A stretch of 64,000 bases of DNA from Ruminococcus sp. (lineage in GTDB: Bacteria; Bacillota; Clostridia; Oscillospirales; Ruminococcaceae). Below the pieces are notes generated by a model. That model ran no database searches and was not told the DNA's origin. It saw only the letters and a list, made by a program, of their open reading frames with translations. The stretch spans positions 124,001-188,000 of the forward strand of contig JAFVFL010000019.1 in assembly GCA_017475555.1 (NCBI GenBank), given 5' to 3'. Below are positions 1 to 64,000 of this stretch, one piece after another (the first letter of the stretch is position 1; each line of letters opens with the position of its first letter). Made by a program: the position numbers and the translations under genes.

Positions 1-237
1 GCTGATACGGAGGAGAATCTCCGCTTTTCAAAGAGGGTCGCAGCTGAGAACGGTCTCCCCGGCGATATCACAATAGTTACAGACGGCTTTCACCAGCTGA
101 GGGCGGATATGCTTGCCCGTCAGGAGGGGCTGAGGGCCTACAATATATCGGCAAGAACTCCGGCGTGGCTGCTGCCTACCTACTGGGTGAGGGAGTGGTT
201 CGGAGTTGCATTCTACGCTGTTTTCGGAGGGAAATGA
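1..237 (+). CDS. YdcF-like (DUF218) protein, C-terminal fragment
   Basis: An open frame runs from the first base to a TGA at 235-237 and gives the last 78 residues of a protein whose start lies outside the window. The segments TEENL, VTDGFHQLRA and VREWFG match the C-terminal half of the DUF218/YdcF/SanA fold: the family's conserved S/T-E-N, T-x-x-x-H-x-x-R-A and R-E-W signatures. These are envelope-associated proteins with a Rossmann-like DUF218 domain whose chemistry is poorly known. The stop lies 1 nt before the ATG of the peptidase gene, so the two are probably co-transcribed. Membrane segments, if any, are outside the window. Family call moderately sure; substrate unknown. Confidence 0.7.
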   Translation, partial: ADTEENLRFSKRVAAENGLPGDITIVTDGFHQLRADMLARQEGLRAYNISARTPAWLLPTYWVREWFGVAFYAVFGGK

Positions 238-238
238 T

Positions 239-3200
239 ATGAGAGCTATCTCCAGAGCTGCTGCTGCTGTAACTGCGGCGGCAGTATTTTCTTTTATGCA
301 GGTGCCGCTTGCCGGCATAGCTGTCAGTACGCCGGAGCTGACCATACCCACGGCTCCCGAAGCCTCCAATCCGGAGGGAAGGTATTCTCTGTCGCTGCCT
401 GTGCTGCACGGTCTGCGTGATGATGACGCTCCGGGAGAGGTAACTATCGGCGGTATATATGCTGAGATGAACAGAATGACAGACCTTTACGGCAGTCTTG
501 ATTCGCTCCCGCCGAGCTTCAGCCTGCGTGACGAGGGTACTATGTCACCGGTGCGGGATCAGTCGGGCTATGGTACGTGCTGGGCACATTCCGCTGTGGC
601 AAGTGCGGAGTCCTGGCTTTTCCACACTCTCCCGGCAGTTGATCTTTCAGAGTTCCACACTGCGTACTACACCTACTACAACGACCCGATGACGATGTAC
701 ATGACGGACAAGGATATATTGCAGATAGGCGGAACTGCGGACTATATCGTGAATCTCTGGGCACACGGGACAGGCCCGGTGTCGGAAAGGGTGCTGCCCT
801 ACGGCGACCTTGAAACGCTTGCCGCAGAAAAGCTCACGCTGTCCGCCGGCAGAGAGTACAGTCTTGAAAATGCCTATCTTTTTGATTATTCATACGAGCG
901 TGAGAACGAGGACGAGGTGAACAGCCTTGTCAAGCAGTTCGTCTACAGCGGTCATGCCGTAGATGTGAGCTTCTGTGCAAATTCGTATCTGTATTACAGC
1001 ACGGCATACAGCAGCACAAACTGCGACCGTCCGGCGAGATTTGCCACTCATTCAGTGGCGATCGCAGGCTGGGACGACAGCTTCCCGAAGGAGAATTTCA
1101 GAGTACAGCCGGAAAATGACGGAGCATGGCTCGTCAAGAACAGCTGGGGGAGCGGATACGGCGACGGCGGCTATATCTGGATATCGTATGAGGACAGGTC
1201 ACTGTGTGAATTTGCGGTGTACGAGCTTGGCGATGCGGCAGAATACGACCTGTCGTGGCATATGGGCAATTATGTGCCGACGCAGAGCCTTTCAGCCCAC
1301 AGCAGCGATAATACCGGCGAACCGTCATATATGGCAGGCATATATACCGCAGGTGAGAACGATCAAATCGGTGCGATAGGCATATACACAAGGCAGCCTG
1401 ACACGAGCTATGAGATAACGATATATTCCGGGCTTACTGACCCGGCTGACCCAGCGTCCGGAACGCCCTCGGCGGTAACGAGGGGCGAGATCGCTCTCAC
1501 GGGCTATCACACGCTGCGTCTTGATGACTTTGTACCGGTAGAAGAGGGGCTTTTCGGCGTAGTCGTGAAGATGTACAGTCCGGAGTCGGATTATGTTATC
1601 CCGGCTGAATGCTGTATAGCAGTCACCAATTCTGAGACGGGCGAGGTGACGAGCCTTACGTCATACTCCACGTATGAGCAGATAATCAACAGTATCAGCC
1701 CCGGCGAGAGCTTCTACAGTGCTGACGGAGCCAACTGGACTGACATATGCGGTGACGACTATCATTACACCGACGAAGAAGAGCAGATACTTCTTGATTC
1801 GGTGTACAGGCAGCTCATTGAGGGTATCTCGCCCGACGATGCAAATGAGATGCAGTCCATAGATGCGGTCATGAAGCGTTACAAGACAATGTTCTCCGAG
1901 GGAGAGACCGGTGCGTATATGGGGCATATACCGCTCGATGTCTACGGCGACACGGAGGGGAAGGTCATATTCTCCCGTGACAGCGGAATGGTCAGGGACG
2001 GCGAAACGATATCGCTCAGAGCCGTCGGCGGCGGAGAGATACACTACGTTGACAGCAGCGGGACTGAAATGCTGTACACAGAGCCTTTAAAAATAGAGCA
2101 GGAGACGGAGATAATGGCGTTTACCCGTGAGGATATGCAGGTCTGGAAGTATTATGTACCGGAAAAGGCACCGCTCATCAGTCTGAGCGTGCTGGCGGGG
2201 GACAGTACCGATGAGGCTGAGCTTACCATGCCTCCGGCGGACGTTATATCCGGAGAGATAGGCGTTATGATAGATTCAGACGTCACGAGCATAAGGATAA
2301 AGGCGGTATCGAACGGCAGCATCACAGTTGACGGACAGACTGCGGTGAGCGGAGAATATACCGGGGATATCGACATTTCCGGCGTTGACAGCATAACGGT
2401 AACGGCAGCTCAGGACGGCTTCCCGGACAATGAGATAACTCTGCTGCTGAACAGAAGGTACGGCGTTATCGACCCGGAGACCGGTATAATAACGATACAC
2501 GGCGGATATAGCGCAACAGCTGAGGACGGTACCCTGATAGAGAGCGGCAGCTCTGTTATGGATCACGCCGGAGAGACGCTTATTGTGTACAGCAGCGACG
2601 GAACAGAGGAGCTGGACTATATTTTCGTGCCGCAAAAGGCAGATGTGAGCGGTCTTGTGATAGACTATGCAGGCGAGGCACTTTCCGGTATCCCTCAGGA
2701 GCTTGTGAATGAGCTTGAATACGCTGTGACGGACGAGCCGACGGAGGAGGACTGGCACAGTGCGGAAATGCGGCTGATCTTTGCCGAAGAGGTCGGGCTT
2801 GCAGTTATTCCGGGCGAGACGATAAGTCTGAGGGTAAGGGCGAGTGAGCAGCATTTTGCAGGCGAAACGGTCGTGTACAATATCCCCGCTGCACCTGCCG
2901 CACCGGAGAAAGTGCCGGAGTACAGGCTTGACGGAAGGGATATCATCGTAACAGACGAGAGGTTTGAGGCTGCACCGAAGCCGGAGGCATACGGGCACTT
3001 TGTCGAGGCAGCGTGTGATCTCTACGGCTACAGCGACCTTGAGCAGTTCAGGGAGCTGCTTTCGGCGAGGTATGGTGCAGCAGATTCGCAGGAGCTGATG
3101 GATGCAATGGCGATATACTGGGACGATACAGCAAGAACGGGGGAAACGGCGACGTTTCGCATAAAGGCTTCGGACGATTCATTTGCATCGGCGATCCTCA

Positions 3201-3442
3201 CGGCAGTGCTGTATGCTCCGGGAGACGTAAATCAGGACGGATTTGTGGATTCAACGGACGCAAGCGATATTCTTGTACACTATGCAGACACGGCAACAGG
3301 CGGCAGCGGAACGATAGCTGAGGAGCTAAGGGGCTATGCGGACATGGATGGCAGCGGTATAATTGACTCTGCGGATGCGAGCATGATACTTACGATCTAT
3401 GCGGCACTTTCCACACAGACCACGCAGACCGTGCAGGAATGA
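239..3442 (+). CDS. Secreted papain-like (C1A) cysteine peptidase with C-terminal dockerin
   Basis: 1067 residues. The ATG at 239 is preceded by GGAGG at 226-230. Residues 1-30 form a signal peptide. The C1A core shows Cys114 in SGYGTCWAHSAV, His271 in THSVAIAGWDD and Asn301 in VKNSWGSGYG, giving the complete papain Cys-His-Asn triad. It is followed by a beta-rich region of the kind seen after gut C1A peptidases (lectin-like) and by repetitive beta domains to about residue 990. Residues 995-1060 form a two-repeat dockerin (GDVNQDGFVDSTDAS and YADMDGSGIIDSADAS) with calcium-loop spacing. Such proteins are exported and dock onto cohesin scaffoldins. No large extra propeptide is evident between the signal peptide and the triad. 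Its substrate, whether plant cell-wall protein, host protein or a cellulosome component, cannot be read from sequence. It probably shares an mRNA with the YdcF-like gene. Confidence 0.88.
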   Translation: MRAISRAAAAVTAAAVFSFMQVPLAGIAVSTPELTIPTAPEASNPEGRYSLSLPVLHGLRDDDAPGEVTIGGIYAEMNRMTDLYGSLDSLPPSFSLRDEGTMSPVRDQSGYGTCWAHSAVASAESWLFHTLPAVDLSEFHTAYYTYYNDPMTMYMTDKDILQIGGTADYIVNLWAHGTGPVSERVLPYGDLETLAAEKLTLSAGREYSLENAYLFDYSYERENEDEVNSLVKQFVYSGHAVDVSFCANSYLYYSTAYSSTNCDRPARFATHSVAIAGWDDSFPKENFRVQPENDGAWLVKNSWGSGYGDGGYIWISYEDRSLCEFAVYELGDAAEYDLSWHMGNYVPTQSLSAHSSDNTGEPSYMAGIYTAGENDQIGAIGIYTRQPDTSYEITIYSGLTDPADPASGTPSAVTRGEIALTGYHTLRLDDFVPVEEGLFGVVVKMYSPESDYVIPAECCIAVTNSETGEVTSLTSYSTYEQIINSISPGESFYSADGANWTDICGDDYHYTDEEEQILLDSVYRQLIEGISPDDANEMQSIDAVMKRYKTMFSEGETGAYMGHIPLDVYGDTEGKVIFSRDSGMVRDGETISLRAVGGGEIHYVDSSGTEMLYTEPLKIEQETEIMAFTREDMQVWKYYVPEKAPLISLSVLAGDSTDEAELTMPPADVISGEIGVMIDSDVTSIRIKAVSNGSITVDGQTAVSGEYTGDIDISGVDSITVTAAQDGFPDNEITLLLNRRYGVIDPETGIITIHGGYSATAEDGTLIESGSSVMDHAGETLIVYSSDGTEELDYIFVPQKADVSGLVIDYAGEALSGIPQELVNELEYAVTDEPTEEDWHSAEMRLIFAEEVGLAVIPGETISLRVRASEQHFAGETVVYNIPAAPAAPEKVPEYRLDGRDIIVTDERFEAAPKPEAYGHFVEAACDLYGYSDLEQFRELLSARYGAADSQELMDAMAIYWDDTARTGETATFRIKASDDSFASAILTAVLYAPGDVNQDGFVDSTDASDILVHYADTATGGSGTIAEELRGYADMDGSGIIDSADASMILTIYAALSTQTTQTVQE

Positions 3443-3664
3443 CAAAACCAACAAAAAAACAGATGTTTTTTCGTCAGAATATTGGAATCATTGGGCAAAT
3501 GCAATAAATCTCAGGTCTGCTATATGTGAAATAGAGTCAAAAAATGTCAGTTACCAAATTGTAACTTTTGAAATATGTTTCCGAGAAATATGTGATAATG
3601 GACGAAAAAATGCTGTTGAAACTATACAGACTGCTCAAAAAATATTAAAGAATGATTCAAGGCA
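3443..3664. other. AT-rich intergenic stretch
   Basis: About 220 bp between the peptidase stop and the promoter of the sugar importer. It is AT-rich and shows no convincing gene. Near the start an A-run/T-run dyad (AAAAAACA-GA-TGTTTTTT, about 3455-3472) could serve as a weak terminator for the peptidase mRNA. Nothing else was recognised. Confidence 0.35.
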
Positions 3665-3693
3665 TTGACTTTGACGAAAAAATAAGTTATATT
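3665..3693 (+). promoter_or_regulatory. Sigma-A promoter of the sugar ABC importer
   Basis: TTGACT at 3665-3670, a 17-nt spacer and TATATT at 3688-3693. Initiation would fall near 3700, leaving a leader of about 335 nt before the ATG at 4036. Confidence 0.7.
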
Positions 3694-3700
3694 TGAATTA

Positions 3701-4020
3701 AAGCAGGGGCGGGAAGGGCGTAGACCCCGAAGGCTTTCTGCAATACGTACCAACCGGTACGTACACAGCAGCGGTCTGATCCGGCGGTGCCGGAATCGAG
3801 TGCTGCCGTGCCTGTCAGTACACCTGAGCATGAGAATCATGCGTCTGACTTCCCTGATACTGCCGGACAGCCAGCGTCCTGAGCGAGTACATTCGCCGGA
3901 CAGAGCCTGAAGGGAGTGGCAGGAGCAGCAGGCTCCACGACAGGAGAGAAACCATCTTTCATAGCTGCGTTTATGCTCATTAAATAGTTATTATGGCATA
4001 TCCCCACGCAGCACATTTTA
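3701..4020 (+). ncRNA. Multi-stem structured leader RNA (unassigned)
   Basis: A G+C-rich, non-coding block between a good promoter and the binding-protein gene. Stems visible by eye: AGACC 3722-3726 with GGTCT 3773-3777, enclosing CTGC/GCAG (3738-3741/3768-3771) and a perfect 8-bp hairpin TACGTACC-AACC-GGTACGTA (3744-3763); TCCGGC-GGT-GCCGGA (3780-3794); GTCAG/CTGAC (3814-3818/3845-3849) enclosing GCATGA-GAA-TCATGC (3828-3842); GGAC/GTCC (3865-3879); GCGA/TCGC (3883-3896); GGAGC/GCTCC (3922-3936); GCTGCGT/ACGCAGC (3964-3970/4006-4012) enclosing TATGC/GCATA. The last stem ends 8 nt before the Shine-Dalgarno AGGAGG at 4021. There is no poly-U terminator. It could be a cis-regulatory leader or an independent ncRNA read through into the operon. 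I cannot assign it to a known family by eye. Confidence 0.55.
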
Positions 4021-4035
4021 AGGAGGAAAAATCTG

Positions 4036-5532
4036 ATGAACACACTTAAGAAGACACTTGCACTCGTAGCAACTATGGCTATGGCTGCAACTGCTTTCGC
4101 ATCATGCGGAAGCGACTCATCAAGCTCAACTTCTGAGTCCAAGGCTGATTCTTCAAGCAGCGAGGCTGCTGAGGACAATTCAGGGGACGAGTCCTCTGAG
4201 GCTGAGGAGTCTGAGGCTGAGGAGAAGCCTGATGTAGCGGCTGAGAGCGGAGACATCTCTGCTGACGTTGCTACAGGCGGCGACACATTCACAGTAGCTG
4301 CTTGGAACGCAGACGATGTTCCTTACCTCATCGCTCAGTGGAAGGGCATTTCTTTCGACACTATCGCTGATGACCTTGCTAACGGCAACGTTGAGGGTAT
4401 CGACTTCATCAACTTCGGTGTAGGCGGCGGCGACGCAGCTGAGAAGTATGATCAGCTCTTCCAGGCTGGTTCTGACCTCGATGTTTACTTCTGCGAGGCT
4501 GACTGGGCACTCAAGTACATAAACGACGACACTAAGACTCTTGCACTCTCTGAGCTCGGTCTTGGCGACAGCGATTTCGCTAACATCTACAGCTACACCG
4601 ATGAGATTGGCAAGGACAGCAACGGAATCCGTAAGGGCGTTTCATGGCAGGCTGCAGCAGGCGGTTTCTACTACAGAAAGGATCTTGCTGAGCAGTACCT
4701 CGGTGCTACAACTCCTGATGAGATGCAGGCACAGATCAGCAACTGGGCTGATTTCGTAACAGCTGCTAAGACTGTAAACGAGCAGTCTGGCGGTAAGACA
4801 GCTCTCGCTGATACACTCGGCGGTATGTGGCAGGCTTACGCTTGCGGCAGAAAGACACCTTGGGTTGTTGACAACACTCTCCAGATAGACGACTTCTGCG
4901 AGGAGTTCGCTAAGACAGCTAAGGAGCTCTGGGACAACGGCGGTATCACAAAGAACAGCCAGTGGTCTGATGAGTGGACTGCTGCTGGTACAAACGACAG
5001 CTGCATGGGTTACTTCGTATCTACATGGGGCTTCGGTGGCTTCGCTCTCGACGCTGCAGGCGGCGAGGACGGTTCAGCATATGGTCTCTGGAACGTATGC
5101 GAGGGCCCGCAGGCATTCTTCTGGGGCGGTACATGGATCGTTGTTAACCCTGCTACAGATAACGGTGACCTCGCTCGTGAGTTCATTGTTTCTGCTACTT
5201 CTGATGAGGCTCAGCTCGCTGACTACGCAGTTAAGAAGCCTGAGTATGTAAACAACAGCAAGGTTATGGATGATCTTATCAGCTCTAACACAGTATTCAA
5301 CGAGAAGATCACAAACAACCTCGGCGGACAGAACTTCTATGAGGCTCTCGCTGAGAACGCTAAGACAATCGACTTCAAGGGACTTATCACTCCTTACGAT
5401 GCAACGATCAAGACTGACTTCATCGATGCAGTTAAGACTGAGTACCTTGAGGGTAGCGGTGACTGGGATGCTACAGTTGAGGCATTCAAGGACAAGATCG
5501 CTGAGGATGTTACAGCTATCAACGTTGACTAA
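4036..5532 (+). CDS. Sugar ABC transporter solute-binding lipoprotein
   Basis: 498 residues. A lipoprotein signal with lipobox AFASC (Cys24) is followed by a Ser/Glu/Asp-rich linker (about 25-80) and an extracellular solute-binding protein family 1 fold. Two MalFG-type permease genes follow directly, so this is the capture subunit of a carbohydrate importer anchored outside the membrane. AGGAGG at 4021-4026 sets the start. Codon choice is biased: Ala is almost entirely GCT/GCA, unlike the GCG/GCC-tolerant neighbours, which suggests very high expression. The ligand cannot be read from sequence; an oligosaccharide is likely given the organism. A long structured leader precedes it. Confidence 0.88.
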   Translation: MNTLKKTLALVATMAMAATAFASCGSDSSSSTSESKADSSSSEAAEDNSGDESSEAEESEAEEKPDVAAESGDISADVATGGDTFTVAAWNADDVPYLIAQWKGISFDTIADDLANGNVEGIDFINFGVGGGDAAEKYDQLFQAGSDLDVYFCEADWALKYINDDTKTLALSELGLGDSDFANIYSYTDEIGKDSNGIRKGVSWQAAAGGFYYRKDLAEQYLGATTPDEMQAQISNWADFVTAAKTVNEQSGGKTALADTLGGMWQAYACGRKTPWVVDNTLQIDDFCEEFAKTAKELWDNGGITKNSQWSDEWTAAGTNDSCMGYFVSTWGFGGFALDAAGGEDGSAYGLWNVCEGPQAFFWGGTWIVVNPATDNGDLAREFIVSATSDEAQLADYAVKKPEYVNNSKVMDDLISSNTVFNEKITNNLGGQNFYEALAENAKTIDFKGLITPYDATIKTDFIDAVKTEYLEGSGDWDATVEAFKDKIAEDVTAINVD

Positions 5533-5571
5533 TCTGTCAGCTTAACTCACTACAAAAACGTAATATTTATG

Positions 5572-5599
5572 CCTACGGGATACTTCGGTATTCCGTAGG
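5572..5599 (+). terminator. Intercistronic UUCG hairpin
   Basis: CCTACGGGATAC-TTCG-GTATTCCGTAGG, a 12-bp stem with a UUCG loop (one G-U pair), lies between the binding protein and the first permease. The tail TGTATATTTATTT is only partly U-rich, so it probably acts as a partial terminator or 3' stabiliser. That would keep the binding protein more abundant than the permeases. Confidence 0.65.
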
Positions 5600-5644
5600 T
5601 GTATATTTATTTAACAAATTACCTAATTTGAGAGGGTGTGTGTT

Positions 5645-6721
5645 ATGGCATCAGCTGCTCAGAGACGAATCAAATCAATCAGCTATGCGAAATACGGCTA
5701 TCTGTTCATTCTGCCGTTTTTTATCGTTTATTTCTTTTTCCAGTTATGGCCTCTGATAAACACCTTTATTCTTAGCTTTAAGGACTACACAGGTGATAAC
5801 TTTGTAGGTCTTGCTAACTACAAGGCTATTTTCCGCGGTATCGGCACCGAGACTGAGGGATTCAAGATCGCTGACAGAACCGCAAAGGCTATAAGCAAGA
5901 ATTTCTACCATTCCTTCGGCAATACTGTTATACTCTGGGTCGGAAACTTCATTCCTCAGATCATTCTGTCGCTCTCACTTGCAGTTTGGTTCACTGAGGC
6001 TAATCTGAAGATACCGGGCAAGGGCTTCTTTAAGATAGTAATGTATCTGCCGAATATCATCACAGCAGCTTCTGTTGCTGTACTCTTCCTTCAGCTCTGC
6101 GGTGAGGCTGAGAACACCCCTGGTGCTCTTAATCTTCTGCTCAGCAAAATGGGTATCGTAAGTCACGATACTGTTTCTGACAAATACGACACTGTTAAGT
6201 TTGTAACAGGTACCGCTCAGTCAAGAGTTGTCGTTATGTTCATTCAGACATGGCTCTGGTTCGGTAATACCATGATCATGCTCATGTCTGGTATCCAGGG
6301 TATCAACCCGTCACTGTTCGAGGCTGCAAGCATTGATGGCGCTACAGCCGGACAGGTTTTCAGAAAGATCACACTTCCTCTGCTCAGCCCTATCATGGCT
6401 TACACCCTTGTAACCTCCATGATCGGTGGTCTGCAGATGTTCGATATTCCTTACCTCTATCATAAGGATCCTAACAAGGTCAGTGACAACCTGAAAACGG
6501 TCGCTGTGTATATCTATGAGTATTTCCACGATCAGACCGACCCGAAGATGGGCTTTGCGGGTGCTGCATCAGTGCTTCTCTTCATCGTTACGCTTATCCT
6601 TGGCTGCATTGCGTTCTATCTGACACGTGATAAGGACGAGATCGCTAAGAAGAAGCAGCGCAAGAAGGTCGCTAAGCAGCTCAAGCAGCAGAATAAGCAG
6701 TTTGGAGGTCTGTCGATATGA
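5645..6721 (+). CDS. Sugar ABC transporter permease, MalF-type
   Basis: 358 residues. The ATG at 5645 has AGAGGG at 5631-5636 with 8-nt spacing; an in-frame GTG nine bases upstream would lack a usable Shine-Dalgarno. The protein starts with a cytoplasmic tail and first membrane helix at about 15-40, a family-typical long periplasmic-side loop, and further helices to about 330. The EAA loop (FEAASIDGATAGQVFRKITL) that contacts the ATPase lies near residue 225. The Lys-rich C-terminus is cytoplasmic. It overlaps the next permease by 4 nt (ATGA). No ATPase gene follows, so a shared MsmX/UgpC-type ATPase encoded elsewhere is inferred. Confidence 0.9.
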   Translation: MASAAQRRIKSISYAKYGYLFILPFFIVYFFFQLWPLINTFILSFKDYTGDNFVGLANYKAIFRGIGTETEGFKIADRTAKAISKNFYHSFGNTVILWVGNFIPQIILSLSLAVWFTEANLKIPGKGFFKIVMYLPNIITAASVAVLFLQLCGEAENTPGALNLLLSKMGIVSHDTVSDKYDTVKFVTGTAQSRVVVMFIQTWLWFGNTMIMLMSGIQGINPSLFEAASIDGATAGQVFRKITLPLLSPIMAYTLVTSMIGGLQMFDIPYLYHKDPNKVSDNLKTVAVYIYEYFHDQTDPKMGFAGAASVLLFIVTLILGCIAFYLTRDKDEIAKKKQRKKVAKQLKQQNKQFGGLSI

Positions 6722-7614
6722 GTAAAATGAAAGCAGTTTACGGCGAGGACAAGGGCAGCTATACCGCCAAGCTCAGGACTAAGTCCATTATTCTGACTAT
6801 CTGGTTCATTATACTGACCATTATATGTCTTCTCCCGATCTACATTCTTATAATCAACGCTACTCGTGAGTCATCTTCGATCGCTAACGGAGTATCTTTC
6901 CTCCCGGGTACAAATCTTGGAAAGAATATCACTAAGCTTTTCAAGGACGTAAACTACAACACAGTTTACAATGTATGGATAGGTTACAGAAACTCGTTCA
7001 TCATAACCGGTTTCTCAACTGTCTTTACAGTGTTCTTCTCAGCTATGACAGCTTACGGAATCCATGTATATGACTTCAAGCTCAAGGAGATCTCATATAC
7101 CGTAATACTTCTGGTAATGATGGTTCCAATGCAGGTTACATCTGCCGGTTTCGTAAACTTCATGCTCAAGCTTCACCTCACAGATACATACTGGCCGCTC
7201 ATACTCCCGGCTATTGCAGCACCTGCTGTTGTATACTTCATGCGTTCATACATGAAGTCCTCGTTCCCTCTTGATATCGTTGAGGCTGCGAGAATAGACG
7301 GATGCAGTGAGTTCAGGACTTTTGTTTCAATTGCGATCCCGATGATGAAGCCGGCTATCGCTGTACAGGCTATTTTCGCCTTCATAGCAAGCTGGAACAA
7401 CTTCTATACACCTAACATGATACTTATTTCTTCAAAGTTCAAGCAGAAGACTCTCCCGATGATGGTTTCTGCTATCCAGGCTTCGGATAAGTTCACTGAT
7501 TATGGTGCTATTTACCTTGCTATCGCTCTTTCGATACTTCCTATCGTTATCATCTACGTACTGCTCTCCAGATTTATCATTGCTGGTGTTGCACTCGGTG
7601 GTGTAAAGGAGTAA
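6718..7614 (+). CDS. Sugar ABC transporter permease, MalG-type
   Basis: 298 residues, about six membrane helices, and an EAA loop (VEAARIDGCSEFRTFVSIAI) near residue 185. It is the second half of the heterodimeric sugar permease, translationally coupled to the MalF-type partner by an ATGA overlap. A strong terminator follows. Length and topology are normal for the MalG/CUT1 family. Substrate unknown. Confidence 0.9.
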   Translation: MSKMKAVYGEDKGSYTAKLRTKSIILTIWFIILTIICLLPIYILIINATRESSSIANGVSFLPGTNLGKNITKLFKDVNYNTVYNVWIGYRNSFIITGFSTVFTVFFSAMTAYGIHVYDFKLKEISYTVILLVMMVPMQVTSAGFVNFMLKLHLTDTYWPLILPAIAAPAVVYFMRSYMKSSFPLDIVEAARIDGCSEFRTFVSIAIPMMKPAIAVQAIFAFIASWNNFYTPNMILISSKFKQKTLPMMVSAIQASDKFTDYGAIYLAIALSILPIVIIYVLLSRFIIAGVALGGVKE

Positions 7615-7656
7615 TCCTGAAAGCGACAATGCTTTGAGTAACATAATATGATTTAT

Positions 7657-7692
7657 AGAGCTGTGTAACTTCTCGTTGCACAGCTCTTTTTT
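7657..7692 (+). terminator. Rho-independent terminator of the sugar importer operon
   Basis: AGAGCTGTG with CACAGCTCT, extended by TAAC/GTTG, loop TTCTC, followed by a T-run at 7687-7692. Confidence 0.9.
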
Positions 7693-7728
7693 GCGTGTAT
7701 AAAAAATGCAGACGGATTCCGACTGCAA

Positions 7729-7759
7729 TAAAAACAGCCTGTGCGTCTGCACAGACTGT
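7729..7759 (-). terminator. Terminator of the ABC-2 exporter operon
   Basis: On the minus strand ACAG-CTGTGC-loop-GCACAG-CTGT (one internal mismatch) is followed by UUUUUAUUG (top-strand A-run 7729-7734). A T-run on the other side (7761-7766) may let it work on both strands. Confidence 0.75.
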
Positions 7760-7764
7760 ATTTT

Positions 7765-8568
7765 TTATGACCCTGTACCGCTGTACTTCGTCGCACCATA
7801 CATCCATATCCTGTAGCTGATAAGGAAGAAAACAACTCCAAAAACTGGTGACAGCCATGAGAGCAGCGGTACTTCATCAGGACGAAGTATCACAAGGCTC
7901 GGGTAGTAGGCGATAAACGCTATTGGCATGACGAATGTGAAAATAAAGCGGAATACCGGGCTGAATATCGTTATCGGATATTTCGCATAGTCCTTGAACC
8001 GGAATGCTAAGTCCAGCACGTAGAAGGAATTCTGTATCCAGAAGCACGTCGCCGCCGCCGCATTTTGCAGAGCGATCATGATAAGTGACGCAGTTATCAG
8101 GAACACTATCATTTTCAGCAGCATGAGCGGAGTGAACGCAAGTCCGATCTTCGCCCACGAATATGCGAGAGTACCGATACCGAATGCGAGCTGACCAAGC
8201 CCCTTGATGTCAAAGACCTCCGACTGATAGTAGAAAAACAAATTTATCGGCCGGAAGCAGTATTTGATGAAATCGCCGGAGTAGACATACTGCCGCAGAC
8301 TCCAGTTATTATCGAAGAAGCACTGTACTGGCGTGAGCGAAACAAGCGAAAAGCCGTATAGAAACAGCATTTCATAGTAGCTCCAGCCGTTGATCGACGG
8401 AAAGCTCCGGAAGAGGATCCAAAAGCTGATAAAGCCCGAAATATTGGTGAAGATCATACCAATGGTGGAAATGATGAAATCCGCACGGTAGCTCATTTTG
8501 CTCTTTAAGTCCTGTGCGAGTATCTTGCAGTATATCCGGAAATAGAAGCCTAAGCCTTTTCGTTTCAT
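7765..8568 (-). CDS. ABC-2 family exporter permease (second subunit)
   Basis: 267 residues with about six predicted membrane helices. It resembles the ABC-2 membrane 6 family (PF06182), whose members occur as two adjacent permeases next to one ATPase. Shine-Dalgarno GGAGG lies inside the end of the upstream gene, 3 nt away, so translation is coupled. It would form a heterodimeric export channel with the neighbouring 267-residue permease. Related systems are annotated as drug or viologen exporters, but the cargo here is not known. A terminator overlaps the 3' end. Confidence 0.8.
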   Translation of the reverse strand: MKRKGLGFYFRIYCKILAQDLKSKMSYRADFIISTIGMIFTNISGFISFWILFRSFPSINGWSYYEMLFLYGFSLVSLTPVQCFFDNNWSLRQYVYSGDFIKYCFRPINLFFYYQSEVFDIKGLGQLAFGIGTLAYSWAKIGLAFTPLMLLKMIVFLITASLIMIALQNAAAATCFWIQNSFYVLDLAFRFKDYAKYPITIFSPVFRFIFTFVMPIAFIAYYPSLVILRPDEVPLLSWLSPVFGVVFFLISYRIWMYGATKYSGTGS

Positions 8569-8571
8569 ATC

Positions 8572-9375
8572 TCAGCCTCCATTCACGGTTATCTGCCGGA
8601 GCGAGATCTTCCAGAAGAGCCTGCTGAGTATCATCATCACAATGCACCAGAGAAGCTGTGTTCCGAGAGTGACAAGCACTGTCTGCGGCTGCGGAGTTCC
8701 GTCAAGCAGAATTGAGAGCGGTGCATTATAGATCGATTGGAACGGCAGGTAGTACACGATAGTTTTCAGCGGTTCGGGGAAGAATGCAATAGGTATCGTC
8801 GCACCCGAAAGCAGGAGAACTATCACCTGTTTCATGATGTTGATGCCCCATATCGACTCAGTGTACAGGCATATCGTCCCGACCAGAAAGTCGATGCTGT
8901 AGTTTATCGACACTGCCATAACGACCGATATTACGAAGAAAAGCAGATTCAGACCAAGGTGTATTGCCCCGTGGGTCACGGCTGCTACGATGATGAAGGT
9001 CGGCAGGAAGGTGAAGAAAAACTGCGTTATAAACGAGCCGGAGTACGACCAGAAGAGATAGCGCCGGTACTCTATCGGCTTTAGCAGGTCGAGGACGATC
9101 TTGCCCGACTGAATGCTCCGCCCTATCTCCCAGACTGTGTACATCTCCATGAAGTTGAAAAGTGCGGTTGCAAGCACTAAGTATATCAGCGTATCGGAGA
9201 ATGTCATGCCATTTACGATATCTGTTCCGGAGGAGGCGTAAATGGCTTTCCACAGGAAATAAACAACTATCAGATATAGAATATTGCCTATCACCATGAC
9301 TACCGTTGCCAAACGGAACTGGAGCGATTCGATGATACCGGCACGGGTGAGGGTGAGGTATTTTTTCAGCTTCAC
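8572..9375 (-). CDS. ABC-2 family exporter permease (first subunit)
   Basis: 267 residues, same length as its partner and of the same PF06182-like type, with about six hydrophobic helices and a short Lys-rich cytoplasmic N-terminus (KLKKYL). The start is GTG at 9373-9375, overlapping the TGA of the ATPase gene (GTGA), which indicates coupling. Both permeases together with the ATPase make a complete exporter. Cargo unknown. Confidence 0.8.
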   Translation of the reverse strand: MKLKKYLTLTRAGIIESLQFRLATVVMVIGNILYLIVVYFLWKAIYASSGTDIVNGMTFSDTLIYLVLATALFNFMEMYTVWEIGRSIQSGKIVLDLLKPIEYRRYLFWSYSGSFITQFFFTFLPTFIIVAAVTHGAIHLGLNLLFFVISVVMAVSINYSIDFLVGTICLYTESIWGINIMKQVIVLLLSGATIPIAFFPEPLKTIVYYLPFQSIYNAPLSILLDGTPQPQTVLVTLGTQLLWCIVMMILSRLFWKISLRQITVNGG

Positions 9376-10373
9376 TGGACACCCTCCTCGTATATCTTTT
9401 TGATGACCTCCTCGGTGGAAATTTCTTCAAGCTGCATATCACGAAGGCTGAAAGATCTCTGGAGCTGACCGAGTACGTCAATGACCTTCGCTTTCTCCTC
9501 ATCGACCAGAATGGATATCCACTCATCATCGGCAGAAACCGAAAAGTCCCTAAGTGCGTTTTGTATCACGTCAGCCTGTGTCTTCAGATCGCCGTCTACC
9601 CTGATTTTCAGGGTACGGTACGAGCCGAAAAAACCTTTCAGGTGCTCAATATCGTTGTCGTAGAGCATTTTTCCCTTGTCAATAATGACTATCCGCCGGC
9701 AAAGTGCGTCCACATCGCCCATATCATGCGTTGTCAGGATAACAGTCGTCTTTTTTTCACGATTTAGGGCGTGTATCAGCGTCCGTATCTTTGACTTCAT
9801 CGACACATCGAGCCCGATAGTCGGCTCATCGAGAAAAACAATTTTCGGATCATGCAGGAATGCTGCAAGGATATCGCTGAGAGTACGCTGACCGAGAGAC
9901 ATCTGACGCACCGGCTTATGCAGGAGCGGCTCAATGTCCACAAGCGACTGGTACAGAGCAAGCATATTATCATAGTCCGCATCTGAGATCTGGTAAATAT
10001 CCTTGAGCAGCCGGAAGGATTCCACAAGCGGAAGTGCCCACCAGAGCTGGGAACGCTGTCCGAATACAACGCCGATCTCCTGGGCATTTTTCGTCCGGTT
10101 CTGATAAGGGACATTGCCTCCGACGAGTATCTCTCCCGAAGTCGGTTCGAGGACACCGGTCATCATCTTTATTGTGGTTGACTTTCCGGCACCATTCGGG
10201 CCGAGGTAGCCGACGATCTCGCCCTGCTCGATATCCATGGAAATGTTGTCCACGGCACGAACCGTCCTGTAGTCACGGGAGAAGAGGTCTTTCAGGCTGC
10301 CCCTCAGCCCCTCCCGGCGGTTGAGTACCTTAAATTCCTTGGTAACATTTTTTATTTCGATAATTGGTGACAT
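9372..10373 (-). CDS. ABC exporter ATP-binding protein
   Basis: 333 residues. Walker A GPNGAGKST (about 57-65), ABC signature MSLGQRT (about 158), Walker B KIVFLDEPTIGLD (about 178-190) and the H-loop TTHDMGD (about 215) are all intact. An extra C-terminal domain of about 90 residues follows, as in ABC-2 exporter ATPases of the DrrA/CcmA kind. It powers the two downstream permeases at the inner face of the membrane. First gene of the operon; its upstream region holds only weak promoter matches. Confidence 0.9.
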   Translation of the reverse strand: MSPIIEIKNVTKEFKVLNRREGLRGSLKDLFSRDYRTVRAVDNISMDIEQGEIVGYLGPNGAGKSTTIKMMTGVLEPTSGEILVGGNVPYQNRTKNAQEIGVVFGQRSQLWWALPLVESFRLLKDIYQISDADYDNMLALYQSLVDIEPLLHKPVRQMSLGQRTLSDILAAFLHDPKIVFLDEPTIGLDVSMKSKIRTLIHALNREKKTTVILTTHDMGDVDALCRRIVIIDKGKMLYDNDIEHLKGFFGSYRTLKIRVDGDLKTQADVIQNALRDFSVSADDEWISILVDEEKAKVIDVLGQLQRSFSLRDMQLEEISTEEVIKKIYEEGVQ

Positions 10374-10436
10374 TTGTTCCTCTCTTTCGGGGAAGCTGTG
10401 TATATATTCGCCTGTGCAGGTAATATAAATGGTTTC

Positions 10437-10469
10437 GGGGAAAAGCCTTCTGCGTAAAGGCTTTCCCCG
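10437..10469 (-). terminator. Hairpin downstream of tRNA-Gln
   Basis: GGGGAAA(A)GCCTT with AAGGCTTTCCCC, loop CTGCGTA. On the minus strand it lies about 35 nt past the CCA end of tRNA-Gln and is a likely stop or processing stem. The U-tract is poor (AAACCATTTAT), so its terminator role is uncertain. Confidence 0.45.
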
Positions 10470-10503
10470 ATGCTCATTTTATTCTGATATAGCATGAGAT
10501 CAA

Positions 10504-10579
10504 TGGTTGGGGCGGCGGGATTTGAACCCACGGGATGACAGAGTCAAAGTCTGTTGCCTTACCGCTTGGCTACGCCCCA
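10504..10579 (-). tRNA. tRNA-Gln (UUG)
   Basis: The minus strand folds as a full cloverleaf: acceptor TGGGGCG/CGCCCCA, D arm GCCAAGCGGTAAGGC, anticodon stem ACAGA/TCTGT with loop CTTTGAC (anticodon TTG, top strand CAA at 10545-10547), T arm GTGGG-TTCAAAT-CCCGC, discriminator A, and an encoded CCA (10504-10506). U1-A72 is typical of tRNA-Gln. Confidence 0.97.
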
Positions 10580-10600
10580 GCAGACCATGCTACACCAGAT

Positions 10601-10629
10601 ATTATACCAGATTTTCACTGATAAATCAA
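10601..10629 (-). promoter_or_regulatory. Promoter of tRNA-Gln
   Basis: Minus strand TTGATT (10624-10629), 17-nt spacer, TATAAT (10601-10606), placing initiation about 15 nt before the tRNA. Confidence 0.75.
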
Positions 10630-10655
10630 TAGATAAATATAGTTAATATAATTAT

Positions 10656-11267
10656 TTATTGCGGTTCGTCATAGTACGTGTCATACTCCTCAAGATAGCT
10701 CCTTACCCCTGAAAGCGAATCGAATATCATCTTCCAGCCGTCATTTTCGATCTCGACAAGGCACACCCCGACCTCCTCGGACTCGGTCAGCTCCGACCCG
10801 GAGACGGAGTACACGATATCCGCCTCATAGCCCTGAACGACTGATATTTCATAATCCTCGGAGAAGAAATCGAGCTTTATGTAGCGCTCGATATCCTGAA
10901 AGCTGTCCTGTGTCAGCTGAGAGGCGGACACGACCTCATCAAGCTGCACTCTTGCACCATCGCCGTAGACATCCTCCCAATAATGCACCGCCTCGGCGAT
11001 AGTTGCCGCTGTTTCAGCGATATACTCATCATAGCTGCCCGAATTTTTCTCAGCTTCGAGGAATGCTGCCGGAGTGTACGACTGCACGACCTTCAGCGGA
11101 TCAGCTGTATTATATCCGTCGAAGTAGTCAGTGACAGCCTGTAGAGCTTCTGCCGGAAGTCCGCTTTCGGAGCTGCTGCTCTGTACTGATGAGCTGCCGG
11201 CTGAACAGCCGGGGAGAATGGTGCAGCAAAGCCCTGCACAGAGAAGAAAACAACATGGATATCTCAT
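10656..11267 (-). CDS. Putative lipoprotein downstream of radA
   Basis: 203 residues from the ATG at 11267, which has GAGG six bases upstream. An in-frame ATG at 11279 overlaps the radA stop (ATGA) and is the alternative start, adding four residues. A lipoprotein signal with lipobox LPGC (Cys21) is followed by a Ser-rich linker. The rest is a mixed alpha/beta domain with a segment (about 35-60, AVTDYFDGYNTADPLKVVQS) that looks like the first helices of an NTF2-like or DUF5105-like fold; this is a guess. It would be anchored on the outer face of the membrane. Cotranscription with radA is probably historical rather than functional. Function unknown. Confidence 0.75.
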   Translation of the reverse strand: MRYPCCFLLCAGLCCTILPGCSAGSSSVQSSSSESGLPAEALQAVTDYFDGYNTADPLKVVQSYTPAAFLEAEKNSGSYDEYIAETAATIAEAVHYWEDVYGDGARVQLDEVVSASQLTQDSFQDIERYIKLDFFSEDYEISVVQGYEADIVYSVSGSELTESEEVGVCLVEIENDGWKMIFDSLSGVRSYLEEYDTYYDEPQ

Positions 11268-11275
11268 TGAAAACC

Positions 11276-12646
11276 TCATTTTATGAGAGAAAACGCCTGC
11301 CTGAGCGATGATACAGGCACTATCTCTATACCATATTCCTTTATATCTATCGAGGAGGCTGACTGCTTCGGAATTACGCAGGTCTTAAAGCCCATACGCT
11401 CCGCCTCTCTGATACGCTGGGAGATGTGCGGTACAGAGCGCACCTCGCCGCCAAGACCTATCTCACCGAATGCGATAAGCTCCTCGTCTATCTGCTTGTC
11501 CATGATCCCTGAGTAAAGAGCCATTGCGACCGGGAGATCGCCTGCCGGCTCATCGAGTCTGAAACCGCCGACGATGTTCAGGTATATATCGAGCGAGCCC
11601 ATGAACAGACCAAGCCGCTTTTCGAGAACGGCTATGATTATGTAGAGCCTGTTGTAGTCAAAGCCGGTCGCCATACGCCGTGGAGCGGAGTAGCTTGTCT
11701 TTGCGGCAAGTGCCTGTACCTCGGCAAGTATCGGGCGTGTACCCTCCATTACGCACGCAACGCACGTACCGGAGACGTTATGCGGTCTGCCGGAGAGAAG
11801 CATCTGCGAGGGATTGGCGACCTCCGCAAGCCCTTTGTCGAGCATTTCAAACACACCTATTTCATTGGTCGAGCCGAAGCGGTTCTTCACTGCACGGAGT
11901 ATCCTGTAGCTCTGGTGGCGCTCACCCTCAAAGTGCAGCACAGCGTCAACGATATGCTCCATGACCTTTGGCCCAGCGATAGCACCGTCCTTGTTGACAT
12001 GACCGACGATTATGACTGGTATCTCCTGACTTTTGGCAGTGTGCATGAACAGATTTGTACACTCTCTTACCTGTGTCAGACTGCCCGGACTTGACGATAT
12101 CCTGCCGATACTCATGGTCTGTATCGAGTCGATTATTGCGATATCCGGGGCGGAGGAGGAAATAGTTTCGGCAATTGCCTCAGCATCCGTGGCAGTAAGG
12201 ATATACAGGTTCTCAGTATCGACACCAAGCCGCTTTGCACGGAGCTTTATCTGCCGTGCGGATTCCTCGCCGGAGATGTAGAGTACCGAGTGCTCCTGTC
12301 CGAGAAACTGGCATATTTGCAGCAATATCGTGCTTTTTCCTATACCCGGTTCGCCTCCGAGGAGCACAAGCGAGCCCTTGACAAGTCCCCCGCCGAGGAC
12401 TCTGTTCAGCTCTCCAAGACCTGTATCGTAGCGGATATCTGCCTCTGCACCGATATCCTCAAGCTCCAGTATACTTCCTGAAAGATCAGGTATTGCCTGA
12501 CCGGCTGAGCGTCCGGGAGCTGACGAGGTATCTGAAAGCTCTTCCTCGAAGCTGTTCCACGCACCGCATGACGGGCATTTTCCGTTCCATTTCGAGCTTT
12601 CATAGCCGCACTGGTTGCAGACGTAGCTGTATCTTGACTTAGCCAT
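11276..12646 (-). CDS. radA: DNA repair protein RadA (Sms)
   Basis: 456 residues, normal for the family. The N-terminal zinc finger has Cys10-x2-Cys13 and Cys24-x2-Cys27. A RecA-like ATPase follows, with Walker A GGEPGIGKST (about 98-107) and the RadA hallmark KNRFG (near 256), and then a C-terminal Lon-protease-like domain that lacks protease activity in this family. RadA is a hexameric helicase that drives branch migration in recombination. It sits 5 bp after one lipoprotein gene and overlaps or abuts another. Confidence 0.96.
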   Translation of the reverse strand: MAKSRYSYVCNQCGYESSKWNGKCPSCGAWNSFEEELSDTSSAPGRSAGQAIPDLSGSILELEDIGAEADIRYDTGLGELNRVLGGGLVKGSLVLLGGEPGIGKSTILLQICQFLGQEHSVLYISGEESARQIKLRAKRLGVDTENLYILTATDAEAIAETISSSAPDIAIIDSIQTMSIGRISSSPGSLTQVRECTNLFMHTAKSQEIPVIIVGHVNKDGAIAGPKVMEHIVDAVLHFEGERHQSYRILRAVKNRFGSTNEIGVFEMLDKGLAEVANPSQMLLSGRPHNVSGTCVACVMEGTRPILAEVQALAAKTSYSAPRRMATGFDYNRLYIIIAVLEKRLGLFMGSLDIYLNIVGGFRLDEPAGDLPVAMALYSGIMDKQIDEELIAFGEIGLGGEVRSVPHISQRIREAERMGFKTCVIPKQSASSIDIKEYGIEIVPVSSLRQAFSLIK

Positions 12647-12651
12647 TCAGC

Positions 12652-13878
12652 TCATGCCTCCGAAGCTGCAAGCCCGGCATCATCATCGGAAAAATCCGGC
12701 GTATCTTCACTGCCTTCATCGTCACCGGCAGTATCGTCTGTAGAGTTGCTGCCCTCTGTATCATCATTTCCGGCATTTCCGGAAAGTCCTGAATCAAGTG
12801 CGGAGCTGATATTATTCTCAGTAAGAAGGAGCTTTCTGCCGCATACAGCAAGACTGTCTGACGGAACGAAGTCCGTAAGCCCCTCGCTTCCGAGCATACT
12901 CGACACCGACCTGCCTGATGAGGTATCAGTGAAAAATACGCTGTTTTCAAGGTCAAGAGTGAAGCACCCGGACGCACCGAAGCTGTCCTTTATCTCAGTC
13001 AGATCCTCAAGCGTATCGCCTGTGAAGCAGAATATCCTGCATTCGCTGTGCTCACCCTGTCCGTCAGAGATAACAAGCTCCGGAACGTCGTCATCGTTCA
13101 GGTCACAAAGCTCAAATGCGGCATAAATAGCCCCTGCGTGAGAAGCCTTTTCGTTCACAAGCTCCGAGCTGAGTTTGTCGCTGAGCTGTGCCCTCTGTTT
13201 TTCGGTCAGCACTCTGCCCCATGCCTCTGAGGAGTGCAGACCGTATTCCACAGCAGCAGCACCGAAGGTAAACCGTCTGCCGAGCTTTATCAGGGCAGCC
13301 TCATCGAACTCCGCCATAGCCGCATCATACTGCGGTAGAGTTACAGATTCGCCGTTTATCTCATGGATAATGACCGCACCTGACGCAGCCGCAGAGCTGT
13401 TGTCGGCATAGGACAGGTAGGTCTTGAATTCACCGTTTTCAAGGAACATATATTTTCCGATAATGTAGGAATCTCCCACAAATTCATCGTTGAACAGATC
13501 TCTCTCCGGCAGCCACGGGAGACAGCCTTCGCTGCCGTACTCGCCAAGCTCGGATACAGCACCGCCTGAATAGCTGTATATCCGGCAGTGGGTCAGCTTC
13601 TGGGTATCCGGGGAGATAAAAAGCTCAGGAATGCCGTCGCCTGTGATATCACGCAGGTCGAATCTGGAATCAGCTTCACTGAAGCCTTCAGAGCCCTGAA
13701 ATTCATCGAGAATGATCTTATACGGCTCCTGCCAGTCGAAGATGAATGTCTCCGGGGGAGTAATTACCGGTGCCGGCGGTATCTCCTCGACCTCCTCAGC
13801 ACAGCCGGTCAGAGCCGGGAGCAGAGCTGCTGCGAGGAATGCAGAAAAAACGGAACGGAAGTGTTTTTTATATCTCAC
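12652..13878 (-). CDS. Putative lipoprotein with VCBS/FG-GAP-like repeats
   Basis: 408 residues. Lipobox LTGC (Cys26) ends the signal peptide. Two half-repeats each contain a calcium-loop-like strand (DITGDGIPELFIS near 78 and DLNDDDVPELVIS near 260) with matching CRIYSYSGG/CRIFCFTGD segments. That gives an internal duplication resembling VCBS or integrin-type propeller blades in Ruminococcus surface proteins. The last 45 residues are very acidic (Asp/Glu/Ser/Thr). Probably membrane-anchored outside the cell. First gene of the lipoprotein-radA-lipoprotein operon; the promoter at 13978-14006 is clear. Function unknown. Confidence 0.78.
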   Translation of the reverse strand: MRYKKHFRSVFSAFLAAALLPALTGCAEEVEEIPPAPVITPPETFIFDWQEPYKIILDEFQGSEGFSEADSRFDLRDITGDGIPELFISPDTQKLTHCRIYSYSGGAVSELGEYGSEGCLPWLPERDLFNDEFVGDSYIIGKYMFLENGEFKTYLSYADNSSAAASGAVIIHEINGESVTLPQYDAAMAEFDEAALIKLGRRFTFGAAAVEYGLHSSEAWGRVLTEKQRAQLSDKLSSELVNEKASHAGAIYAAFELCDLNDDDVPELVISDGQGEHSECRIFCFTGDTLEDLTEIKDSFGASGCFTLDLENSVFFTDTSSGRSVSSMLGSEGLTDFVPSDSLAVCGRKLLLTENNISSALDSGLSGNAGNDDTEGSNSTDDTAGDDEGSEDTPDFSDDDAGLAASEA

Positions 13879-13905
13879 TTAAAGTCCTCCTAATGTTTTG
13901 CTGTC

Positions 13906-13939
13906 TTTAATGCTGTTTTTAATTTAATGCTGTTTTTAA
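13906..13939. repeat. Perfect tandem duplication of a 17-mer
   Basis: TTTAATGCTGTTTTTAA occurs twice back to back (13906-13922 and 13923-13939) in the 5' leader of the lipoprotein-radA operon. A recent slippage duplication is the simplest explanation. Confidence 0.9.
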
Positions 13940-13977
13940 TAAGGTATATGTAGCAAAAGAGCTGTCTATACAGTATT

Positions 13978-14006
13978 ATTTTAACATATATGTCGTAGTA
14001 TGTCAA
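13978..14006 (-). promoter_or_regulatory. Promoter of the lipoprotein-radA operon
   Basis: Minus strand TTGACA (14001-14006), 17-nt spacer, TAAAAT (13978-13983). The leader is about 90 nt and contains the tandem 17-mer. Confidence 0.75.
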
Positions 14007-14132
14007 TTAAGAGAATGTTACAGTACAGCGTAAGGGTGACGAAAATATTGTGTGCAAACCATGAAATTTATTCTAAAATCACCATATCAGTAATATAATT
14101 CCATTGGAAATGCAATGAAATGGAGGGCGGAT

Positions 14133-14402
14133 ATGGATAATATCGAGGATATCACAGCAAACGGAGCGGAGGGCTTTATTGCTGAGGACGATTTAGCGGA
14201 GGAGAGGACAAGGCTGAGCGATATTGCGGCAGTCCAGACGGCGGTTTGCATATTTGCGGCAGTAGTGCTCGTGTGCATTGACATAGCCATGCCGGATACC
14301 GGGAAAGGACTTGTTTCGCTGCTGCGGGAGCTTTCCTCGGCGGCAGACGAGCTTATCCCGAATCCGGTATCGTGGCTTTTTGAGTATCTGGGGCAGCTGT
14401 GA
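14133..14402 (+). CDS. Small single-pass membrane protein paired with a site-2 protease
   Basis: 89 residues. The ATG at 14133 has GGAGGG about 6 nt upstream; an in-frame ATG at 14115 lacks a Shine-Dalgarno. The first 35 residues are acidic, followed by one hydrophobic helix (about 36-55, AAVQTAVCIFAAVVLVCIDI) and a short amphipathic tail. I recognise no family. Its stop overlaps the GTG start of the M50 protease gene (GTGA), so the two are made together. By position it could be a partner or inhibitor of the protease, as SpoIVFA/BofA are for SpoIVFB, but there is no visible sequence match. Confidence 0.75.
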   Translation: MDNIEDITANGAEGFIAEDDLAEERTRLSDIAAVQTAVCIFAAVVLVCIDIAMPDTGKGLVSLLRELSSAADELIPNPVSWLFEYLGQL

Positions 14403-14884
14403 GGCTGAGGATAAGGTTTTCGTTCCTGCTTCTCAACGCTGTGATGTTCCTTTTACGGAGCAGCCGGCTGATACTGTGCTTTTACGCCGTATCCGTCATG
14501 CACGAGCTGGGACACGCTGCGGCGGTGTATTTATCAGGCGGCAGGATAACAGCTCTGGAGCTTAGCGGCTTCGGGATAATGATGGAGTCCGAGCAGCCGG
14601 GCAATACCGCTGCTGAGGCGGCAGTTTTGCTCGCAGGCCCCTTTGTGAATCTTGCGGCTGCCGGTATATCGGCTATTTCCGGACATTACGGAGCATTCAT
14701 GCAGCTTAGTCTCACAGCCGGGATATACAATCTTCTCCCGTATCCGGGACTTGACGGCGGCTCGCTTGCGGAGCTGTTCATAACAGGCTCACCGGCGGAG
14801 AGGGGGCTTCGTCTGCTGCTGCTTATAGTACGGATAGCTGTCGCAGCGGCGGGGGGCTTGATTTTTTTGTGTACAGTGGTATAA
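14399..14884 (+). CDS. Minimal M50 site-2 protease (SpoIVFB-like)
   Basis: 161 residues starting at GTG 14399. Zinc motif HELGH at 35-39 in a membrane helix, and the second metal ligand Asp119 in LLPYPGLDGGSL, which matches the N-P-D-G region of site-2 proteases. About four to five helices are present. It is far shorter than B. subtilis SpoIVFB (288 residues) because it has no CBS domain, and unlike RseP it has no PDZ domain. It would cleave membrane-embedded substrates such as an anti-sigma factor or pro-sigma factor; the substrate here is unknown. The coupled small protein upstream is the obvious partner. A MITE-like element begins a few bases after its stop. Confidence 0.82.
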   Translation: MRLRIRFSFLLLNAVMFLLRSSRLILCFYAVSVMHELGHAAAVYLSGGRITALELSGFGIMMESEQPGNTAAEAAVLLAGPFVNLAAAGISAISGHYGAFMQLSLTAGIYNLLPYPGLDGGSLAELFITGSPAERGLRLLLLIVRIAVAAAGGLIFLCTVV

Positions 14885-14888
14885 TGAT

Positions 14889-15052
14889 ATATGGGCATCT
14901 CTGAAAACCCTTTTGAAAAAAAACAGCTATGCACGACGTCTGCTGTGTCAAATTCCCCCGGAGTGCGACAGCACACCTTCGGGAGCTTTCCCTGCATCTG
15001 CCGCACCTATCTGTTTTTCCTTACCCAAACGGGTTTTTAGAGATGCCCATAT
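14889..15052. mobile_element. MITE-like element with long terminal inverted repeats
   Basis: The ends are inverted copies: ATATGGGCATCTCTGAAAAC at 14889 and its complement with one mismatch, GTTTTTAGAGATGCCCATAT, ending at 15052. The match extends inward with gaps to an AAAAACAG/CTGTTTTT pair, giving arms of about 45 bp around a core of about 80 bp with no gene. It fills the space between the protease stop and the SDR ribosome-binding site. The flanks read ATAT on both sides, compatible with a short target duplication, but the palindrome makes this ambiguous. Transcribed, it would fold into a long hairpin. Confidence 0.65.
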
Positions 15053-15068
15053 GTGAAGAGGTGATACG

Positions 15069-15773
15069 ATGAAGAAAGCGGTAGTTACCGGAGGTGCGGG
15101 CGGTATCGGGGAAGCGATAAGCCGCCGCCTTGCCGGTGAGGGGTACTTTGTATACGTGTGCTGGTCGGGCAGCAGAGACATGGCGGAGGAGCTTGCGGCG
15201 GAGATACACGGCGAGGCTGTGGGCTTTGATGTTGCCGACAGGAAAGCAGTCCAGGAGACACTCGGCAGGCTCGGCACTCCGGACGTACTGATAAACAACG
15301 CCGGCATATCGGAGATAGGACTTTTTACGCATATCTCTGAGGAGGTCAGCAGCCGTATACTGAGCGTGAATCTTGCCGGAGCGATGAACTGTGCAAGAGC
15401 TGTCCTTCCGGGAATGATAGACCGGAAATCCGGGTATATCATCAATATCTCCTCTATGTGGGGGCAGTGCGGAGCGTCGTGTGAGGTGGATTATTCAGCC
15501 TCAAAGGCGGGTCTTATCGGCTTCACCAGGGCACTTGCAAAGGAGGTCGCCCCGTCCGGGATAAGAGTGAACTGCATAGCACCGGGGTTCATTATGACGG
15601 AGATGAACAGCCGTTTCACGCCGGACGAGCTTGAAACGATACGTGACGAGATACCGCTCGGCTGTTTCGGCAGACCGGAGGATATAGCTGACGCAGCGGC
15701 GTTTCTCTGCTCCGGGCAGGCAGATTACATCACCGGTCAGGTGCTTGCGGTAAACGGCGGAATGGTCATATGA
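15069..15773 (+). CDS. Short-chain dehydrogenase/reductase (FabG/YmfI-like)
   Basis: 234 residues. NAD(P)-binding TGGAGGIG at 8-15, NNAG near 78, catalytic Ser in INISSMWG and YSASK (about 140-144), and the C-terminal TGQVLAVNGGM. It matches the classical SDR family closest to 3-oxoacyl-ACP reductase FabG and the YmfI paralogue. There are no fatty-acid genes nearby, so a true FabG role is uncertain. GAGGTG at 15058-15063 sets the start. It is followed by the HD hydrolase gene. Confidence 0.88.
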   Translation: MKKAVVTGGAGGIGEAISRRLAGEGYFVYVCWSGSRDMAEELAAEIHGEAVGFDVADRKAVQETLGRLGTPDVLINNAGISEIGLFTHISEEVSSRILSVNLAGAMNCARAVLPGMIDRKSGYIINISSMWGQCGASCEVDYSASKAGLIGFTRALAKEVAPSGIRVNCIAPGFIMTEMNSRFTPDELETIRDEIPLGCFGRPEDIADAAAFLCSGQADYITGQVLAVNGGMVI

Positions 15774-15796
15774 TAAATCTACAGGAGGTCTTTGAT

Positions 15797-16411
15797 ATGA
15801 ATGATGTTGAAATGGCAGAAAGGCTGAGAAAGCAGCTCAGCTTCATGCTTGAGCTTGACAAAATGAAGAATCTTTACCGGCAGACATACGTTCTCCATGA
15901 GGACAGAAAGGAGAATGACGCAGAGCATAGCTGGCACCTTGCGATAATGGCGTTTCTCCTTGCGGAGTATTCCAACGAGCCGGTCGATATTTCTCACGTT
16001 ATAAAAATGGTTCTTCTGCATGATGTTGTTGAGATAGACGCCGGCGATACCTACTGCTATGACGAGGAGGGCTACAAGTCCAAGCCTGAGCGTGAGGAGC
16101 GTGCCGCACGGCGTATCTTCGGGCTTCTTCCGGACGACCAGAGGGACGAGTTCTATGCTTTGTGGCGTGAATTTGAGGATTCGCAGACACCGGATTCAAG
16201 ATTTGCGGCAGTCCTCGACAGGCTGCAGCCGCTCCTGCTCAACTATACCCGTGACGGACAGTCATGGCGGGAGCACAGCATAAGCAAGGAGCAGGTAATA
16301 AAGCGGAATATGCAGTATTTCACAGCGTCCGACGAGCTTTCGGAGCTTATAAAGGGCATTATCAGTGACGCTGAGAGCAAGGGCTGGCTGAAGTCGGTGT
16401 CGGAGCAGTAG
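15797..16411 (+). CDS. HD-domain phosphohydrolase (YfbR/HDDC2-like)
   Basis: 204 residues from the ATG at 15797, chosen because AGGAGG lies at 15783-15788; an in-frame ATG at 15770 overlaps the SDR stop but has no Shine-Dalgarno. Metal-binding residues appear as H in AEHSWHLA (about 43), the HD pair in LLHDVVEID (about 76-77) and a later Asp in VLDRLQP. The family includes 5'-deoxynucleotidase YfbR and human HDDC2. It probably removes phosphate from deoxynucleoside monophosphates in the cytosol; substrate inferred from family only. Confidence 0.82.
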   Translation: MNDVEMAERLRKQLSFMLELDKMKNLYRQTYVLHEDRKENDAEHSWHLAIMAFLLAEYSNEPVDISHVIKMVLLHDVVEIDAGDTYCYDEEGYKSKPEREERAARRIFGLLPDDQRDEFYALWREFEDSQTPDSRFAAVLDRLQPLLLNYTRDGQSWREHSISKEQVIKRNMQYFTASDELSELIKGIISDAESKGWLKSVSEQ

Positions 16412-16500
16412 CAAACTGCACAAAACCGGGCTTACAATTCCGTACACTATTACCAAAAAGCCGAAAATGGTGATAAACTGATGATATTTTTCCGGAGGAC

Positions 16501-16529
16501 TTGAATCCTTTGTGATATTGTGTTATATT
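16501..16529 (+). promoter_or_regulatory. Promoter of the LTA-synthase-like gene
   Basis: TTGAAT (16501-16506), 17-nt spacer, TATATT (16524-16529); initiation near 16536. Confidence 0.7.
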
Positions 16530-16536
16530 TATAGTA

Positions 16537-16579
16537 CAGGGGAATATCCGACTGCACGGCTGTGCTTTTCTTTCCCCTG
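16537..16579 (+). promoter_or_regulatory. 5'-end stem-loop of the LTA-synthase-like mRNA
   Basis: CAGGGGAA (16537-16544) pairs with TTCCCCTG (16572-16579) around an inner GCAC/GTGC stem. It starts right at the predicted transcription start and may protect the mRNA 5' end. No terminator U-tract. Confidence 0.5.
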
Positions 16580-16627
16580 CATAAAATGATAGATCTGATA
16601 CAATTAATTACATAAAGGACGGATATC

Positions 16628-18487
16628 ATGAGCGAAAAAATGCAAAAGTCACCACGTTTCCCTGCACTCAGGCAGAGAATAGACAGCTTCAGCAGAAAGC
16701 GTGAAGCGAGCAGCAGCCGTCATGGTGCTCTCGGTCTGCTGCTTATGCTCATCTTTCCTGTGTTCATAACGGCAATGGCTGAGATAAATCAGTTCAAGTA
16801 CGTCAGCAGCTTTTTCAGGTTCGCTGCCGAAAGACCGACTGTCGTGCTGTTCGATATCGTGATAGCTGCCGTGATCTTTGTGTTCCTGTCAGCTGTCTTC
16901 AGGAAGATCTGGCTGTCAGCCGCCGTTCAGAGCTTTATCTACATGGCTCTGAGCATCACTGAGCTGTTCAAGTACGGCACGAACGGCAACCATCTGATAC
17001 TTTCGGATATGAAACTTATCCGCAGCGTCAAGAGCCTGACATCATTTGCGTATATAAAGATCACGCCCCGGCTGCTGATATACTGTGCAATAGTCATAGC
17101 GTTCGTGCTGCTCATGTTCTGGCTTGACCCGAAGCTCCGCATGAGACCTATGAGGCGTGTGATCGCTATGCTGATCTGTGCAGTTCCCTGTGCGGCACTG
17201 ATCGTCCTGCCGTCGTTCTACAGCTCCGTATATTCAGTTTTCGGGCTTGACACTACGGCTTCAACGAACGACTTTCTGCTCAATGAGAAGTTTTCAAACA
17301 ACAGCTTCCTTGCATTCCTTGTGGAGACGGCTTCTGAGAGCTATGCCAACAGACTTGTTGAGCCGGATAATTATAATCAGGATTATGTATCTGAGATAAC
17401 AAATGAGCCGGAAATAGCTGAGGGCAGCTTCGGCAGCGGTACGAAGCCGAATGTTATCGTCGTCATGAGCGAGGCGTATGCGGATTTCCGTGTGTTTGAC
17501 GAGCTTGGCGTTGATAACAGCTATTATGAGGGCTTTGACGCTGCGAGGGAGTCCGGCTACGGCGGTACTGCGATAACTCCGACCTACGCAAGCTGGACGG
17601 TACGCTCTGAGTTCGAGCTGATGTTCGGACTTCCAGTGAGGGGGCTGAATACTCCGAATATGCCGCAGAGAGTGCTTGCAGACAGGGAGCAGCCTGCACT
17701 TGCACAGTATTACAAGAGCTGGGGATATTCCACAGCCTACGTTCACCCGTTCAACAGCTCGTTCTACAGCCGCCAGCGTATCTATGGTGAATTCGGCTTC
17801 GACAAGATGATATTCCACGAGTCGGACGATCAGACGGATTTCACCGTGCCGGTGGAGTATTTCGGCACCTACGTTGACGATAAGACTGTGTTCGATCAGC
17901 TTCTTGACCTTGTTGATACTACGGACGAACCAATATATATCCACACAACTACCATGCAGAACCACCAGCCCTATAATCAGGGTGAGGATCCGGAGGATGA
18001 GTTCGGGAATTACCTGACGTGGATATCGCATACCAACGAGTGCATAACGGATTTTCTTGCCGCACTTGAGGATATCGACGAGCCTACGCTTGTATTCTTC
18101 GTGGGCGACCATTTCCCGTCGCTCAGGGGTGAGGGCAGCGTTTACCACACAATGAACATGAACGGCGAGAGCTGCAGCGTGCTCTTTGAGCAGAGATATT
18201 TCATCTGGAGCAACTATGGTGCGGACTATTCATGCGTACCGGAGGAGCCGGTGTCGTTCTTTTATATGCCGTATGTGCTCATGAATATCATCGACGCTCC
18301 GCAGGATGCCTTCATCAGAAAGATGAACGAGCTTATGGAGACTGTACCGGTATATTCTACTGACTATAACGACGGTACTCCCGACAACGAGGAGCTTGAT
18401 GTGCTGACCTATGACAGAGTTATCGGAGAGGTGATGTCGCCCTGTCCGATACCGGAGGAAGTGCTTGAAGCAAGCAAAAATGGCTGA
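16628..18487 (+). CDS. LTA synthase family phosphoglycerol transferase/sulfatase
   Basis: 619 residues. Five hydrophobic helices occupy about 35-215, followed by an extracellular sulfatase-fold domain. Visible parts are the metal-binding start NVIVVMSEAYAD (about 278), the candidate catalytic nucleophile Thr324 in ASWTVRSEFELM, the HTTTMQNHQPY block and the FVGDHFPSL metal site. The family adds glycerol-phosphate to lipid anchors or modifies envelope glycans. With only this gene and a thioesterase in the operon, the exact acceptor is unknown. An N-terminal Lys/Arg-rich cytoplasmic tail precedes the first helix. Confidence 0.88.
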   Translation: MSEKMQKSPRFPALRQRIDSFSRKREASSSRHGALGLLLMLIFPVFITAMAEINQFKYVSSFFRFAAERPTVVLFDIVIAAVIFVFLSAVFRKIWLSAAVQSFIYMALSITELFKYGTNGNHLILSDMKLIRSVKSLTSFAYIKITPRLLIYCAIVIAFVLLMFWLDPKLRMRPMRRVIAMLICAVPCAALIVLPSFYSSVYSVFGLDTTASTNDFLLNEKFSNNSFLAFLVETASESYANRLVEPDNYNQDYVSEITNEPEIAEGSFGSGTKPNVIVVMSEAYADFRVFDELGVDNSYYEGFDAARESGYGGTAITPTYASWTVRSEFELMFGLPVRGLNTPNMPQRVLADREQPALAQYYKSWGYSTAYVHPFNSSFYSRQRIYGEFGFDKMIFHESDDQTDFTVPVEYFGTYVDDKTVFDQLLDLVDTTDEPIYIHTTTMQNHQPYNQGEDPEDEFGNYLTWISHTNECITDFLAALEDIDEPTLVFFVGDHFPSLRGEGSVYHTMNMNGESCSVLFEQRYFIWSNYGADYSCVPEEPVSFFYMPYVLMNIIDAPQDAFIRKMNELMETVPVYSTDYNDGTPDNEELDVLTYDRVIGEVMSPCPIPEEVLEASKNG

Positions 18488-18513
18488 ATAAATCCAGAAC
18501 AGGAGAAGTAAAT

Positions 18514-18909
18514 ATGAAGGACATTACACCAGGGATCATTGGCAGAGCTGAGATCACATCAGTTACCGAGGAGATGCTCGCAAAGAACGTCGGCAGCGGA
18601 AGTCTTGAGGTATTTTCAACGCCGTCAATGGCTGCACTTATGGAAAAGGCTGCGTGCTCATGCGTTGCGGAGTATCTTGAGGGAGATGAGACTACGGTCG
18701 GTACGGAGCTGAATATCAGGCACACCTCCGCATCACCGGGAAGTATAAGCATATACGCCGAGGCAGAGCTGACCGCCGTGGACGGCAGAGAGCTTTCCTT
18801 TGAGGTGAGGGCGTTCGACAGCTGCGGAGCTATCGGCAGCGGCACTCACAAGAGATTTGTTGTCAGCAGCGGAAGGTTCATGAACAAGACTCTCGCTAAG
18901 ATAAAGTGA
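18514..18909 (+). CDS. Hot-dog thioesterase, FlK-like
   Basis: 131 residues. Thr36, Glu44 and His70 align with the Thr-Glu-His catalytic set of fluoroacetyl-CoA thioesterase FlK (FSTPSMAALMEKAA, NIRHTSASPG). Bacterial members without a fluoroacetate context probably hydrolyse small acyl-CoA esters. AGGAG at 18501-18505, eight bases before the ATG, sets the start. It lies 26 nt after the LTA-synthase-like gene and ends at a strong terminator, so the two share an mRNA. Substrate unknown. Confidence 0.8.
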   Translation: MKDITPGIIGRAEITSVTEEMLAKNVGSGSLEVFSTPSMAALMEKAACSCVAEYLEGDETTVGTELNIRHTSASPGSISIYAEAELTAVDGRELSFEVRAFDSCGAIGSGTHKRFVVSSGRFMNKTLAKIK

Positions 18910-18916
18910 TGTAAAA

Positions 18917-18939
18917 AACGTCCCTTCGGGGACGTTTTT
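18917..18939 (+). terminator. Rho-independent terminator after the thioesterase gene
   Basis: AACGTCCC-TTCG-GGGACGTT followed by TTTGTTTCCTTTTT. Confidence 0.92.
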
Positions 18940-19053
18940 GTTTCCTTTTTATTCAGTATTTCTGATATTATCATAATTTTATCACAATAATGCGTATAAT
19001 AGTAATTAAAGAGATTTCTGAAATATTTTATATCGGATAAAGGAGCAGATAAA

Positions 19054-20535
19054 ATGTCGGAACTGTATAACAACGAAAGGGATAATACAGAGGCAGCGGA
19101 GAGCAGCAGCTCAGGTGCGGCGGAGTACAGCTATTCCTATACCGCAGAGCCGGAGAGTGACGGAGCTGACCACAGGTATAGTCATTATAGCTCTTCGGGG
19201 TATCCCTCTCCTGAGCCGCCGAAGAAGAACAATCACGGCGGATTGAAGGCTCTTGCGGCGGTGCTTTGTCTTGCGGCTGCCGGCGGCGGTGCCTACCAGG
19301 TCTATAAGTACCTCAATGCGGATATGCTTCAGGTGGAGGAGAGCGAAGATACGCTGATCCAGCAGGCTCCTGAGAAAAATGTGATGCAGCAGACTACAGA
19401 GAATGTTACTGTTCCGTTTGAGGAGGAGACACAGACTGAGGCAGGCGATGAGACTATGAGCCTTTTCTCTATAGCTGCACGCAGGGACGCAAAGTATCTA
19501 CCGGATATAGTTGACGAGATTATGCCGTCAGTTGTCGGTGTTTCCTCGACGTTTGAGTATACACGCACCTATAATACGTGGGGCTGGGGCGGAATAAAGA
19601 CCGAGACAAATACCCAGAACATCACCGGTACTGGTACGGGTATCATAATGACCGACGACGGATATATCGTGACAAATGCCCATGTTGTGTTCGATGACAG
19701 CGAGTATAACTGCGGTGAAGCGGTCGAGGTGTCGGTACTGTTCAGCGATGAGACGGAGCATGACGCTAAGATAATCGCATATGATTCAGAGACGGATATT
19801 GCTGTGCTCAAGGTCGATGAGAACGGGCTTATTCCGGCAGAATTCGGCGACAGCGACGACCTGAGAGTGGGGGAGCTTGTGATCGCAGTCGGTAATCCGC
19901 TTGGATTCGAGCTTTTCGGCACTGTTTCAAGCGGTATTGTGTCAGCACTGAACCGTGAGATATCTATAAATGAGAAGGATATGACCCTTATACAGACCGA
20001 TGCTGCGATAAATTCCGGAAACTCCGGCGGCCCTCTGCTCAACAGCTGCGGTCAGGTGATCGGCATCAACTCTGCAAAGATGTCGTCAAGCTACGGCTCT
20101 GCATCAGTCGAGGGGCTTGGCTTTGCGATACCGATAAATAATGCAAAGGTCATAATCGACGACCTTATCAATTATAAGCACGTTACCGGCAGACCTCAGA
20201 TCGGTATCACCTCAAAGGATATAACCGAGGCTTATTCACGCTATCTCAACGTCCCTATGGGCGTATACGTACAGAGCGTAGCAGAGGATAGTGCGGCTGA
20301 AAAGGCTGGGATACAGATAGGCGATATCATAATCGGTATCGACGGCGAGGCGATAACAACAGCTGAGGAGCTTAACAAGATAAAGAATCAGCATAAGGCA
20401 GGCGACGAGGTAACGCTGACTATTTCCCGTGCAGGTGCTGATATCGAGATAGACCTTACGCTTCAGGACGCTGCTGAGAGTACAGCCTCGGTCAACGACC
20501 CGTTCCGTATCGACAGCGAGTCTGACGAGAACTGA
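19054..20535 (+). CDS. HtrA/DegP-type serine protease
   Basis: 493 residues. A Ser/Tyr/Glu-rich cytoplasmic tail (1-60) is followed by one membrane helix (about 64-82), a linker, and a trypsin-fold S1C protease with His210 (TNAHVV), Asp248 (SETDIAVL) and Ser324 (NSGNSGGPLL). One PDZ domain covers about 385-475. The architecture equals B. subtilis HtrA/HtrB, which degrade misfolded proteins on the outer face of the membrane. AAGGAG lies 9 nt before the ATG. A TATAAT at 18995-19000 is a possible -10 but the -35 is poor. A single-gene unit. Confidence 0.93.
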   Translation: MSELYNNERDNTEAAESSSSGAAEYSYSYTAEPESDGADHRYSHYSSSGYPSPEPPKKNNHGGLKALAAVLCLAAAGGGAYQVYKYLNADMLQVEESEDTLIQQAPEKNVMQQTTENVTVPFEEETQTEAGDETMSLFSIAARRDAKYLPDIVDEIMPSVVGVSSTFEYTRTYNTWGWGGIKTETNTQNITGTGTGIIMTDDGYIVTNAHVVFDDSEYNCGEAVEVSVLFSDETEHDAKIIAYDSETDIAVLKVDENGLIPAEFGDSDDLRVGELVIAVGNPLGFELFGTVSSGIVSALNREISINEKDMTLIQTDAAINSGNSGGPLLNSCGQVIGINSAKMSSSYGSASVEGLGFAIPINNAKVIIDDLINYKHVTGRPQIGITSKDITEAYSRYLNVPMGVYVQSVAEDSAAEKAGIQIGDIIIGIDGEAITTAEELNKIKNQHKAGDEVTLTISRAGADIEIDLTLQDAAESTASVNDPFRIDSESDEN

Positions 20536-20558
20536 TACAGAATATCACATTTGTCAAC

Positions 20559-20590
20559 GGGGGACATCTTTCTTCAGAAAGATGTCCCCC
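20559..20590 (+). terminator. Strong hairpin after htrA
   Basis: GGGGGACATCTTT with AAAGATGTCCCCC, a 13-bp perfect stem with loop CTTCAG. There is no U-run (GAAAATTAAA follows), so it may act as an RNA-stabilising stem or inefficient terminator. Confidence 0.6.
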
Positions 20591-20632
20591 GAAAATTAAA
20601 ATAATTATGAGCACTGCTCCGGGAGGGAACAG

Positions 20633-21325
20633 ATGGAAAATAAAGAAAATGGGGTCGTACTAAGACCTATAGCGTACATACGGACGGATTTTACGGAAAA
20701 ATTCGGTATCCCCCGGCAGAGCGGAAGAGCACCGTCTCTTCTCGGACGGATAATTTTTACCCCGGAATACCGCAATGACGACGCACTTCGTGGTATAACG
20801 GGCTACACCTACCTGTGGCTCATATTTGACTTCACGCAGTCGCACATGGCTGGATGGTCGCCGACTGTACGTCCTCCGAGGCTCGGAGGCAACAGGCGAA
20901 TGGGCGTTTTTGCGACACGCTCGCCGTTCAGACCGAATCCGCTCGGACTTTCGTGTGTGAAGCTTGAGGGACTTGAAAAAACTCCGCAGGGAACTATAAT
21001 ACACGTTTCCGGCGTTGATATCCTCGATAATACGCCGATATATGACATAAAGCCGTATCTGCCCCACGCCGACTGCAAGCCCGACGCAGCCGGAGGCTTC
21101 TCCGACACACAGACCGGCTATCATCTTGAGGTGGACTTCCCGGAGGAGCTGCTGACCGTCCTCCCGGAGGAAAAGCGTACCGCAGCTGTGGAGTGCCTTG
21201 CTGACGACCCACGCCCCTCATACCAGAATGACGACCGGGAATACAGCATGAGCTTTGCCGGATACGATATACATTTTCACGTTGCAGACGGTGTGCTTAC
21301 AGTTACCGGGGTCGATGTGCTCTGA
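20633..21325 (+). CDS. trmO: tRNA m6t6A37 methyltransferase TrmO
   Basis: 230 residues. The beta-barrel TsaA/TrmO domain shows GVFATRSPFRPNPLGLS (about 89-105) and DILDNTPIYDIKPY (about 126-139), the SAM and tRNA-binding signatures of the family. TrmO methylates N6-threonylcarbamoyladenosine at position 37 of tRNA-Thr. A C-terminal extension of about 70 residues is usual. Shine-Dalgarno GGGAGG lies before the ATG. The TGA stop is half of a TGATCA palindrome whose other half is the galK stop. Confidence 0.93.
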   Translation: MENKENGVVLRPIAYIRTDFTEKFGIPRQSGRAPSLLGRIIFTPEYRNDDALRGITGYTYLWLIFDFTQSHMAGWSPTVRPPRLGGNRRMGVFATRSPFRPNPLGLSCVKLEGLEKTPQGTIIHVSGVDILDNTPIYDIKPYLPHADCKPDAAGGFSDTQTGYHLEVDFPEELLTVLPEEKRTAAVECLADDPRPSYQNDDREYSMSFAGYDIHFHVADGVLTVTGVDVL

Positions 21326-22624
21326 TCACTTCAGCGTCAGCTCAGTGCCGCCGACGGGTCTTATACGCAGTATATGACAGCTTCCCCCGCCGAATACTCT
21401 GTCAAGCTCCGAGGCATAGGCTTTTGCGAGATATTCCGGAACGAACGCCTGTATCGTGCCTGCAAATCCGCCGCCGTGTACTCTTGAAGCACCTGCTCCC
21501 TTGAGAAATCTCCTGCTGAGCATGAGTGCAAGGGGGATCTCCTGATACTGCGGGCGGCTTGCAGAGTAGAGGTTCTGCAAAAGCTGCGATGAGGATTCGC
21601 CGGATTCATTCACAATGCGGAAAAATTCATTCAGATCACCTGACCTGAGAGCCTGTGCTTCAAGCACGGCTCTTTCATTTTCGCCGAAGAAATGTGCAGC
21701 CCGGAGGATAGCCCTGTCCGTACATTTTTTTCTCAGCTCCGGAAGACTGCTGTAAAAATCGTCTTCCTCGACCTCACGCAGAAAGCTCTTGCCCATTGCC
21801 TCAGCGACAGAGTGCATTTCAGCCGGAACTGCTGAATAATCAGGCGTAAGATCGGCATGGCTGCCCTTTGTGTCGGTAATGCAAAGCGAATAGCCTGCAC
21901 CGGAAAAATCAAAGCTCACCGGCTCAATGACCGGCTCGGCAGGATCGGCAAAATCTATCGCAACGAAGCCGCCTACTGAGCTTACCATCTGATCCATGAG
22001 CCCGCTTGCCTTGCCGAAATACTCATTCTCTGCGTACTGTCCGATCCTGGCTATCTCAACTGCACCGGCTTTTCCGCCGTTGAAGCAGCGGTCGATGATC
22101 GTGCCGACAAGATTCTCAAAAGCCGCTGATGAGGAAAGTCCGCTGCCGCTGAGCACCTCTGAGGTGGTGTACGCACGTATGCCTGTCAGCTTTGCACCGA
22201 TCTGAGCAAATCTGGCAGAAATACCCCTTATCAGGGCGGCAGATGTTCCTTCTTCATCGGTACGCTTTTCAAGTGAGTCAAGCTCCACAGCATCCTCCGG
22301 ATAGCCCTCCGACTTTATGCGTATCACATCATCATCGGTAACTGCAACAATTGCGATAACATCGGTATTCACCGCAGCTGCGAGCACACAGCCGTGCTGG
22401 TGATCGGTATGGTTTCCGCCCACCTCAGTGCGTCCGGGAGCGGAGAATATCCTTACCTCGTCGCACTCCGGATAAAGCCGTGAGAACTGCTCTGCGGCGT
22501 TGAGATACCTTGCTCTCTGCCTGAGAAGCTCACTGTCAAATTCTCCGCCGCTGCCATAGAGGGTGGTCAGCTGTTCATCGAAACGACCGCCCGTGATTCC
22601 GTTTACAAGATCCTGTATAGTCAT
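21326..22624 (-). CDS. galK: Galactokinase
   Basis: 432 residues, GHMP kinase fold. The galactokinase signature appears as APGRTEVGGNHTDHQHG (about 61-77), a variant of the usual G-R-V-N-L-I-G-E-H-T-D-Y. The phosphate loop GSGLSSSAAFENL lies near 161, and motif 3 is GAGASRVHGGGFAGTIQAF (about 385-403). It phosphorylates galactose to galactose-1-phosphate, the first Leloir step; galT and galE are not in the window. Its stop abuts the trmO stop. GGAGAGG sets the start. The leader can form a CTCTGC/GCAGAG stem, and a TATAAT at 22717-22722 is a possible -10 with a weak -35. Confidence 0.87.
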   Translation of the reverse strand: MTIQDLVNGITGGRFDEQLTTLYGSGGEFDSELLRQRARYLNAAEQFSRLYPECDEVRIFSAPGRTEVGGNHTDHQHGCVLAAAVNTDVIAIVAVTDDDVIRIKSEGYPEDAVELDSLEKRTDEEGTSAALIRGISARFAQIGAKLTGIRAYTTSEVLSGSGLSSSAAFENLVGTIIDRCFNGGKAGAVEIARIGQYAENEYFGKASGLMDQMVSSVGGFVAIDFADPAEPVIEPVSFDFSGAGYSLCITDTKGSHADLTPDYSAVPAEMHSVAEAMGKSFLREVEEDDFYSSLPELRKKCTDRAILRAAHFFGENERAVLEAQALRSGDLNEFFRIVNESGESSSQLLQNLYSASRPQYQEIPLALMLSRRFLKGAGASRVHGGGFAGTIQAFVPEYLAKAYASELDRVFGGGSCHILRIRPVGGTELTLK

Positions 22625-22847
22625 AGTATCCTCTCCGTTTCAAAGATGTATACTCGCCTTTGTCGTGCTCTGCCGGCAGATATGGTGTATCGCCGCAGAG
22701 GGGAGCATATACCTACATTATACAATAATACCGGGAAAAAATCTACATATTTCCGAAAAATAAAATCATTGTGATTATTTAATCAGTGTTTAACTTAATT
22801 AAAATAAAATAATATTAAAAATTAAGTGAGTAATTTGCAAAAAGGAC
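22625..22847. other. Divergent intergenic region, galK and GH130
   Basis: Between galK (minus) and the GH130 promoter. On the minus side it holds the galK leader with a TCTGC(C)GGC/GCC(G)CAGA stem at about 22666-22703 and a possible -10 TATAAT at 22717-22722. The rest (22740-22847) is very AT-rich with no gene or repeat. An UP-element-like role for the GH130 promoter is possible. Confidence 0.4.
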
Positions 22848-22876
22848 TTGACAAATGCGGAAAACAATGCTATAAT
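22848..22876 (+). promoter_or_regulatory. Promoter of the GH130 gene
   Basis: Consensus TTGACA (22848-22853), 17-nt spacer, TATAAT (22871-22876), preceded by AT-rich DNA. Confidence 0.88.
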
Positions 22877-22939
22877 TGAATCATCGGAAACGGAATTATT
22901 TAATTTATAATTTAAGAAATTTTAAGGAGCGTGTTTATT

Positions 22940-23959
22940 ATGTCAGACATCAGATTACTTTCCTCACCGCTGCCGAATATCCCGTGGCAGGATAAGCCGG
23001 AGAACTGTGCCGGCCCTATATGGAGATACTCGGAGAACCCGATAATCGGGAGAAATCCTCTCCCCGGCGTCGCACGTATCTTCAACAGTGCTGTAATGCC
23101 CTACGGCGACGGCTTTGTCGGAGTATTCAGAGGCGAGCAGCGTGACGGAGTATCACACATCTACTTCGGTACGAGCAAGGACGCTATCCACTGGAGCTTC
23201 GAGCCGGAGAAGATACAGTTCATCGACGAGAGCGGAGAGCCGTTCCAGCCGATATATGCCTATGATCCAAGACTTGTAAAGGTCGAGGATACATATTATA
23301 CCATGTGGTGTCAGGATATGTATGGTGCGGCTATCGGTATGGCAAAGACTAAGGATTTCAAGACCTTTACAAGACTTGAGAACCCGTTTCTGCCGTATAA
23401 CCGCAACGCTGTGCTGTTCCCGAGGAAGATAAACGGCAATTTCGTTATGCTCTCACGTCCCTGCGACAACGGACACACCGCATTCGGCGATATCTTCGTC
23501 AGTGAAAGCCCTGATATGGAGTTCTGGGGACGTCACCGCCATGTTATGGGCAAGTCCGGCAATTGGTGGGAGGGTCTCAAGATAGGCGGCGGTGCTGCAC
23601 CTATCGAGACTGACAAGGGCTGGCTGATATTCTACCACGGCGTATGCAATACCTGCAACGGCTATGTTTACAGTATCGGTGCGGCTATACTCGACATCAA
23701 CGAGCCGTCAAAGGTACTCCACCGCTGCACTGATTACGTGCTCACTCCTGAGGAGTGGTATGAGGAGAGAGGCTTCGTTCCGAATGTCTGCTTCCCGTGT
23801 GCGGCACTCACTGATTCAGAGACAGGCAGGATCGCTCTCTACTATGGCTGTGCGGACAGCTACGTTGGTACTGCATTCACCACAGTACAGGAGATCTATG
23901 ACTATATCCTCGCACACGATAGTGTGAGCTATGACGATACGAGCCTCGGCAGAAGATGA
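22940..23959 (+). CDS. GH130 beta-mannoside phosphorylase
   Basis: 339 residues from the ATG at 22940 (AAGGAG at 22924-22929); a GTG three codons upstream is less likely. A five-bladed propeller typical of GH130. The conserved acid Asp109 lies in IYAYDPRLVKVED, phosphate-binding-type Arg/His segments include LSRPCDNGHTAFGD, and WWEGLKIGGGAAPI is a family block. It most resembles the GH130_2 group (beta-1,4-mannooligosaccharide phosphorylases such as R. albus RaMP2). These release alpha-mannose-1-phosphate from beta-mannosides in the cytosol, saving ATP. No epimerase or mannanase is adjacent. The gene overlaps the next by 4 nt. Confidence 0.88.
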   Translation: MSDIRLLSSPLPNIPWQDKPENCAGPIWRYSENPIIGRNPLPGVARIFNSAVMPYGDGFVGVFRGEQRDGVSHIYFGTSKDAIHWSFEPEKIQFIDESGEPFQPIYAYDPRLVKVEDTYYTMWCQDMYGAAIGMAKTKDFKTFTRLENPFLPYNRNAVLFPRKINGNFVMLSRPCDNGHTAFGDIFVSESPDMEFWGRHRHVMGKSGNWWEGLKIGGGAAPIETDKGWLIFYHGVCNTCNGYVYSIGAAILDINEPSKVLHRCTDYVLTPEEWYEERGFVPNVCFPCAALTDSETGRIALYYGCADSYVGTAFTTVQEIYDYILAHDSVSYDDTSLGRR

Positions 23960-24459
23960 GACGCAGGGACAGGGAGGTCACTGATCCGGAGACTATACTC
24001 AGTATCATAGACGAATGTGATATCATAAGGATAGGGCTTGCTGACGGCGATCATCCGTATATAGTGCCGATGAATTTCGCCTACACTGTGACTGATGACC
24101 CGGAAAACGGACGGCAGATTGCTTTCTACGTACACGGGGCTATGGCTGGCAGAAAGTACGGACTGATGAAGCAGAACAGAAAATGCTCATTTGAGATGGA
24201 TATTCCGCTTGAAATGGACTGCATTACCGAGAAAAAGGACGTGACAATGCGGTACAAATGCGTTATGGGAAGGGCGGATATCGAATTTCTGGAGGGCGAG
24301 GAAAAGCAGTCGGCGATAGATAATATAATCATGGCACGCTATGAGCAGACCCGGAGCTTTGATTACAACAGAAAAGCAGTAGCCGTAACTATGATCGCAA
24401 GGCTTGTCGTAACTGAGCTTACTGCAAAGATAAACCCGATAGGCGGCGGTGCGGACTGA
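23956..24459 (+). CDS. PNPOx-like flavin/nitroreductase-fold protein (NimA-type)
   Basis: 167 residues starting in an ATGA overlap with the GH130 gene. It has the split-barrel fold of the pyridoxamine-5'-phosphate-oxidase-like family. The opening MRRRDREVTDPETILSIID, the IRIGLADGDHPYIVPMNFAY strand pair and FYVHGAMAGRKYGLMKQN are typical of NimA/5-nitroimidazole resistance-type proteins that bind FMN or heme. The physiological substrate is unknown. Coupling to a glycoside phosphorylase has no obvious biochemical reason. Confidence 0.83.
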   Translation: MRRRDREVTDPETILSIIDECDIIRIGLADGDHPYIVPMNFAYTVTDDPENGRQIAFYVHGAMAGRKYGLMKQNRKCSFEMDIPLEMDCITEKKDVTMRYKCVMGRADIEFLEGEEKQSAIDNIIMARYEQTRSFDYNRKAVAVTMIARLVVTELTAKINPIGGGAD

Positions 24460-24576
24460 TCTCCCCCGCCAGCCGTACATTTCTTCATAGCCTTTCTTCA
24501 GAAAGCTGTCCCGGATAGCAGGTATCAGCCTTTGCAGGAGCCTCCTGTTAAGCTGACGGGATTTTCGGTCAAGTCC

Positions 24577-24605
24577 TTGACACGGCTGAGGATTTATGCT
24601 ATAAT
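24577..24605 (+). promoter_or_regulatory. Promoter of lysS
   Basis: TTGACA (24577-24582), 17-nt spacer, TATAAT (24600-24605). Confidence 0.88.
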
Positions 24606-24615
24606 TCAATAGGTA

Positions 24616-24654
24616 CTTTCCGGTTTTCCCGGAAAGAAAAGGTTTTCGGAAAGG
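24616..24654 (+). promoter_or_regulatory. Leader stem with an alternative pairing at the lysS ribosome-binding site
   Basis: CTTTCCGG (24616-24623) pairs with CCGGAAAG (24629-24636). A second copy of the right arm, CGGAAAG at 24647-24653, overlaps the GGAAAGGAAG ribosome-binding region. The left arm could pair with either one, which would expose or mask the start. A switch is only an inference. Confidence 0.35.
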
Positions 24655-24665
24655 AAGCAGATAAA

Positions 24666-26669
24666 ATGCATTGGGCAGAAAAGATCGCAGAGGAGCTTAT
24701 ACGCAGTAATCCGGATAAGGAGGAATATGTCTGTGCAGCGGGCATAAGTCCGTCCGGTTCAATACATATCGGCAATTTCAGGGATATCGCAACGTCCCTT
24801 TTTGTCGCACAGGCTATCCGCAAGGCTGGGAAGAAGTCCAAGCTCCTGTTCTCGTGGGACGAGTTCGACAGAATGAGAAAGGTGCCGGTGAACGTTGAGA
24901 AGATAACAGAGGGCTTCGATGTCAATATCGGCAGACCCTATGTTGACGTACCTAATCCGTTCGGGACTGAGGAGAAGAATTACGCTGAATACTTTGAAAA
25001 AGAGTTTGAGGCGGCAATGGACAGGTTCGGCATAAAGATGGAATACCGCCATCAGGCTGAGATGTACCGCAGCGGAAAGTACACTGAGCATATCCTCACA
25101 GCACTTGACAAGAGGGGAGAAATATTCGATATCCTCGACGGATTCCGTACTCAGGACGCTCAGGAGGGCGAGAGAGAGGCTTATTATCCTGTGTCGATAT
25201 ACTGCTCAGAGTGCGGCAGAGATACAACTAAGATAACAAAGTACAGCGATGATACACGCATTGCTGAATATGAGTGCAGGTGCGGTCATTGCGGCAGCTT
25301 TGATTTCAACAGTGAGACGAACTGCAAGCTTGCATGGAAGATAGACTGGCCTATGCGGTGGCTCTATGAGGGAGTTGACTTTGAGCCGGGCGGAAAGGAT
25401 CACGCTACTCCCAACGGCTCCTACGATACGGCAAGAGTCATTGCGGATAAGATATTCGGCATAAAGGCACCGATGTTCAAGGGCTATGAGTTCATAGGCA
25501 TAAGGGGTACGACCGGAAAGATGTCCGGCTCATCGGGTCTTAACCTGACCCCGGACGCACTTCTCAAGGTGTATCAGCCGGAGGTGCTGCTGTGGCTCTA
25601 TTCAAAGGTCGAGCCGAACAAGGCGTTCAATATCTGCTTTGATGACGGCATACTCAGACAGTACCACGAATTTGACAGACAGTATGAGCAGTACATAAAC
25701 GGCACAGCTGACGAGCATACAAGCTCAATAATCGAGTATTGCCTGCTTACTGACAGGAAGATACAGACTGTACCGATGAATCTTCTGGTTCAGCTCGGCT
25801 CTATCGTGGATTTCAACGTGCCTATGCTGGAGACTGTGTTTGAGAAGATAAATCAGCCGTACAAGCATGAGGAATTTGCCGAGAGACTGGAGCTTGCGAG
25901 AAACTGGCTGGAATACTGTGCTCCTGAGCAGGCGAACAAGCTTCTTCCGAACAGAAACTGGGAGGTATACGACTCACTTTCTGAGGACGGAAGAAAGATG
26001 ATAACCATTCTTCACGATTATCTCAGCAGCAGCGAGTATACCCTTGACGAGCTGAATACAGAGCTTTATGCGATACCGAAGAAGATATACGGCGAGGACG
26101 CTGAGAATTTGAAGGCATTGCAGGGAGAGTTCTTCAAGAGCGTTTATCAGCTGCTTCTGGGCAAGGAGAGAGGTCCGAGACTTTACCTGTTCCTCTATGC
26201 GATAAACAAGGAGAGCTATCTGAGGCTTCTTGACTTCTCCTATCCTAAGACTGAGGAGGAGACAGCTGTGCAGGATACTCAGCCGGAGACTGAGGAGGAG
26301 ACTGTTGTATACGGTGAGCCTGACCCTGTAGCACCGGTAAAGGACGAAATAGAGCTTGACGATTTCGGAAAGCTTGACCTGAGGGTGTGCAAGGTACTGA
26401 AGTGTACGGAGATACGCAAGTCGCACAACTGCTACAAGCTGACCCTGTTCGACGGTCTGAAGGAGCGTGTTATCGTTTCGAGCATCAAGCATTACTACAA
26501 GCCGGAGGAGCTTATAGGCAGAAAGATAATCGTTATCGTTAATCTCAAGCCTGTCCGCATAACCGGTGTGACGAGTGAGGGAATGCTGCTTGCGGCGTCC
26601 AACAATGCCTGCGGCTGCAAGGTGATATTTGTGGACGATTCTATCCCTGAGGGTACGGCACTTTCGTAA
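24666..26669 (+). CDS. lysS: Class I lysyl-tRNA synthetase fused to a C-terminal Trbp/EMAP-II tRNA-binding domain
   Basis: 667 residues. A class I Rossmann core with HIGN (34-37) and KMSGSSG (285-291), and a zinc-ribbon segment CSECGR...CRCGHCG (about 180-217), identify archaeal-type LysRS-I. The helical anticodon-binding part runs to about 530. After an acidic linker rich in Glu/Thr/Pro (about 535-560), residues 563-667 form an OB-fold of the Trbp111/MetRS-C type (DFGKLDLRVCKVLKCTEIRK, VVSSIKHYY-like and GVTSEGMLLAASN segments). The enzyme charges tRNA-Lys; the OB-fold should raise tRNA affinity. LysRS-I is a minority form in bacteria, and this fusion makes the protein about 100 residues longer than usual. 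Confidence 0.9.
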   Translation: MHWAEKIAEELIRSNPDKEEYVCAAGISPSGSIHIGNFRDIATSLFVAQAIRKAGKKSKLLFSWDEFDRMRKVPVNVEKITEGFDVNIGRPYVDVPNPFGTEEKNYAEYFEKEFEAAMDRFGIKMEYRHQAEMYRSGKYTEHILTALDKRGEIFDILDGFRTQDAQEGEREAYYPVSIYCSECGRDTTKITKYSDDTRIAEYECRCGHCGSFDFNSETNCKLAWKIDWPMRWLYEGVDFEPGGKDHATPNGSYDTARVIADKIFGIKAPMFKGYEFIGIRGTTGKMSGSSGLNLTPDALLKVYQPEVLLWLYSKVEPNKAFNICFDDGILRQYHEFDRQYEQYINGTADEHTSSIIEYCLLTDRKIQTVPMNLLVQLGSIVDFNVPMLETVFEKINQPYKHEEFAERLELARNWLEYCAPEQANKLLPNRNWEVYDSLSEDGRKMITILHDYLSSSEYTLDELNTELYAIPKKIYGEDAENLKALQGEFFKSVYQLLLGKERGPRLYLFLYAINKESYLRLLDFSYPKTEEETAVQDTQPETEEETVVYGEPDPVAPVKDEIELDDFGKLDLRVCKVLKCTEIRKSHNCYKLTLFDGLKERVIVSSIKHYYKPEELIGRKIIVIVNLKPVRITGVTSEGMLLAASNNACGCKVIFVDDSIPEGTALS

Positions 26670-26686
26670 AGCAGAATAAGATAATT

Positions 26687-26716
26687 GCTGAGGGCTTCGG
26701 CTCTCAGCATTTTTTT
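26687..26716 (+). terminator. Rho-independent terminator of lysS
   Basis: GCTGAGGG-CTTCGG-CTCTCAGC followed by a T-run at 26710-26716. Confidence 0.92.
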
Positions 26717-26748
26717 GTCACCATTGTCACCGAAATTCAAGAAAATGG

Positions 26749-26777
26749 TTGACAACAGAGGGCGGGTGTGGTATAAT
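26749..26777 (+). promoter_or_regulatory. Promoter of bioY
   Basis: TTGACA (26749-26754), 17-nt spacer, TATAAT (26772-26777). No obvious BirA dyad overlaps it. Confidence 0.88.
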
Positions 26778-26799
26778 ATGAAAAAAAGGAGGAATAATT

Positions 26800-27381
26800 A
26801 TGGATTCTGTTATCGAAAAAACTAAAAGAGGAAGAAGCTTCACCACGAAGGAGCTTGTGCTGACGGCGATGATGACTGTGCTTATCGCAGTCTGCTCGTG
26901 GATACAGATACCGGGTACAGTGCCGTTTACTCTGCAAACCTTTGCCGTGTTCATGACCATAGGTCTTATCGGCGGCAGGAACGGGCTTTTCTCGGTGCTT
27001 GTGTACATACTTCTCGGTGCGGTCGGAGTGCCGGTTTTCGGCGGATTTACCGGCGGTCTTGGGATACTCCTCGGCTATACCGGAGGATATATCGTAGGAT
27101 TTGTTTTTATTGCACTTATCTGCTGGGCGGCTGAAAGGATACAAGTAAAGAATAAAATAGCCGCTCTTTCCGTCAGGACAGCTGCAATGATCGTGGGACT
27201 TGCTGTGTGCTATGCCTTTGGAACATTCTGGTTCATGCACGTCAGCAGCAGCAATGACTCGCCGATAACCTTTGGTGCTGCACTTAAATTATGCGTTATC
27301 CCGTTCGTTCTGATAGACCTGATCAAAATGGCTGCGGCAATAATACTGACCGACAGGATAAAGAAATATGCAAGGCTTTGA
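26800..27381 (+). CDS. bioY: Biotin transporter substrate-binding subunit BioY
   Basis: 193 residues with about six membrane helices. The family motif region VPFTLQTFAVFMTIGLIGGRNG (given here in part, near 42-60) and the glycine-rich GGFTGGLGILLGYTGGYIVG block (about 88-107) are clear. BioY is the S component of ECF biotin importers and can work with a shared EcfA/A'/T module, not present in the window. AAAGGAGG precedes the ATG. The last 14 nt overlap the DUF1284 gene. The host probably needs external biotin. Confidence 0.92.
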   Translation: MDSVIEKTKRGRSFTTKELVLTAMMTVLIAVCSWIQIPGTVPFTLQTFAVFMTIGLIGGRNGLFSVLVYILLGAVGVPVFGGFTGGLGILLGYTGGYIVGFVFIALICWAAERIQVKNKIAALSVRTAAMIVGLAVCYAFGTFWFMHVSSSNDSPITFGAALKLCVIPFVLIDLIKMAAAIILTDRIKKYARL

Positions 27382-27742
27382 GCTGCGTCCGCACCATATC
27401 CTGTGTATCGGCTTTTTCAGGGGAATGGGCTACAGTCCGGAGTTTACGGCGAATATGGAGCGGATAACAGAGATGCTGAGAAGCGGTGAGACGCAGATAC
27501 GCCTTACGCTTTCAGGGGACGTGCTGTGCGGCAGCTGCCCTCATAGCTCCGGGAACAGCTGCGGCACAAAAGCCGGGCGGTATGACAGAACGGTGCTCAG
27601 CCTTTGCGGACTTGATGAGGGGGATATCCTACAGTGGCGGCAGCTCCGGGAAATAGCTGAGAGAAACATAATCGGCTGCGGCAGGCTCAGTGAGGTATGC
27701 GGAGATTGTCAGTGGTTCGGGATATGCGGGAGCAGCCAATGA
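27368..27742 (+). CDS. DUF1284 cysteine-rich protein
   Basis: 124 residues. It starts with LRPHHILCIGFFRGMGYSPEF and carries two cysteine groups, CGSCPHSSGNSCG (about 56-68) and CGRLSEVCGDCQWFGICG (about 104-121), as in the DUF1284 family (PF06935). The many cysteines suggest metal or iron-sulfur binding, but the family has no assigned function. It overlaps bioY by 14 nt, so it is translated from the same mRNA. A terminator follows. Confidence 0.83.
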   Translation: MQGFELRPHHILCIGFFRGMGYSPEFTANMERITEMLRSGETQIRLTLSGDVLCGSCPHSSGNSCGTKAGRYDRTVLSLCGLDEGDILQWRQLREIAERNIIGCGRLSEVCGDCQWFGICGSSQ

Positions 27743-27755
27743 TAATATTGCTTCA

Positions 27756-27782
27756 GGGGGAAATGAAAAATTTCCCCTTTTT
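27756..27782 (+). terminator. Rho-independent terminator of the bioY operon
   Basis: GGGGAAAT-GAAAA-ATTTCCCC followed by TTTTTG. Confidence 0.9.
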
Positions 27783-27784
27783 GC

Positions 27785-27813
27785 TTGACCTTTGTGGGAA
27801 AATAGTGTAAAAT
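27785..27813 (+). promoter_or_regulatory. Promoter of the lipoprotein-pncB operon
   Basis: TTGACC (27785-27790), 17-nt spacer, TAAAAT (27808-27813). Confidence 0.75.
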
Positions 27814-27846
27814 GATAGGTGAATAGCTCCGTAAGGGAGGGATGAT

Positions 27847-28794
27847 ATGAGGTCTTGCAAATGGGCAGCTGTGCTGGTCTCTTTGATAATGGTCGTGTCT
27901 GCGGCTGGCTGTGAGGATAAAAATGAAGCCACCGGACAGCAGATACGTGACTATCTTGAGGAGCTTTACGGCAGGGAATTTACCCAGGTCAAAAAAATCA
28001 CTGTCAGCTACGACAATACCGGTGCAGACGAGCTGTGCTATGTCTTTGCGGATAACGACGGGACTGAGTGCCATGTGTATTATTCGGTCGAGCGGGGAAG
28101 CTATGGCTGGCATTACAATATTTCCGAGGACTATCAGGCTGCATACATCACCGATCATCAGGAGATTCTGAGCGGTATAGCAGGTCTTGGGTCTGAATAC
28201 TCCGTCAGTGCGACCGAAAATGATCTTGACCTTAACAGCTTTGTGCTGGATATTTATTTCGAGGGCTATGATAATATTGAGGAAATAGTCCGGGAAGCAG
28301 TTTCTGCGGCTGCGGGGATACCGCAGATAAACCCGAATGAGACGTTTTCCCTCAGCGGAATGCCCTCTGTCAGCAGAAGGCGTGCTGAGGTGGGATTTAT
28401 TCAGTCAGGTACAGGTGCGGCGGAGAGTACAGTCCGGTTTGAGATATATCTTGACAGGAGCGAGGGAGTATCCTTGGGGAAGCAGGACGAGATGATCGCT
28501 TCACTACAGTCCTCCTACAGCCACGGCATTGCCTATGAGAGTGAAGTGCAGCCGGAGACAGTGCAGGATACCCCGGAGGAGAATGCTGCGGAGAATGTGC
28601 CTGAGCAGGAACAAGCCGCAGAGGAGTATCAGGAGTATGAGCCGGAGTATCCGGAGTCAGACGACAGCTGCTATGAGCCTGATTACCCGGATGATAGCTG
28701 GTATGAGGACTATAACGAGCCATACTACGAGGAATATTATGATGAATATTATGAGCCGGAATACGGCTGGAACAACTACCAATGGGAGGAATGA
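27847..28794 (+). CDS. Lipoprotein with acidic, tyrosine-rich tail
   Basis: 315 residues. Signal peptide with lipobox SAAGC (Cys22). The middle (about 30-220) shows two similar alpha/beta stretches without a recognised family. From about 225 the chain becomes Glu/Pro/Gln-rich and the last 50 residues are almost only Tyr, Glu, Asp and Pro (for example YEDYNEPYYEEYYDEYYEPE). Such a tail is unlikely to fold and could bind metal or cell-wall polymer; this is inference. It precedes pncB by 2 nt. Function unknown. Confidence 0.75.
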   Translation: MRSCKWAAVLVSLIMVVSAAGCEDKNEATGQQIRDYLEELYGREFTQVKKITVSYDNTGADELCYVFADNDGTECHVYYSVERGSYGWHYNISEDYQAAYITDHQEILSGIAGLGSEYSVSATENDLDLNSFVLDIYFEGYDNIEEIVREAVSAAAGIPQINPNETFSLSGMPSVSRRRAEVGFIQSGTGAAESTVRFEIYLDRSEGVSLGKQDEMIASLQSSYSHGIAYESEVQPETVQDTPEENAAENVPEQEQAAEEYQEYEPEYPESDDSCYEPDYPDDSWYEDYNEPYYEEYYDEYYEPEYGWNNYQWEE

Positions 28795-28796
28795 AC

Positions 28797-30236
28797 ATGA
28801 ATGACAGGAACCTTACCATGCTCGTTGATTTTTACGAGCTGACAATGGCGAACGGCTTCTTTGAGAACGGCAGAGGGAACGAGATCGCATATTTTGATAT
28901 GTTTTTCCGGAAGGTACCGGACAGTGCGGGATTTGCTGTCATGGCAGGCGTTCAGCAGGTCATAGAGTACCTTGAGGCACTCAGCTTTTCTGAGAAGGAT
29001 ATAGAGTATCTCAGAGGAAAGGGGATATTCAGCGAGAAATTCCTTGATTATCTCCGCAGCTTCAGGTTCGAGTGTGACGTATGGGCTGTACCGGAGGGCA
29101 CTCCCATATTCCCGAACGAACCACTCATAACTGTCAGAGGCCCGGCGATACAGGCACAGTTCGTTGAGACTATGATACTTCTGACTATCAATCATCAGTC
29201 CCTTATCGCAACAAAGGCGAATCGTATCGTTGAAGCTGCTCAGGGCAGACCGGTAATGGAGTTCGGTTCACGCCGTGCTCAGGGCTACGACGGGGCTGTA
29301 TATGGTGCAAGAGCAGCGTATATCGGGGGCTGCGTGGGCACTGCCTGCACTATCTCAGACCGGGATTTCGGCGTTGCGGCACTTGGTACTATGGCTCACA
29401 GCTGGGTACAGCTTTTCCCGACCGAGCTTGACGCATTCCGTGCCTACGCAAAGGTATATCCCGACAGCTGCACGCTGCTTATCGACACCTACAGCGTTCT
29501 GCGTTCAGGCATACCGAATGCGATAACTGTGTTCAAGGAGCTTGAGGCACAGGGTCACAGGGGTGCGGGAGTACGTATAGACAGCGGAGATATCGCATAT
29601 TTATCGAAAAAGGCAAGGAAGATGCTCGATGAGGCCGGGCTTGACTATATAAAGATAGTCGCTTCAAATTCCCTGGACGAATTCATCATACGTGACCTTA
29701 TCATGCAGGGGGCTAAGATAGACAGCTTCGGTGTCGGAGAAAGGCTCGTTACATCTAAATCTGAGCCGGTATTCGGCGGAGTTTACAAGCTCGTTGCAGT
29801 TGAGGAGAACGGGGAGCTGATACCTAAGATAAAGATATCCGAGAATATCATAAAGATCACAAATCCCTCATACAAGGAGCTGTGGAGGCTCTATGACAAC
29901 GAATCCGGAAAGGCTGTTGCAGATGTGATAACTCTGCATGACGAGGTGATCGACGATACAAAGCCATACACGATCTTTGATCCTGAGCAGACCTACAAAA
30001 AGACCACGCTCACCGATTTCACAGCAAAGCGGCTCAGAGTGCAGATATTCGACAAGGGAAGGTGCGTTTACAGCTCGCCTGACATTGACAGCATAAAGGC
30101 TTACTGCCGTGAGCAGCTGGAGACTATCTGGGAGGAGGTCAAGCGTTTTGAGAATCCGCATAACTATTACGTTGACCTTTCGCAGAATCTGTGGGAGCTT
30201 AAAAACCGGCTTCTTTCGGAGCAGTTCAACAAATAA
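28797..30236 (+). CDS. pncB: Nicotinate phosphoribosyltransferase
   Basis: 479 residues from the ATG at 28797, 7 nt after GGAGG; ATGs at 28782 and 28791 are worse placed. The opening LTMLVDFYELTMANGFF, the central MEFGSRRAQG and the ribose-phosphate region DSGDIAYLSKKAR are typical of the NAPRTase family. It makes nicotinate mononucleotide from nicotinate and PRPP in the NAD salvage pathway in the cytosol. Length matches the Firmicute long form. Confidence 0.94.
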   Translation: MNDRNLTMLVDFYELTMANGFFENGRGNEIAYFDMFFRKVPDSAGFAVMAGVQQVIEYLEALSFSEKDIEYLRGKGIFSEKFLDYLRSFRFECDVWAVPEGTPIFPNEPLITVRGPAIQAQFVETMILLTINHQSLIATKANRIVEAAQGRPVMEFGSRRAQGYDGAVYGARAAYIGGCVGTACTISDRDFGVAALGTMAHSWVQLFPTELDAFRAYAKVYPDSCTLLIDTYSVLRSGIPNAITVFKELEAQGHRGAGVRIDSGDIAYLSKKARKMLDEAGLDYIKIVASNSLDEFIIRDLIMQGAKIDSFGVGERLVTSKSEPVFGGVYKLVAVEENGELIPKIKISENIIKITNPSYKELWRLYDNESGKAVADVITLHDEVIDDTKPYTIFDPEQTYKKTTLTDFTAKRLRVQIFDKGRCVYSSPDIDSIKAYCREQLETIWEEVKRFENPHNYYVDLSQNLWELKNRLLSEQFNK

Positions 30237-30263
30237 ATAAAAAATAAAAATAAATATCAGCAC

Positions 30264-30292
30264 TTGACATTGATTTCCGGACGTGCTATAAT
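30264..30292 (+). promoter_or_regulatory. Promoter of rpsF-ssb-rpsR
   Basis: TTGACA (30264-30269), 17-nt spacer, TATAAT (30287-30292). Confidence 0.9.
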
Positions 30293-30298
30293 AGTAAA

Positions 30299-30395
30299 GT
30301 ATCGTGTCGGGATAAAACCGCATGATCGTTATTTCCTTGCCTGTGTAACGCATGAGCTTTTCTGCAAGATACAGGCTTAAAATCCAGAAGGAGGT
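30299..30395 (+). promoter_or_regulatory. Candidate S6:S18 autoregulatory leader
   Basis: The leader forms CATG (30321-30324) with CATG (30351-30354) stacked on CGTTAT (30327-30332) with GTAACG (30345-30350). CCG (30318-30320) sits right at the helix end. The loop CTTGC (30336-30340) can pair with GCAAG (30364-30368) as a pseudoknot; GCCTGT/ACAGGC is an alternative. A CCG next to a helix ahead of rpsF is the known target of the S6:S18 complex in many bacteria. Confidence 0.55.
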
Positions 30396-30403
30396 GTACA
30401 GAA

Positions 30404-30700
30404 ATGGCAAAGATCAACGCTAAGTACGAGGCAATGGTTGTCTTCAGTCTCAAGAACGGCGAGGAGCCGATGAAGGCTCTTATCCAGAAGTTCAAGGAGA
30501 GGATCGAGCGTCATGCCGAGGCTGTTGAGGTCAATGAGGATTGGGGTAAGCGTAAGCTTGCATATCCTATTGAGGACGAGACAGAGGGCTATTATGTGAT
30601 CTATACGTTCACATCGACTCCCGATTACCCGGCTGAGCTTTCGAGAAGGCTCAATATTACTGACGGAATACTCCGCTCACTCATTACCGTGACCGACTAA
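30404..30700 (+). CDS. rpsF: 30S ribosomal protein S6
   Basis: 98 residues, usual for S6, with the ferredoxin-like pattern KYEAMVVFSL ... WGKRKLAYPI ... GYYVIYTF ... LNITDGILRSLI. AAGGAGG at 30388-30394 precedes the ATG. S6 binds S18 on the small-subunit platform. First gene of the conserved rpsF-ssb-rpsR operon. Confidence 0.97.
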   Translation: MAKINAKYEAMVVFSLKNGEEPMKALIQKFKERIERHAEAVEVNEDWGKRKLAYPIEDETEGYYVIYTFTSTPDYPAELSRRLNITDGILRSLITVTD

Positions 30701-30724
30701 TACTGTAAAAATGGAGGAAGTCAG

Positions 30725-31282
30725 ATGAACAATGTTATACTAATGGGAAGACTCACAAAGGACCCGGAGCTGAGGCAGACCCCTAACGGTGTCGCAAACT
30801 GCCGTTTCACTGTTGCAGTGAACCGCAGATTCAAGAATCAGCAGACCGGTGAGTACGAGGCTGATTTTATCACCTGTACAGCATGGAGACAGACCGCTGA
30901 GTTCATAACACGCTACTTCAAGAAGGGCAGCATGATATGCGTTCAGGGCTCTATCAGGACAGGCAGCTATCAGGACAAGAACCATTCCGATGTTACCCAC
31001 TATACGACTGAGGTAATGGTCGATAATGCAGAGTTTACCGGCTCTAAGTCAGATAGCGGTACGTCCGGCGGAGGCTCAGGTTATAATAATTATAACAATA
31101 ACAACGGCTATAACAATAATACATTCCAGACTCCTCCCCAGTACGCCGGGGCAGATCCCGGTGCCGGTGCAGCACCCTATTCCGGTGCTCCCGGAGCACC
31201 TGCGGATAATGGTGCAGGTGCTTCATACGGCAGCACAAGTGAGTATGAGGAGATACTCAGCGACGGCGACGTTCCGTTCTGA
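30725..31282 (+). CDS. ssb: Single-stranded DNA-binding protein
   Basis: 185 residues. The OB-fold (1-108) begins MNNVILMGRLTKDPELRQTP with FITCTAWRQTAEFITRYFKKG. A Gly/Asn/Pro-rich flexible linker follows, and the acidic tip LSDGDVPF recruits partner proteins as in other SSBs. It coats single-stranded DNA during replication and repair. It lies between the S6 and S18 genes as in most Firmicutes. Confidence 0.96.
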   Translation: MNNVILMGRLTKDPELRQTPNGVANCRFTVAVNRRFKNQQTGEYEADFITCTAWRQTAEFITRYFKKGSMICVQGSIRTGSYQDKNHSDVTHYTTEVMVDNAEFTGSKSDSGTSGGGSGYNNYNNNNGYNNNTFQTPPQYAGADPGAGAAPYSGAPGAPADNGAGASYGSTSEYEEILSDGDVPF

Positions 31283-31381
31283 GCTGCGGGTATCATTCAG
31301 GATACCGCTGCGGCATGCGTCATAAGCGGAAACGGACAGCCTGAGACAACTATTACTACGAAAGGAGCGTATCACATACCT

Positions 31382-31397
31382 CCGGCTGGTCAGCCGG
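31382..31397 (+). promoter_or_regulatory. Intercistronic hairpin between ssb and rpsR
   Basis: CCGGCT-GGTC-AGCCGG in the 140-nt gap before rpsR. The gap also holds AAAGGAG at about 31362 without a following start codon. The rpsR start itself has only a weak Shine-Dalgarno, so the stem may shape initiation. Confidence 0.45.
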
Positions 31398-31422
31398 GCA
31401 GGGTAGTGGGCATAAGATAATC

Positions 31423-31665
31423 ATGGAAAAGGAAAGATCATCACGTCCCTCAAAGAAGCCTCGCAAGAAGGTTTGTATGTTCTGTGTGGACAGGATAGAG
31501 CGTATTGACTACAAGGATATCGCAAAGCTCAGGAAGTGCATGACTGAGAGAGCAAAGATACTTCCGAGACGTGTTACCGGAACCTGTGCTTTTCATCAGC
31601 GTGAGCTGACAAGTGCGATCAAGAAGGCAAGACAGGTAGCACTTCTTCCTTACATCAGCGACTGA
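31423..31665 (+). CDS. rpsR: 30S ribosomal protein S18
   Basis: 80 residues: a basic N-terminus, then [19 protein letters not shown], a further Cys in RKCMTE and [20 protein letters not shown]. The C-x2-C and later Cys/His mark the zinc-binding form of S18. It pairs with S6. No good Shine-Dalgarno is visible before the ATG at 31423 and no better in-frame start exists upstream. Confidence 0.95.
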
Positions 31666-31673
31666 TAATACAG

Positions 31674-31702
31674 GAGAGCCGTTCAGACGGCTCTCTTTTT
31701 TT
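31674..31702 (+). terminator. Rho-independent terminator of rpsF-ssb-rpsR
   Basis: GAGAGCCGT-TCAG-ACGGCTCTC followed by a T-run at 31695-31702. Confidence 0.92.
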
Positions 31703-31771
31703 GACAGTAAGGACGTATCAAGGCAAAAACAGTCTGACCGAGGGTAAGGCTGTGATTTCCGGGATAATCAC

Positions 31772-31802
31772 AAAAACGGCTCTGAGACCGCTCAGAGCCG
31801 TT
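31772..31802 (-). terminator. Terminator of the glycerate kinase-LRR operon
   Basis: Minus strand AACGGCTCTGAG-CGGT-CTCAGAGCCGTT followed by a U-run (top A-run 31772-31776). It lies 8 bp past the LRR gene stop. Confidence 0.92.
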
Positions 31803-31809
31803 ATTTTTA

Positions 31810-34800
31810 TCACTCCTCCAGCTTCCTGAAATACTCATCTGCACTGTCAGTACCGCCTGTGGAGACGTATGCGTAGAATTGCAGCACCAGTGAAGCGTCG
31901 GCAGCGTCGATAAATGTATCGCCATTGATATCCGCCGAAGCGAGCAGCTCCTCGGTCAGCTCAGCATTTCCGCCGGTCGATATCGCAGCGTACAGCTGGA
32001 GCATTTCCGAAGCGTCATTTGCGTCCACAATGCCGTCACCGTTTATATCCCCCTTGGTCTGGGCTCCTGACATGATCCTGACGGTGTACGAGTACAGCTT
32101 TCCGCCGAATATAGCATATATTTTCGTCTCACCCGGAGCGACTGCCGTTACGACACCATTTTCAACAGAGGCGATCTCACTGTTTTCGCTCGCCCAGCTG
32201 ATCTCAGTGCCGGCAGGTACATCAGGTATCTCAATGGCTGTTGTTTCGCCTGCCTTTATACGGATAACGTTGGTTTGTGTAGCTGCAGCCGTTGTTTCAG
32301 CAGATGTTGTGGTCGCAGCTGTGGTGGAAGTCACAGTGGTGGCAGCTGCGGTAGCGGTTGTAGCGGTCGTCACCGTGGTCGTTTGTGTACCGGGAGAGCC
32401 TACAGTCACTTTGAACGATGATCTGATCGTATACATTTTGCCTTCCAGATATATCGTTATCTCTGTTTCGCCAACAGATACACCAAGCAAAGTAATGCGA
32501 AGCGTATTGCTGTCGATCTTTTCTATGCTTATCACATCAGCAATATCAGGTTCAGCACTTTGTATGGTATAGCCGGGGCTAAACAATCCATGTGTTATAT
32601 CCATTGTTACTGTCTGCCCGACTTCAATGCTTTGATTCTTCTCTCCATGAATTTCCGGCACTTCTTCGATGTTGGCGGAGGTTGTGGTTTCTGTAGTCGT
32701 TACAGCTTCTTCCGGTGTGATAACGACGGTTTTCGACACCTCAGCAAGCCATATGGATTGATCCTCGCCGTCATATACAGTTATCGTGACAGTAGTCGTT
32801 CCTTCAGACAATGCCCTGAGAGCGGGGCCTCCGGAAGACCATTCTACCATGCTGTTAGGGTGGAGATACCAGTATACGGAGCTGCTCGGAGAGGAGATAA
32901 GTATACCTGAGAGTGTGAATGTATCACCCACGTGTACATATAGATATTCAGGGTTTTGGGTTACAGGCATTGTGGCAGCTGTGGTCGTAGTGGCAGTTGT
33001 GGTCGTAGTGGTAGTTGTGGTAGTAGTCGTAGTAGTCGTTGTTGTAGTAGTTGTTGTAGTTGAGGTCGTTATTACCGGGAAGGTATAGTCCTCGTCTATG
33101 CTTACAAAGGTTCTGCTGTATTTTTCCGCATATGCCTCTGCTGTTGAACCCGTATGCCCATATATTGCAGTTTTACTTGGAATTGTAATCGAACTGTTGT
33201 ATAACTGACATTCAGCATTATGTATAACGATATAAACAAGGCTTGAACATTCGTAAAAAGCTTGTTTCCCAATACTTGTAACGCCGTCGGGTATCACTAC
33301 TGATTCAAGGCTTATATTGCCATAAAAAGCTCTTTCCCCGATACTTGTAACACTGTCAGGTATTTTTATTGATTCAAGGCTTGAACAGCTGTAAAAAGCA
33401 TAATTCCCGATACTTGTAATACTGTCGGGTATTATTATTGATTCAAGGCTTGAACAGTCGTCAAAAGCATAATTCCCGATACTTGTAACGCTGTCAGGTA
33501 TTATTATTGATTCAAGGCTTGAACAGTCGTAAAAAGCTTGTTCCCCAATACTTGTAACGCCGTCGGGTATCGTATATTCTGTTCCATCTTTTTCTTCCGG
33601 ATAGCGGATAAGCTCGGTTTTGTCCTTGTTGAAAAGAACTCCGTCCTCGCTTGAATAATATGGATTATCAGGCGACACGATTATTTCTTTTAGTTTTTTA
33701 CTTCTGGTCGGAAGATTGTTTGTGTCTTCAAGACCACTTCCGATCGTGATATAGGATACATTATAACAGCCATCAAAAGCTTCTTTCCCAATACTTGTAA
33801 CGCCATCAGGTATCACTACGGATTCAAGGCTTCTATTGCCATAAAAAACTCTTTCCCCGATACTTGTAACACTGTCAGGTATTTTTACTGATTCAAGGCT
33901 TGAACAGCCGTAAAAAGCATAATTCGCGATACTTGTAACGCTGTCGGGTATAACTATTGATGTTAGGCTTTCACAGTAACTAAAAGTACTGTTTTCGATA
34001 GTTGTAACGCTGTCGGATATCTCTACTGATGTAAGTCTTGGACAGTCGTAAAAAGCTCTTTCTCCGATAATTGTAACGCTGTCAGGTATCATTATGGATT
34101 CAAGGCTTGAACAGTATTCAAAAGCATTGTCTCCGACACTTGTAACGCTGTCGGGTATCATTATGGATTCAAGGCTTGAACAGTATTCAAAAGCATTGTC
34201 TCCGATACTTGTAACGCCATAAGGTATGGTATACTCTCCTTCTTTTTCACTCGGATAACGGATAAGCTCGGTTCTGTCCTTGTTGAAAAGAACTCCGTCC
34301 TCGCTTGAATAGTATGGATTATCAGGCGATACATTTATTTCTTTTCTGCCGGTCGGAATCTCACTTATGTCTTCAATACCGCTTCCTATTGTTATAGAGG
34401 CGGGAGAACATCTGTAAAAAACATTGCTTCCGATATTTGTGATCCCGTTGCCAAGCACTATTGATTCAAGACTTGAACAGCCGTAAAAAGCATTGCTGCC
34501 GATACTTGTAACACCGTCGGGGATATTTACAGAGGTAAGGCTTGAACAGTTCTCGAACGCGTGGCTGTCGATGCGTGTAATACTGTCGGGCAGCGTCAGC
34601 GAGGTCAGCTTTTTACAGTCCTTGAATGCGGAGTAGCCGATATTCGTGATCCCGTTATTTATCACAACACTTGTGATATTGCCGGTGAAATCGCTCCACG
34701 GCGGAGAAGACGGCATACTTCCGGTGCCGGAGATTATAAGCACGCCGGTATCCTCATAGTACAGGGCTGTCATATTATCATAAGTATATACGGTGACGGG

Positions 34801-36522
34801 AAGGGCAACGAATGTACGGGAGTATTTTTCGGCATATGCCTGAGCTGTTGAGTTGGTAACACCGTGGATAACAGTATTCTCCGGTATTGCTTCAGCGTAG
34901 CTGGGAATGCTTGTCGCCCAGTTGTAGAAATAAACCGATTCAAGGGCATCACAGCCGCTGAGCGAGGTCTTTGATATAGACGAAACGCCTCCGCCGAATG
35001 ATATGCTTGTGACATTGGTATAGTCCTTGAATGCATTGTCCGGGAGCGAGGTGATACCCTCCTCTATGATTATTTCCCTTATCCTGTCTTTGAACGAGTA
35101 CCAGCACTTGTTATTTCTGTCATTGTCATAGGGAAGCACGCCGCTGCCTGACAGGGTGAGAACGCCCTCAGGAGTGAAGCTCCATGAAATATTGTCCAGC
35201 TTTCCGTTTCCGCCGTAGGAATGAAAATTGCTCTTGACCGTATCGAGAGTGAGTGCCGCATCTGTTCCGTCATAGGCATAGACCTCACGGGTCATGTCAG
35301 GAGCAGCCGTGCTGAATCCGAATGCATCCGGACTGACATAGCCTTTGCTCATGACATATATCGTACTGAGTGATGTGCAGTCGAAAAATGCTCCGTGATC
35401 GACAGCTGTAACACTTTCCGGTATTCTTATCGAGGTTATGCGGTTGCAATTTGAAAACGCCTCAACACCTATCGTATCCAGCCCGTCATTCAGCTCAACC
35501 TTTGTCAGTCCGGTACAGAATTTGAATGCGTATGAACCGATCTTCCGCAAATTGCTGCCGGGCGTTACAGCTGTGATACCGGTGCCGTAGAAAGCGTAAT
35601 TGCCTATATACACCAGCGACGAGGGGAGGCTGACCGAAGTGAGCTCGATATGGTCATAGAACAGATTGCTGCATATTCCCCGTGTACCGGAGCGGAACGA
35701 GTAGCTTGTGATACTGCTCTCGTTTTCGTCCTGCAGCCCGACCGCCCATGTTCCGGCATAATTCACACCGCCAACATTCTCGATACAGCCGCAGCCTTCA
35801 AAAGCACCCTTATCTATGTGTTCCAGACTGTCAGGAAAATCGGGTGTTTCAAGAGATGAACACCCCTTAAACGCATAGTCCTCGATACCTGAAAGACCCT
35901 CGTTAAAATAGACTTTCCGGAGCTTATCGCATTCACGGAAGGCATAAATAGCTATCAGGCTGACACTTCCGGGGATATTGATATCGGTCAGTGAACTGCA
36001 GCAAGCGAATGCATTTTCCCCGATGCTTTTCAGTCCGTCAGGAAGCGCTACAGTGGTGATACCTGCACAGCTGTCAAAGGCATATTTCTCTATGGACACA
36101 ACGCTGTCCGGGAGATAGATCTGCTGAAGCGAGGTACATTCACTGAACGTAAATGCCGGTATCGAAGTAATGCTGCTGCTGTTTATCTGTACATAAGTAA
36201 GATTGCTGCAGCTCTTGAAAGCCCCCTCATACAGAGATTTTACGTCCTTGTCGATAACCACCTTTGATACCAGCTGCCTGTAGCTGTTGTCCAGCCACGG
36301 AGCTGAGGACATATAGTCGTTGCCGGTGATCGTCAGTGTACCGTCGCTGTCGAGAGTCCACCTCAGCTCAGAGCCGCAGTTTCCTGAGGCGACAAGTGAA
36401 GCGTTTTTTCCGGAGATGACATAGGGGAGAGGTATCTCCTCCGCAAAAGCCGGCTGAAATCCTATCGGCGTTATCGAAAGCGAAAGTGCGGCGATTGCTG
36501 ATAATAGCTTTTTTATTTTCAT
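31810..36522 (-). CDS. Secreted BspA-type leucine-rich-repeat protein with Ig-like domains and dockerin
   Basis: 1570 residues. A signal peptide (1-27, ending AFA) is followed by about 40 LRR_5 repeats of about 23 residues (consensus SIGxxAFxxCSSLESIxIPDSVT, residues about 80-1130), interrupted by beta inserts. A duplicated SPDNPYYSSEDGVLFNKD block occurs twice. A tract of 22 consecutive Thr (1155-1176) forms a linker. Two or three bacterial Ig-like (Big_2-like) domains follow, separated by Thr/Ala-rich linkers, and residues about 1485-1560 make a dockerin (GDINGDGIVDANDAS and ADINGDTFIDAADAS). It is an exported adhesin-like protein that should dock to a cohesin. Its ATG overlaps the glycerate kinase stop (ATGA), with GGAGGAGC as Shine-Dalgarno, an odd coupling. 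Confidence 0.9.
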   Translation of the reverse strand: MKIKKLLSAIAALSLSITPIGFQPAFAEEIPLPYVISGKNASLVASGNCGSELRWTLDSDGTLTITGNDYMSSAPWLDNSYRQLVSKVVIDKDVKSLYEGAFKSCSNLTYVQINSSSITSIPAFTFSECTSLQQIYLPDSVVSIEKYAFDSCAGITTVALPDGLKSIGENAFACCSSLTDINIPGSVSLIAIYAFRECDKLRKVYFNEGLSGIEDYAFKGCSSLETPDFPDSLEHIDKGAFEGCGCIENVGGVNYAGTWAVGLQDENESSITSYSFRSGTRGICSNLFYDHIELTSVSLPSSLVYIGNYAFYGTGITAVTPGSNLRKIGSYAFKFCTGLTKVELNDGLDTIGVEAFSNCNRITSIRIPESVTAVDHGAFFDCTSLSTIYVMSKGYVSPDAFGFSTAAPDMTREVYAYDGTDAALTLDTVKSNFHSYGGNGKLDNISWSFTPEGVLTLSGSGVLPYDNDRNNKCWYSFKDRIREIIIEEGITSLPDNAFKDYTNVTSISFGGGVSSISKTSLSGCDALESVYFYNWATSIPSYAEAIPENTVIHGVTNSTAQAYAEKYSRTFVALPVTVYTYDNMTALYYEDTGVLIISGTGSMPSSPPWSDFTGNITSVVINNGITNIGYSAFKDCKKLTSLTLPDSITRIDSHAFENCSSLTSVNIPDGVTSIGSNAFYGCSSLESIVLGNGITNIGSNVFYRCSPASITIGSGIEDISEIPTGRKEINVSPDNPYYSSEDGVLFNKDRTELIRYPSEKEGEYTIPYGVTSIGDNAFEYCSSLESIMIPDSVTSVGDNAFEYCSSLESIMIPDSVTIIGERAFYDCPRLTSVEISDSVTTIENSTFSYCESLTSIVIPDSVTSIANYAFYGCSSLESVKIPDSVTSIGERVFYGNRSLESVVIPDGVTSIGKEAFDGCYNVSYITIGSGLEDTNNLPTRSKKLKEIIVSPDNPYYSSEDGVLFNKDKTELIRYPEEKDGTEYTIPDGVTSIGEQAFYDCSSLESIIIPDSVTSIGNYAFDDCSSLESIIIPDSITSIGNYAFYSCSSLESIKIPDSVTSIGERAFYGNISLESVVIPDGVTSIGKQAFYECSSLVYIVIHNAECQLYNSSITIPSKTAIYGHTGSTAEAYAEKYSRTFVSIDEDYTFPVITTSTTTTTTTTTTTTTTTTTTTTTTATTTTAATMPVTQNPEYLYVHVGDTFTLSGILISSPSSSVYWYLHPNSMVEWSSGGPALRALSEGTTTVTITVYDGEDQSIWLAEVSKTVVITPEEAVTTTETTTSANIEEVPEIHGEKNQSIEVGQTVTMDITHGLFSPGYTIQSAEPDIADVISIEKIDSNTLRITLLGVSVGETEITIYLEGKMYTIRSSFKVTVGSPGTQTTTVTTATTATAAATTVTSTTAATTTSAETTAAATQTNVIRIKAGETTAIEIPDVPAGTEISWASENSEIASVENGVVTAVAPGETKIYAIFGGKLYSYTVRIMSGAQTKGDINGDGIVDANDASEMLQLYAAISTGGNAELTEELLASADINGDTFIDAADASLVLQFYAYVSTGGTDSADEYFRKLEE
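32983..33060. repeat. Threonine-codon tract (22 uninterrupted Thr codons plus 4)
   Basis: Degenerate ACN codons on the minus strand encode T1155-T1176, then Ala and four more Thr. All four ACN codons are mixed, so it is a selected linker rather than a pure microsatellite, although slippage remains possible. Confidence 0.85.
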
Positions 36523-37676
36523 AATGCTCCTCCTTTCAGATGACGCACAGCACTGATCGTTCTGAATACCTGCTCGGCTGTATCAGCAAGATTTTTATAT
36601 GCGTTATTTCTGTCCATAGCTTCCTCAAGCGTGCATATACTGCGTAGAACAGGGAAGTAAGCGTCAATTCCGTATCCATTGCACAGCTCTGCCACGTCAC
36701 GGACTGAACCGCAGAATGCAATAACGGGCTTTCGGTATTTCTTTGCGAGCCTTGCAGCTCCGACCGGTGCCTTTCCCATAGCAGTCTGCGAATCGAGGCA
36801 GCCCTCACCGGTAATGACTATATCCGCAGCTCTGACAGCCTCTTCAAGATTTGTCTCACGGATTATCAGGTCAGCTCCCGGCTCAGGCTTTGCGTGGAGG
36901 AAGTACATAAGGGCAAAGCCAAGCCCTCCCGCTGCCCCCGCACCTGCTGTATCCGGGTCAGCTTCGGGTATCAAGACCCTTGAAAGAGCTGCATAACGCC
37001 TCAGATACCCGTCCATCTCACGTATCGTCTCATCGTCTGCACCCTTTTGACGGGCGAAGACTGCACTGCACCCGTTTTCACCGCACAGGGGATTGTTCAC
37101 ATCACACGCAACATGGAATCTACAGCTTTTCAGCTCCGGGATAACATTGTCCGTAGTTATCTGTGCAAGCTGAGATACACCTCCTGCACCGTATCCGACC
37201 TGCCTGTCATGAGTATCGAGCATACCGAAGCCAAGTGCCTGCAAGCATCCGACACCGCCGTCATTTGTGGCACTTCCGCCGATACCGATAATGAAGCTCC
37301 GGCAGCCATTATCTATAGCATCAAGTATCAGCTCACCTGTGCCGTAGGTCGTTGTGTGCATCGGGTCACGCTCATCTTCCGTGAGCAGTGTAAGTCCGGA
37401 GGCGGCTGCCGTTTCAATAACGGCGGTATTTCCGGGAAGTATACCATATTCTGCGGATATTCGTCTTCCGAGAGGATCGGAGACATTGACGCTCCGGAGC
37501 TGTCCGCCAAGCCCGGAGACAAGGGCTTTTACAGTTCCCTCACCGCCGTCAGCAAGCGGCATTATGACTATCTCAGCCTCCGGGAACACTCTTTTTATCC
37601 CCTCCGCAGCAGCATTTCCAGCCTCGGCAGAGGTCAGGCTGCCCTTGAACGAATCTATCGCAGCGACTATTTTCAT
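36519..37676 (-). CDS. glxK: Glycerate kinase
   Basis: 385 residues from the ATG at 37676, which has GGGGTG at a better distance than the ATG at 37691. It opens KIVAAIDSFKGSLTSAEA, with MPLADGGEGTVKAL near 48, IIGIGGSATNDGGVGCLQA near 130 and VITGEGCLDSQTAMGKAP near 285, all hallmarks of the GlxK/GarK glycerate 2-kinase family. It phosphorylates glycerate in the cytosol. No tartronate or glyoxylate genes are near. The 3' end overlaps the start of the giant LRR gene. Confidence 0.93.
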   Translation of the reverse strand: MKIVAAIDSFKGSLTSAEAGNAAAEGIKRVFPEAEIVIMPLADGGEGTVKALVSGLGGQLRSVNVSDPLGRRISAEYGILPGNTAVIETAAASGLTLLTEDERDPMHTTTYGTGELILDAIDNGCRSFIIGIGGSATNDGGVGCLQALGFGMLDTHDRQVGYGAGGVSQLAQITTDNVIPELKSCRFHVACDVNNPLCGENGCSAVFARQKGADDETIREMDGYLRRYAALSRVLIPEADPDTAGAGAAGGLGFALMYFLHAKPEPGADLIIRETNLEEAVRAADIVITGEGCLDSQTAMGKAPVGAARLAKKYRKPVIAFCGSVRDVAELCNGYGIDAYFPVLRSICTLEEAMDRNNAYKNLADTAEQVFRTISAVRHLKGGAL

Positions 37677-37711
37677 TTTTTCACCCCGCATAGATGCTTT
37701 ATTATGAAAAT

Positions 37712-37740
37712 ATTATAGCACGTTTATTCGGAAAATGCAA
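37712..37740 (-). promoter_or_regulatory. Promoter of the glycerate kinase-LRR operon
   Basis: Minus strand TTGCAT (37735-37740), 17-nt spacer, TATAAT (37712-37717). Confidence 0.7.
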
Positions 37741-37834
37741 TAGAGCCGCAAGGGAGTACGGAAAACAATTTAGTATTCAGTTTTATAAAATCAGTAAAAT
37801 ATAAAGAGATTACATAAACGGCTGGATTTCTGTA

Positions 37835-37862
37835 TTGACATTCAGCAATTTTCTGTTATACT
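37835..37862 (+). promoter_or_regulatory. Promoter of the radical SAM gene
   Basis: TTGACA (37835-37840), 16-nt spacer, TATACT (37857-37862). The 80-nt leader carries no clear terminator. Confidence 0.7.
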
Positions 37863-37943
37863 GTAATTATAGAGCTGGTAAACCATATTTTCAAGGAGCA
37901 ACTTGAAAATCATCATGTGTAAGAAGGGCAATGGTGATATAAA

Positions 37944-39062
37944 ATGAACGAGAATTTTGATCTGCAGAACTACCTTATTGAAGGCGTTGAGGGCGTAGTT
38001 TCCGAGGCACTCAGAGCGACACTGAAAAATCCACGTGAGAGTGCGTTTATGCTGAAATTTGCAAAGGCGAGCCGTGCAGCCTCAAAGAAACGCCGCATTG
38101 CTGAGGACAGCGGCGAGCACATTCCGCCGTTCCTGATTTGCAGTATCACAAGCAAATGCAATCTGCACTGTGCAGGCTGCTACTCCCGCTGCAATCACGC
38201 AACGACTGATACAGAGCCTGTAAAGCAGCTTACAGGTGAGGAATGGCTGCGTATCTTCGATGAATCTGATGAGCTTGGGATCAGCTTTATCCTACTTGCC
38301 GGCGGCGAACCGATGCTGCGGCGGGACATTATCGAAGCGGCTGGCAAAAAGCAGAACATCATGTTTCCTGTCTTTACTAACGGTACATACATGGACGAGC
38401 GATATTTTGAGCTGTTTGACAAGTGCCGGAATCTTGTGCCGATCATGAGCATTGAGGGCAGCCGTGAGATAACCGATAAAAGGCGTGGGAACGGCATTTA
38501 TGACAAGCTCATTTCCAACATGGAGGAGTTTAAAAGGCGTGGTCTGATTTTTGGTGCGTCTGTTACGGTGACGACGCAGAATTACAGTGAGGTCTGTTCC
38601 GGCTCTTTCCTTGACGAGCTGTCAGAACGTGGCTGCAAGGCGGTCATTTTTGTTGAATATGTCCCCGTGACCGAGGAAAGCCGTGAGCTTGCACCGAGCG
38701 ACCCGGAGCGTGAATATCTCATGGAGAAAATTGCTTATCTGCGTGAAAACCGCCCCGAAATGGTCTACATCGCATTTCCGGGCGACGAGAAAGGCTCCGG
38801 CGGCTGTGTGGCGGCAGGACGAGGCTTTTTCCACATCAATTCGCATGGCGGTGCGGAGCCGTGTCCGTTTTCGCCCTATTCCGATATCAATGTGAAGAAC
38901 ACCTCGCTGCGTGAGGCGATACATTCGCCGCTGTTCACTGCACTGCAAAGCGGTGATATCCTTCTTGATGACCACGAGGGCGGCTGTGTACTGTATGAAA
39001 AGCGTGAGCTGGTCGAGGCACTGATCGCACAAGGGATACAGCTGACGGACGAGCTGTCATAG
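37944..39062 (+). CDS. Radical SAM protein with SPASM-like C-terminus
   Basis: 372 residues. A helical N-terminus (1-60) is followed by the [4Fe-4S] motif C72-x3-C76-x2-C79 (SKCNLHCAGCYS), the SAM-binding GGEP (about 117) and the later strands of a partial TIM barrel. Near the C-terminus Cys residues in GGCVAAGRGFFHINSHGGAEPCPFSPY (quoted in part) and GGCVLYEKR suggest a second, SPASM/twitch-type cluster. It resembles MoaA/NirJ-like proteins that modify peptides or tetrapyrroles. No precursor peptide is adjacent. Ile is coded by ATA in only 3 of 26 cases, unlike the ATA-rich core genes, which supports foreign origin. Substrate unknown. Confidence 0.87.
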   Translation: MNENFDLQNYLIEGVEGVVSEALRATLKNPRESAFMLKFAKASRAASKKRRIAEDSGEHIPPFLICSITSKCNLHCAGCYSRCNHATTDTEPVKQLTGEEWLRIFDESDELGISFILLAGGEPMLRRDIIEAAGKKQNIMFPVFTNGTYMDERYFELFDKCRNLVPIMSIEGSREITDKRRGNGIYDKLISNMEEFKRRGLIFGASVTVTTQNYSEVCSGSFLDELSERGCKAVIFVEYVPVTEESRELAPSDPEREYLMEKIAYLRENRPEMVYIAFPGDEKGSGGCVAAGRGFFHINSHGGAEPCPFSPYSDINVKNTSLREAIHSPLFTALQSGDILLDDHEGGCVLYEKRELVEALIAQGIQLTDELS

Positions 39063-39077
39063 GTGTGGACAGAGAAA

Positions 39078-39103
39078 AAGAAGCCGAAAAGACGGCTTCT
39101 TTA
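39078..39103. terminator. Bidirectional terminator between the radical SAM and aldo/keto reductase genes
   Basis: AAGAAGCCG-AAAAG-ACGGCTTCTT. On the minus strand a U-rich tail (TTTTTCTC) follows; on the plus strand the tail is TTAAG. Confidence 0.75.
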
Positions 39104-39143
39104 AGATATTGAACAGGCTCCCTGATAACGCAGGCTTCGTGTT

Positions 39144-40712
39144 TTATTTTACCGCAAACCGGAACATATCTGCACCGAGGATACGGATATCTAAGCTGTC
39201 TGCGATCTGTTCAAGCTGACGTATCTCGTCCGCACTGAGCGTCACGCTGACAGCCTGTGCAAGCTCCTGTGCCTGATAGGGCTTGCGGCAGCCGCAGATC
39301 GGAACAAGCCCCTTGCTGCTGCAAAACGCCATTGCCACCTGTGCAGCGGTCAGACCATGTACCTTTCCGATCTCCTGCATTTTCCGGTAGAGCGGGGCGA
39401 GCTTTCTTCTTTTGTTCCGGAAGATCAGCTTCATGACGGACAGCTTTTCATTCTTTTTTGGCGGAACGAGCGTTCCCTCTTCGAGCACTGCCCATGCCCA
39501 GAATTGTACACCGTTTTCTCTGCACCAATCTGTAAGACCGTTTTTCTCCCACTCTCTCGCCAGCAGACTGTAATGATTCTGCACGCCGTAAAGCGGTATA
39601 TTCTTCCGGTCAAGTATCGCTTTCGCAGTCCTGCATTCCTCCAATGAGAAATTGGAAACGCCGATATTGCGGACTTTTCCCTCTTTGTAAAGAGCTATCA
39701 TCTCCGAAAGATTCTCTTCGATCTGATTCGGCAGATGCAGCCAGTAGATGTCCACAAAGTCTCTGCCGAAATCCTGCAGATCCTTTTCAAATGACCTTCG
39801 CACCTGTCCCGGAGTGTAGCTTTTTCCGGGTGTAAATTTTGAGGAGATCAGTGCCTGCTCCGGACAAAGTCTGCCGATCATTTTCTGACCCTCACCGAGT
39901 CCGTAATCCTGTGCAGTATCAAATATCAGCAGATTCGCCTGCAATGCCGTATCCACCGTCTGCCTGATAACGGATTCGTCCACACTGCTTCCACGCAGCA
40001 CCTTGCCATATGCCGCACTGCCCCATGAATTTGTGCCAACAACTGCAAGAGGGTGCAGAGGGTCGTCAGCTTGCAGAACAGTATTCTTTTTCGGAATGTC
40101 CGATGCTTCCCGAATCAGGTCGTAAATAGGAAACCCTGCCGCTGTACGGGTGCGTTCAAGCTTCATGCCGAGGTGCAGATAGCGGTCGCACTTTCCCTTT
40201 GCATCTGTATCGAGGATCACCGAGGCATTTTTCTTTGCAGCAACCGCATAGGCAAAGCCCATGAGCCTGCGCATATAGCCCTGCCCCTGATACTCCTTTG
40301 TGACGATGAGCATTTCTACCTTGACATAGGGCTTTTTCTGCTTCTTCATGATCTTTTCGAGCGGTTCACCTCCGGCGTTCGCTGTTTTCAGAAATGTGGA
40401 AAGCTGCTTCCAGCCGCCGAGGGCGTGCTTCATGGTTTTTGCCATTTTCAGAATGCTTTTCAGACCAGGGTGCTCACCGTCTGAGGAGGTAAGCAGAATG
40501 TATCCCTCACCGCCGTCGGTGCAGTACAGTGTTCCGCTTTCCATACCTGCAACGACAAAGGAGCTCATGTATTCGTCCATTGCCTGACGGGACGGAATGA
40601 GTGCTTTCAGTCCGCCCTCTCCGTCTGCATACGGATAATCCCAGAACGATTCTCCGATCTGAGATGCGAGCGTGTTAAGTGCTTCTTCGGATAAATGTCT
40701 GACACGTTTCAT
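39144..40712 (-). CDS. GNAT acetyltransferase-aldo/keto reductase fusion
   Basis: 522 residues from the ATG at 40712, which follows AAAGGAG; an upstream in-frame ATG at 40751 lacks one and would overlap the neighbouring stop. Residues 1-210 form an acetyltransferase-like domain with the acetyl-CoA loop EYQGQGYMRRLM. Residues about 220-522 are a complete aldo/keto reductase: FDTAQDYGLGE (Asp and Tyr), SSKF (Lys), WLHLP (His) and GVSNFSLEE. AKRs reduce carbonyls with NADPH. The two activities in one chain may act in sequence on one compound. It is downstream of a GT1 glycosyltransferase gene in the accessory segment. Substrate unknown. Confidence 0.85.
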   Translation of the reverse strand: MKRVRHLSEEALNTLASQIGESFWDYPYADGEGGLKALIPSRQAMDEYMSSFVVAGMESGTLYCTDGGEGYILLTSSDGEHPGLKSILKMAKTMKHALGGWKQLSTFLKTANAGGEPLEKIMKKQKKPYVKVEMLIVTKEYQGQGYMRRLMGFAYAVAAKKNASVILDTDAKGKCDRYLHLGMKLERTRTAAGFPIYDLIREASDIPKKNTVLQADDPLHPLAVVGTNSWGSAAYGKVLRGSSVDESVIRQTVDTALQANLLIFDTAQDYGLGEGQKMIGRLCPEQALISSKFTPGKSYTPGQVRRSFEKDLQDFGRDFVDIYWLHLPNQIEENLSEMIALYKEGKVRNIGVSNFSLEECRTAKAILDRKNIPLYGVQNHYSLLAREWEKNGLTDWCRENGVQFWAWAVLEEGTLVPPKKNEKLSVMKLIFRNKRRKLAPLYRKMQEIGKVHGLTAAQVAMAFCSSKGLVPICGCRKPYQAQELAQAVSVTLSADEIRQLEQIADSLDIRILGADMFRFAVK

Positions 40713-40747
40713 TGTATTTTCTCCTTTCAGAATGAAATGGTTATCGT

Positions 40748-41977
40748 TCACACAAGTGATTCCAGCACATCAGCAGCGTTTTTGCAGCCGTTTTCATGCC
40801 GGAGCTTTTCGCCGAATTGCTTTGCAGGCTCGGCATAAGTACCGTTTTTCAGAGAAAGCAATCCCTGAACGATCTGATCCTCCGTCCATTTGCCGGAATG
40901 GATATCCACAGGTGCAGGGCCGAGATCACGCTCTGCGATCTGCAATCCCCAGAAAAGCTGATCGCCGCCGAATGCCAGCACAAAGGTCGGGCAGCCTGCA
41001 CGCAGTCCGGCGGAGGAAGTCCCTGCACCGCCGTGGTGTACCACACCCTTCACGTGACGGAACAGCCACTCATGCGGCACAAAGTCCACATAGCAGATGT
41101 TGTCGTCCGTTCCCGTCTGCCATTTCATCCAGCCGGAGGACATGACCGCCCGGATACCGGTCTTTTTGACCGCATTATAGACTGCTTTCTGCACACGCTC
41201 CATGCCGTCAAAAACAATGCTCCCAAACCCGATATAGACCGGCGGCTCACCCGCAGACAGGAAATCCGCAAGCTGCTTATCCGGCTCAAAATCCGTCTGT
41301 TCCTCACCCTGCCAGAAGCCCGTCACATGGATATGGCTTCTCCATTTCGGCTCCCGTGGCACAAGTGCCTCGCTGTACGCATAAAGCGTGGGAACGGGCT
41401 TGCCGCCGAGTTTACGGTAATCAGAAAAAAGCCCCCATTTCGGCAGACCGTGTGAGGTGCGCCAGTCATTGAGCAGCGACCTTGTGACGATATTCATGCC
41501 AAGCTCATTTTCTGTATAGGTAAACCCGACCAGCGGAGTGTTCCGCTTCATGGCTGGCATCTGCACGCTGAACATATTTGTTTTATCGAACGGATAGAAA
41601 AACACCCGAACGCACGGGATTTGCAGCACCTCCGCCGCATGATGGATAAAGCCTCCGAGCAGAATATACATCACCAGATCTGCACCCTTTGCCGCTTCAT
41701 ACGCCTGTTCCATCATCTCCGGATTTTTGCGGTAAAGCTGCTTCATGCCTTTCAGGTATGCGATACCGTCCTTGCATTCAGAGAGCAGCACACGCATCAT
41801 AAGATTGCCGTCTCCGTTGACCGGTGCAAACTCCAGACCGTTTTCCTCCACATAGCTTTGAAATCTCGGAAATGCTGCGACCTTGAAGCTGTGCCCCCGT
41901 CTCACCATTTCCCTGCCAAGCTCCACAAAAGGCTTGACATCACCAAATGAGCCGATCGCTGCGGCTGTGATCTTCAT
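40748..41977 (-). CDS. GT1-family glycosyltransferase (UGT/sterol glucosyltransferase-like)
   Basis: 409 residues, GT-B fold. The N-terminal KITAAAIGSFGDVKPFVELG binds acceptor; the C-terminal nucleotide-sugar site contains VHHGGAGTSSAGLRAGCPTF and FGGDQLFWG, the bacterial PSPG-like motif of GT1 enzymes. Such enzymes glycosylate lipophilic natural products, sterols or lipids. A good promoter lies upstream, and the GNAT-AKR gene follows after 35 nt, so they form an operon. Acceptor unknown; a cell-surface glycolipid or a detoxified small molecule are both possible. Confidence 0.88.
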   Translation of the reverse strand: MKITAAAIGSFGDVKPFVELGREMVRRGHSFKVAAFPRFQSYVEENGLEFAPVNGDGNLMMRVLLSECKDGIAYLKGMKQLYRKNPEMMEQAYEAAKGADLVMYILLGGFIHHAAEVLQIPCVRVFFYPFDKTNMFSVQMPAMKRNTPLVGFTYTENELGMNIVTRSLLNDWRTSHGLPKWGLFSDYRKLGGKPVPTLYAYSEALVPREPKWRSHIHVTGFWQGEEQTDFEPDKQLADFLSAGEPPVYIGFGSIVFDGMERVQKAVYNAVKKTGIRAVMSSGWMKWQTGTDDNICYVDFVPHEWLFRHVKGVVHHGGAGTSSAGLRAGCPTFVLAFGGDQLFWGLQIAERDLGPAPVDIHSGKWTEDQIVQGLLSLKNGTYAEPAKQFGEKLRHENGCKNAADVLESLV

Positions 41978-42154
41978 ATTGCCTTACTCCCTTTTATTTA
42001 TGTAATGCTGTATTTCCGGTATATCTCAGTATCATCTCTCTGCCTGCTTGCCACCTGAATGCTGCCCAGCTTTTTTTCGTGTCATATATATTCGTGTCAT
42101 TCGACCTGTCTGCTATGGATACATCAGGTTAGTGTAAGCAAACTTTATATTTCT

Positions 42155-42183
42155 ATTATAGCACACCGTACACCACATTTCAA
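42155..42183 (-). promoter_or_regulatory. Promoter of the glycosyltransferase operon
   Basis: Minus strand TTGAAA (42178-42183), 17-nt spacer, TATAAT (42155-42160). The leader is about 170 nt with no gene or clear structure. The -35 abuts the recombinase remnant. Confidence 0.78.
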
Positions 42184-42319
42184 GCTGTTTCGTAAATAAT
42201 CTCCCTGATGAAGCTTCTTTCAGCGAGAAGCTTAGCTGGATACTGTGAAAAGCCTGACGGTGATTGATAAGGATACGACGGTATTCATTTTCAAGGACGG
42301 GACGAAAGTGAGAGTGTAA
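42183..42319 (+). pseudogene. Remnant of a site-specific (serine) recombinase C-terminus
   Basis: Two frames join into one recognisable tail: NNLPDEASFSEKLSWI (42195 onward, one frame), then after a one-base shift TVKSLTVIDKDTTVFIFKDG and TKVRV before a TAA at 42317-42319. The pattern of an E-K-L helix followed by V-x-x-L-T-V-x-D-K-D-x-x-V-F-x-F-K-D-G-T matches the last strands of large serine recombinases in Clostridia. Everything upstream is gone. This is my pattern recognition without a search, so the family is probable, not proven. Confidence 0.55.
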
Positions 42320-42366
42320 AAAAAGAAGGGCTGTGGAAGCGGGAATATCGCTCCTCCACAGCCCTT
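42320..42366 (-). terminator. Terminator of the TetR-flavodoxin transcription unit
   Basis: AAGGGCTGTGGA with TCCACAGCCCTT, inner AGCG/CGCT. On the minus strand TCTTTTTTTTAC follows. Confidence 0.88.
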
Positions 42367-42372
42367 TACTGT

Positions 42373-42834
42373 TTACATTTGTGCAAGTGCCTTAATATCT
42401 GCTTCGGAAGGATTTACCTTACCTTCAACGATCTCAGCATCTGGAGCACTGCCTGTTAGATTCTGCACTGTCTTTCCAAATCCGCTGCTGCCTGATGTAG
42501 CAAAGAGAATGATCCGCTTGCCCGAAAAATCAGCACTTTCAAGGAATGTGTTGATGATCGTAGGTGCGATGTACCACCAAACCGGAAAACCAATATACAC
42601 AGTATCGTATTCGGTGATATCTACGCTGGCAGGCTCGATCTCCGGACGGGAGCTGTGGTCTCTCATCTCAATGCTGCTGCGGGACTGCTTGTCCTGCCAG
42701 TTGAGGTCTGCACTTGTGTAAGGTACGACAGGGCGTATCTCGTAAAGGTCAGCACCTGCTGTATCCGCCAGCTTCTTTGCAAGCTTTGCAGTGTTGCCGC
42801 TTGCGGAAAAATATGCTACTAATTTCTTGCTCAT
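42373..42834 (-). CDS. Flavodoxin
   Basis: 153 residues. The N-terminal FMN phosphate loop YFSASGNTAKLAKKLA (8-23), the WWYIAP segment near 91 (typical of the flavodoxin_4 group) and GSSGFGKTVQNL complete the fold. It carries electrons or acts as an NADPH-dependent quinone-type reductase in the cytosol. GGAGG before the ATG. It follows tetR and the broken reductase gene in the same direction, so the TetR protein may control it. Confidence 0.9.
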   Translation of the reverse strand: MSKKLVAYFSASGNTAKLAKKLADTAGADLYEIRPVVPYTSADLNWQDKQSRSSIEMRDHSSRPEIEPASVDITEYDTVYIGFPVWWYIAPTIINTFLESADFSGKRIILFATSGSSGFGKTVQNLTGSAPDAEIVEGKVNPSEADIKALAQM

Positions 42835-42858
42835 GATATAACCTCCGTTATAAAATTT

Positions 42859-43151
42859 TTAGATGTGCGAACATCGGGCAGATTCACCGGACTGATCTCT
42901 TCCAGCTTCATCACGCTTTGCAAAGTCACGCAGTGCTCTGCCGACATACTGCTCGATGGTTCCGGACTGATAGGCGATAGCGGTATCAAAGAAATTTACA
43001 CCAAGCTCAAGCCCACGCTTTATGATCTCACGGGAATGTTCTTCGTCGATCTCCATGAGTGCTGACCGTTTCCTGCTTCTCCGAAGCCCATGCAGCCCAT
43101 GCAGACACGGGAAACGTTTAAATCCGAATTGCCAAGCTTCGTGTATTTCAT
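42859..43151 (-). pseudogene. Frameshifted and truncated aldo/keto reductase
   Basis: The start (ATG at 43151, GGAGGTG upstream) reads MKYTKLGNSDLNVSRVCMGC and then MGFGEAGNGQHSW, a normal AKR opening. Near 43050 a single base is missing, and the frame continues one step over as IDEEHSREIIKRGLELGVNF and FDTAIAYQSGTIEQYVGRAL before the homology ends at KRDE. Only the first quarter of an AKR of about 320 residues survives. The start overlaps the tetR stop (ATGA), so it was once coupled to its regulator. It cannot make an active enzyme. Confidence 0.85.
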
Positions 43152-43768
43152 ATCGCACCTCCGAGAAGCTGTTTTACGCACAGATAAATGATGTCATATA
43201 TACTATGCAGTTCAAATTTACAATTTGCTTCATTCATAGCGGTCAGCTGTTTATCGCTTGCGACCGCATAAGGATATACGCCGAACAGGAACGGGAAGAA
43301 CACATATATGAACATCTCTCTGTCAATATGGGGAAAGAATTTATCAAGGCACGCTCTTACTGCATCAAGCGACGCACCATAAGCTGCCTTAAACTCTGTC
43401 AGCCGTTCAGGGCGTGAATGCTCCTCCATATCGTAGTGATTCATGGCAAGCAGCTTCAGAAGCTGCTTGTGCTTTTCAAGGGAATGTGCAAGAGCAGCTG
43501 CAAAAACTTCGGAATTCATAGTGTCATTCTCCGCCGTCAAAGCACTGACCTCTGCCGCCCACAGCTCATATTCACGCTGCATGAGGGCGAGGAAGATCTC
43601 CTCTTTTGTCTGGAAATAATTGTAGATAGACGGTCTGGAAAAGCTGGTCTCCACGCTGATCTCTTTGAGGGTGATGTCCTTGAAGCTCATGGTTTGATAT
43701 AGCTTTTCGCAGGCATTTACGATCTCCTCTCGCCGTGAAGCTGTCAGCTCAGGGGAGCCCTTTGGCAT
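43148..43768 (-). CDS. TetR/AcrR family regulator
   Basis: 206 residues. The N-terminal helix-turn-helix covers about 12-58 (SRREEIVNACEKLY, ITLKEISVETSFSRPSIYNY, FQTKEEIFLAL); the rest is the helical ligand-binding domain. It is probably an autorepressor acting at the two dyads in its own promoter (43791-43803 and 43827-43839). Downstream genes are a broken aldo/keto reductase and a flavodoxin, suggesting a redox or electrophile-response operon. Ligand unknown. Confidence 0.92.
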   Translation of the reverse strand: MPKGSPELTASRREEIVNACEKLYQTMSFKDITLKEISVETSFSRPSIYNYFQTKEEIFLALMQREYELWAAEVSALTAENDTMNSEVFAAALAHSLEKHKQLLKLLAMNHYDMEEHSRPERLTEFKAAYGASLDAVRACLDKFFPHIDREMFIYVFFPFLFGVYPYAVASDKQLTAMNEANCKFELHSIYDIIYLCVKQLLGGAI

Positions 43769-43790
43769 GATTTTGCCTCCTTTTCAATTC

Positions 43791-43840
43791 TGACGTTGTG
43801 TCATCATTGATATTATAGCATTCTTCTGACACAATGTCAA
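43791..43840 (-). promoter_or_regulatory. Promoter of tetR with two operator dyads
   Basis: Minus strand TTGACA (43835-43840), 17-nt spacer, TATAAT (43812-43817). Dyad TGACACAATGTCA (43827-43839) covers the -35; a second, TGACGTTGTGTCA (43791-43803), lies just past the -10 near the start point. Both fit TGAC-N5-GTCA and are likely TetR sites. Confidence 0.8.
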
Positions 43841-43926
43841 TATCAAACATGATATTTCCATAATATTCAGCGTTATGCATGAAACATGGCTACCATTTTA
43901 TAGCAGTTCGCACAAGAGATGAGACG

Positions 43927-43989
43927 GCAATCGGCATAGCCGGTTGCAGCCCATTCCCCTAAAATCCAACATCTATTGGAGTTTAGGGG
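43927..43989. repeat. Pair of adjacent strong hairpins
   Basis: GCAATCGGC-ATA-GCCGGTTGC (43927-43947, one G-T pair) and CCCCTAAA-A-TCCAA with TTGGA-G-TTTAGGGG (43956-43989). They lie in a 308-bp gap between the tetR promoter and the next terminator. No U-run follows either stem. They may be the remains of a mobile-element end or an undescribed RNA. Confidence 0.5.
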
Positions 43990-44040
43990 AGCAGTATCAA
44001 ATCCATAACTCGTTTTGCGTCGGGATTTTCATATTACAGC

Positions 44041-44071
44041 AAAGGCTGCCGGTATCATGACCGACAGTCTT
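44041..44071 (-). terminator. Terminator of the small winged-helix gene
   Basis: Minus strand AGACTGTCGGT-CATGAT-ACCGGCAGCCT with one mismatch, followed by TTGCTGTAAT; the U-run is better on the plus side (TGCTTTTTAC), so it may serve both directions. Confidence 0.5.
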
Positions 44072-44076
44072 GCTTT

Positions 44077-44259
44077 TTACTTCTCAGCCGGCTCCCACTT
44101 GCATCTCACGGGAGAAACGATAGAGCCGTCCTTTTTCATCGCAGCCATTGCCTTGTCAACGACCTTGCGGTCAAGACCTGTCAGCTCTGCGATCTTCCCG
44201 GCGTTCAGCGGCTCGCCCGCCTTTTTCATAGCTTTGAGTATCTGTTCCTTTTCAGCCAT
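44077..44259 (-). CDS. Small winged-helix DNA-binding-like protein
   Basis: 60 residues. KEQILKAMKKAGEPLNAGKI, AELTGLDRKVVDKAMAAMKK and a closing wing DGSIVSPVRCKWEP give one complete winged-helix unit, in the style of MarR/FaeA-like mini-domains. A clear promoter precedes it and it forms a single-gene unit. It could bind DNA as a dimer or act as an adaptor. No target is evident. Confidence 0.75.
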   Translation of the reverse strand: MAEKEQILKAMKKAGEPLNAGKIAELTGLDRKVVDKAMAAMKKDGSIVSPVRCKWEPAEK

Positions 44260-44274
44260 TTTACAATCTCCATA

Positions 44275-44303
44275 ATAATATCACACGGCAGCGATTCCGT
44301 CAA
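44275..44303 (-). promoter_or_regulatory. Promoter of the small winged-helix gene
   Basis: Minus strand TTGACG (44298-44303), 17-nt spacer, TATTAT (44275-44280). Confidence 0.7.
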
Positions 44304-44331
44304 GCAGCAGCTGAAGCTGATCCCGTAAATA

Positions 44332-44376
44332 TAAAAAATCCGCTATATATCGTGTTTTCTGCGATATACAACGGAT
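44332..44376 (-). terminator. Terminator of tRNA-Pro
   Basis: Minus strand ATCCGTTGTATATCG with CGATATATAGCGGAT, then TTTTTATATTT, directly after the CCA end of tRNA-Pro. Confidence 0.85.
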
Positions 44377-44383
44377 CATGTCA

Positions 44384-44460
44384 TGGTCGAGGTGACAGGA
44401 TTCGAACCTGCGGCCCCTACGTCCCGAACGTAGTACTCTACCAAACTGAGCCACACCTCG
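44384..44460 (-). tRNA. tRNA-Pro (CGG)
   Basis: Acceptor CGAGGTG/CACCTCG, D arm with GGCTCAGTTTGGTAGAG, anticodon stem CTACG/CGTAG with loop TTCGGGA (anticodon CGG, top-strand CCG at 44424-44426), T arm GCAGG-TTCGAAT-CCTGT, discriminator A and encoded CCA (44384-44386). Confidence 0.96.
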
Positions 44461-44471
44461 ACAACAATATG

Positions 44472-44500
44472 ATTATATCACAGGCACAGGCGTTTGTCAA
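44472..44500 (-). promoter_or_regulatory. Promoter of tRNA-Pro
   Basis: Minus strand TTGACA (44495-44500), 17-nt spacer, TATAAT (44472-44477). Confidence 0.88.
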
Positions 44501-44555
44501 GTATTTTTTTAACACCGGGATATATTTTATTTATTTAACTTTAAGTGCAGTGCAG

Positions 44556-44894
44556 TCAGCTATTCTTGTCTACCTCGTGAAATTTTTTCAGATTTCCGAT
44601 CTTCTCATTCCGCTCATCAAGCACCTTCTCGACCTCAGACCACTCAAGTCCCTGATTGGCACAGAGCACCATTACATGGTAGAGCAGATCGTTTATCTCG
44701 TTTTTAAGCTCATCATTATCACCATTTTTTGCAGCGATGATAGTCTCAGAAGCCTCCTCGCCGACCTTTTTGCATATCTTGTCAACGCCCTTGCTGAAAA
44801 GATAGCAGGTGTAGGAATTTTCAGCAGCAGTTCCGTCCTCGAACTGCTTCTTTCTTTCCTTTATTACTTCAAAAATCTCCTCATATACGGTCAT
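44556..44894 (-). CDS. hisE: Phosphoribosyl-ATP diphosphatase
   Basis: 112 residues, an all-alpha MazG-like fold with KKVGEEASETIIAAKNGD and ELKNEINDLLYHVMVLCANQ giving the metal-binding Glu and Asp residues. It removes pyrophosphate from PR-ATP, the second histidine step. Here it is separate from hisI and placed at the distal end of the operon, 36 nt after a GNAT gene. The C-terminal tail is longer than in some HisE. Confidence 0.93.
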   Translation of the reverse strand: MTVYEEIFEVIKERKKQFEDGTAAENSYTCYLFSKGVDKICKKVGEEASETIIAAKNGDNDELKNEINDLLYHVMVLCANQGLEWSEVEKVLDERNEKIGNLKKFHEVDKNS

Positions 44895-44930
44895 TTCAAG
44901 TCCTCCTTATTATTCACGCATTGCAGTATT

Positions 44931-45389
44931 TCATGTATCAATTCGTATAAGTTCAGTCAGAGCCTTGTTTCTGTACGCAATATCCTCACGGAGCGTAAAG
45001 CCCTGGCTCTCCCAGAAAGCATTTCCAGCCTCATTATACTTGAAGACGAGCAGAGCGGTCTTGGTTATGCCCTCTTTTTTCAGAGCACTGAGGCATCTAT
45101 CCACAAGCAGAGAGGCGATACCCTGTCTCCGGCAGCTTTCTGCAACAGCCATATGGTGTATAAAACCCCTGCGTCCGTCGTGACCGCCAAGTATCACACC
45201 TACGAGCTGCCCGTCCAGAAACGCAACGAATGATGTAGTTGGATTGCGTTTCAGATAACGTCCTATGCCCTCACGGGAATCATCAACGTTATTGAAGCCC
45301 ATATTTCTGCATGACATCCATAACGCATACACGCTGTCATAATCGGAAATGTCCATGCAGCGTATCTCGATATTATCAGCGTCCGGCAT
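44931..45389 (-). CDS. GNAT acetyltransferase inside the his operon
   Basis: 152 residues. The GNAT core shows MAVAESCRRQGIASLLVDRC (acetyl-CoA loop Q-x-x-G-I-A), then LLVFKYNEAGNAFWESQGF. Related to YpeA/RimI-like enzymes that acetylate small molecules or protein N-termini. The ATG overlaps the hisI stop (TAATG), so it is translated with it. A role in histidine synthesis is not known. Substrate unknown. Confidence 0.87.
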   Translation of the reverse strand: MPDADNIEIRCMDISDYDSVYALWMSCRNMGFNNVDDSREGIGRYLKRNPTTSFVAFLDGQLVGVILGGHDGRRGFIHHMAVAESCRRQGIASLLVDRCLSALKKEGITKTALLVFKYNEAGNAFWESQGFTLREDIAYRNKALTELIRIDT

Positions 45390-45739
45390 TATTCGTCCTC
45401 CGCAGTATTGTATATCTCGTCGAAGAAGCAGCTATAGCTGCCTGTATGACACGCTGCACCGGTCTGCTCGACATTTACCAGAAGAGTATCGCTGTCGCAG
45501 TCGCCGTATATGGAAATTACCTTCTGTACGTGACCGGACGTTGCACCCTTGTTCCAGTATTCCTGTCTTGAACGGCTCCAGAACCACGTATACCCGGTTT
45601 CGAGAGTTTTTTTCAGGCTTTCCTTGTTCATGTATGCGAGCATAAGAACAGTTTTCGTGTTGACCTCGTAGCAGATCGCAGGGATAAGCTCACTCTTTAC
45701 AAAGAACTTATCGAGGTCGTTCATATCAATTTTTATCAT
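45389..45739 (-). CDS. hisI: Phosphoribosyl-AMP cyclohydrolase
   Basis: 116 residues from the ATG at 45739 (GAGGAATG upstream); a longer frame reaching 45778 would overlap the upstream gene. [31 protein letters not shown] and the metal-binding [20 protein letters not shown] are diagnostic. It opens the adenine ring of PR-AMP with zinc. Not fused to HisE. Confidence 0.95.
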
Positions 45740-45740
45740 A

Positions 45741-46127
45741 TCATTCCTCTTTTGCTTTTGGTTTTCCGTTTTCGTCAAAGCCTTGCTTCAGCTTGCCTTC
45801 AACGACCGCAATGCTCACCAATATCAGCATTACCTGTATGAGCTCGATGACAGTCGCTGCCCATATTCCGGCATTTCCGCTGACTGCAATACAGAATATC
45901 ACGGCGATCGCAGCTGAGGGGATAATTGATATCAGGCTCCACCTTATCCACAGTCTGCCGCAGTAATCGTTGGCGAACTGCCAAGCCTCACGGCTTGCTC
46001 TGGAGCGTGATGAGCGATAGCCTGTCAAATCATTTATCTCTCTGCTGCTGCATTTTTTCAGGTATTGTCCGCAAAAAGCAACTATGACCGGCACACAGAC
46101 AGATATAAGAATCGAAAGAAATATCAT
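45741..46127 (-). CDS. SdpI-family membrane protein within the his operon
   Basis: 128 residues with three membrane helices (about 2-22, 62-82, 88-108). The motif [20 protein letters not shown] and DYCGRLW is the SdpI/YhfL signature (G-Y-R-T-x-x-S-x-x-S-x-x-x-W-x-x-A-N). SdpI gives immunity to the killing factor SdpC in B. subtilis, but most short relatives have no known role. It lies 13 nt after hisF and 1 nt before hisI, so it shares the his mRNA. No toxin gene is near. Confidence 0.8.
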
Positions 46128-46140
46128 GCTGCAGCCTCCA

Positions 46141-46896
46141 CTATCTCACTATAACGCCCTTTTCCCGGCAGTGCTCCTTGACCTGTCCGACAGTCAGCTC
46201 CCGGAAGTGGAAGAGGGAAGCCGCAAGAGCCGCAGTTGCACCTGTCTTTTCAAAAACCTCGGAAAAATCGCTGATCTTACCTGCACCGCCGCTTGCTATC
46301 ACAGGAATGGAGCAGTTATCGCATACCGCTCTGAGCATGGGGATATCGAAGCCCTCCTTAGTGCCGTCAGCGTCGATCGAATTAAGACATATCTCGCCTG
46401 CACCGAGCTTCTCAATGGTGTGTACCCATTCGATGAGGTCAAGCTTCATATCGACCCTGCCGCCGTTTATGTACACGGTCCACTTGTTTTCCGCAATTTT
46501 CTTGGCGTCGATACCCACACAGATACACTGACTTCCGAAGATATCCGCACCCTCTCTGACGAGCTGAGGGTTCAGCACAGCCTGAGAGTTTACCGAGACC
46601 TTGTCAGCACCTGCACGCAGAGTTTCCCTTATATTGTCGATATTTTTTATCCCGCCGCCGACAGTCAGCGGAACGAATACCTTTTTTGCTGTTTCACGCA
46701 CAACATCGAGGAACACGCCTCTGCCCTCATACGAAGCTGTTATATCGTAGAAGACTATTTCATCAGCACCCTGACGATTGTACTCCTCCGCACACTCCAC
46801 AGGGTCACCGACATCACGTATCCCCTCAAAATTTACTCCCTTGACTACCTTTCCGTCACGAACGTCCAGGCATGGGATTATTCTTTTCGCAAGCAT
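46141..46896 (-). CDS. hisF: Imidazole glycerol phosphate synthase subunit HisF
   Basis: 251 residues, TIM barrel. Catalytic Asp in [17 protein letters not shown] and a second in [12 protein letters not shown], with phosphate loops GGGIKN and ASGGAGK. With HisH it forms IGP and AICAR from PRFAR. It follows hisA by 3 nt. Confidence 0.97.
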
Positions 46897-46899
46897 ATT

Positions 46900-47631
46900 T
46901 TACACCTCCTCACCGGCAAGCTCTATCGCCGCCCTCAGATCAAGAGTGCCCTTGTAAATGGATTTACCGCAGATAGTGCCGTAAAGCCCCATATCCCGGC
47001 ATATACGGATATCGTCAAGGGTGTGTACGCCGCCGCTTGCAACGATGTCCGCACGCCCCTTCGTATGCTCAGAAAGCGTCCTGAGCTGCTCCGCATTAAC
47101 GCCGGAGAGGGTACCGTCCTTTGAAATATCGGTAAAAATGAACGTTTTTACCCCGGCATCTATCATTCTGTCAGCAAGCTCGGTGTATGAAACATTGCTG
47201 CTTTCGAGCCAGCCCTCAGTTGCCACCATGCCGTTAATGGCATCTATCCCTACGACGATTTTCTCACTGCCGAATTTCTCCACAGCATCATATACAAGCT
47301 TTGGGTCTTTAAGTGCCGCAGAGCCGAGGATCACCCTCTCTATGCCCATTTCAAGGTATTCCCGAATAGTCTCTATACTGCGTATACCTCCGCCAAGCTC
47401 GACCTTCAGGCTTGTCTTTTCTGCAACGTCGGTATATATTTTAGTGTTTACCGGTCTGCCCTCCTTAGCTCCGTCAAGATCGACCATATGTATCCACTCA
47501 GCCCCGGCATTCTCAAAGCTCCTTGCGGTTTCAAGATAGTCCGAAGCGACCTTTTCAACAGTGGAAAAATCGCCCTTATACAGCCGGACGCAGTTTCCGT
47601 CCTTAATATCAATTGCAGGAAAAATTATCAT
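46900..47631 (-). CDS. hisA: ProFAR isomerase HisA
   Basis: 243 residues, TIM barrel: IFPAIDIKDGNCVRLYKGD, VELGGGIRSIETI, FTDISKDGTLSGVNAEQL and IVASGGVHTLDDI. It performs the Amadori rearrangement of ProFAR. Two similar phosphate loops show the usual half-barrel duplication. A 44-nt gap separates it from hisH. Confidence 0.97.
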   Translation of the reverse strand: MIIFPAIDIKDGNCVRLYKGDFSTVEKVASDYLETARSFENAGAEWIHMVDLDGAKEGRPVNTKIYTDVAEKTSLKVELGGGIRSIETIREYLEMGIERVILGSAALKDPKLVYDAVEKFGSEKIVVGIDAINGMVATEGWLESSNVSYTELADRMIDAGVKTFIFTDISKDGTLSGVNAEQLRTLSEHTKGRADIVASGGVHTLDDIRICRDMGLYGTICGKSIYKGTLDLRAAIELAGEEV

Positions 47632-47675
47632 ATCAGCCCTCCTGTTCAGCGTCAGTTATCGCTATCTGTATCTCA

Positions 47676-48281
47676 TCATTTTATCAGTGCTGCAAAGCTT
47701 TTGAGTATTTTCAGTCCCGTATCACCGCTTTTTTCCGGGTGGAACTGTGCTCCGTAGACGTATCCGCCGTCGTAGACAAGTGCCGGTACTCTGCCGCCGT
47801 ATTCGCAGTATGCCGCAATATTGTCATCACTGCACTCCGCCCTGTAGGAATGCACGAAGTACACATATTCATTGTCCCCGATATCATGCAGCAGGGGGCA
47901 GTCATTGAGCTTTTCGAGCCTGTTCCAGCCCATGTGGGGGATTATAAGTCCCGGAGCTTCAATTTTTCGTACAGCTCCCTCAATAAGACCGAGCCCGTCA
48001 CATTCCTCAAATTCATATCCCTTGCTGAAAATTAGCTGCATACCCAGACAAATTCCGAGGAACGGCTTTTTCCTTGCCTCGTCACAGATGACCCCGACAA
48101 GTCCGGAGCTGTTCAGCTTGTTCATAGCCCATGGGAACGCACCTACTCCCGGAAGAATAACAGCGTCAGCATTTCTGACCGACTTCTCATCTGAAACAAG
48201 TCTGCTTTCAAGTCCGAGGTGGTCAAGGGCATTCTTCACACTGAAAATATTCCCCGCACCGTAATCAATGATCGCTATCAT
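47676..48281 (-). CDS. hisH: Imidazole glycerol phosphate synthase glutaminase HisH
   Basis: 201 residues, class I glutamine amidotransferase. Nucleophile Cys in FLGICLGMQLIF (about 80), then HSYRAE and the His/Glu pair in QFHPEKSGDTG. It feeds ammonia to HisF. It shares one base with the neighbouring hisB frame. Confidence 0.97.
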   Translation of the reverse strand: MIAIIDYGAGNIFSVKNALDHLGLESRLVSDEKSVRNADAVILPGVGAFPWAMNKLNSSGLVGVICDEARKKPFLGICLGMQLIFSKGYEFEECDGLGLIEGAVRKIEAPGLIIPHMGWNRLEKLNDCPLLHDIGDNEYVYFVHSYRAECSDDNIAAYCEYGGRVPALVYDGGYVYGAQFHPEKSGDTGLKILKSFAALIK

Positions 48282-48874
48282 TACAGAACTCCTTTCGTTG
48301 AGAGAGACGAGCCGTCAGAGTTGCAGGTGACAGCTGTTTTCAGGGCATGAGCCACAGCCTTGTATATCGCCTCTGCCTTGTGGTGGTCGTTGGTGCCGTA
48401 GAGCACCTCGATGTGGAGCGTTATCCCGGCATTGAATGCAAAGGCACGGAAAAATTCCTCGGTCATGCACAGGTCGTACTGACCGCAGCTCTGGTTTGTA
48501 AATTCGCACAGGAACACAAGGAACGGACGATTTGACAGATCAAGGCTGCACCTTGCAAGTGCCTCGTCCATAGGGATATAGAACGTCCCATAACGCTGAA
48601 TGCCCGATTTATCGCCGAGAGCCTTACCCAGAGCCTGACCGAGGGCAATACCTGTGTCCTCGATCGAGTGGTGGCAGTCAACGTACAGATCGCCCTTGCA
48701 GCGGATAGTCATGCTTATTCCGCTGTGTACTGAGAGTGCTGTGAGCATATGGTCGAAGAAGCCTATCCCGGTGTCGATATCCGCCCTTCCGCAGCCGTCA
48801 AGCTCCACGCAGACATAGATATCTGTCTCCTTGGTTTTTCTTGCTATCTCAGCTTTTCTTATTGGTCTATCCAT
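48281..48874 (-). CDS. hisB: Imidazoleglycerol-phosphate dehydratase
   Basis: 197 residues, monofunctional. Metal ligands appear in GIGFFDHMLTALSVHSG, DCHHSIEDTGIALGQALG and GTNDHHKAEAIYKAVAHALK. No fused phosphatase domain as in E. coli HisB. Overlaps hisC by 8 nt. Confidence 0.97.
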   Translation of the reverse strand: MDRPIRKAEIARKTKETDIYVCVELDGCGRADIDTGIGFFDHMLTALSVHSGISMTIRCKGDLYVDCHHSIEDTGIALGQALGKALGDKSGIQRYGTFYIPMDEALARCSLDLSNRPFLVFLCEFTNQSCGQYDLCMTEEFFRAFAFNAGITLHIEVLYGTNDHHKAEAIYKAVAHALKTAVTCNSDGSSLSTKGVL

Positions 48875-49955
48875 TGACTATCTCCTCCAGTGCAGCAAAG
48901 AACCTGTCCATTTCCTCCGGAGTACCGACAGTTATCCGCAGTCTGCTGCTTATCTTCGGGTCACTCCACCAGCGGACGAATATGCTCTTTTCTTTGAGTG
49001 CCTTGAATATATTCTCCGCAGGAACAGACCTGTGTTCGGCAAAAATGAAGTTGCTGCGTGAATCTGTGAACGTGAATCCCAGCTCTGCGAGCCGCTTTTT
49101 TGCAAGCTCCCGTGTGACGATTATTTTGTCAACAGTCTCCGTAAAATACTCCCTGTCGCTGAGTGCAGCCGCACCGCACAGCTGAGTTATCCGGTTCATG
49201 GTATAGGAATTGACGGAGAACTTCACATCGTTCATGTATTTTATCAGCTTCTCGCTGCCGATCGCATAGCCTATGCGAATGCCAGCCATTGACCGGGATT
49301 TGGAGAACGTCTGTACAACGAGCAGGTTGTCATATTTCTCAATGAGCGGCAGACAGCTTGCTTTTCCCGAATCTCCGGCGAAGTCGATATATGCCTCGTC
49401 AACGATGACCACGCTGTCAGGATTGCTGCTGACTATCTGCTCTACCGTATCGGTCGATTCAAGTATCCCGGTCGGTGCATTTGGATTAGGGAAGATTATC
49501 CCGCCGTTTTCGATGAGATAATCCTCCGGGTCGATCGTGTAGTCCGAGCGGAGTGGTATACGCTGGTACGGTATCCTGTAGACCTCAGCCCATACATCAT
49601 AGAATGAGTAGGTAATATCCGGAAAGAGCAGGGGAGAGCCGGAATTGAAGAAGGTCATGAATGCCATAGAAAGCACATCATCAGAGCCTACGCCGACAAA
49701 TACCTGTGAGGGCTTTACACCGTAGAACTCAGCTATCGCATTCACAAGCACAGCAGAATCCGGGTCAGGATACAGCCGCAGCTCATCACAGTCAAAGCCG
49801 CTGAGTATTTCCTGTACTGCCGGAGCAGGCGGGTAGGGGTTCTCATTGGTGTTGAGCTTGACGACATTCCTCTCCTTTGGCTGCTCACCGGGGATATATG
49901 GCTCAACACGGCGGACGTTCCGCTCCCAGTCTGGTTTAAGCATCATCTGTTTCAC
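48867..49955 (-). CDS. hisC: Histidinol-phosphate aminotransferase
   Basis: 362 residues, fold-type I PLP enzyme. LNTNENPYPPAP near 34, the schiff-base Lys in TFSKSRSMAGIRIGYA (about 215-230) and the terminal Arg region RLRITVGTPEEMDRF are visible. It transaminates imidazole acetol phosphate using glutamate. The start overlaps the hisD stop. Confidence 0.95.
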   Translation of the reverse strand: MKQMMLKPDWERNVRRVEPYIPGEQPKERNVVKLNTNENPYPPAPAVQEILSGFDCDELRLYPDPDSAVLVNAIAEFYGVKPSQVFVGVGSDDVLSMAFMTFFNSGSPLLFPDITYSFYDVWAEVYRIPYQRIPLRSDYTIDPEDYLIENGGIIFPNPNAPTGILESTDTVEQIVSSNPDSVVIVDEAYIDFAGDSGKASCLPLIEKYDNLLVVQTFSKSRSMAGIRIGYAIGSEKLIKYMNDVKFSVNSYTMNRITQLCGAAALSDREYFTETVDKIIVTRELAKKRLAELGFTFTDSRSNFIFAEHRSVPAENIFKALKEKSIFVRWWSDPKISSRLRITVGTPEEMDRFFAALEEIVNG

Positions 49956-51244
49956 TCCTCATCCTCGAAGCGTACCTTTATCGCATTTGCGTGAGCTGTC
50001 AGACCCTCACGCTCCGCAATGAGAACGATATCGTTCTTAGCCTCACGGAGAGCGTCCTTTGTGTAGTATGTATAGCTTGTACGCTTGGTAAAGCTTGCAA
50101 CTCCGAGCGGCGAGAAGAAGCGTGCCGTGCCGCTTGTCGGAAGAACGTGATTAGGGCCGGCGTAGTAGTCGCCGAGCGGCTCAGAAGCATAGTGACCGAG
50201 GAATATCGAGCCGGCATTGTCAAGGCTTCCGAGCAGCTCGAACGGATCCTTCATCAGGACTTCAAGGTGCTCCGGAGCTATCTCGTTTGCAAGCTCAACG
50301 CACTTTTCACGGCTGTCAGCAACTATTATGACGCCGTAGTCATTCAGCGACTTTTCGATTATCTCACGCCTTTCAAGGTACTGCTTCTGCCGGTCTATCT
50401 CCTTAATTGTTTCGTCAGCAAGCTCCTCGCTCGTAGTCACCATTATCGCCGAGGCGAGAACGTCGTGCTCAGCCTGTGACATGAGGTCAGCCGCAGCGAA
50501 TTTCGGGTCAGCCGTCTCGTCAGCGATGACAAGTATCTCACTCGGCCCCGCTATCATGTCTATATCAACAACGCCGTACAGCAGCTTTTTTGCGGTAGCG
50601 ACGTAGATATTTCCGGGGCCGACTATCTTGTCGCACTTCGGTATCTCCTCAGTGCCGTAAGCAAGTGCCGCAATTGCCTGAGCACCGCCTGACATGAATA
50701 CTCTGTCAACTCCGCATACCGCCGCAGCAACGAGGATATCCTTGTTCGGAGTGCCGTCCTTCAGCGGAGGGGTGACCATGATTATCTCCTTGACACCGGC
50801 AATTTTCGCAGGAATGGCATTCATCAGAACGCTTGACGGATATGCCGCAGTACCGCCGGGAACGTAAAGTCCGACACGGGAAAGCCCACGGACTCTCTGA
50901 CCCATAACAACACCGTTGTCCTTTGCGGAAATGAAGCCCTGCTCGACCTGTCTCCTGTGGAAATCAGCAATATTCTCCTGAGCATTCAGAAGTGCATCAA
51001 CGAACTCCTGGTCAGCCTCAGTCAGAGCATCATTTATGACATCTCTCGGCACCTCATAGTATTTCGGGAGATTTCCGTCGAATTTCAGCGTATAATTCTT
51101 CACAGCCGTATCGCCGTTTTCTCTTACGTCCTCAATGATCGCCGAAACAGTCTCAGTTACCTTTTTGTTAGTTTCTCCGGCTCTTTTTCCAAGCTCAGAA
51201 AGGAAAGCGTATTCGTCCTTTCCGTTTGCATATATCTTCTTCAT
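49952..51244 (-). CDS. hisD: Histidinol dehydrogenase
   Basis: 430 residues. VPGGTAAYPSSVLMNAIPAK, DMIAGPSEILVIADETADP, SQAEHD (zinc and catalytic region) and NHVLPTSGTARFFSPLGV match HisD throughout. It oxidises histidinol to histidine in two NAD-dependent steps with zinc. Stop and start overlaps with hisC and hisG show tight coupling. Confidence 0.97.
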   Translation of the reverse strand: MKKIYANGKDEYAFLSELGKRAGETNKKVTETVSAIIEDVRENGDTAVKNYTLKFDGNLPKYYEVPRDVINDALTEADQEFVDALLNAQENIADFHRRQVEQGFISAKDNGVVMGQRVRGLSRVGLYVPGGTAAYPSSVLMNAIPAKIAGVKEIIMVTPPLKDGTPNKDILVAAAVCGVDRVFMSGGAQAIAALAYGTEEIPKCDKIVGPGNIYVATAKKLLYGVVDIDMIAGPSEILVIADETADPKFAAADLMSQAEHDVLASAIMVTTSEELADETIKEIDRQKQYLERREIIEKSLNDYGVIIVADSREKCVELANEIAPEHLEVLMKDPFELLGSLDNAGSIFLGHYASEPLGDYYAGPNHVLPTSGTARFFSPLGVASFTKRTSYTYYTKDALREAKNDIVLIAEREGLTAHANAIKVRFEDEE

Positions 51245-51873
51245 TACAGATTCTCCTCTATCTTTCTTATAAGTCCCTCTATTTCAGCCTGTCTCAGCTT
51301 TAAGCTTACTGTGTTTGCGATAAGTCTTGCAGAGATCGGTGCAACGTCCTCAATGACCTCAAGTCCGTTCTCTCTGAGGGTAGTGCCGGTCTCGACTATA
51401 TCCACTATCCCGTCAGCAAGCTCCAGCAGAGGAGCAAGCTCCACACTGCCCTCGATCTTGATTATCTCAGTATCCATGCCCTTTTTCTCAAAGAATGTCC
51501 TTGCGACGTTGGGGTACTTCGTGGCGATAGTCTTTATCCCGTAGCCGCTGTAGAAATCGCAGCCTTTTTTTGCGGCGAGGGCGAATTTACATCTTCCGAA
51601 GCCGAGGTCTACCATTTCAAAGAACTTGCCTCTCATCTCCATTATCGTGTCCTTGCCGACAACTCCGAGGTCACACGCACCATGCTCAACGTAGGTGATA
51701 ACATCATTTGCCTTAGCCAGCACTACCTCAAGATTTCCGTCCGGCACCGGGAGTATGAGCTTCCGTCCCTTTTCACGCACAGCAGTGCAGTCGAAGCCGA
51801 GCTTTTCAAGAAGTCCCACAGTGTCCTTTTCAAGCCTGCCCTTTGTCAGAGCCATTCTTATCGGTCTGTTCAT
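51244..51873 (-). CDS. hisG: ATP phosphoribosyltransferase catalytic subunit, short form
   Basis: 209 residues, so it lacks the C-terminal ACT-like regulatory domain of long HisG and needs HisZ, which is encoded just upstream. IRMALTKGRLEKDTVGLLEK, the GACDLGVVGKDTI segment and the phosphate loop DGIVDIVETGTTLRENGLEV are clear. It condenses ATP and PRPP, the first histidine step. ATGA overlap with hisZ. Confidence 0.96.
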   Translation of the reverse strand: MNRPIRMALTKGRLEKDTVGLLEKLGFDCTAVREKGRKLILPVPDGNLEVVLAKANDVITYVEHGACDLGVVGKDTIMEMRGKFFEMVDLGFGRCKFALAAKKGCDFYSGYGIKTIATKYPNVARTFFEKKGMDTEIIKIEGSVELAPLLELADGIVDIVETGTTLRENGLEVIEDVAPISARLIANTVSLKLRQAEIEGLIRKIEENL

Positions 51874-53066
51874 TCCTCTGTACCTCCCTCACTGCCGTCG
51901 ATCACAGCGACCTTCGGTATTTTCTTTTCTATCGCATATCCTCTTGCAGATTCAAGGTCATCAAACAGAGCGATCTCAGCACGCAGCCCCTGCTCACGCA
52001 GCTCCTGAGCCTTACGCAGAGCTTCTACCTCGCAGCCGTCCTCTGCATATACGAGCACATCAACTGACGGCATTGCCGGGAGGATACCATTTCTCTCGAT
52101 GACCTTCTGTATAGCATTTATGGACACCGCAAAACCTACAGCCGGAACGTCATATCCGAATTCTGATATCAGCTTGTCATATCTTCCGCCGGAGATGACC
52201 TCATCGCCGTGACCTTTGAGATACCCCTTGATTATCAGACCGGTGTAGTAGTCAGTTTTGTTGACGAGTCCAAGATCGACAGTGATATTGCCGTCGCCTC
52301 CGCATAAAGCACAGGCGTCAGAGTATATCTCATGCAGCTCATCGAGGAGCAGGCGTACATTTTCATCAGGGATAAGAGCCTCCGCCTTTTCAAATACCTC
52401 CTCACCGCCGAACAGTGCCGGGAGCTTTTTGAGTGCGTCAGTTACCGTACTGCTGCCGAAGGTATCGAGCAGGTCATTCAGTGCCGGGAAGTTTTTGCTT
52501 TCGATAAGTCTGCGTATACGCTCCTTTTCCTTATCCGAGGCATCAAGACGGCTAACAAGCTCCTTGAATACACCGATATGCCCCAGTTCAACAGAGAACT
52601 CCATACCGAAAGCCCTGAGAGAGTCGATAGCCGTTGAGATCACCTCAAGATCAGCCATTTTCAGCTGTGAGCCGATAAGCTCTATACCAGCCTGAGCAGT
52701 CTCATCGCTCCTGCCCTTCAGTGCGGGCTCAGTGGAGTATATAGCCTGTGAATAGCACAGCTTCAGGGGAAGGACAGCATCACGCAGTCTTGTTGCGACA
52801 ACTCTTGCGATAGGCATTGTTGAATCCGGACGCATTACGAGGAGCCTGCCCTTTGCGTCTGTCAGTTTATACAGATTCTCCTGCGGAAAATATCTTGAAT
52901 TAAGATTGAAAACGTCATAGAATTCAAGTCCGGGGGTTATCATTTCGTTATAGCCTCGGCTGCGGAATATCTCCAGCAGCGTGCTCTCGATATCCCGTCT
53001 GAGCACACATTCGCCGAACAGCAGGTCTTTGGTGCCCTCCGGGGTAATAAGGTCATAATATTTCAT
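51870..53066 (-). CDS. hisZ: ATP phosphoribosyltransferase regulatory subunit
   Basis: 398 residues, histidyl-tRNA-synthetase-like but without the anticodon-binding domain that a true HisRS would carry. LITPEGTKDLLF, the motif-2-like LLVMRPDSTMPIARVVATRL and the HisA-type SGGRYDKLISEFG are present. It pairs with the short HisG in a hetero-octamer and carries histidine feedback. First gene of the operon. Position next to short hisG makes the call firm. Confidence 0.94.
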   Translation of the reverse strand: MKYYDLITPEGTKDLLFGECVLRRDIESTLLEIFRSRGYNEMITPGLEFYDVFNLNSRYFPQENLYKLTDAKGRLLVMRPDSTMPIARVVATRLRDAVLPLKLCYSQAIYSTEPALKGRSDETAQAGIELIGSQLKMADLEVISTAIDSLRAFGMEFSVELGHIGVFKELVSRLDASDKEKERIRRLIESKNFPALNDLLDTFGSSTVTDALKKLPALFGGEEVFEKAEALIPDENVRLLLDELHEIYSDACALCGGDGNITVDLGLVNKTDYYTGLIIKGYLKGHGDEVISGGRYDKLISEFGYDVPAVGFAVSINAIQKVIERNGILPAMPSVDVLVYAEDGCEVEALRKAQELREQGLRAEIALFDDLESARGYAIEKKIPKVAVIDGSEGGTEE

Positions 53067-53104
53067 AGCATACCTCTTTTAATAAAATATATCAGGAATA
53101 CAGC

Positions 53105-53136
53105 AAAGTGCTGACGGCTGGGGCTGTCAGCACTTT
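53105..53136. promoter_or_regulatory. Hairpin in the his leader
   Basis: AAAGTGCTGAC with GTCAGCACTTT, an 11-bp stem with loop GGCTGGGGCT. It sits 39 nt before the hisZ start and 50 nt after polC. No U-run in either direction, so it could be a weak polC terminator or a his leader structure. No T-box fits in this short leader. Confidence 0.5.
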
Positions 53137-53148
53137 AGTCTGCTAACA

Positions 53149-53184
53149 TGATAATATGATAACATATTATCACAACAAAGTCAA
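53149..53184 (-). promoter_or_regulatory. His promoter with a 24-bp palindromic operator
   Basis: Minus strand TTGACT (53179-53184), 17-nt spacer, TATCAT (53156-53161). A perfect dyad TGATAATATG-ATAA-CATATTATCA (53149-53172) covers the spacer, the -10 and the start region, as expected of a repressor site. A HisR (YerC/TrpR-family) type regulator is one candidate. Confidence 0.62.
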
Positions 53185-53185
53185 G

Positions 53186-56100
53186 TCAAAAGAATGACAT
53201 CTGTGAAGATTCAGGCAGTTCGCCGAATGCACCTATACTTTTCAACACATCTATTGTTGTTTTTGATGCACCGCTCATCTGCTGGAATTCCTCGATCGAG
53301 ATGAATCCTCCCTGCTGTGCAGCCTCATACAGCCCCTTTGCAGCATTTTCACCTACGCCGGACATCGCAGAAAATGGTATCCTGAGCTTTCCGTCCTCGA
53401 TCAGGAAGTCCGTTGCGTGGGACTTGAAAATATCTATCGGCAGGAATTCAAAGCCTCTTGACAGCATTTCGTTAGTGATGAGGAGTATATCATGCAGATC
53501 ATTTTCCTTGTTTGACCGCTGATTACCAAGCTCCTCAAGCTCCCTTATCCTGCTGCGTACAGTGTCCCTGCCCCTCACAGCAAGCTCGGCGTCGAAATCC
53601 TCACCTCTGACCGAGAAGTATGTGGCGTAGTATTCAAGCGGCTTGTAGAGCTTGAACCAGCCCAGCTTTATCGCTGCGATAACATAAGCCGCAGCGTGAG
53701 CCTTAGGGAACATATACTTTATTTTCAGACAGCTTTCGATATACCAGTCCGGAACGTCGTGCTGCCTGAGCATTTCGATTATCTCCGGAGTGAACTCCTT
53801 GGGAGCCTTGCCCTTTCTCGTCCACTCCATTATCTTGAACGCCATTTTCGGCTCAACGCCCTTGTACAGCAGGTAAGTCATGATACTGTCTCTTGTTCCG
53901 ATAACGTCCGAAATCGTGCAGATGTTGTTGGCGATAAGCTCCTGAGCGTTGCCGAGCCATACGTCTGTACCGTGCGACAGACCCGATATCTGGAGGAAAT
54001 CGCTGAATTTTGTGGGCTTTGCATCGAGGAGCATACCGATCGTGAAATTAGTACCCATTTCCGGTATGCCGAGGCTTCCGGTCTTGCAGAAGATATCCTC
54101 AGGAGTTACACCGAGAACAGTGCAGTCGGTACACATTTTCGTCACCTGCGGGTCAGTTGTGGGAACGTCCTTTATCTTCATGCCCGTGAGGTCTTCGAGG
54201 TGCTTGTACAGTGTTGGTACTACGTGGCCAAGCTCGTCGAGCTTCAATATGGTATCGTGCATGGAGTTGAAGTCGAAGTGGGTAGTTATCACCTCGGAGT
54301 CCTCGGAATCCGCAGGGTGCTGGACGGGAGTGAAGTCGTAGACCTCAAAATCCGACGGCACAACGACCATTCCGCCCGGATGCTGACCGGTAGTCCTTTT
54401 TACACCGGTACAGCCGAGTGCGAGCCTGTTTATCTCGCTGTTGTTGAGCGTTATCTCACGCTCCTCGCAGTATTTTTTTACATAGCCGAATGCAGTTTTC
54501 TCCGCAACGGCAGATATAGTTCCAGCCTTGAAAACGTTCGCCTTTCCGAACAGCTTTTCAGTGTAGCGGTGGGCGTAGAACTGATATTCGTTGGAGAAAT
54601 TGAGGTCGATATCCGGAGCCTTGTCACCGTCAAAGCCGAGGAAGGTCTCAAATGGTATATCATGACCGTCCCTCGACAGCTCAGTGCCGCATTTCGGGCA
54701 TTTTTTCGCAGGAAGGTCAAAGCCTGAGCCATATTTTCCGTCGAGCATGAACTCGCTGTATCTGCATTCCGGGTTAGGGCAGATATAGTGCGGCGGCAGC
54801 GGATTTACCTCTGAGATACCAGCCATTGAAGCGACGAACGATGAACCGACAGAGCCTCGTGAGCCGACGAGGTAGCCGTTCTCAACGGAGTTCCACACCA
54901 GCTTCTGTGCGATGATATATAGTACCGAAAAGCCGTGCTTGATAATGGACGAAAGCTCTCTGTCGAGCCGTTTTTCGACAAGCTCCGGAAGAGGGTCGCC
55001 GTATATCTCATGAGCCTTGTCGTGGGTTATTTTTATCAGCTCTTCCTCAGCACCGTCGATCGTCGGAGTAAACGTGCCCTTTGGTATCGGGCGTACTTTT
55101 TCGATCATATCGGCAATGGCGTTGGTGTTGGTGATAACGACCTCCTTTGCCTTGTCAGCACCGAGGTATTCAAACTCCGCAAGCATTTCCTCAGTCGTCC
55201 GCAGGTACAGCGGCGGCTGGAAGTCGGTGTCCTTATATCCCATGCTTGCGAGGATTATCTTGCGGTATATTGCGTCCTTCGGGTCGATAAAGTGTACGTC
55301 GCACGTTGCACATACCGGTATGCCGAGCTTATCGCCGAGTGCTATGATACGCCGGTTGTAGTCCCTCAGCTCCTCGGTGCTCTCAGCCTTTCCGTCACGT
55401 ATCAGGAAATCGTTGTTGCACACTGGCTGTATCTCCAGATAGTCATAAAATCCCGCAAGCCTTTCCACAACATCATCCGGACGCTTGTTGAGCAGAGCCT
55501 GAAACAGCTCACCGGCTTCGCAGGCACTTCCGAAAAGAAGCCCCTCTCTGTGCTTTATCAGCTCAGATTTCGGGATAAGCGGATTCTTGTAGAAGTATTT
55601 CAGGTTGCTCATCGAGATGAGCTTGTAGAGGTTTTTCATTCCAGCCTGATTGCGGACGAGGATTATCTGGTGATAGCTCCTCAGCTTTTTTGTCTCCACC
55701 TCTCCGGCGAATTCATCTATCTGGCTGATGCTCTCCATTCCCTTGTCCATGAGCCTCTTGACGAGCTCTATGTATATCCTTGCAAGCATATACGCATCAT
55801 CTGAGGCGTGGTGGTGGTCAAACTTTCCGAGCTTCAGCTGCTTTGCAACAAGGTTCAGCTTGTGCCTGCCCATATTAGGCAGCATAGCCTGACACAGCAC
55901 AAGGGTGTCGATATAAGTGTAGTCAAAGGAGATATCCTGCCGCTTGCAGACCTCGTTTATCATGGTCGTATCGAAGCTTGCATTATGTGCGGCGAGGAGC
56001 GGCTTGTCACCGCAGAATTCCATGAACATACGCAGAGCCTCAGCCTCGCCGGGAGCATTTTTAACGTCCTCATCGGAAATGCCGGTAAGCTCTGTTATCT

Positions 56101-57517
56101 TCTCCGGGATATGCTTTCCGGGGTTGACCTTAGTGTTGAAGGTATCGGTGACCTGTAGATTTTTCAGCTTTACCGCACCTATTTCCGTCAGCCTGTCATT
56201 GGCAAAGCTCAGACCGGTAGTCTCGACATCAAAAATGATTATCTCGTCGTTCACGCCTCTGCTGTCGCTGCCGTTGAGTATAGTTTCCCGGTCGATATCG
56301 TTGACTACGTAAGCCTCGCAGCCGTAAATGACCTTGAAATCCTTGGGAGTGTTGTACATACAGTCCGGGAACGCCTGAACACAGCCGTGATCGGTGATCG
56401 CAAGAGCCTGATGTCCCCACGCAGCAGCACGTTTTATCAGAGTTACCGGGTCGGTAACGGCGTCCATAGCCGACATATTTGAATGACAGTGCAGCTCGAC
56501 ACGCTTTTCAGGATAGTTGTCCATACGTGGGATACGGCTCACCTTTATGATCGAAGCCGGGTCGAGCGTGATATCGTGGGCATAGGAGTCGTAGTCCACC
56601 TTGCCGTTGCAGAGCAGTGTCATTCCCTTTTTCAGCCCTGAGAGCTTGCCGATAAGCTCCTTGTCGGAGCTTTTGAGGAACACCTTCAGCATGAGCGAGC
56701 CGCTGTAGTCGGTGACACAAATGGTAAAGAGCAGCTTTTCGTTCCTCAGCTCCTTCTGCTCAGCTGCAAAGATATCTCCGACGATAACAGCCTTAGTGCC
56801 GAGGTTCTGCACCGCATCTGAGATCGGAACGGGCTTTTCACGGATAGCGTGACCCTTGATTATCTCCGCCGAGGCAGGGTCGAAGTCCACATCGAGAGAC
56901 AGCTCATCAGCCGGTGCATTCGGCACAGCCGATCTTGCCTCCTCACGCTTTTTCTCCTCCGGATCAGGCTCAGGAGCAAGCTGGTCGCTGTAGTCCGGTA
57001 TCTCCGGGGCAAGGCGTTTCATCATCGTGTCAAATTCATCATTTGAAAGCTCAGAGCTGCCCTCGAAGTCAACAGCTATCTTCTTGCCGAACTGATTATA
57101 TATCAGCTGGCACAGAGCAGTGCCGACACGCTCCTTTATCAGTATATCCATTCCCCCGTGAACGAGCTTTATCGTGAGCTTGTCATCTGTGAGGGAAAAT
57201 TCCGCATCATTGAAAAACCCGTTTACAAGCGGCTGGACACGCTTCAGCTGCTCCACGAGCACCTCCATGCAGTCAAGCCCGAACAGCTTTTCAGGGTATC
57301 TTGGCATGAGGCGGACTGAATCTATTTTCAGTGCATCTCTGGTCTGCTTTTCAAAAGCACTTATCTCTCCGGAGGTGAGCAGTGTGTCAAACAGAGCAAA
57401 GAAGCCCATGCTCATGAAGTTTTCGGAATAGGTAAGGCGGAATATCCTTCCGTTCCCGATGTTTTCCGGGATATCGGAGGTAAATCCGCTCAGGAAATCA
57501 GATAATTTTATATCCAT
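53186..57517 (-). CDS. polC: DNA polymerase III alpha subunit, PolC type
   Basis: 1443 residues, full length. N-terminal domain, OB-fold (about 235-330), PHP domain (RVELHCHSNMS near 335), with the DEDDh proofreading exonuclease inserted (FDVETTGLSFANDRLTEIGA near 423). The polymerase core includes PDIDLNFSNEYQ (catalytic Asp pair near 970) and the four-Cys zinc motif CPNPEC ... CPKCG (about 913-950). The C-terminal part ends with SQMSFF, a possible clamp-binding tail. It is the replicative polymerase of low-GC Gram-positives. Near the ispG stop the start has only a weak Shine-Dalgarno. Confidence 0.97.
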   Translation of the reverse strand: MDIKLSDFLSGFTSDIPENIGNGRIFRLTYSENFMSMGFFALFDTLLTSGEISAFEKQTRDALKIDSVRLMPRYPEKLFGLDCMEVLVEQLKRVQPLVNGFFNDAEFSLTDDKLTIKLVHGGMDILIKERVGTALCQLIYNQFGKKIAVDFEGSSELSNDEFDTMMKRLAPEIPDYSDQLAPEPDPEEKKREEARSAVPNAPADELSLDVDFDPASAEIIKGHAIREKPVPISDAVQNLGTKAVIVGDIFAAEQKELRNEKLLFTICVTDYSGSLMLKVFLKSSDKELIGKLSGLKKGMTLLCNGKVDYDSYAHDITLDPASIIKVSRIPRMDNYPEKRVELHCHSNMSAMDAVTDPVTLIKRAAAWGHQALAITDHGCVQAFPDCMYNTPKDFKVIYGCEAYVVNDIDRETILNGSDSRGVNDEIIIFDVETTGLSFANDRLTEIGAVKLKNLQVTDTFNTKVNPGKHIPEKITELTGISDEDVKNAPGEAEALRMFMEFCGDKPLLAAHNASFDTTMINEVCKRQDISFDYTYIDTLVLCQAMLPNMGRHKLNLVAKQLKLGKFDHHHASDDAYMLARIYIELVKRLMDKGMESISQIDEFAGEVETKKLRSYHQIILVRNQAGMKNLYKLISMSNLKYFYKNPLIPKSELIKHREGLLFGSACEAGELFQALLNKRPDDVVERLAGFYDYLEIQPVCNNDFLIRDGKAESTEELRDYNRRIIALGDKLGIPVCATCDVHFIDPKDAIYRKIILASMGYKDTDFQPPLYLRTTEEMLAEFEYLGADKAKEVVITNTNAIADMIEKVRPIPKGTFTPTIDGAEEELIKITHDKAHEIYGDPLPELVEKRLDRELSSIIKHGFSVLYIIAQKLVWNSVENGYLVGSRGSVGSSFVASMAGISEVNPLPPHYICPNPECRYSEFMLDGKYGSGFDLPAKKCPKCGTELSRDGHDIPFETFLGFDGDKAPDIDLNFSNEYQFYAHRYTEKLFGKANVFKAGTISAVAEKTAFGYVKKYCEEREITLNNSEINRLALGCTGVKRTTGQHPGGMVVVPSDFEVYDFTPVQHPADSEDSEVITTHFDFNSMHDTILKLDELGHVVPTLYKHLEDLTGMKIKDVPTTDPQVTKMCTDCTVLGVTPEDIFCKTGSLGIPEMGTNFTIGMLLDAKPTKFSDFLQISGLSHGTDVWLGNAQELIANNICTISDVIGTRDSIMTYLLYKGVEPKMAFKIMEWTRKGKAPKEFTPEIIEMLRQHDVPDWYIESCLKIKYMFPKAHAAAYVIAAIKLGWFKLYKPLEYYATYFSVRGEDFDAELAVRGRDTVRSRIRELEELGNQRSNKENDLHDILLITNEMLSRGFEFLPIDIFKSHATDFLIEDGKLRIPFSAMSGVGENAAKGLYEAAQQGGFISIEEFQQMSGASKTTIDVLKSIGAFGELPESSQMSFF

Positions 57518-57526
57518 AGCATTATC

Positions 57527-58564
57527 TCAGAGCCTTTCTATCTCAGCAAGCAGCTCCGAAACTATATCCTCCTCTCTTATCTTTCTCTGCGAGCCGTCCT
57601 TTTTGAATATCACGGCACACCCGTCGCCGCCGGCGATACCGACATCAGCCTCTCTTGCTTCACCAGGGCCGTTGACGATACAGCCCATAACAGCGACAGT
57701 TATATCCTTATCGAGGTCTTTTACAGCCTCCTCTATCTTTTTTGCAGTACCGATAAGGTCGATACGTGTTCTTCCGCAGGTCGGACATGATACCATGCGT
57801 ACACCGCCTCTTTTTCCGATACACCGGAGGATATCCTTAGCGGCTTCGATCTCCTTTACCGGCTCATCAGTGAGGGAGACTCTGATCGTCTCACCTATCC
57901 CGTCGCACAGAAGAGAGCCGATCCCGACAGCTGACTTGATAAGTCCCATTCTCTCAGTGCCCGCCTCGGTAACTCCGAGGTGCAGCGGATAGCGGCATTT
58001 CTGTGCAGCGAGCCTGTAGGAGGCGATCATTCTGTTCACGTCTGAGGATTTTATCGAGATGACGATATCCTCAAAATCAAAGCGTTCGAGCAGAGCAGCG
58101 TGACCCATTGCACTCTCAACAAGTGCCTCCGGTACAGGTGAGCCGTACTTTGCAAGTATCTCCTTTTCAAGCGAGCCGGAATTAACGCCGATCCTTATCG
58201 GGATACCCTTGCTCCTGCACGTGTCAGCAACAGCCTTCACCCTGTCCATACTGCCGATATTTCCGGGGTTTATCCGTATCTTGTCTATTCCGGCAGCTGC
58301 CGCCTCAAGAGCAAGCCGGTAGTCGAAGTGGATATCCGCAACGAGCGGTATCTTCACAGCCTCCTTTATCGCCGGGATAAGCCTTACCGCCGCCATATCA
58401 GGTATAGCCGCACGGATTATCTCGCACCCGGCTTCTTCAAGCTCCTTAGCCTGTCTGACACTTCCCTCTATATCATCAGAGCGTGCGTTGAGCATAGATT
58501 GTATGTAGATATGCTTTCCGTCGAGGACGCAGTCCCCGACTCTTACTGGTCTGACATCTCTCAT
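57527..58564 (-). CDS. ispG: Flavodoxin-dependent HMBPP synthase IspG
   Basis: 345 residues. MLNARSDDIEGSVRQAKELE near the start, INPGNIGS near 96, and the [4Fe-4S] cysteines in SCPTCGRTRIDL (about 255-258) and CIVNGPGEAREAD (about 290). It makes HMBPP in the MEP isoprenoid pathway together with Dxr in the same cluster. Nine bases before polC. Confidence 0.97.
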   Translation of the reverse strand: MRDVRPVRVGDCVLDGKHIYIQSMLNARSDDIEGSVRQAKELEEAGCEIIRAAIPDMAAVRLIPAIKEAVKIPLVADIHFDYRLALEAAAAGIDKIRINPGNIGSMDRVKAVADTCRSKGIPIRIGVNSGSLEKEILAKYGSPVPEALVESAMGHAALLERFDFEDIVISIKSSDVNRMIASYRLAAQKCRYPLHLGVTEAGTERMGLIKSAVGIGSLLCDGIGETIRVSLTDEPVKEIEAAKDILRCIGKRGGVRMVSCPTCGRTRIDLIGTAKKIEEAVKDLDKDITVAVMGCIVNGPGEAREADVGIAGGDGCAVIFKKDGSQRKIREEDIVSELLAEIERL

Positions 58565-58583
58565 AATATACCTCCATAATGGT

Positions 58584-59498
58584 CTACAGCGTTATTCTTT
58601 CTCCGTCCGAGGATATCCTCACTCCGGGGAATATCCTTTTCAGGGCTTTTTCGTATATTTCCGGTTCTTTTTCTGCCGGGCTGAAATGCGTCAGCCACAG
58701 CCGCTTCGCCCCGGCGTCGTGTGCAAGGCTGCAGGCGTCCTGCATGAGCATATGTCTTTTTTCATCGAGAGAGGGCTTTTTTTCCGGCAGTCCGTACATT
58801 CCCTCGCAAATGAACAGGTCGGCATTTTCTGCAAATCCGGCGATCTCCGGTAATGGCAGAGTATCGGTCGTGTATACGACCTTCACCGGTTCACGCTGAG
58901 AGCCTGTGACCTGACCGGGAGCGATAACAGCTCCGCCGGGGAGCGTCACGCTCTGACCAGAGTGCAGAGCCTTCCAGTATTCTACAGGAACTCCAAGCTC
59001 CCTTGCCCTTTCCGGCTCAAATACCGGCTTTTTCCTCAGCTCGATGCAGTACCCAAGACAAGGTACTCTGTGCGAGAGCGGGAGTGTCCTGACAGTAAGC
59101 AGAGGGTCGATAAACGTGAGCGGGATATCACTCTCCCTATCCTCATCAAGCGGCTGTGCCGAAACAGGGTAGGGGAGTCCTCCGGTGATATTTGCAAGAG
59201 CATTAATGACCGGAATACAGCTACGGGGAGCGAATATCCTCAGCTCCTCGGTACGTCCGGTGTTGGATATTGAGGACAGAAGCCCCGGCAGCCCGAAGAT
59301 ATGGTCGCCGTGGGAATGAGTGATGAAAATGCACTCTATCCGGCTCAGCTTCACCCCATGAGCGGCAGCGGCGACCTGAGTCCCCTCACCGCAGTCGATA
59401 AGCACAGCCCTGCCGTTATGCTCATAGTAAAGGCTCGTGAGAAATCTGTCCCTGAGCGGCAGCATACCGCCCGTCCCCAAAAGGCAAATATCCGGCAT
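58584..59498 (-). CDS. Metallo-beta-lactamase fold hydrolase, RNase Z-like
   Basis: 304 residues from the ATG at 59498, which follows GGGGGG and the rseP stop by 1 nt; a longer frame to 59516 would overlap rseP. GTGGMLPLRDRFLTSL and the metal motif THSHGDHIFGLPG (HxHxDH), plus LSHRVPCLGY and LTHFSPAE, match the RNase Z/ElaC family. It probably trims tRNA 3' ends, though both tRNA genes here encode CCA, so another nuclease or phosphodiesterase role is possible. It interrupts the usual rseP-ispG order. Confidence 0.85.
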   Translation of the reverse strand: MPDICLLGTGGMLPLRDRFLTSLYYEHNGRAVLIDCGEGTQVAAAAHGVKLSRIECIFITHSHGDHIFGLPGLLSSISNTGRTEELRIFAPRSCIPVINALANITGGLPYPVSAQPLDEDRESDIPLTFIDPLLTVRTLPLSHRVPCLGYCIELRKKPVFEPERARELGVPVEYWKALHSGQSVTLPGGAVIAPGQVTGSQREPVKVVYTTDTLPLPEIAGFAENADLFICEGMYGLPEKKPSLDEKRHMLMQDACSLAHDAGAKRLWLTHFSPAEKEPEIYEKALKRIFPGVRISSDGERITL

Positions 59499-59499
59499 A

Positions 59500-60558
59500 T
59501 TATCCCCCCGTGACAAGTCGTGCGATGTCGTTGTACGTGGCGAATATCATTATTCCGAACAGCAGTACCATTCCTGCAAGGTGGACATACCCCTCATGCT
59601 CCGGCTTCACCGGCTTGCGGCGTACAAGCTCGATAAGGCAGAACAGGAGCCGTCCGCCGTCAAGAGCAGGTACCGGGAGAAGGTTGAAGATACCGACGTT
59701 TATAGTGATCAGCGAGGTCATGTACAGCAGATTGAAGATAAGGTCTGCCGTGTCCTCAGATTCCTCAGTCGTCTCATTTATCGCAGTGACCACCCCGACA
59801 GGGCCGGAGACATCGTCCCGGCTCAGCTTTCCGGTTATCATCTGCCTGAGGGACATAAAGACGATATGCCCCATTGACTTGAATATCTGCCCCGAGCAGC
59901 GTACTACAGTGAACGGAACCTTGTCAAGAGTAACAAGCCCGAAATCTACCGCCGAGCCGCTCTGCTCATCATGGAACGTGACATTATCGAGCCTTACCCG
60001 CTTTCCGTCACGCTTTACAACAAGGTCATGGGTATCGCCAGCGGAGGTCTCGAACATATAGTTAAGGTCGAGAATGCTGTATATCGAGGTGCCGTCCATC
60101 TCGACTATGACATCATCATGCCGCAGTCCGGTCTTGTAGCTCCCGGCGTAGTAGGTCACTGATCCATCGTCATTCCTCACGCCGCTGAAGCCCTTTATCT
60201 GCGTTGTCGGTATCGCATCGAACATACTGCTCATGAAGATAAGGCACACAATACCGAGTACGAAATTCATTGAAGCACCGGCGACCAGCACTATCATTCT
60301 TTTCCACAGCTTTGCATTCCTGAAGCTTCTCGGATCGTCATTTGTTTCGTCCTCACCTGCCATTGCACAGAATCCGCCGACAGGCAGGGCACGCAGCGAA
60401 TACAAGGTCTCACCGTGCTGACGGGAGATCAGCTTCGGGCCCATTCCGACTGCAAACTCCAGAACCTTTATCCCGCACAGCTTTGCACAGATAAAGTGCC
60501 CGAATTCGTGGATAGTAACGATAAGACCGAAGATGATTATGGCAATAATGATACCCAT
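59500..60558 (-). CDS. rseP: Site-2 protease RseP
   Basis: 352 residues. HEFGH at 17-21 in the first helix, one PDZ domain (about 130-200), and NLLPVPALDGGRLLF near 300 supplying the third zinc ligand. It cleaves membrane-bound anti-sigma factors and signal-peptide remnants. Typical neighbours dxr and cdsA. Confidence 0.95.
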   Translation of the reverse strand: MGIIIAIIIFGLIVTIHEFGHFICAKLCGIKVLEFAVGMGPKLISRQHGETLYSLRALPVGGFCAMAGEDETNDDPRSFRNAKLWKRMIVLVAGASMNFVLGIVCLIFMSSMFDAIPTTQIKGFSGVRNDDGSVTYYAGSYKTGLRHDDVIVEMDGTSIYSILDLNYMFETSAGDTHDLVVKRDGKRVRLDNVTFHDEQSGSAVDFGLVTLDKVPFTVVRCSGQIFKSMGHIVFMSLRQMITGKLSRDDVSGPVGVVTAINETTEESEDTADLIFNLLYMTSLITINVGIFNLLPVPALDGGRLLFCLIELVRRKPVKPEHEGYVHLAGMVLLFGIMIFATYNDIARLVTGG

Positions 60559-60584
60559 GATAAATATCCTTTCGTTGGCTTATG

Positions 60585-61754
60585 TCAGCCGGAAACAGCA
60601 TTGCGGACGTACTCCCTCGCCGCCGAGTCTGCCTTCATGACATCGGAGTAGTCCTTTATCTCTGAGCTTCCGAAATTGTCGAGCACTGAGGAAACTATCT
60701 CGCCTATGCGGATAAATTCTATCTCGTCGTTGAGGAAAGCCCTGACAGCCTCTTCATTTGCGGAATTGACAAGGCATGGATATGCACCGCCCCGGTCAAT
60801 GGCTTCTATCGCTGCTCCGAGGCACCTGAATGTCTCAATGTCAGGCTTTGCAAAGGTGAGCGTGCCGTAGTCGGTAAGAGACAGCCGGCGTGTCGGGCAT
60901 TCAAGCCTGTCGGGGTATAGCAGGGCGTATTGTATAGGTATCTTCATATCCGGCACACCGAGCTGTGCGATAACAGAGTAGTCGTTGTACTCCACCGCTG
61001 AGTGGATAACGCTCTGCCTGTGTACGATTATCTCTATCTGCGACGGGTCGAGGTCGAAGAGCCATTTTGCCTCGATAAACTCCAGTCCCTTGTTCATCAG
61101 AGTTGCCGAGTCTATGGTTATCTTGCTGCCCATTTCCCAGTTCGGGTGCTTCAGAGCCTGAGCCTTTGTGACGCTGCGGAGCTGGTCGTAGGTGTATCCG
61201 AAGAAGGGGCCGCCAGATGCAGTGAGGAGTATCCTGCTCACCTGCTCACGCTTGTTGCCCTGAAGACACTGGAATATAGCCGAATGCTCGCTGTCTATCG
61301 GGTATATCCTAACGCCCTTCTCCTTAGCCGCACTCATCACCAGCTCACCGCCAGCAACGAGAGTTTCCTTGTTCGCAAGTGCTACGTCCTTTCCGGCTTC
61401 AATGGCAGTCAGGGTCGGAAGAAGCCCCACCATGCCCACAACGGAGTTAAGTACGATGTCATTCTGCTCCATTGCAGCGATACTGCACAGTCCCTCCATT
61501 CCGCAGAGGACTTTTATTCCCGTATCACTGAGCCTGTCGGTAAGCTCCCTGTATTTGTCCTCCCGGTAGATGCAGACGTACTCCGGGTTGAATTTTCTTG
61601 CCTGCTCCTCAAGAAGCTCAGTGCTGCTGTTTGCGGCGAGTGCAGTTATTTCAAAGCCGTGCTTTTCGCACACCTCAAGCGACTGGGTGCCGATAGAGCC
61701 TGTCGAGCCGAGCAGAGCGACCTTTTTGCTGTTTTTATTGGCTGCAATATCCAT
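60585..61754 (-). CDS. dxr: 1-deoxy-D-xylulose-5-phosphate reductoisomerase
   Basis: 389 residues from the ATG at 61754 with GGGGAG upstream; the frame stays open further up but without a Shine-Dalgarno or homology. VALLGSTGSIGTQSLEV (NADPH loop), ALANKETLVAGGELV and the metal site TIDSATLMNKGLE plus PIDSEHSAIFQCL are present. It makes MEP from DXP, the first committed step to isoprenoids. The 130-nt gap to cdsA is AT-rich and could hold an internal promoter. Confidence 0.97.
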   Translation of the reverse strand: MDIAANKNSKKVALLGSTGSIGTQSLEVCEKHGFEITALAANSSTELLEEQARKFNPEYVCIYREDKYRELTDRLSDTGIKVLCGMEGLCSIAAMEQNDIVLNSVVGMVGLLPTLTAIEAGKDVALANKETLVAGGELVMSAAKEKGVRIYPIDSEHSAIFQCLQGNKREQVSRILLTASGGPFFGYTYDQLRSVTKAQALKHPNWEMGSKITIDSATLMNKGLEFIEAKWLFDLDPSQIEIIVHRQSVIHSAVEYNDYSVIAQLGVPDMKIPIQYALLYPDRLECPTRRLSLTDYGTLTFAKPDIETFRCLGAAIEAIDRGGAYPCLVNSANEEAVRAFLNDEIEFIRIGEIVSSVLDNFGSSEIKDYSDVMKADSAAREYVRNAVSG

Positions 61755-61884
61755 TATGCTCCCCCTTTTTGTAAGGATAATTCGTGTTTGATGATAATTA
61801 TATGAAAAAAATAATTCAAATATAACGCAAGAAAGGACTCTCGCAGCAGCGATCGCCCTTTTTGCCCGCAATACAGCAGTCAGA

Positions 61885-62796
61885 CTACTGCATGGAATAG
61901 TTCATAAGTATAACGCCGAAGAAATTCACAAGCAGGGCGTAAAACGCCGGAAGCACGAACAGTACGCTGTCGAACCTGTCCATAAGTCCGCCGTGACCGG
62001 GCATTATCCTTCCGTAGTCCTTGAAGCCTATCTGCCGCTTTACCATTGAAGCAGACAGATCGCCTACAGTTCCCACAACTGCACACACTGCACCCATGAT
62101 GAACGTGATAAGCATTATCTTCAACGAAAAGCCGAGATATATTGAAAATGCTGCGGCGTACACTATACCGGTAGTGAGTATGCCGCCAACAAAGCCCTCG
62201 ATCGTCTTTTTCGGGCTTATTTCCGGACACAGCTTATGCTTGCCGAGAGCGACACCGGTAAAGTACGCACCCGTATCAGCTATCCACGCACCGCACAGAG
62301 CCATGATGAGAAAGAATCTTCCCATTCCAGCCGGGAACATCCTGTCGATACGGACGATAGTGCTCATGGACTGCGGAACGAGTATCATGACAGCGAGTGC
62401 AAAGAAGACCTGCTCGTAACGGATCGTCCTGTGCATTTTCAGCCATGTGACAAACACGATGAATGCCGCAATAAGTGTGACGCTGAACGCATAGACGGTC
62501 GTACCTGCGTTAATGCCGGTGTTGAGCAGAAGCTCCGCCACATCGTAGTCAGCTTTATCAAAAAAGCTTGTCCTGTAGAATTTGCTGTAGATATACGGCA
62601 TTGTGATACCACAGAACTCTACTGCAACGAAAATCGGCTTGCATTTCTCAAGCTCCACAGCTCTCAGCAGCTCGAACAGCATCACAGCGATTATCACAGC
62701 AACAGCGACCGGCAGGACTATAGTAGTATCGAAAACGAGCACCGCCGCAAGTATCACGACTCCGACCGCACCTGAGATTATCCGGGTACGCATCAC
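61885..62796 (-). CDS. cdsA: Phosphatidate cytidylyltransferase
   Basis: 303 residues, about eight membrane helices. The C-terminal CDP-DAG synthase signature reads KDYGRIMPGHGGLMDRFD (about 262-279), preceded by GDLSASMVKRQIG. It makes CDP-diacylglycerol for phospholipid synthesis. It overlaps uppS by 4 nt. Confidence 0.95.
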   Translation of the reverse strand: MMRTRIISGAVGVVILAAVLVFDTTIVLPVAVAVIIAVMLFELLRAVELEKCKPIFVAVEFCGITMPYIYSKFYRTSFFDKADYDVAELLLNTGINAGTTVYAFSVTLIAAFIVFVTWLKMHRTIRYEQVFFALAVMILVPQSMSTIVRIDRMFPAGMGRFFLIMALCGAWIADTGAYFTGVALGKHKLCPEISPKKTIEGFVGGILTTGIVYAAAFSIYLGFSLKIMLITFIMGAVCAVVGTVGDLSASMVKRQIGFKDYGRIMPGHGGLMDRFDSVLFVLPAFYALLVNFFGVILMNYSMQ

Positions 62797-63536
62797 ACAC
62801 CTCCGAAGCGGCGGTGTCTGCCGTAGAAGTCGATAAGTGCCTTGTCAAGCTCAGCCGGAGTGAAGTCCGGCCAAAGTATATCCGTGAAATAGTATTCCGC
62901 ATACGCACACTGCCATATGAGGTAATTTGAGAGCCTAAGCTCACCGCTCGGACGGATAACAAGGTCAACGTCCGGCAGTCCTTTGGTGTACAGCTCGTCA
63001 GCGACAGACTGCTCTGTAATGCTCTCCGGGTCTAACTCCCCGGCTGCTGCCTTTTTCGCAAGCTCCCTTGCAGCGTGGGCTATCTCATCACGGCCGCCGT
63101 AGTTCACAGCCATCATCAGGTTCATCTCCGTATAATGAGCCGTGTCCTCCTCAAGCTTTATCATCTTCTCCTGAAGATCTTCATCGAATGCACTTTTGTC
63201 ACCGAGGAATATCATGCGGGTGTTTTCGCTCAGGAAGTTCCTTACATCAACGATATAATCCCTGAAAAGCTCCATGATAGTGCTTACCTCGTCGTCAGGT
63301 CTCTGCCAGTTCTCGGTCGAAAATGCGTAGAAGCTGATATTTTTCAGCCCGATATCCTTGCAGTACCGCACTATCTTCTTGAAATTCTTGGCACCCTCTC
63401 TGTGACCGAAGCTTCTTGGCAGACCTCTTTTCTTAGCCCATCTGCCGTTGCCGTCCATGATGAAGCCTACGTGCTCCGGCAGTGTGATATCCGAGAGCTT
63501 TATCTCAGGCTCGTCCTTTTTTCCAAACAGTGCCAT
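62793..63536 (-). CDS. uppS: Undecaprenyl diphosphate synthase
   Basis: 247 residues, cis-prenyltransferase. Catalytic Asp28 in IMDGNGRWAKKRGLPRSFGH, then FYAFSTENWQRP, and the RPSGELRLSNYLIWQCAYAE block that binds isopentenyl diphosphate. Makes the undecaprenyl carrier for cell-wall synthesis. A four-base gap separates it from frr. Confidence 0.97.
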   Translation of the reverse strand: MALFGKKDEPEIKLSDITLPEHVGFIMDGNGRWAKKRGLPRSFGHREGAKNFKKIVRYCKDIGLKNISFYAFSTENWQRPDDEVSTIMELFRDYIVDVRNFLSENTRMIFLGDKSAFDEDLQEKMIKLEEDTAHYTEMNLMMAVNYGGRDEIAHAARELAKKAAAGELDPESITEQSVADELYTKGLPDVDLVIRPSGELRLSNYLIWQCAYAEYYFTDILWPDFTPAELDKALIDFYGRHRRFGGV

Positions 63537-63539
63537 AGC

Positions 63540-64000
63540 TTATACAGTCATTATCTCCTTTTCCTTTGCAGCAACAGCCTTATCCACGTCCGCACAGAAC
63601 TTATCGGTATGATCCTGCACCTTCTTCTCAGCATCCTTGAGATCGTCCTCTGTTATCTCAGAGTTCTTCTGCATCTTCTTGAGCTTCTCGATAGTGTCAC
63701 GGCGTATTCCACGTATAGCGATCTTGGAATCCTCACCGGTCTTTCTTACACCCTTGCAAAGCTCCTTACGCCTGTCCTCAGTGAGCTGCGGGAATGCAAG
63801 ACGAATAACACTTCCGTCGTTGGTGGGATTGATACCGATATCAGAAGCTTGTATAGCCTTCTCAATGGGCTTTAACTGATTCTTCTCCCACGGAGATATA
63901 ACGAGGATACGACCCTCGGAAACAGATACAGCAGCCAGCTGGTTTATAGGAGTCGGAGTGCCCCAGTAGTCAACGAGCACCTTGTTGAGAACAGCCGGAT
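63540..64000 (-). CDS. frr: Ribosome recycling factor (5' end cut off by the window)
   Basis: The last 153 residues or so of a protein usually about 185 long; the frame stays open through the window edge (PAVLNKVLVDYWGTPTPINQ). SPWEKNQLKPIEKAIQASDI, GSVIRLAFPQLTEDRRKEL and the coiled-coil C-terminal domain are typical. It releases ribosomes after termination. It heads the visible part of the frr-uppS-cdsA-dxr-rseP-ispG-polC cluster. Confidence 0.96.
   Translation of the reverse strand, partial: PAVLNKVLVDYWGTPTPINQLAAVSVSEGRILVISPWEKNQLKPIEKAIQASDIGINPTNDGSVIRLAFPQLTEDRRKELCKGVRKTGEDSKIAIRGIRRDTIEKLKKMQKNSEITEDDLKDAEKKVQDHTDKFCADVDKAVAAKEKEIMTV

Follow-up and report, generated by a model that had tools for sequence, protein, structure and literature searches.

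A structured RNA precedes the binding-protein gene of a sugar ABC importer in Ruminococcus sp., and our analysis places it in what is apparently a previously undescribed, genus-specific family of cis-acting leader RNAs. That a conserved structured leader exists at this locus is almost certain. No description of it was found in the open-access literature that we searched (subscription papers lay outside the scope of that search). The window, by which we mean the whole 64,000-nucleotide stretch of DNA analysed, carries the promoter, the hexaloop hairpin (H-C) and the hairpin nearest the Shine-Dalgarno sequence (H-D) that define the family, in the expected place 5′ of the binding-protein gene. 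The features of the locus are as follows.

3665 to 3693, + strand: sigma-70-type promoter, TTGACT (3665-3670), 17 nt, TATATT (3688-3693); from the sequence, with a matching promoter in the orthologous leaders
3700 to 4019, + strand: structured, variable leader RNA, transcription start predicted; 342 nt from −10 box to ATG
3744 to 3842, + strand: species-specific perfect stems (3744-3763, 3780-3794, 3828-3842); from sequence and fold, unaligned in relatives
3876 to 3901, + strand: H-C, with GUCC/GGAC, an internal loop and GCGA/UCGC closing the hexaloop GUACAU; from motif count, covariation and a local match to covariance model R1 at 3880-3897
3945 to 3963, + strand: A/pyrimidine-rich single-stranded linker between the H-C arm and H-D; from the sequence, with a similar linker in relatives
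3964 to 4012, + strand: H-D, in a longer, divergent version in this species; from counts of anchored stems
4020 to 4026, + strand: Shine-Dalgarno sequence AAGGAGG; SD/start region identical or near-identical across the genus (blastn)
4036 to 5532, + strand: secreted substrate-binding lipoprotein of an ABC importer; weak match to a cellobiose-binding protein
5572 to 5599, + strand: stem-loop CCTACGG...CCGTAGG, followed by TGTATATTTATTT; from the sequence
5636 to 6721 and 6718 to 7614, + strand: two ABC permeases of the operon (Pfam BPD_transp_1)

The only solved relative of the binding protein found by sequence is the cellobiose-binding protein 8bfy, a weak match (E 5e-4), and the sugar of the operon is probably a cello-oligosaccharide. 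The earlier note had described the importer as highly expressed, and indirect support for this comes from codon usage: the binding-protein gene has an ENC of 30.9, below that of every other long ORF in the window (44 ORFs; next 42.1, median 49.0), and such codon usage, by far the most biased in the window, fits very high expression. No importer ATPase gene adjoins the binding-protein and permease genes in the window. The stem-loop between the binding-protein and first permease genes probably acts as a partial terminator inside the operon, or as a stabiliser; in cellulolytic clostridia, intergenic stem-loops of ABC importer operons set the ratio of binding protein to permeases (PMC9045158). On the other side of the locus, the AT-rich segment at 3460-3664, 5′ of the promoter, keeps its sequence well in relatives (TTACCGATTTGTAACTTTT, TTGAAAATGTACA and ATTAAAGAACGATTCAAAGCATTGACTTT are examples), which suggests upstream transcriptional control. 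Further 5′, positions 206-3442 encode a protease of the papain family that has lectin-like and dockerin domains.

All of the stems named in the earlier note are present in the window, as is the promoter that it placed ahead of them. They include the perfect stems TACGTACC (3744-3751) with GGTACGTA (3756-3763), TCCGGC (3780-3785) with GCCGGA (3789-3794) and GCATGA (3828-3833) with TCATGC (3837-3842). The stem GCTGCGT (3964-3970) with ACGCAGC (4006-4012) is indeed the last before the Shine-Dalgarno sequence, and it ends 7 nt 5′ of AAGGAGG rather than the 8 nt given. The G+C-rich block between promoter and binding-protein gene (3701-4019) is highly structured, as had been claimed, with a folding energy of −123.2 kcal/mol for the + strand (z = −2.9), a value that 1 in 100 dinucleotide shuffles matched. 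Because the − strand folds nearly as well (z = −2.4), folding energy alone is weak evidence and does not fix the strand. Both the strand and the reality of the leader were taken from 75 orthologous leaders, in which the promoter, the hexaloop hairpin and the SD-proximal hairpin recur.

Of 125 genomes in the genus, 116 have an orthologue of the binding-protein gene (E 1e-30 or better). We took 79 loci, mainly from Ruminococcus flavefaciens and Ruminococcus sp., and derived from them 75 distinct leaders, with L074, L076, L079 and L080 excluded as near-duplicates. Every one of the 75 has a TTGACT/A-N17/18-TATATT-like promoter at its start, which makes it very probable that the leader is transcribed, and points to its being part of the importer mRNA, as against transcription starting just before 4036. 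The leaders are between 194 and 468 nt long and for the most part cannot be aligned in sequence; the median MFE z of the 39 leaders folded is −3.1. When the window leader was compared with the genus by blastn, the alignment fell at the SD/start region, plus two short stray matches, and the stems at 3744-3763, 3780-3794 and 3828-3842 were unrecognisable in relatives. The earlier picture of one conserved structure therefore stands in part: the leader is structured and covaries in homologues, but most of the individual stems listed are species-specific. When 38 leaders were aligned by plain MAFFT, RNAalifold recovered the H-C stem alone, and the leader was therefore handled as separate modules, of which three recur among the orthologues: the H-C hexaloop hairpin, the SD-proximal H-D and a UUAC hairpin (H-A).

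H-C is the most constant of these modules in sequence. Its strict motif GAGNACAWUC, which in the window reads GAGTACATTC at 3885-3894, occurs in 61 of the 75 leaders against 0.25 expected from dinucleotide shuffles of the same leaders, and a slightly looser pattern finds 73. In an ungapped alignment the hexaloop GNACAW is closed by A-U and G-C, and pairs 3-5 covary (U-A, C-G or G-C at one; G-C, A-U or C-G at another; and so on), with 41 doubly changed cells. The covariation score is 0.433, against 0.231 after shuffling (0 of 500 as high) and a maximum of 0.139 when slid. Some of the invariance of the loop and of pairs 1 and 2 comes from selection, since the search pattern included them; pairs 3-5, which covary, lay outside it. 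Covariation in homologous leaders, on which the earlier note had made its structure depend, is thus seen in H-C, and some double changes are seen in H-A.

The motif is also concentrated in the leaders, with 68 copies of the 10-mer in 24.6 kb of leader sequence against 21 elsewhere in 1.79 Mb (both strands of about 0.9 Mb of neighbouring DNA). Only four of those 21 have three further pairs, and these are the leader positions of the near-duplicate loci L074, L076, L079 and L080. A wider regulon was considered and rejected: in the genome that the window comes from, the other GAGNACAWTC copies that were checked (41 of 43 other sites resolved) fall within open frames. They have 0-2 further pairs each, apart from one with four, mostly wobble. 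Seven leaders (L053, L055, L056, L058, L087, L090 and L122) contain two copies of GAGTACATTC about 155 nt apart, and in the upstream copy the register of the stem seems shifted. No helix enclosing H-C was supported, as the recurring pairs CCGGC/GCCGG, GUUCUG/CAGAAC and GUUUC/GAAAC were not above shuffles (median z 0.2). The loop does not carry the apical GGA of CsrA/RsmA-type sites as a fixed element: its second position varies (G 30, T 13, C 12, A 4; n=59), so GGA is not required.

H-D is conserved in position and pairing. Perfect stems of 8 bp or longer that end 7-9 nt before AAGGAGG are present in 92% of leaders, compared with 2.7% of mononucleotide shuffles, and in 60 of 75 leaders the stem ends exactly 8 nt before the Shine-Dalgarno sequence. 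Stems of at least 9 bp stand at this place before 52 of 58 of these starts, and before 15 of 142 other SD-linked starts at the same loci. In most species H-D is AU-rich (AUAUUAUA...UAUAAUAU) and its pairing is kept despite sequence change; the window and L009, its nearest relative by the 3′ end of the leader, have different, more G+C-rich versions. Covariation in H-D is not independent evidence, because the pairs were picked as perfect stems, and alignment A4 of the H-D arms, which was out of register, is excluded from the results. Orthologues in other genera that lack H-C also have H-D, which makes H-D look older than the rest of the leader; in L177, L179, L181 and L182, all from other genera, it is present with almost no further leader. 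At L177 and L179, from other genera of the family, an open frame resembling a LacI-type regulator lies directly 5′ of the binding-protein gene, with H-D alone between them.

The third module, H-A (UUAC-NN-RGAC ... GUCUU-NN-GUAA), is found in about 29 leaders at about 156-198 nt before the start codon, and 96% of its helix pairs are standard. It is absent from the window leader.

The family appears confined to the genus. Covariance model R1, which spans H-A to H-C, matches in 73 of 125 genus genomes, usually at one locus each and with the strong matches just 5′ of the binding-protein gene, whereas a scan of 398 genomes from 126 genera of the family gave no match outside the genus (about 120 other genera). 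In the window it finds the leader through H-C only (11.4 bits, E 0.13 in 64 kb); with its divergent H-D and 5′ part and no UUAC hairpin, the window leader is consistent with an atypical, divergent member of the family. A second weak R1 match in the window, at 33084-33190 on the − strand (14.1 bits), adjoins an open stretch that is rich in repeats and ends in many ACN copies; it is without the hexaloop motif, and we regard it as chance. At G059:C12:31325-31448 an R1 match (E 6e-7) was seen in a genome in which the binding-protein gene was undetected, maybe because of a broken contig or because another gene follows.

The earlier note had also raised a separate large ncRNA such as raiA, ROOL, OLE or GOLLD, and had proposed an Rfam scan. 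No family fits: Rfam 15 gave no match to the window leader at the gathering threshold, for those four or any other family, and the best match at E up to 10 was Mu-gpT-DE (12.8 bits against a gathering score of 49, E 4.1); among the scanned leaders of relatives, none came near a gathering score. A separate ncRNA is unlikely because the leader is tied to one gene, usually at a single locus 5′ of it, and no conserved terminator precedes the Shine-Dalgarno sequence.

The reading that we prefer, though we hold it at slightly less than even odds of being right, is post-transcriptional control of the binding-protein message, through its stability or translation, by H-C and H-D. The leader would form the 5′ untranslated part of the transcript of a very highly expressed, dedicated operon for a sugar-binding protein, a fast-evolving scaffold carrying two fixed devices. 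The apical GAGNACAWUC of H-C may serve as the recognition site of a putative trans-acting RNA-binding factor, or as a tertiary contact. H-D, about 8 nt 5′ of a strong Shine-Dalgarno sequence and behind a single-stranded linker, may serve as a barrier on the 5′ side or as a boundary for processing, stabilising a message that has to be abundant and leaving the ribosome site open. Jointly, H-C and H-D would set message stability and translation of the binding protein after transcription. The duplication of H-C in some species, together with the lack of any other large invariant region, argues for protein or tertiary recognition over a metabolite pocket. A more specific proposal, which we consider doubtful, is that the GNACAW hairpin is bound by a putative regulator, RNA-binding or associated with RNA polymerase, that responds to the carbon or growth state of the cell. 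Through this one leader, the regulator would control a very abundant sugar-binding protein in cellulolytic ruminococci, by affecting either the stability of its message or read-through of the stem-loop ahead of the permease genes.

Several other explanations deserve consideration. A riboswitch, in which a sugar or other metabolite bound by the leader would switch importer expression, is suggested by the cis position before one transporter operon, by conserved structured elements with covariation, and by the long structured 5′-UTRs whose effect in a cellulosomal cluster is reported to depend on the substrate (PMC5815224). We nevertheless judge it unlikely, given that the leaders have no conserved expression platform: no conserved intrinsic terminator was found (a loose scan gave terminator-like sequences in 18 of the 75 leaders, in no fixed position, and none in the window), nor any conserved SD-sequestering sequence, the anti-SD hexamer occurring in 1 of 75 leaders. 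The pairing probability of the Shine-Dalgarno sequence is 0.51 in the window leader, with a median of 0.54 over the leaders. Further, no large riboswitch-like core was found in the leaders, the invariant core being some 10 nt in one apical loop while the remainder varies in length and sequence, and there is usually a single locus per genome. At the opposite extreme, the leader might be structured filler that provides a stable 5′ end and the Shine-Dalgarno sequence and otherwise has no specific function. Most of it is unalignable, its stems are species-specific, and some orthologues in other genera manage with H-D alone and a short leader; yet nearly all leaders keep the GAGNACAWUC hairpin invariant, with compensatory changes, which makes this explanation distinctly improbable.

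A shade more improbable still is a leader that modifies RNA polymerase for processive antitermination (put/EAR/LoaP/boxB-like), with the GNACAW hairpin recruiting a factor that alters stem-loop read-through and so tunes the ratio of binding protein to permeases. The LoaP target arrangement (PMC12691694) is similar in placing a small conserved hairpin within a long leader, there is an intergenic stem-loop after the binding-protein gene as in PMC9045158, and the GNACA loop could possibly adopt a boxB-like GNRA fold. Against it, the leader has no conserved terminator, the operon is short at three genes, and the loop of the LoaP hairpin is UNCG, not GNACAW. Very unlikely, in our estimation, is a leader that is cut off to act in trans as a small RNA: it has one strong promoter and a compact structured block set off from H-D and the Shine-Dalgarno sequence by a single-stranded linker, but it is without a conserved terminator, is tied to the binding-protein gene, and evolves too fast in sequence for conserved base-pairing targets.

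Structured leaders of carbohydrate ABC importers have been little described, and fibre-degrading ruminococci are important to ruminant and human gut function. A leader that is unalignable yet keeps one invariant and one SD-proximal hairpin throughout a genus represents a compact, directly testable case for post-transcriptional control of a very highly expressed importer, and could serve as a model for finding other fast-evolving leaders that are missed by sequence searches and by Rfam.

Among known systems, the LoaP-responsive dfn and mln leaders (PMC12691694) share with ours one small conserved hairpin in a long leader, but they have a UNCG tetraloop and a leader intrinsic terminator, where the conserved loop of the family described here is the GNACAW hexaloop and no terminator is conserved. 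The xyl-doc cluster of Clostridium papyrosolvens, a cellulolytic clostridium, serves plant-fibre utilisation and likewise has a long structured 5′-UTR (PMC5815224); going by its description, this 5′-UTR is set apart by a reported transcription block and by candidate-terminator stem-loops, of which no conserved counterpart occurs here. The internal terminators of PMC9045158 match the operon in its gene order, with the binding protein first, the permeases after and a stem-loop 3′ of the binding-protein gene (5572-5599 in the window), although that element lies downstream of the gene and the window leader is no part of that mechanism. Lastly, stem-loop-guided processing and stabilisation have been documented for the SRPS stem-loops of the Ruminiclostridium cellulolyticum cip-cel and similar operons, and, as far as the accounts in PMC4423207 and PMC10311766 describe them, these resemble the present elements as stem-loops in untranslated RNA of cellulolytic Firmicutes for which a role in setting transcript stability and subunit ratios has been proposed. 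On those accounts SRPS sites are mainly intergenic or 3′, whereas the leader elements of the ruminococci lie 5′ of the first gene and carry an invariant loop motif.
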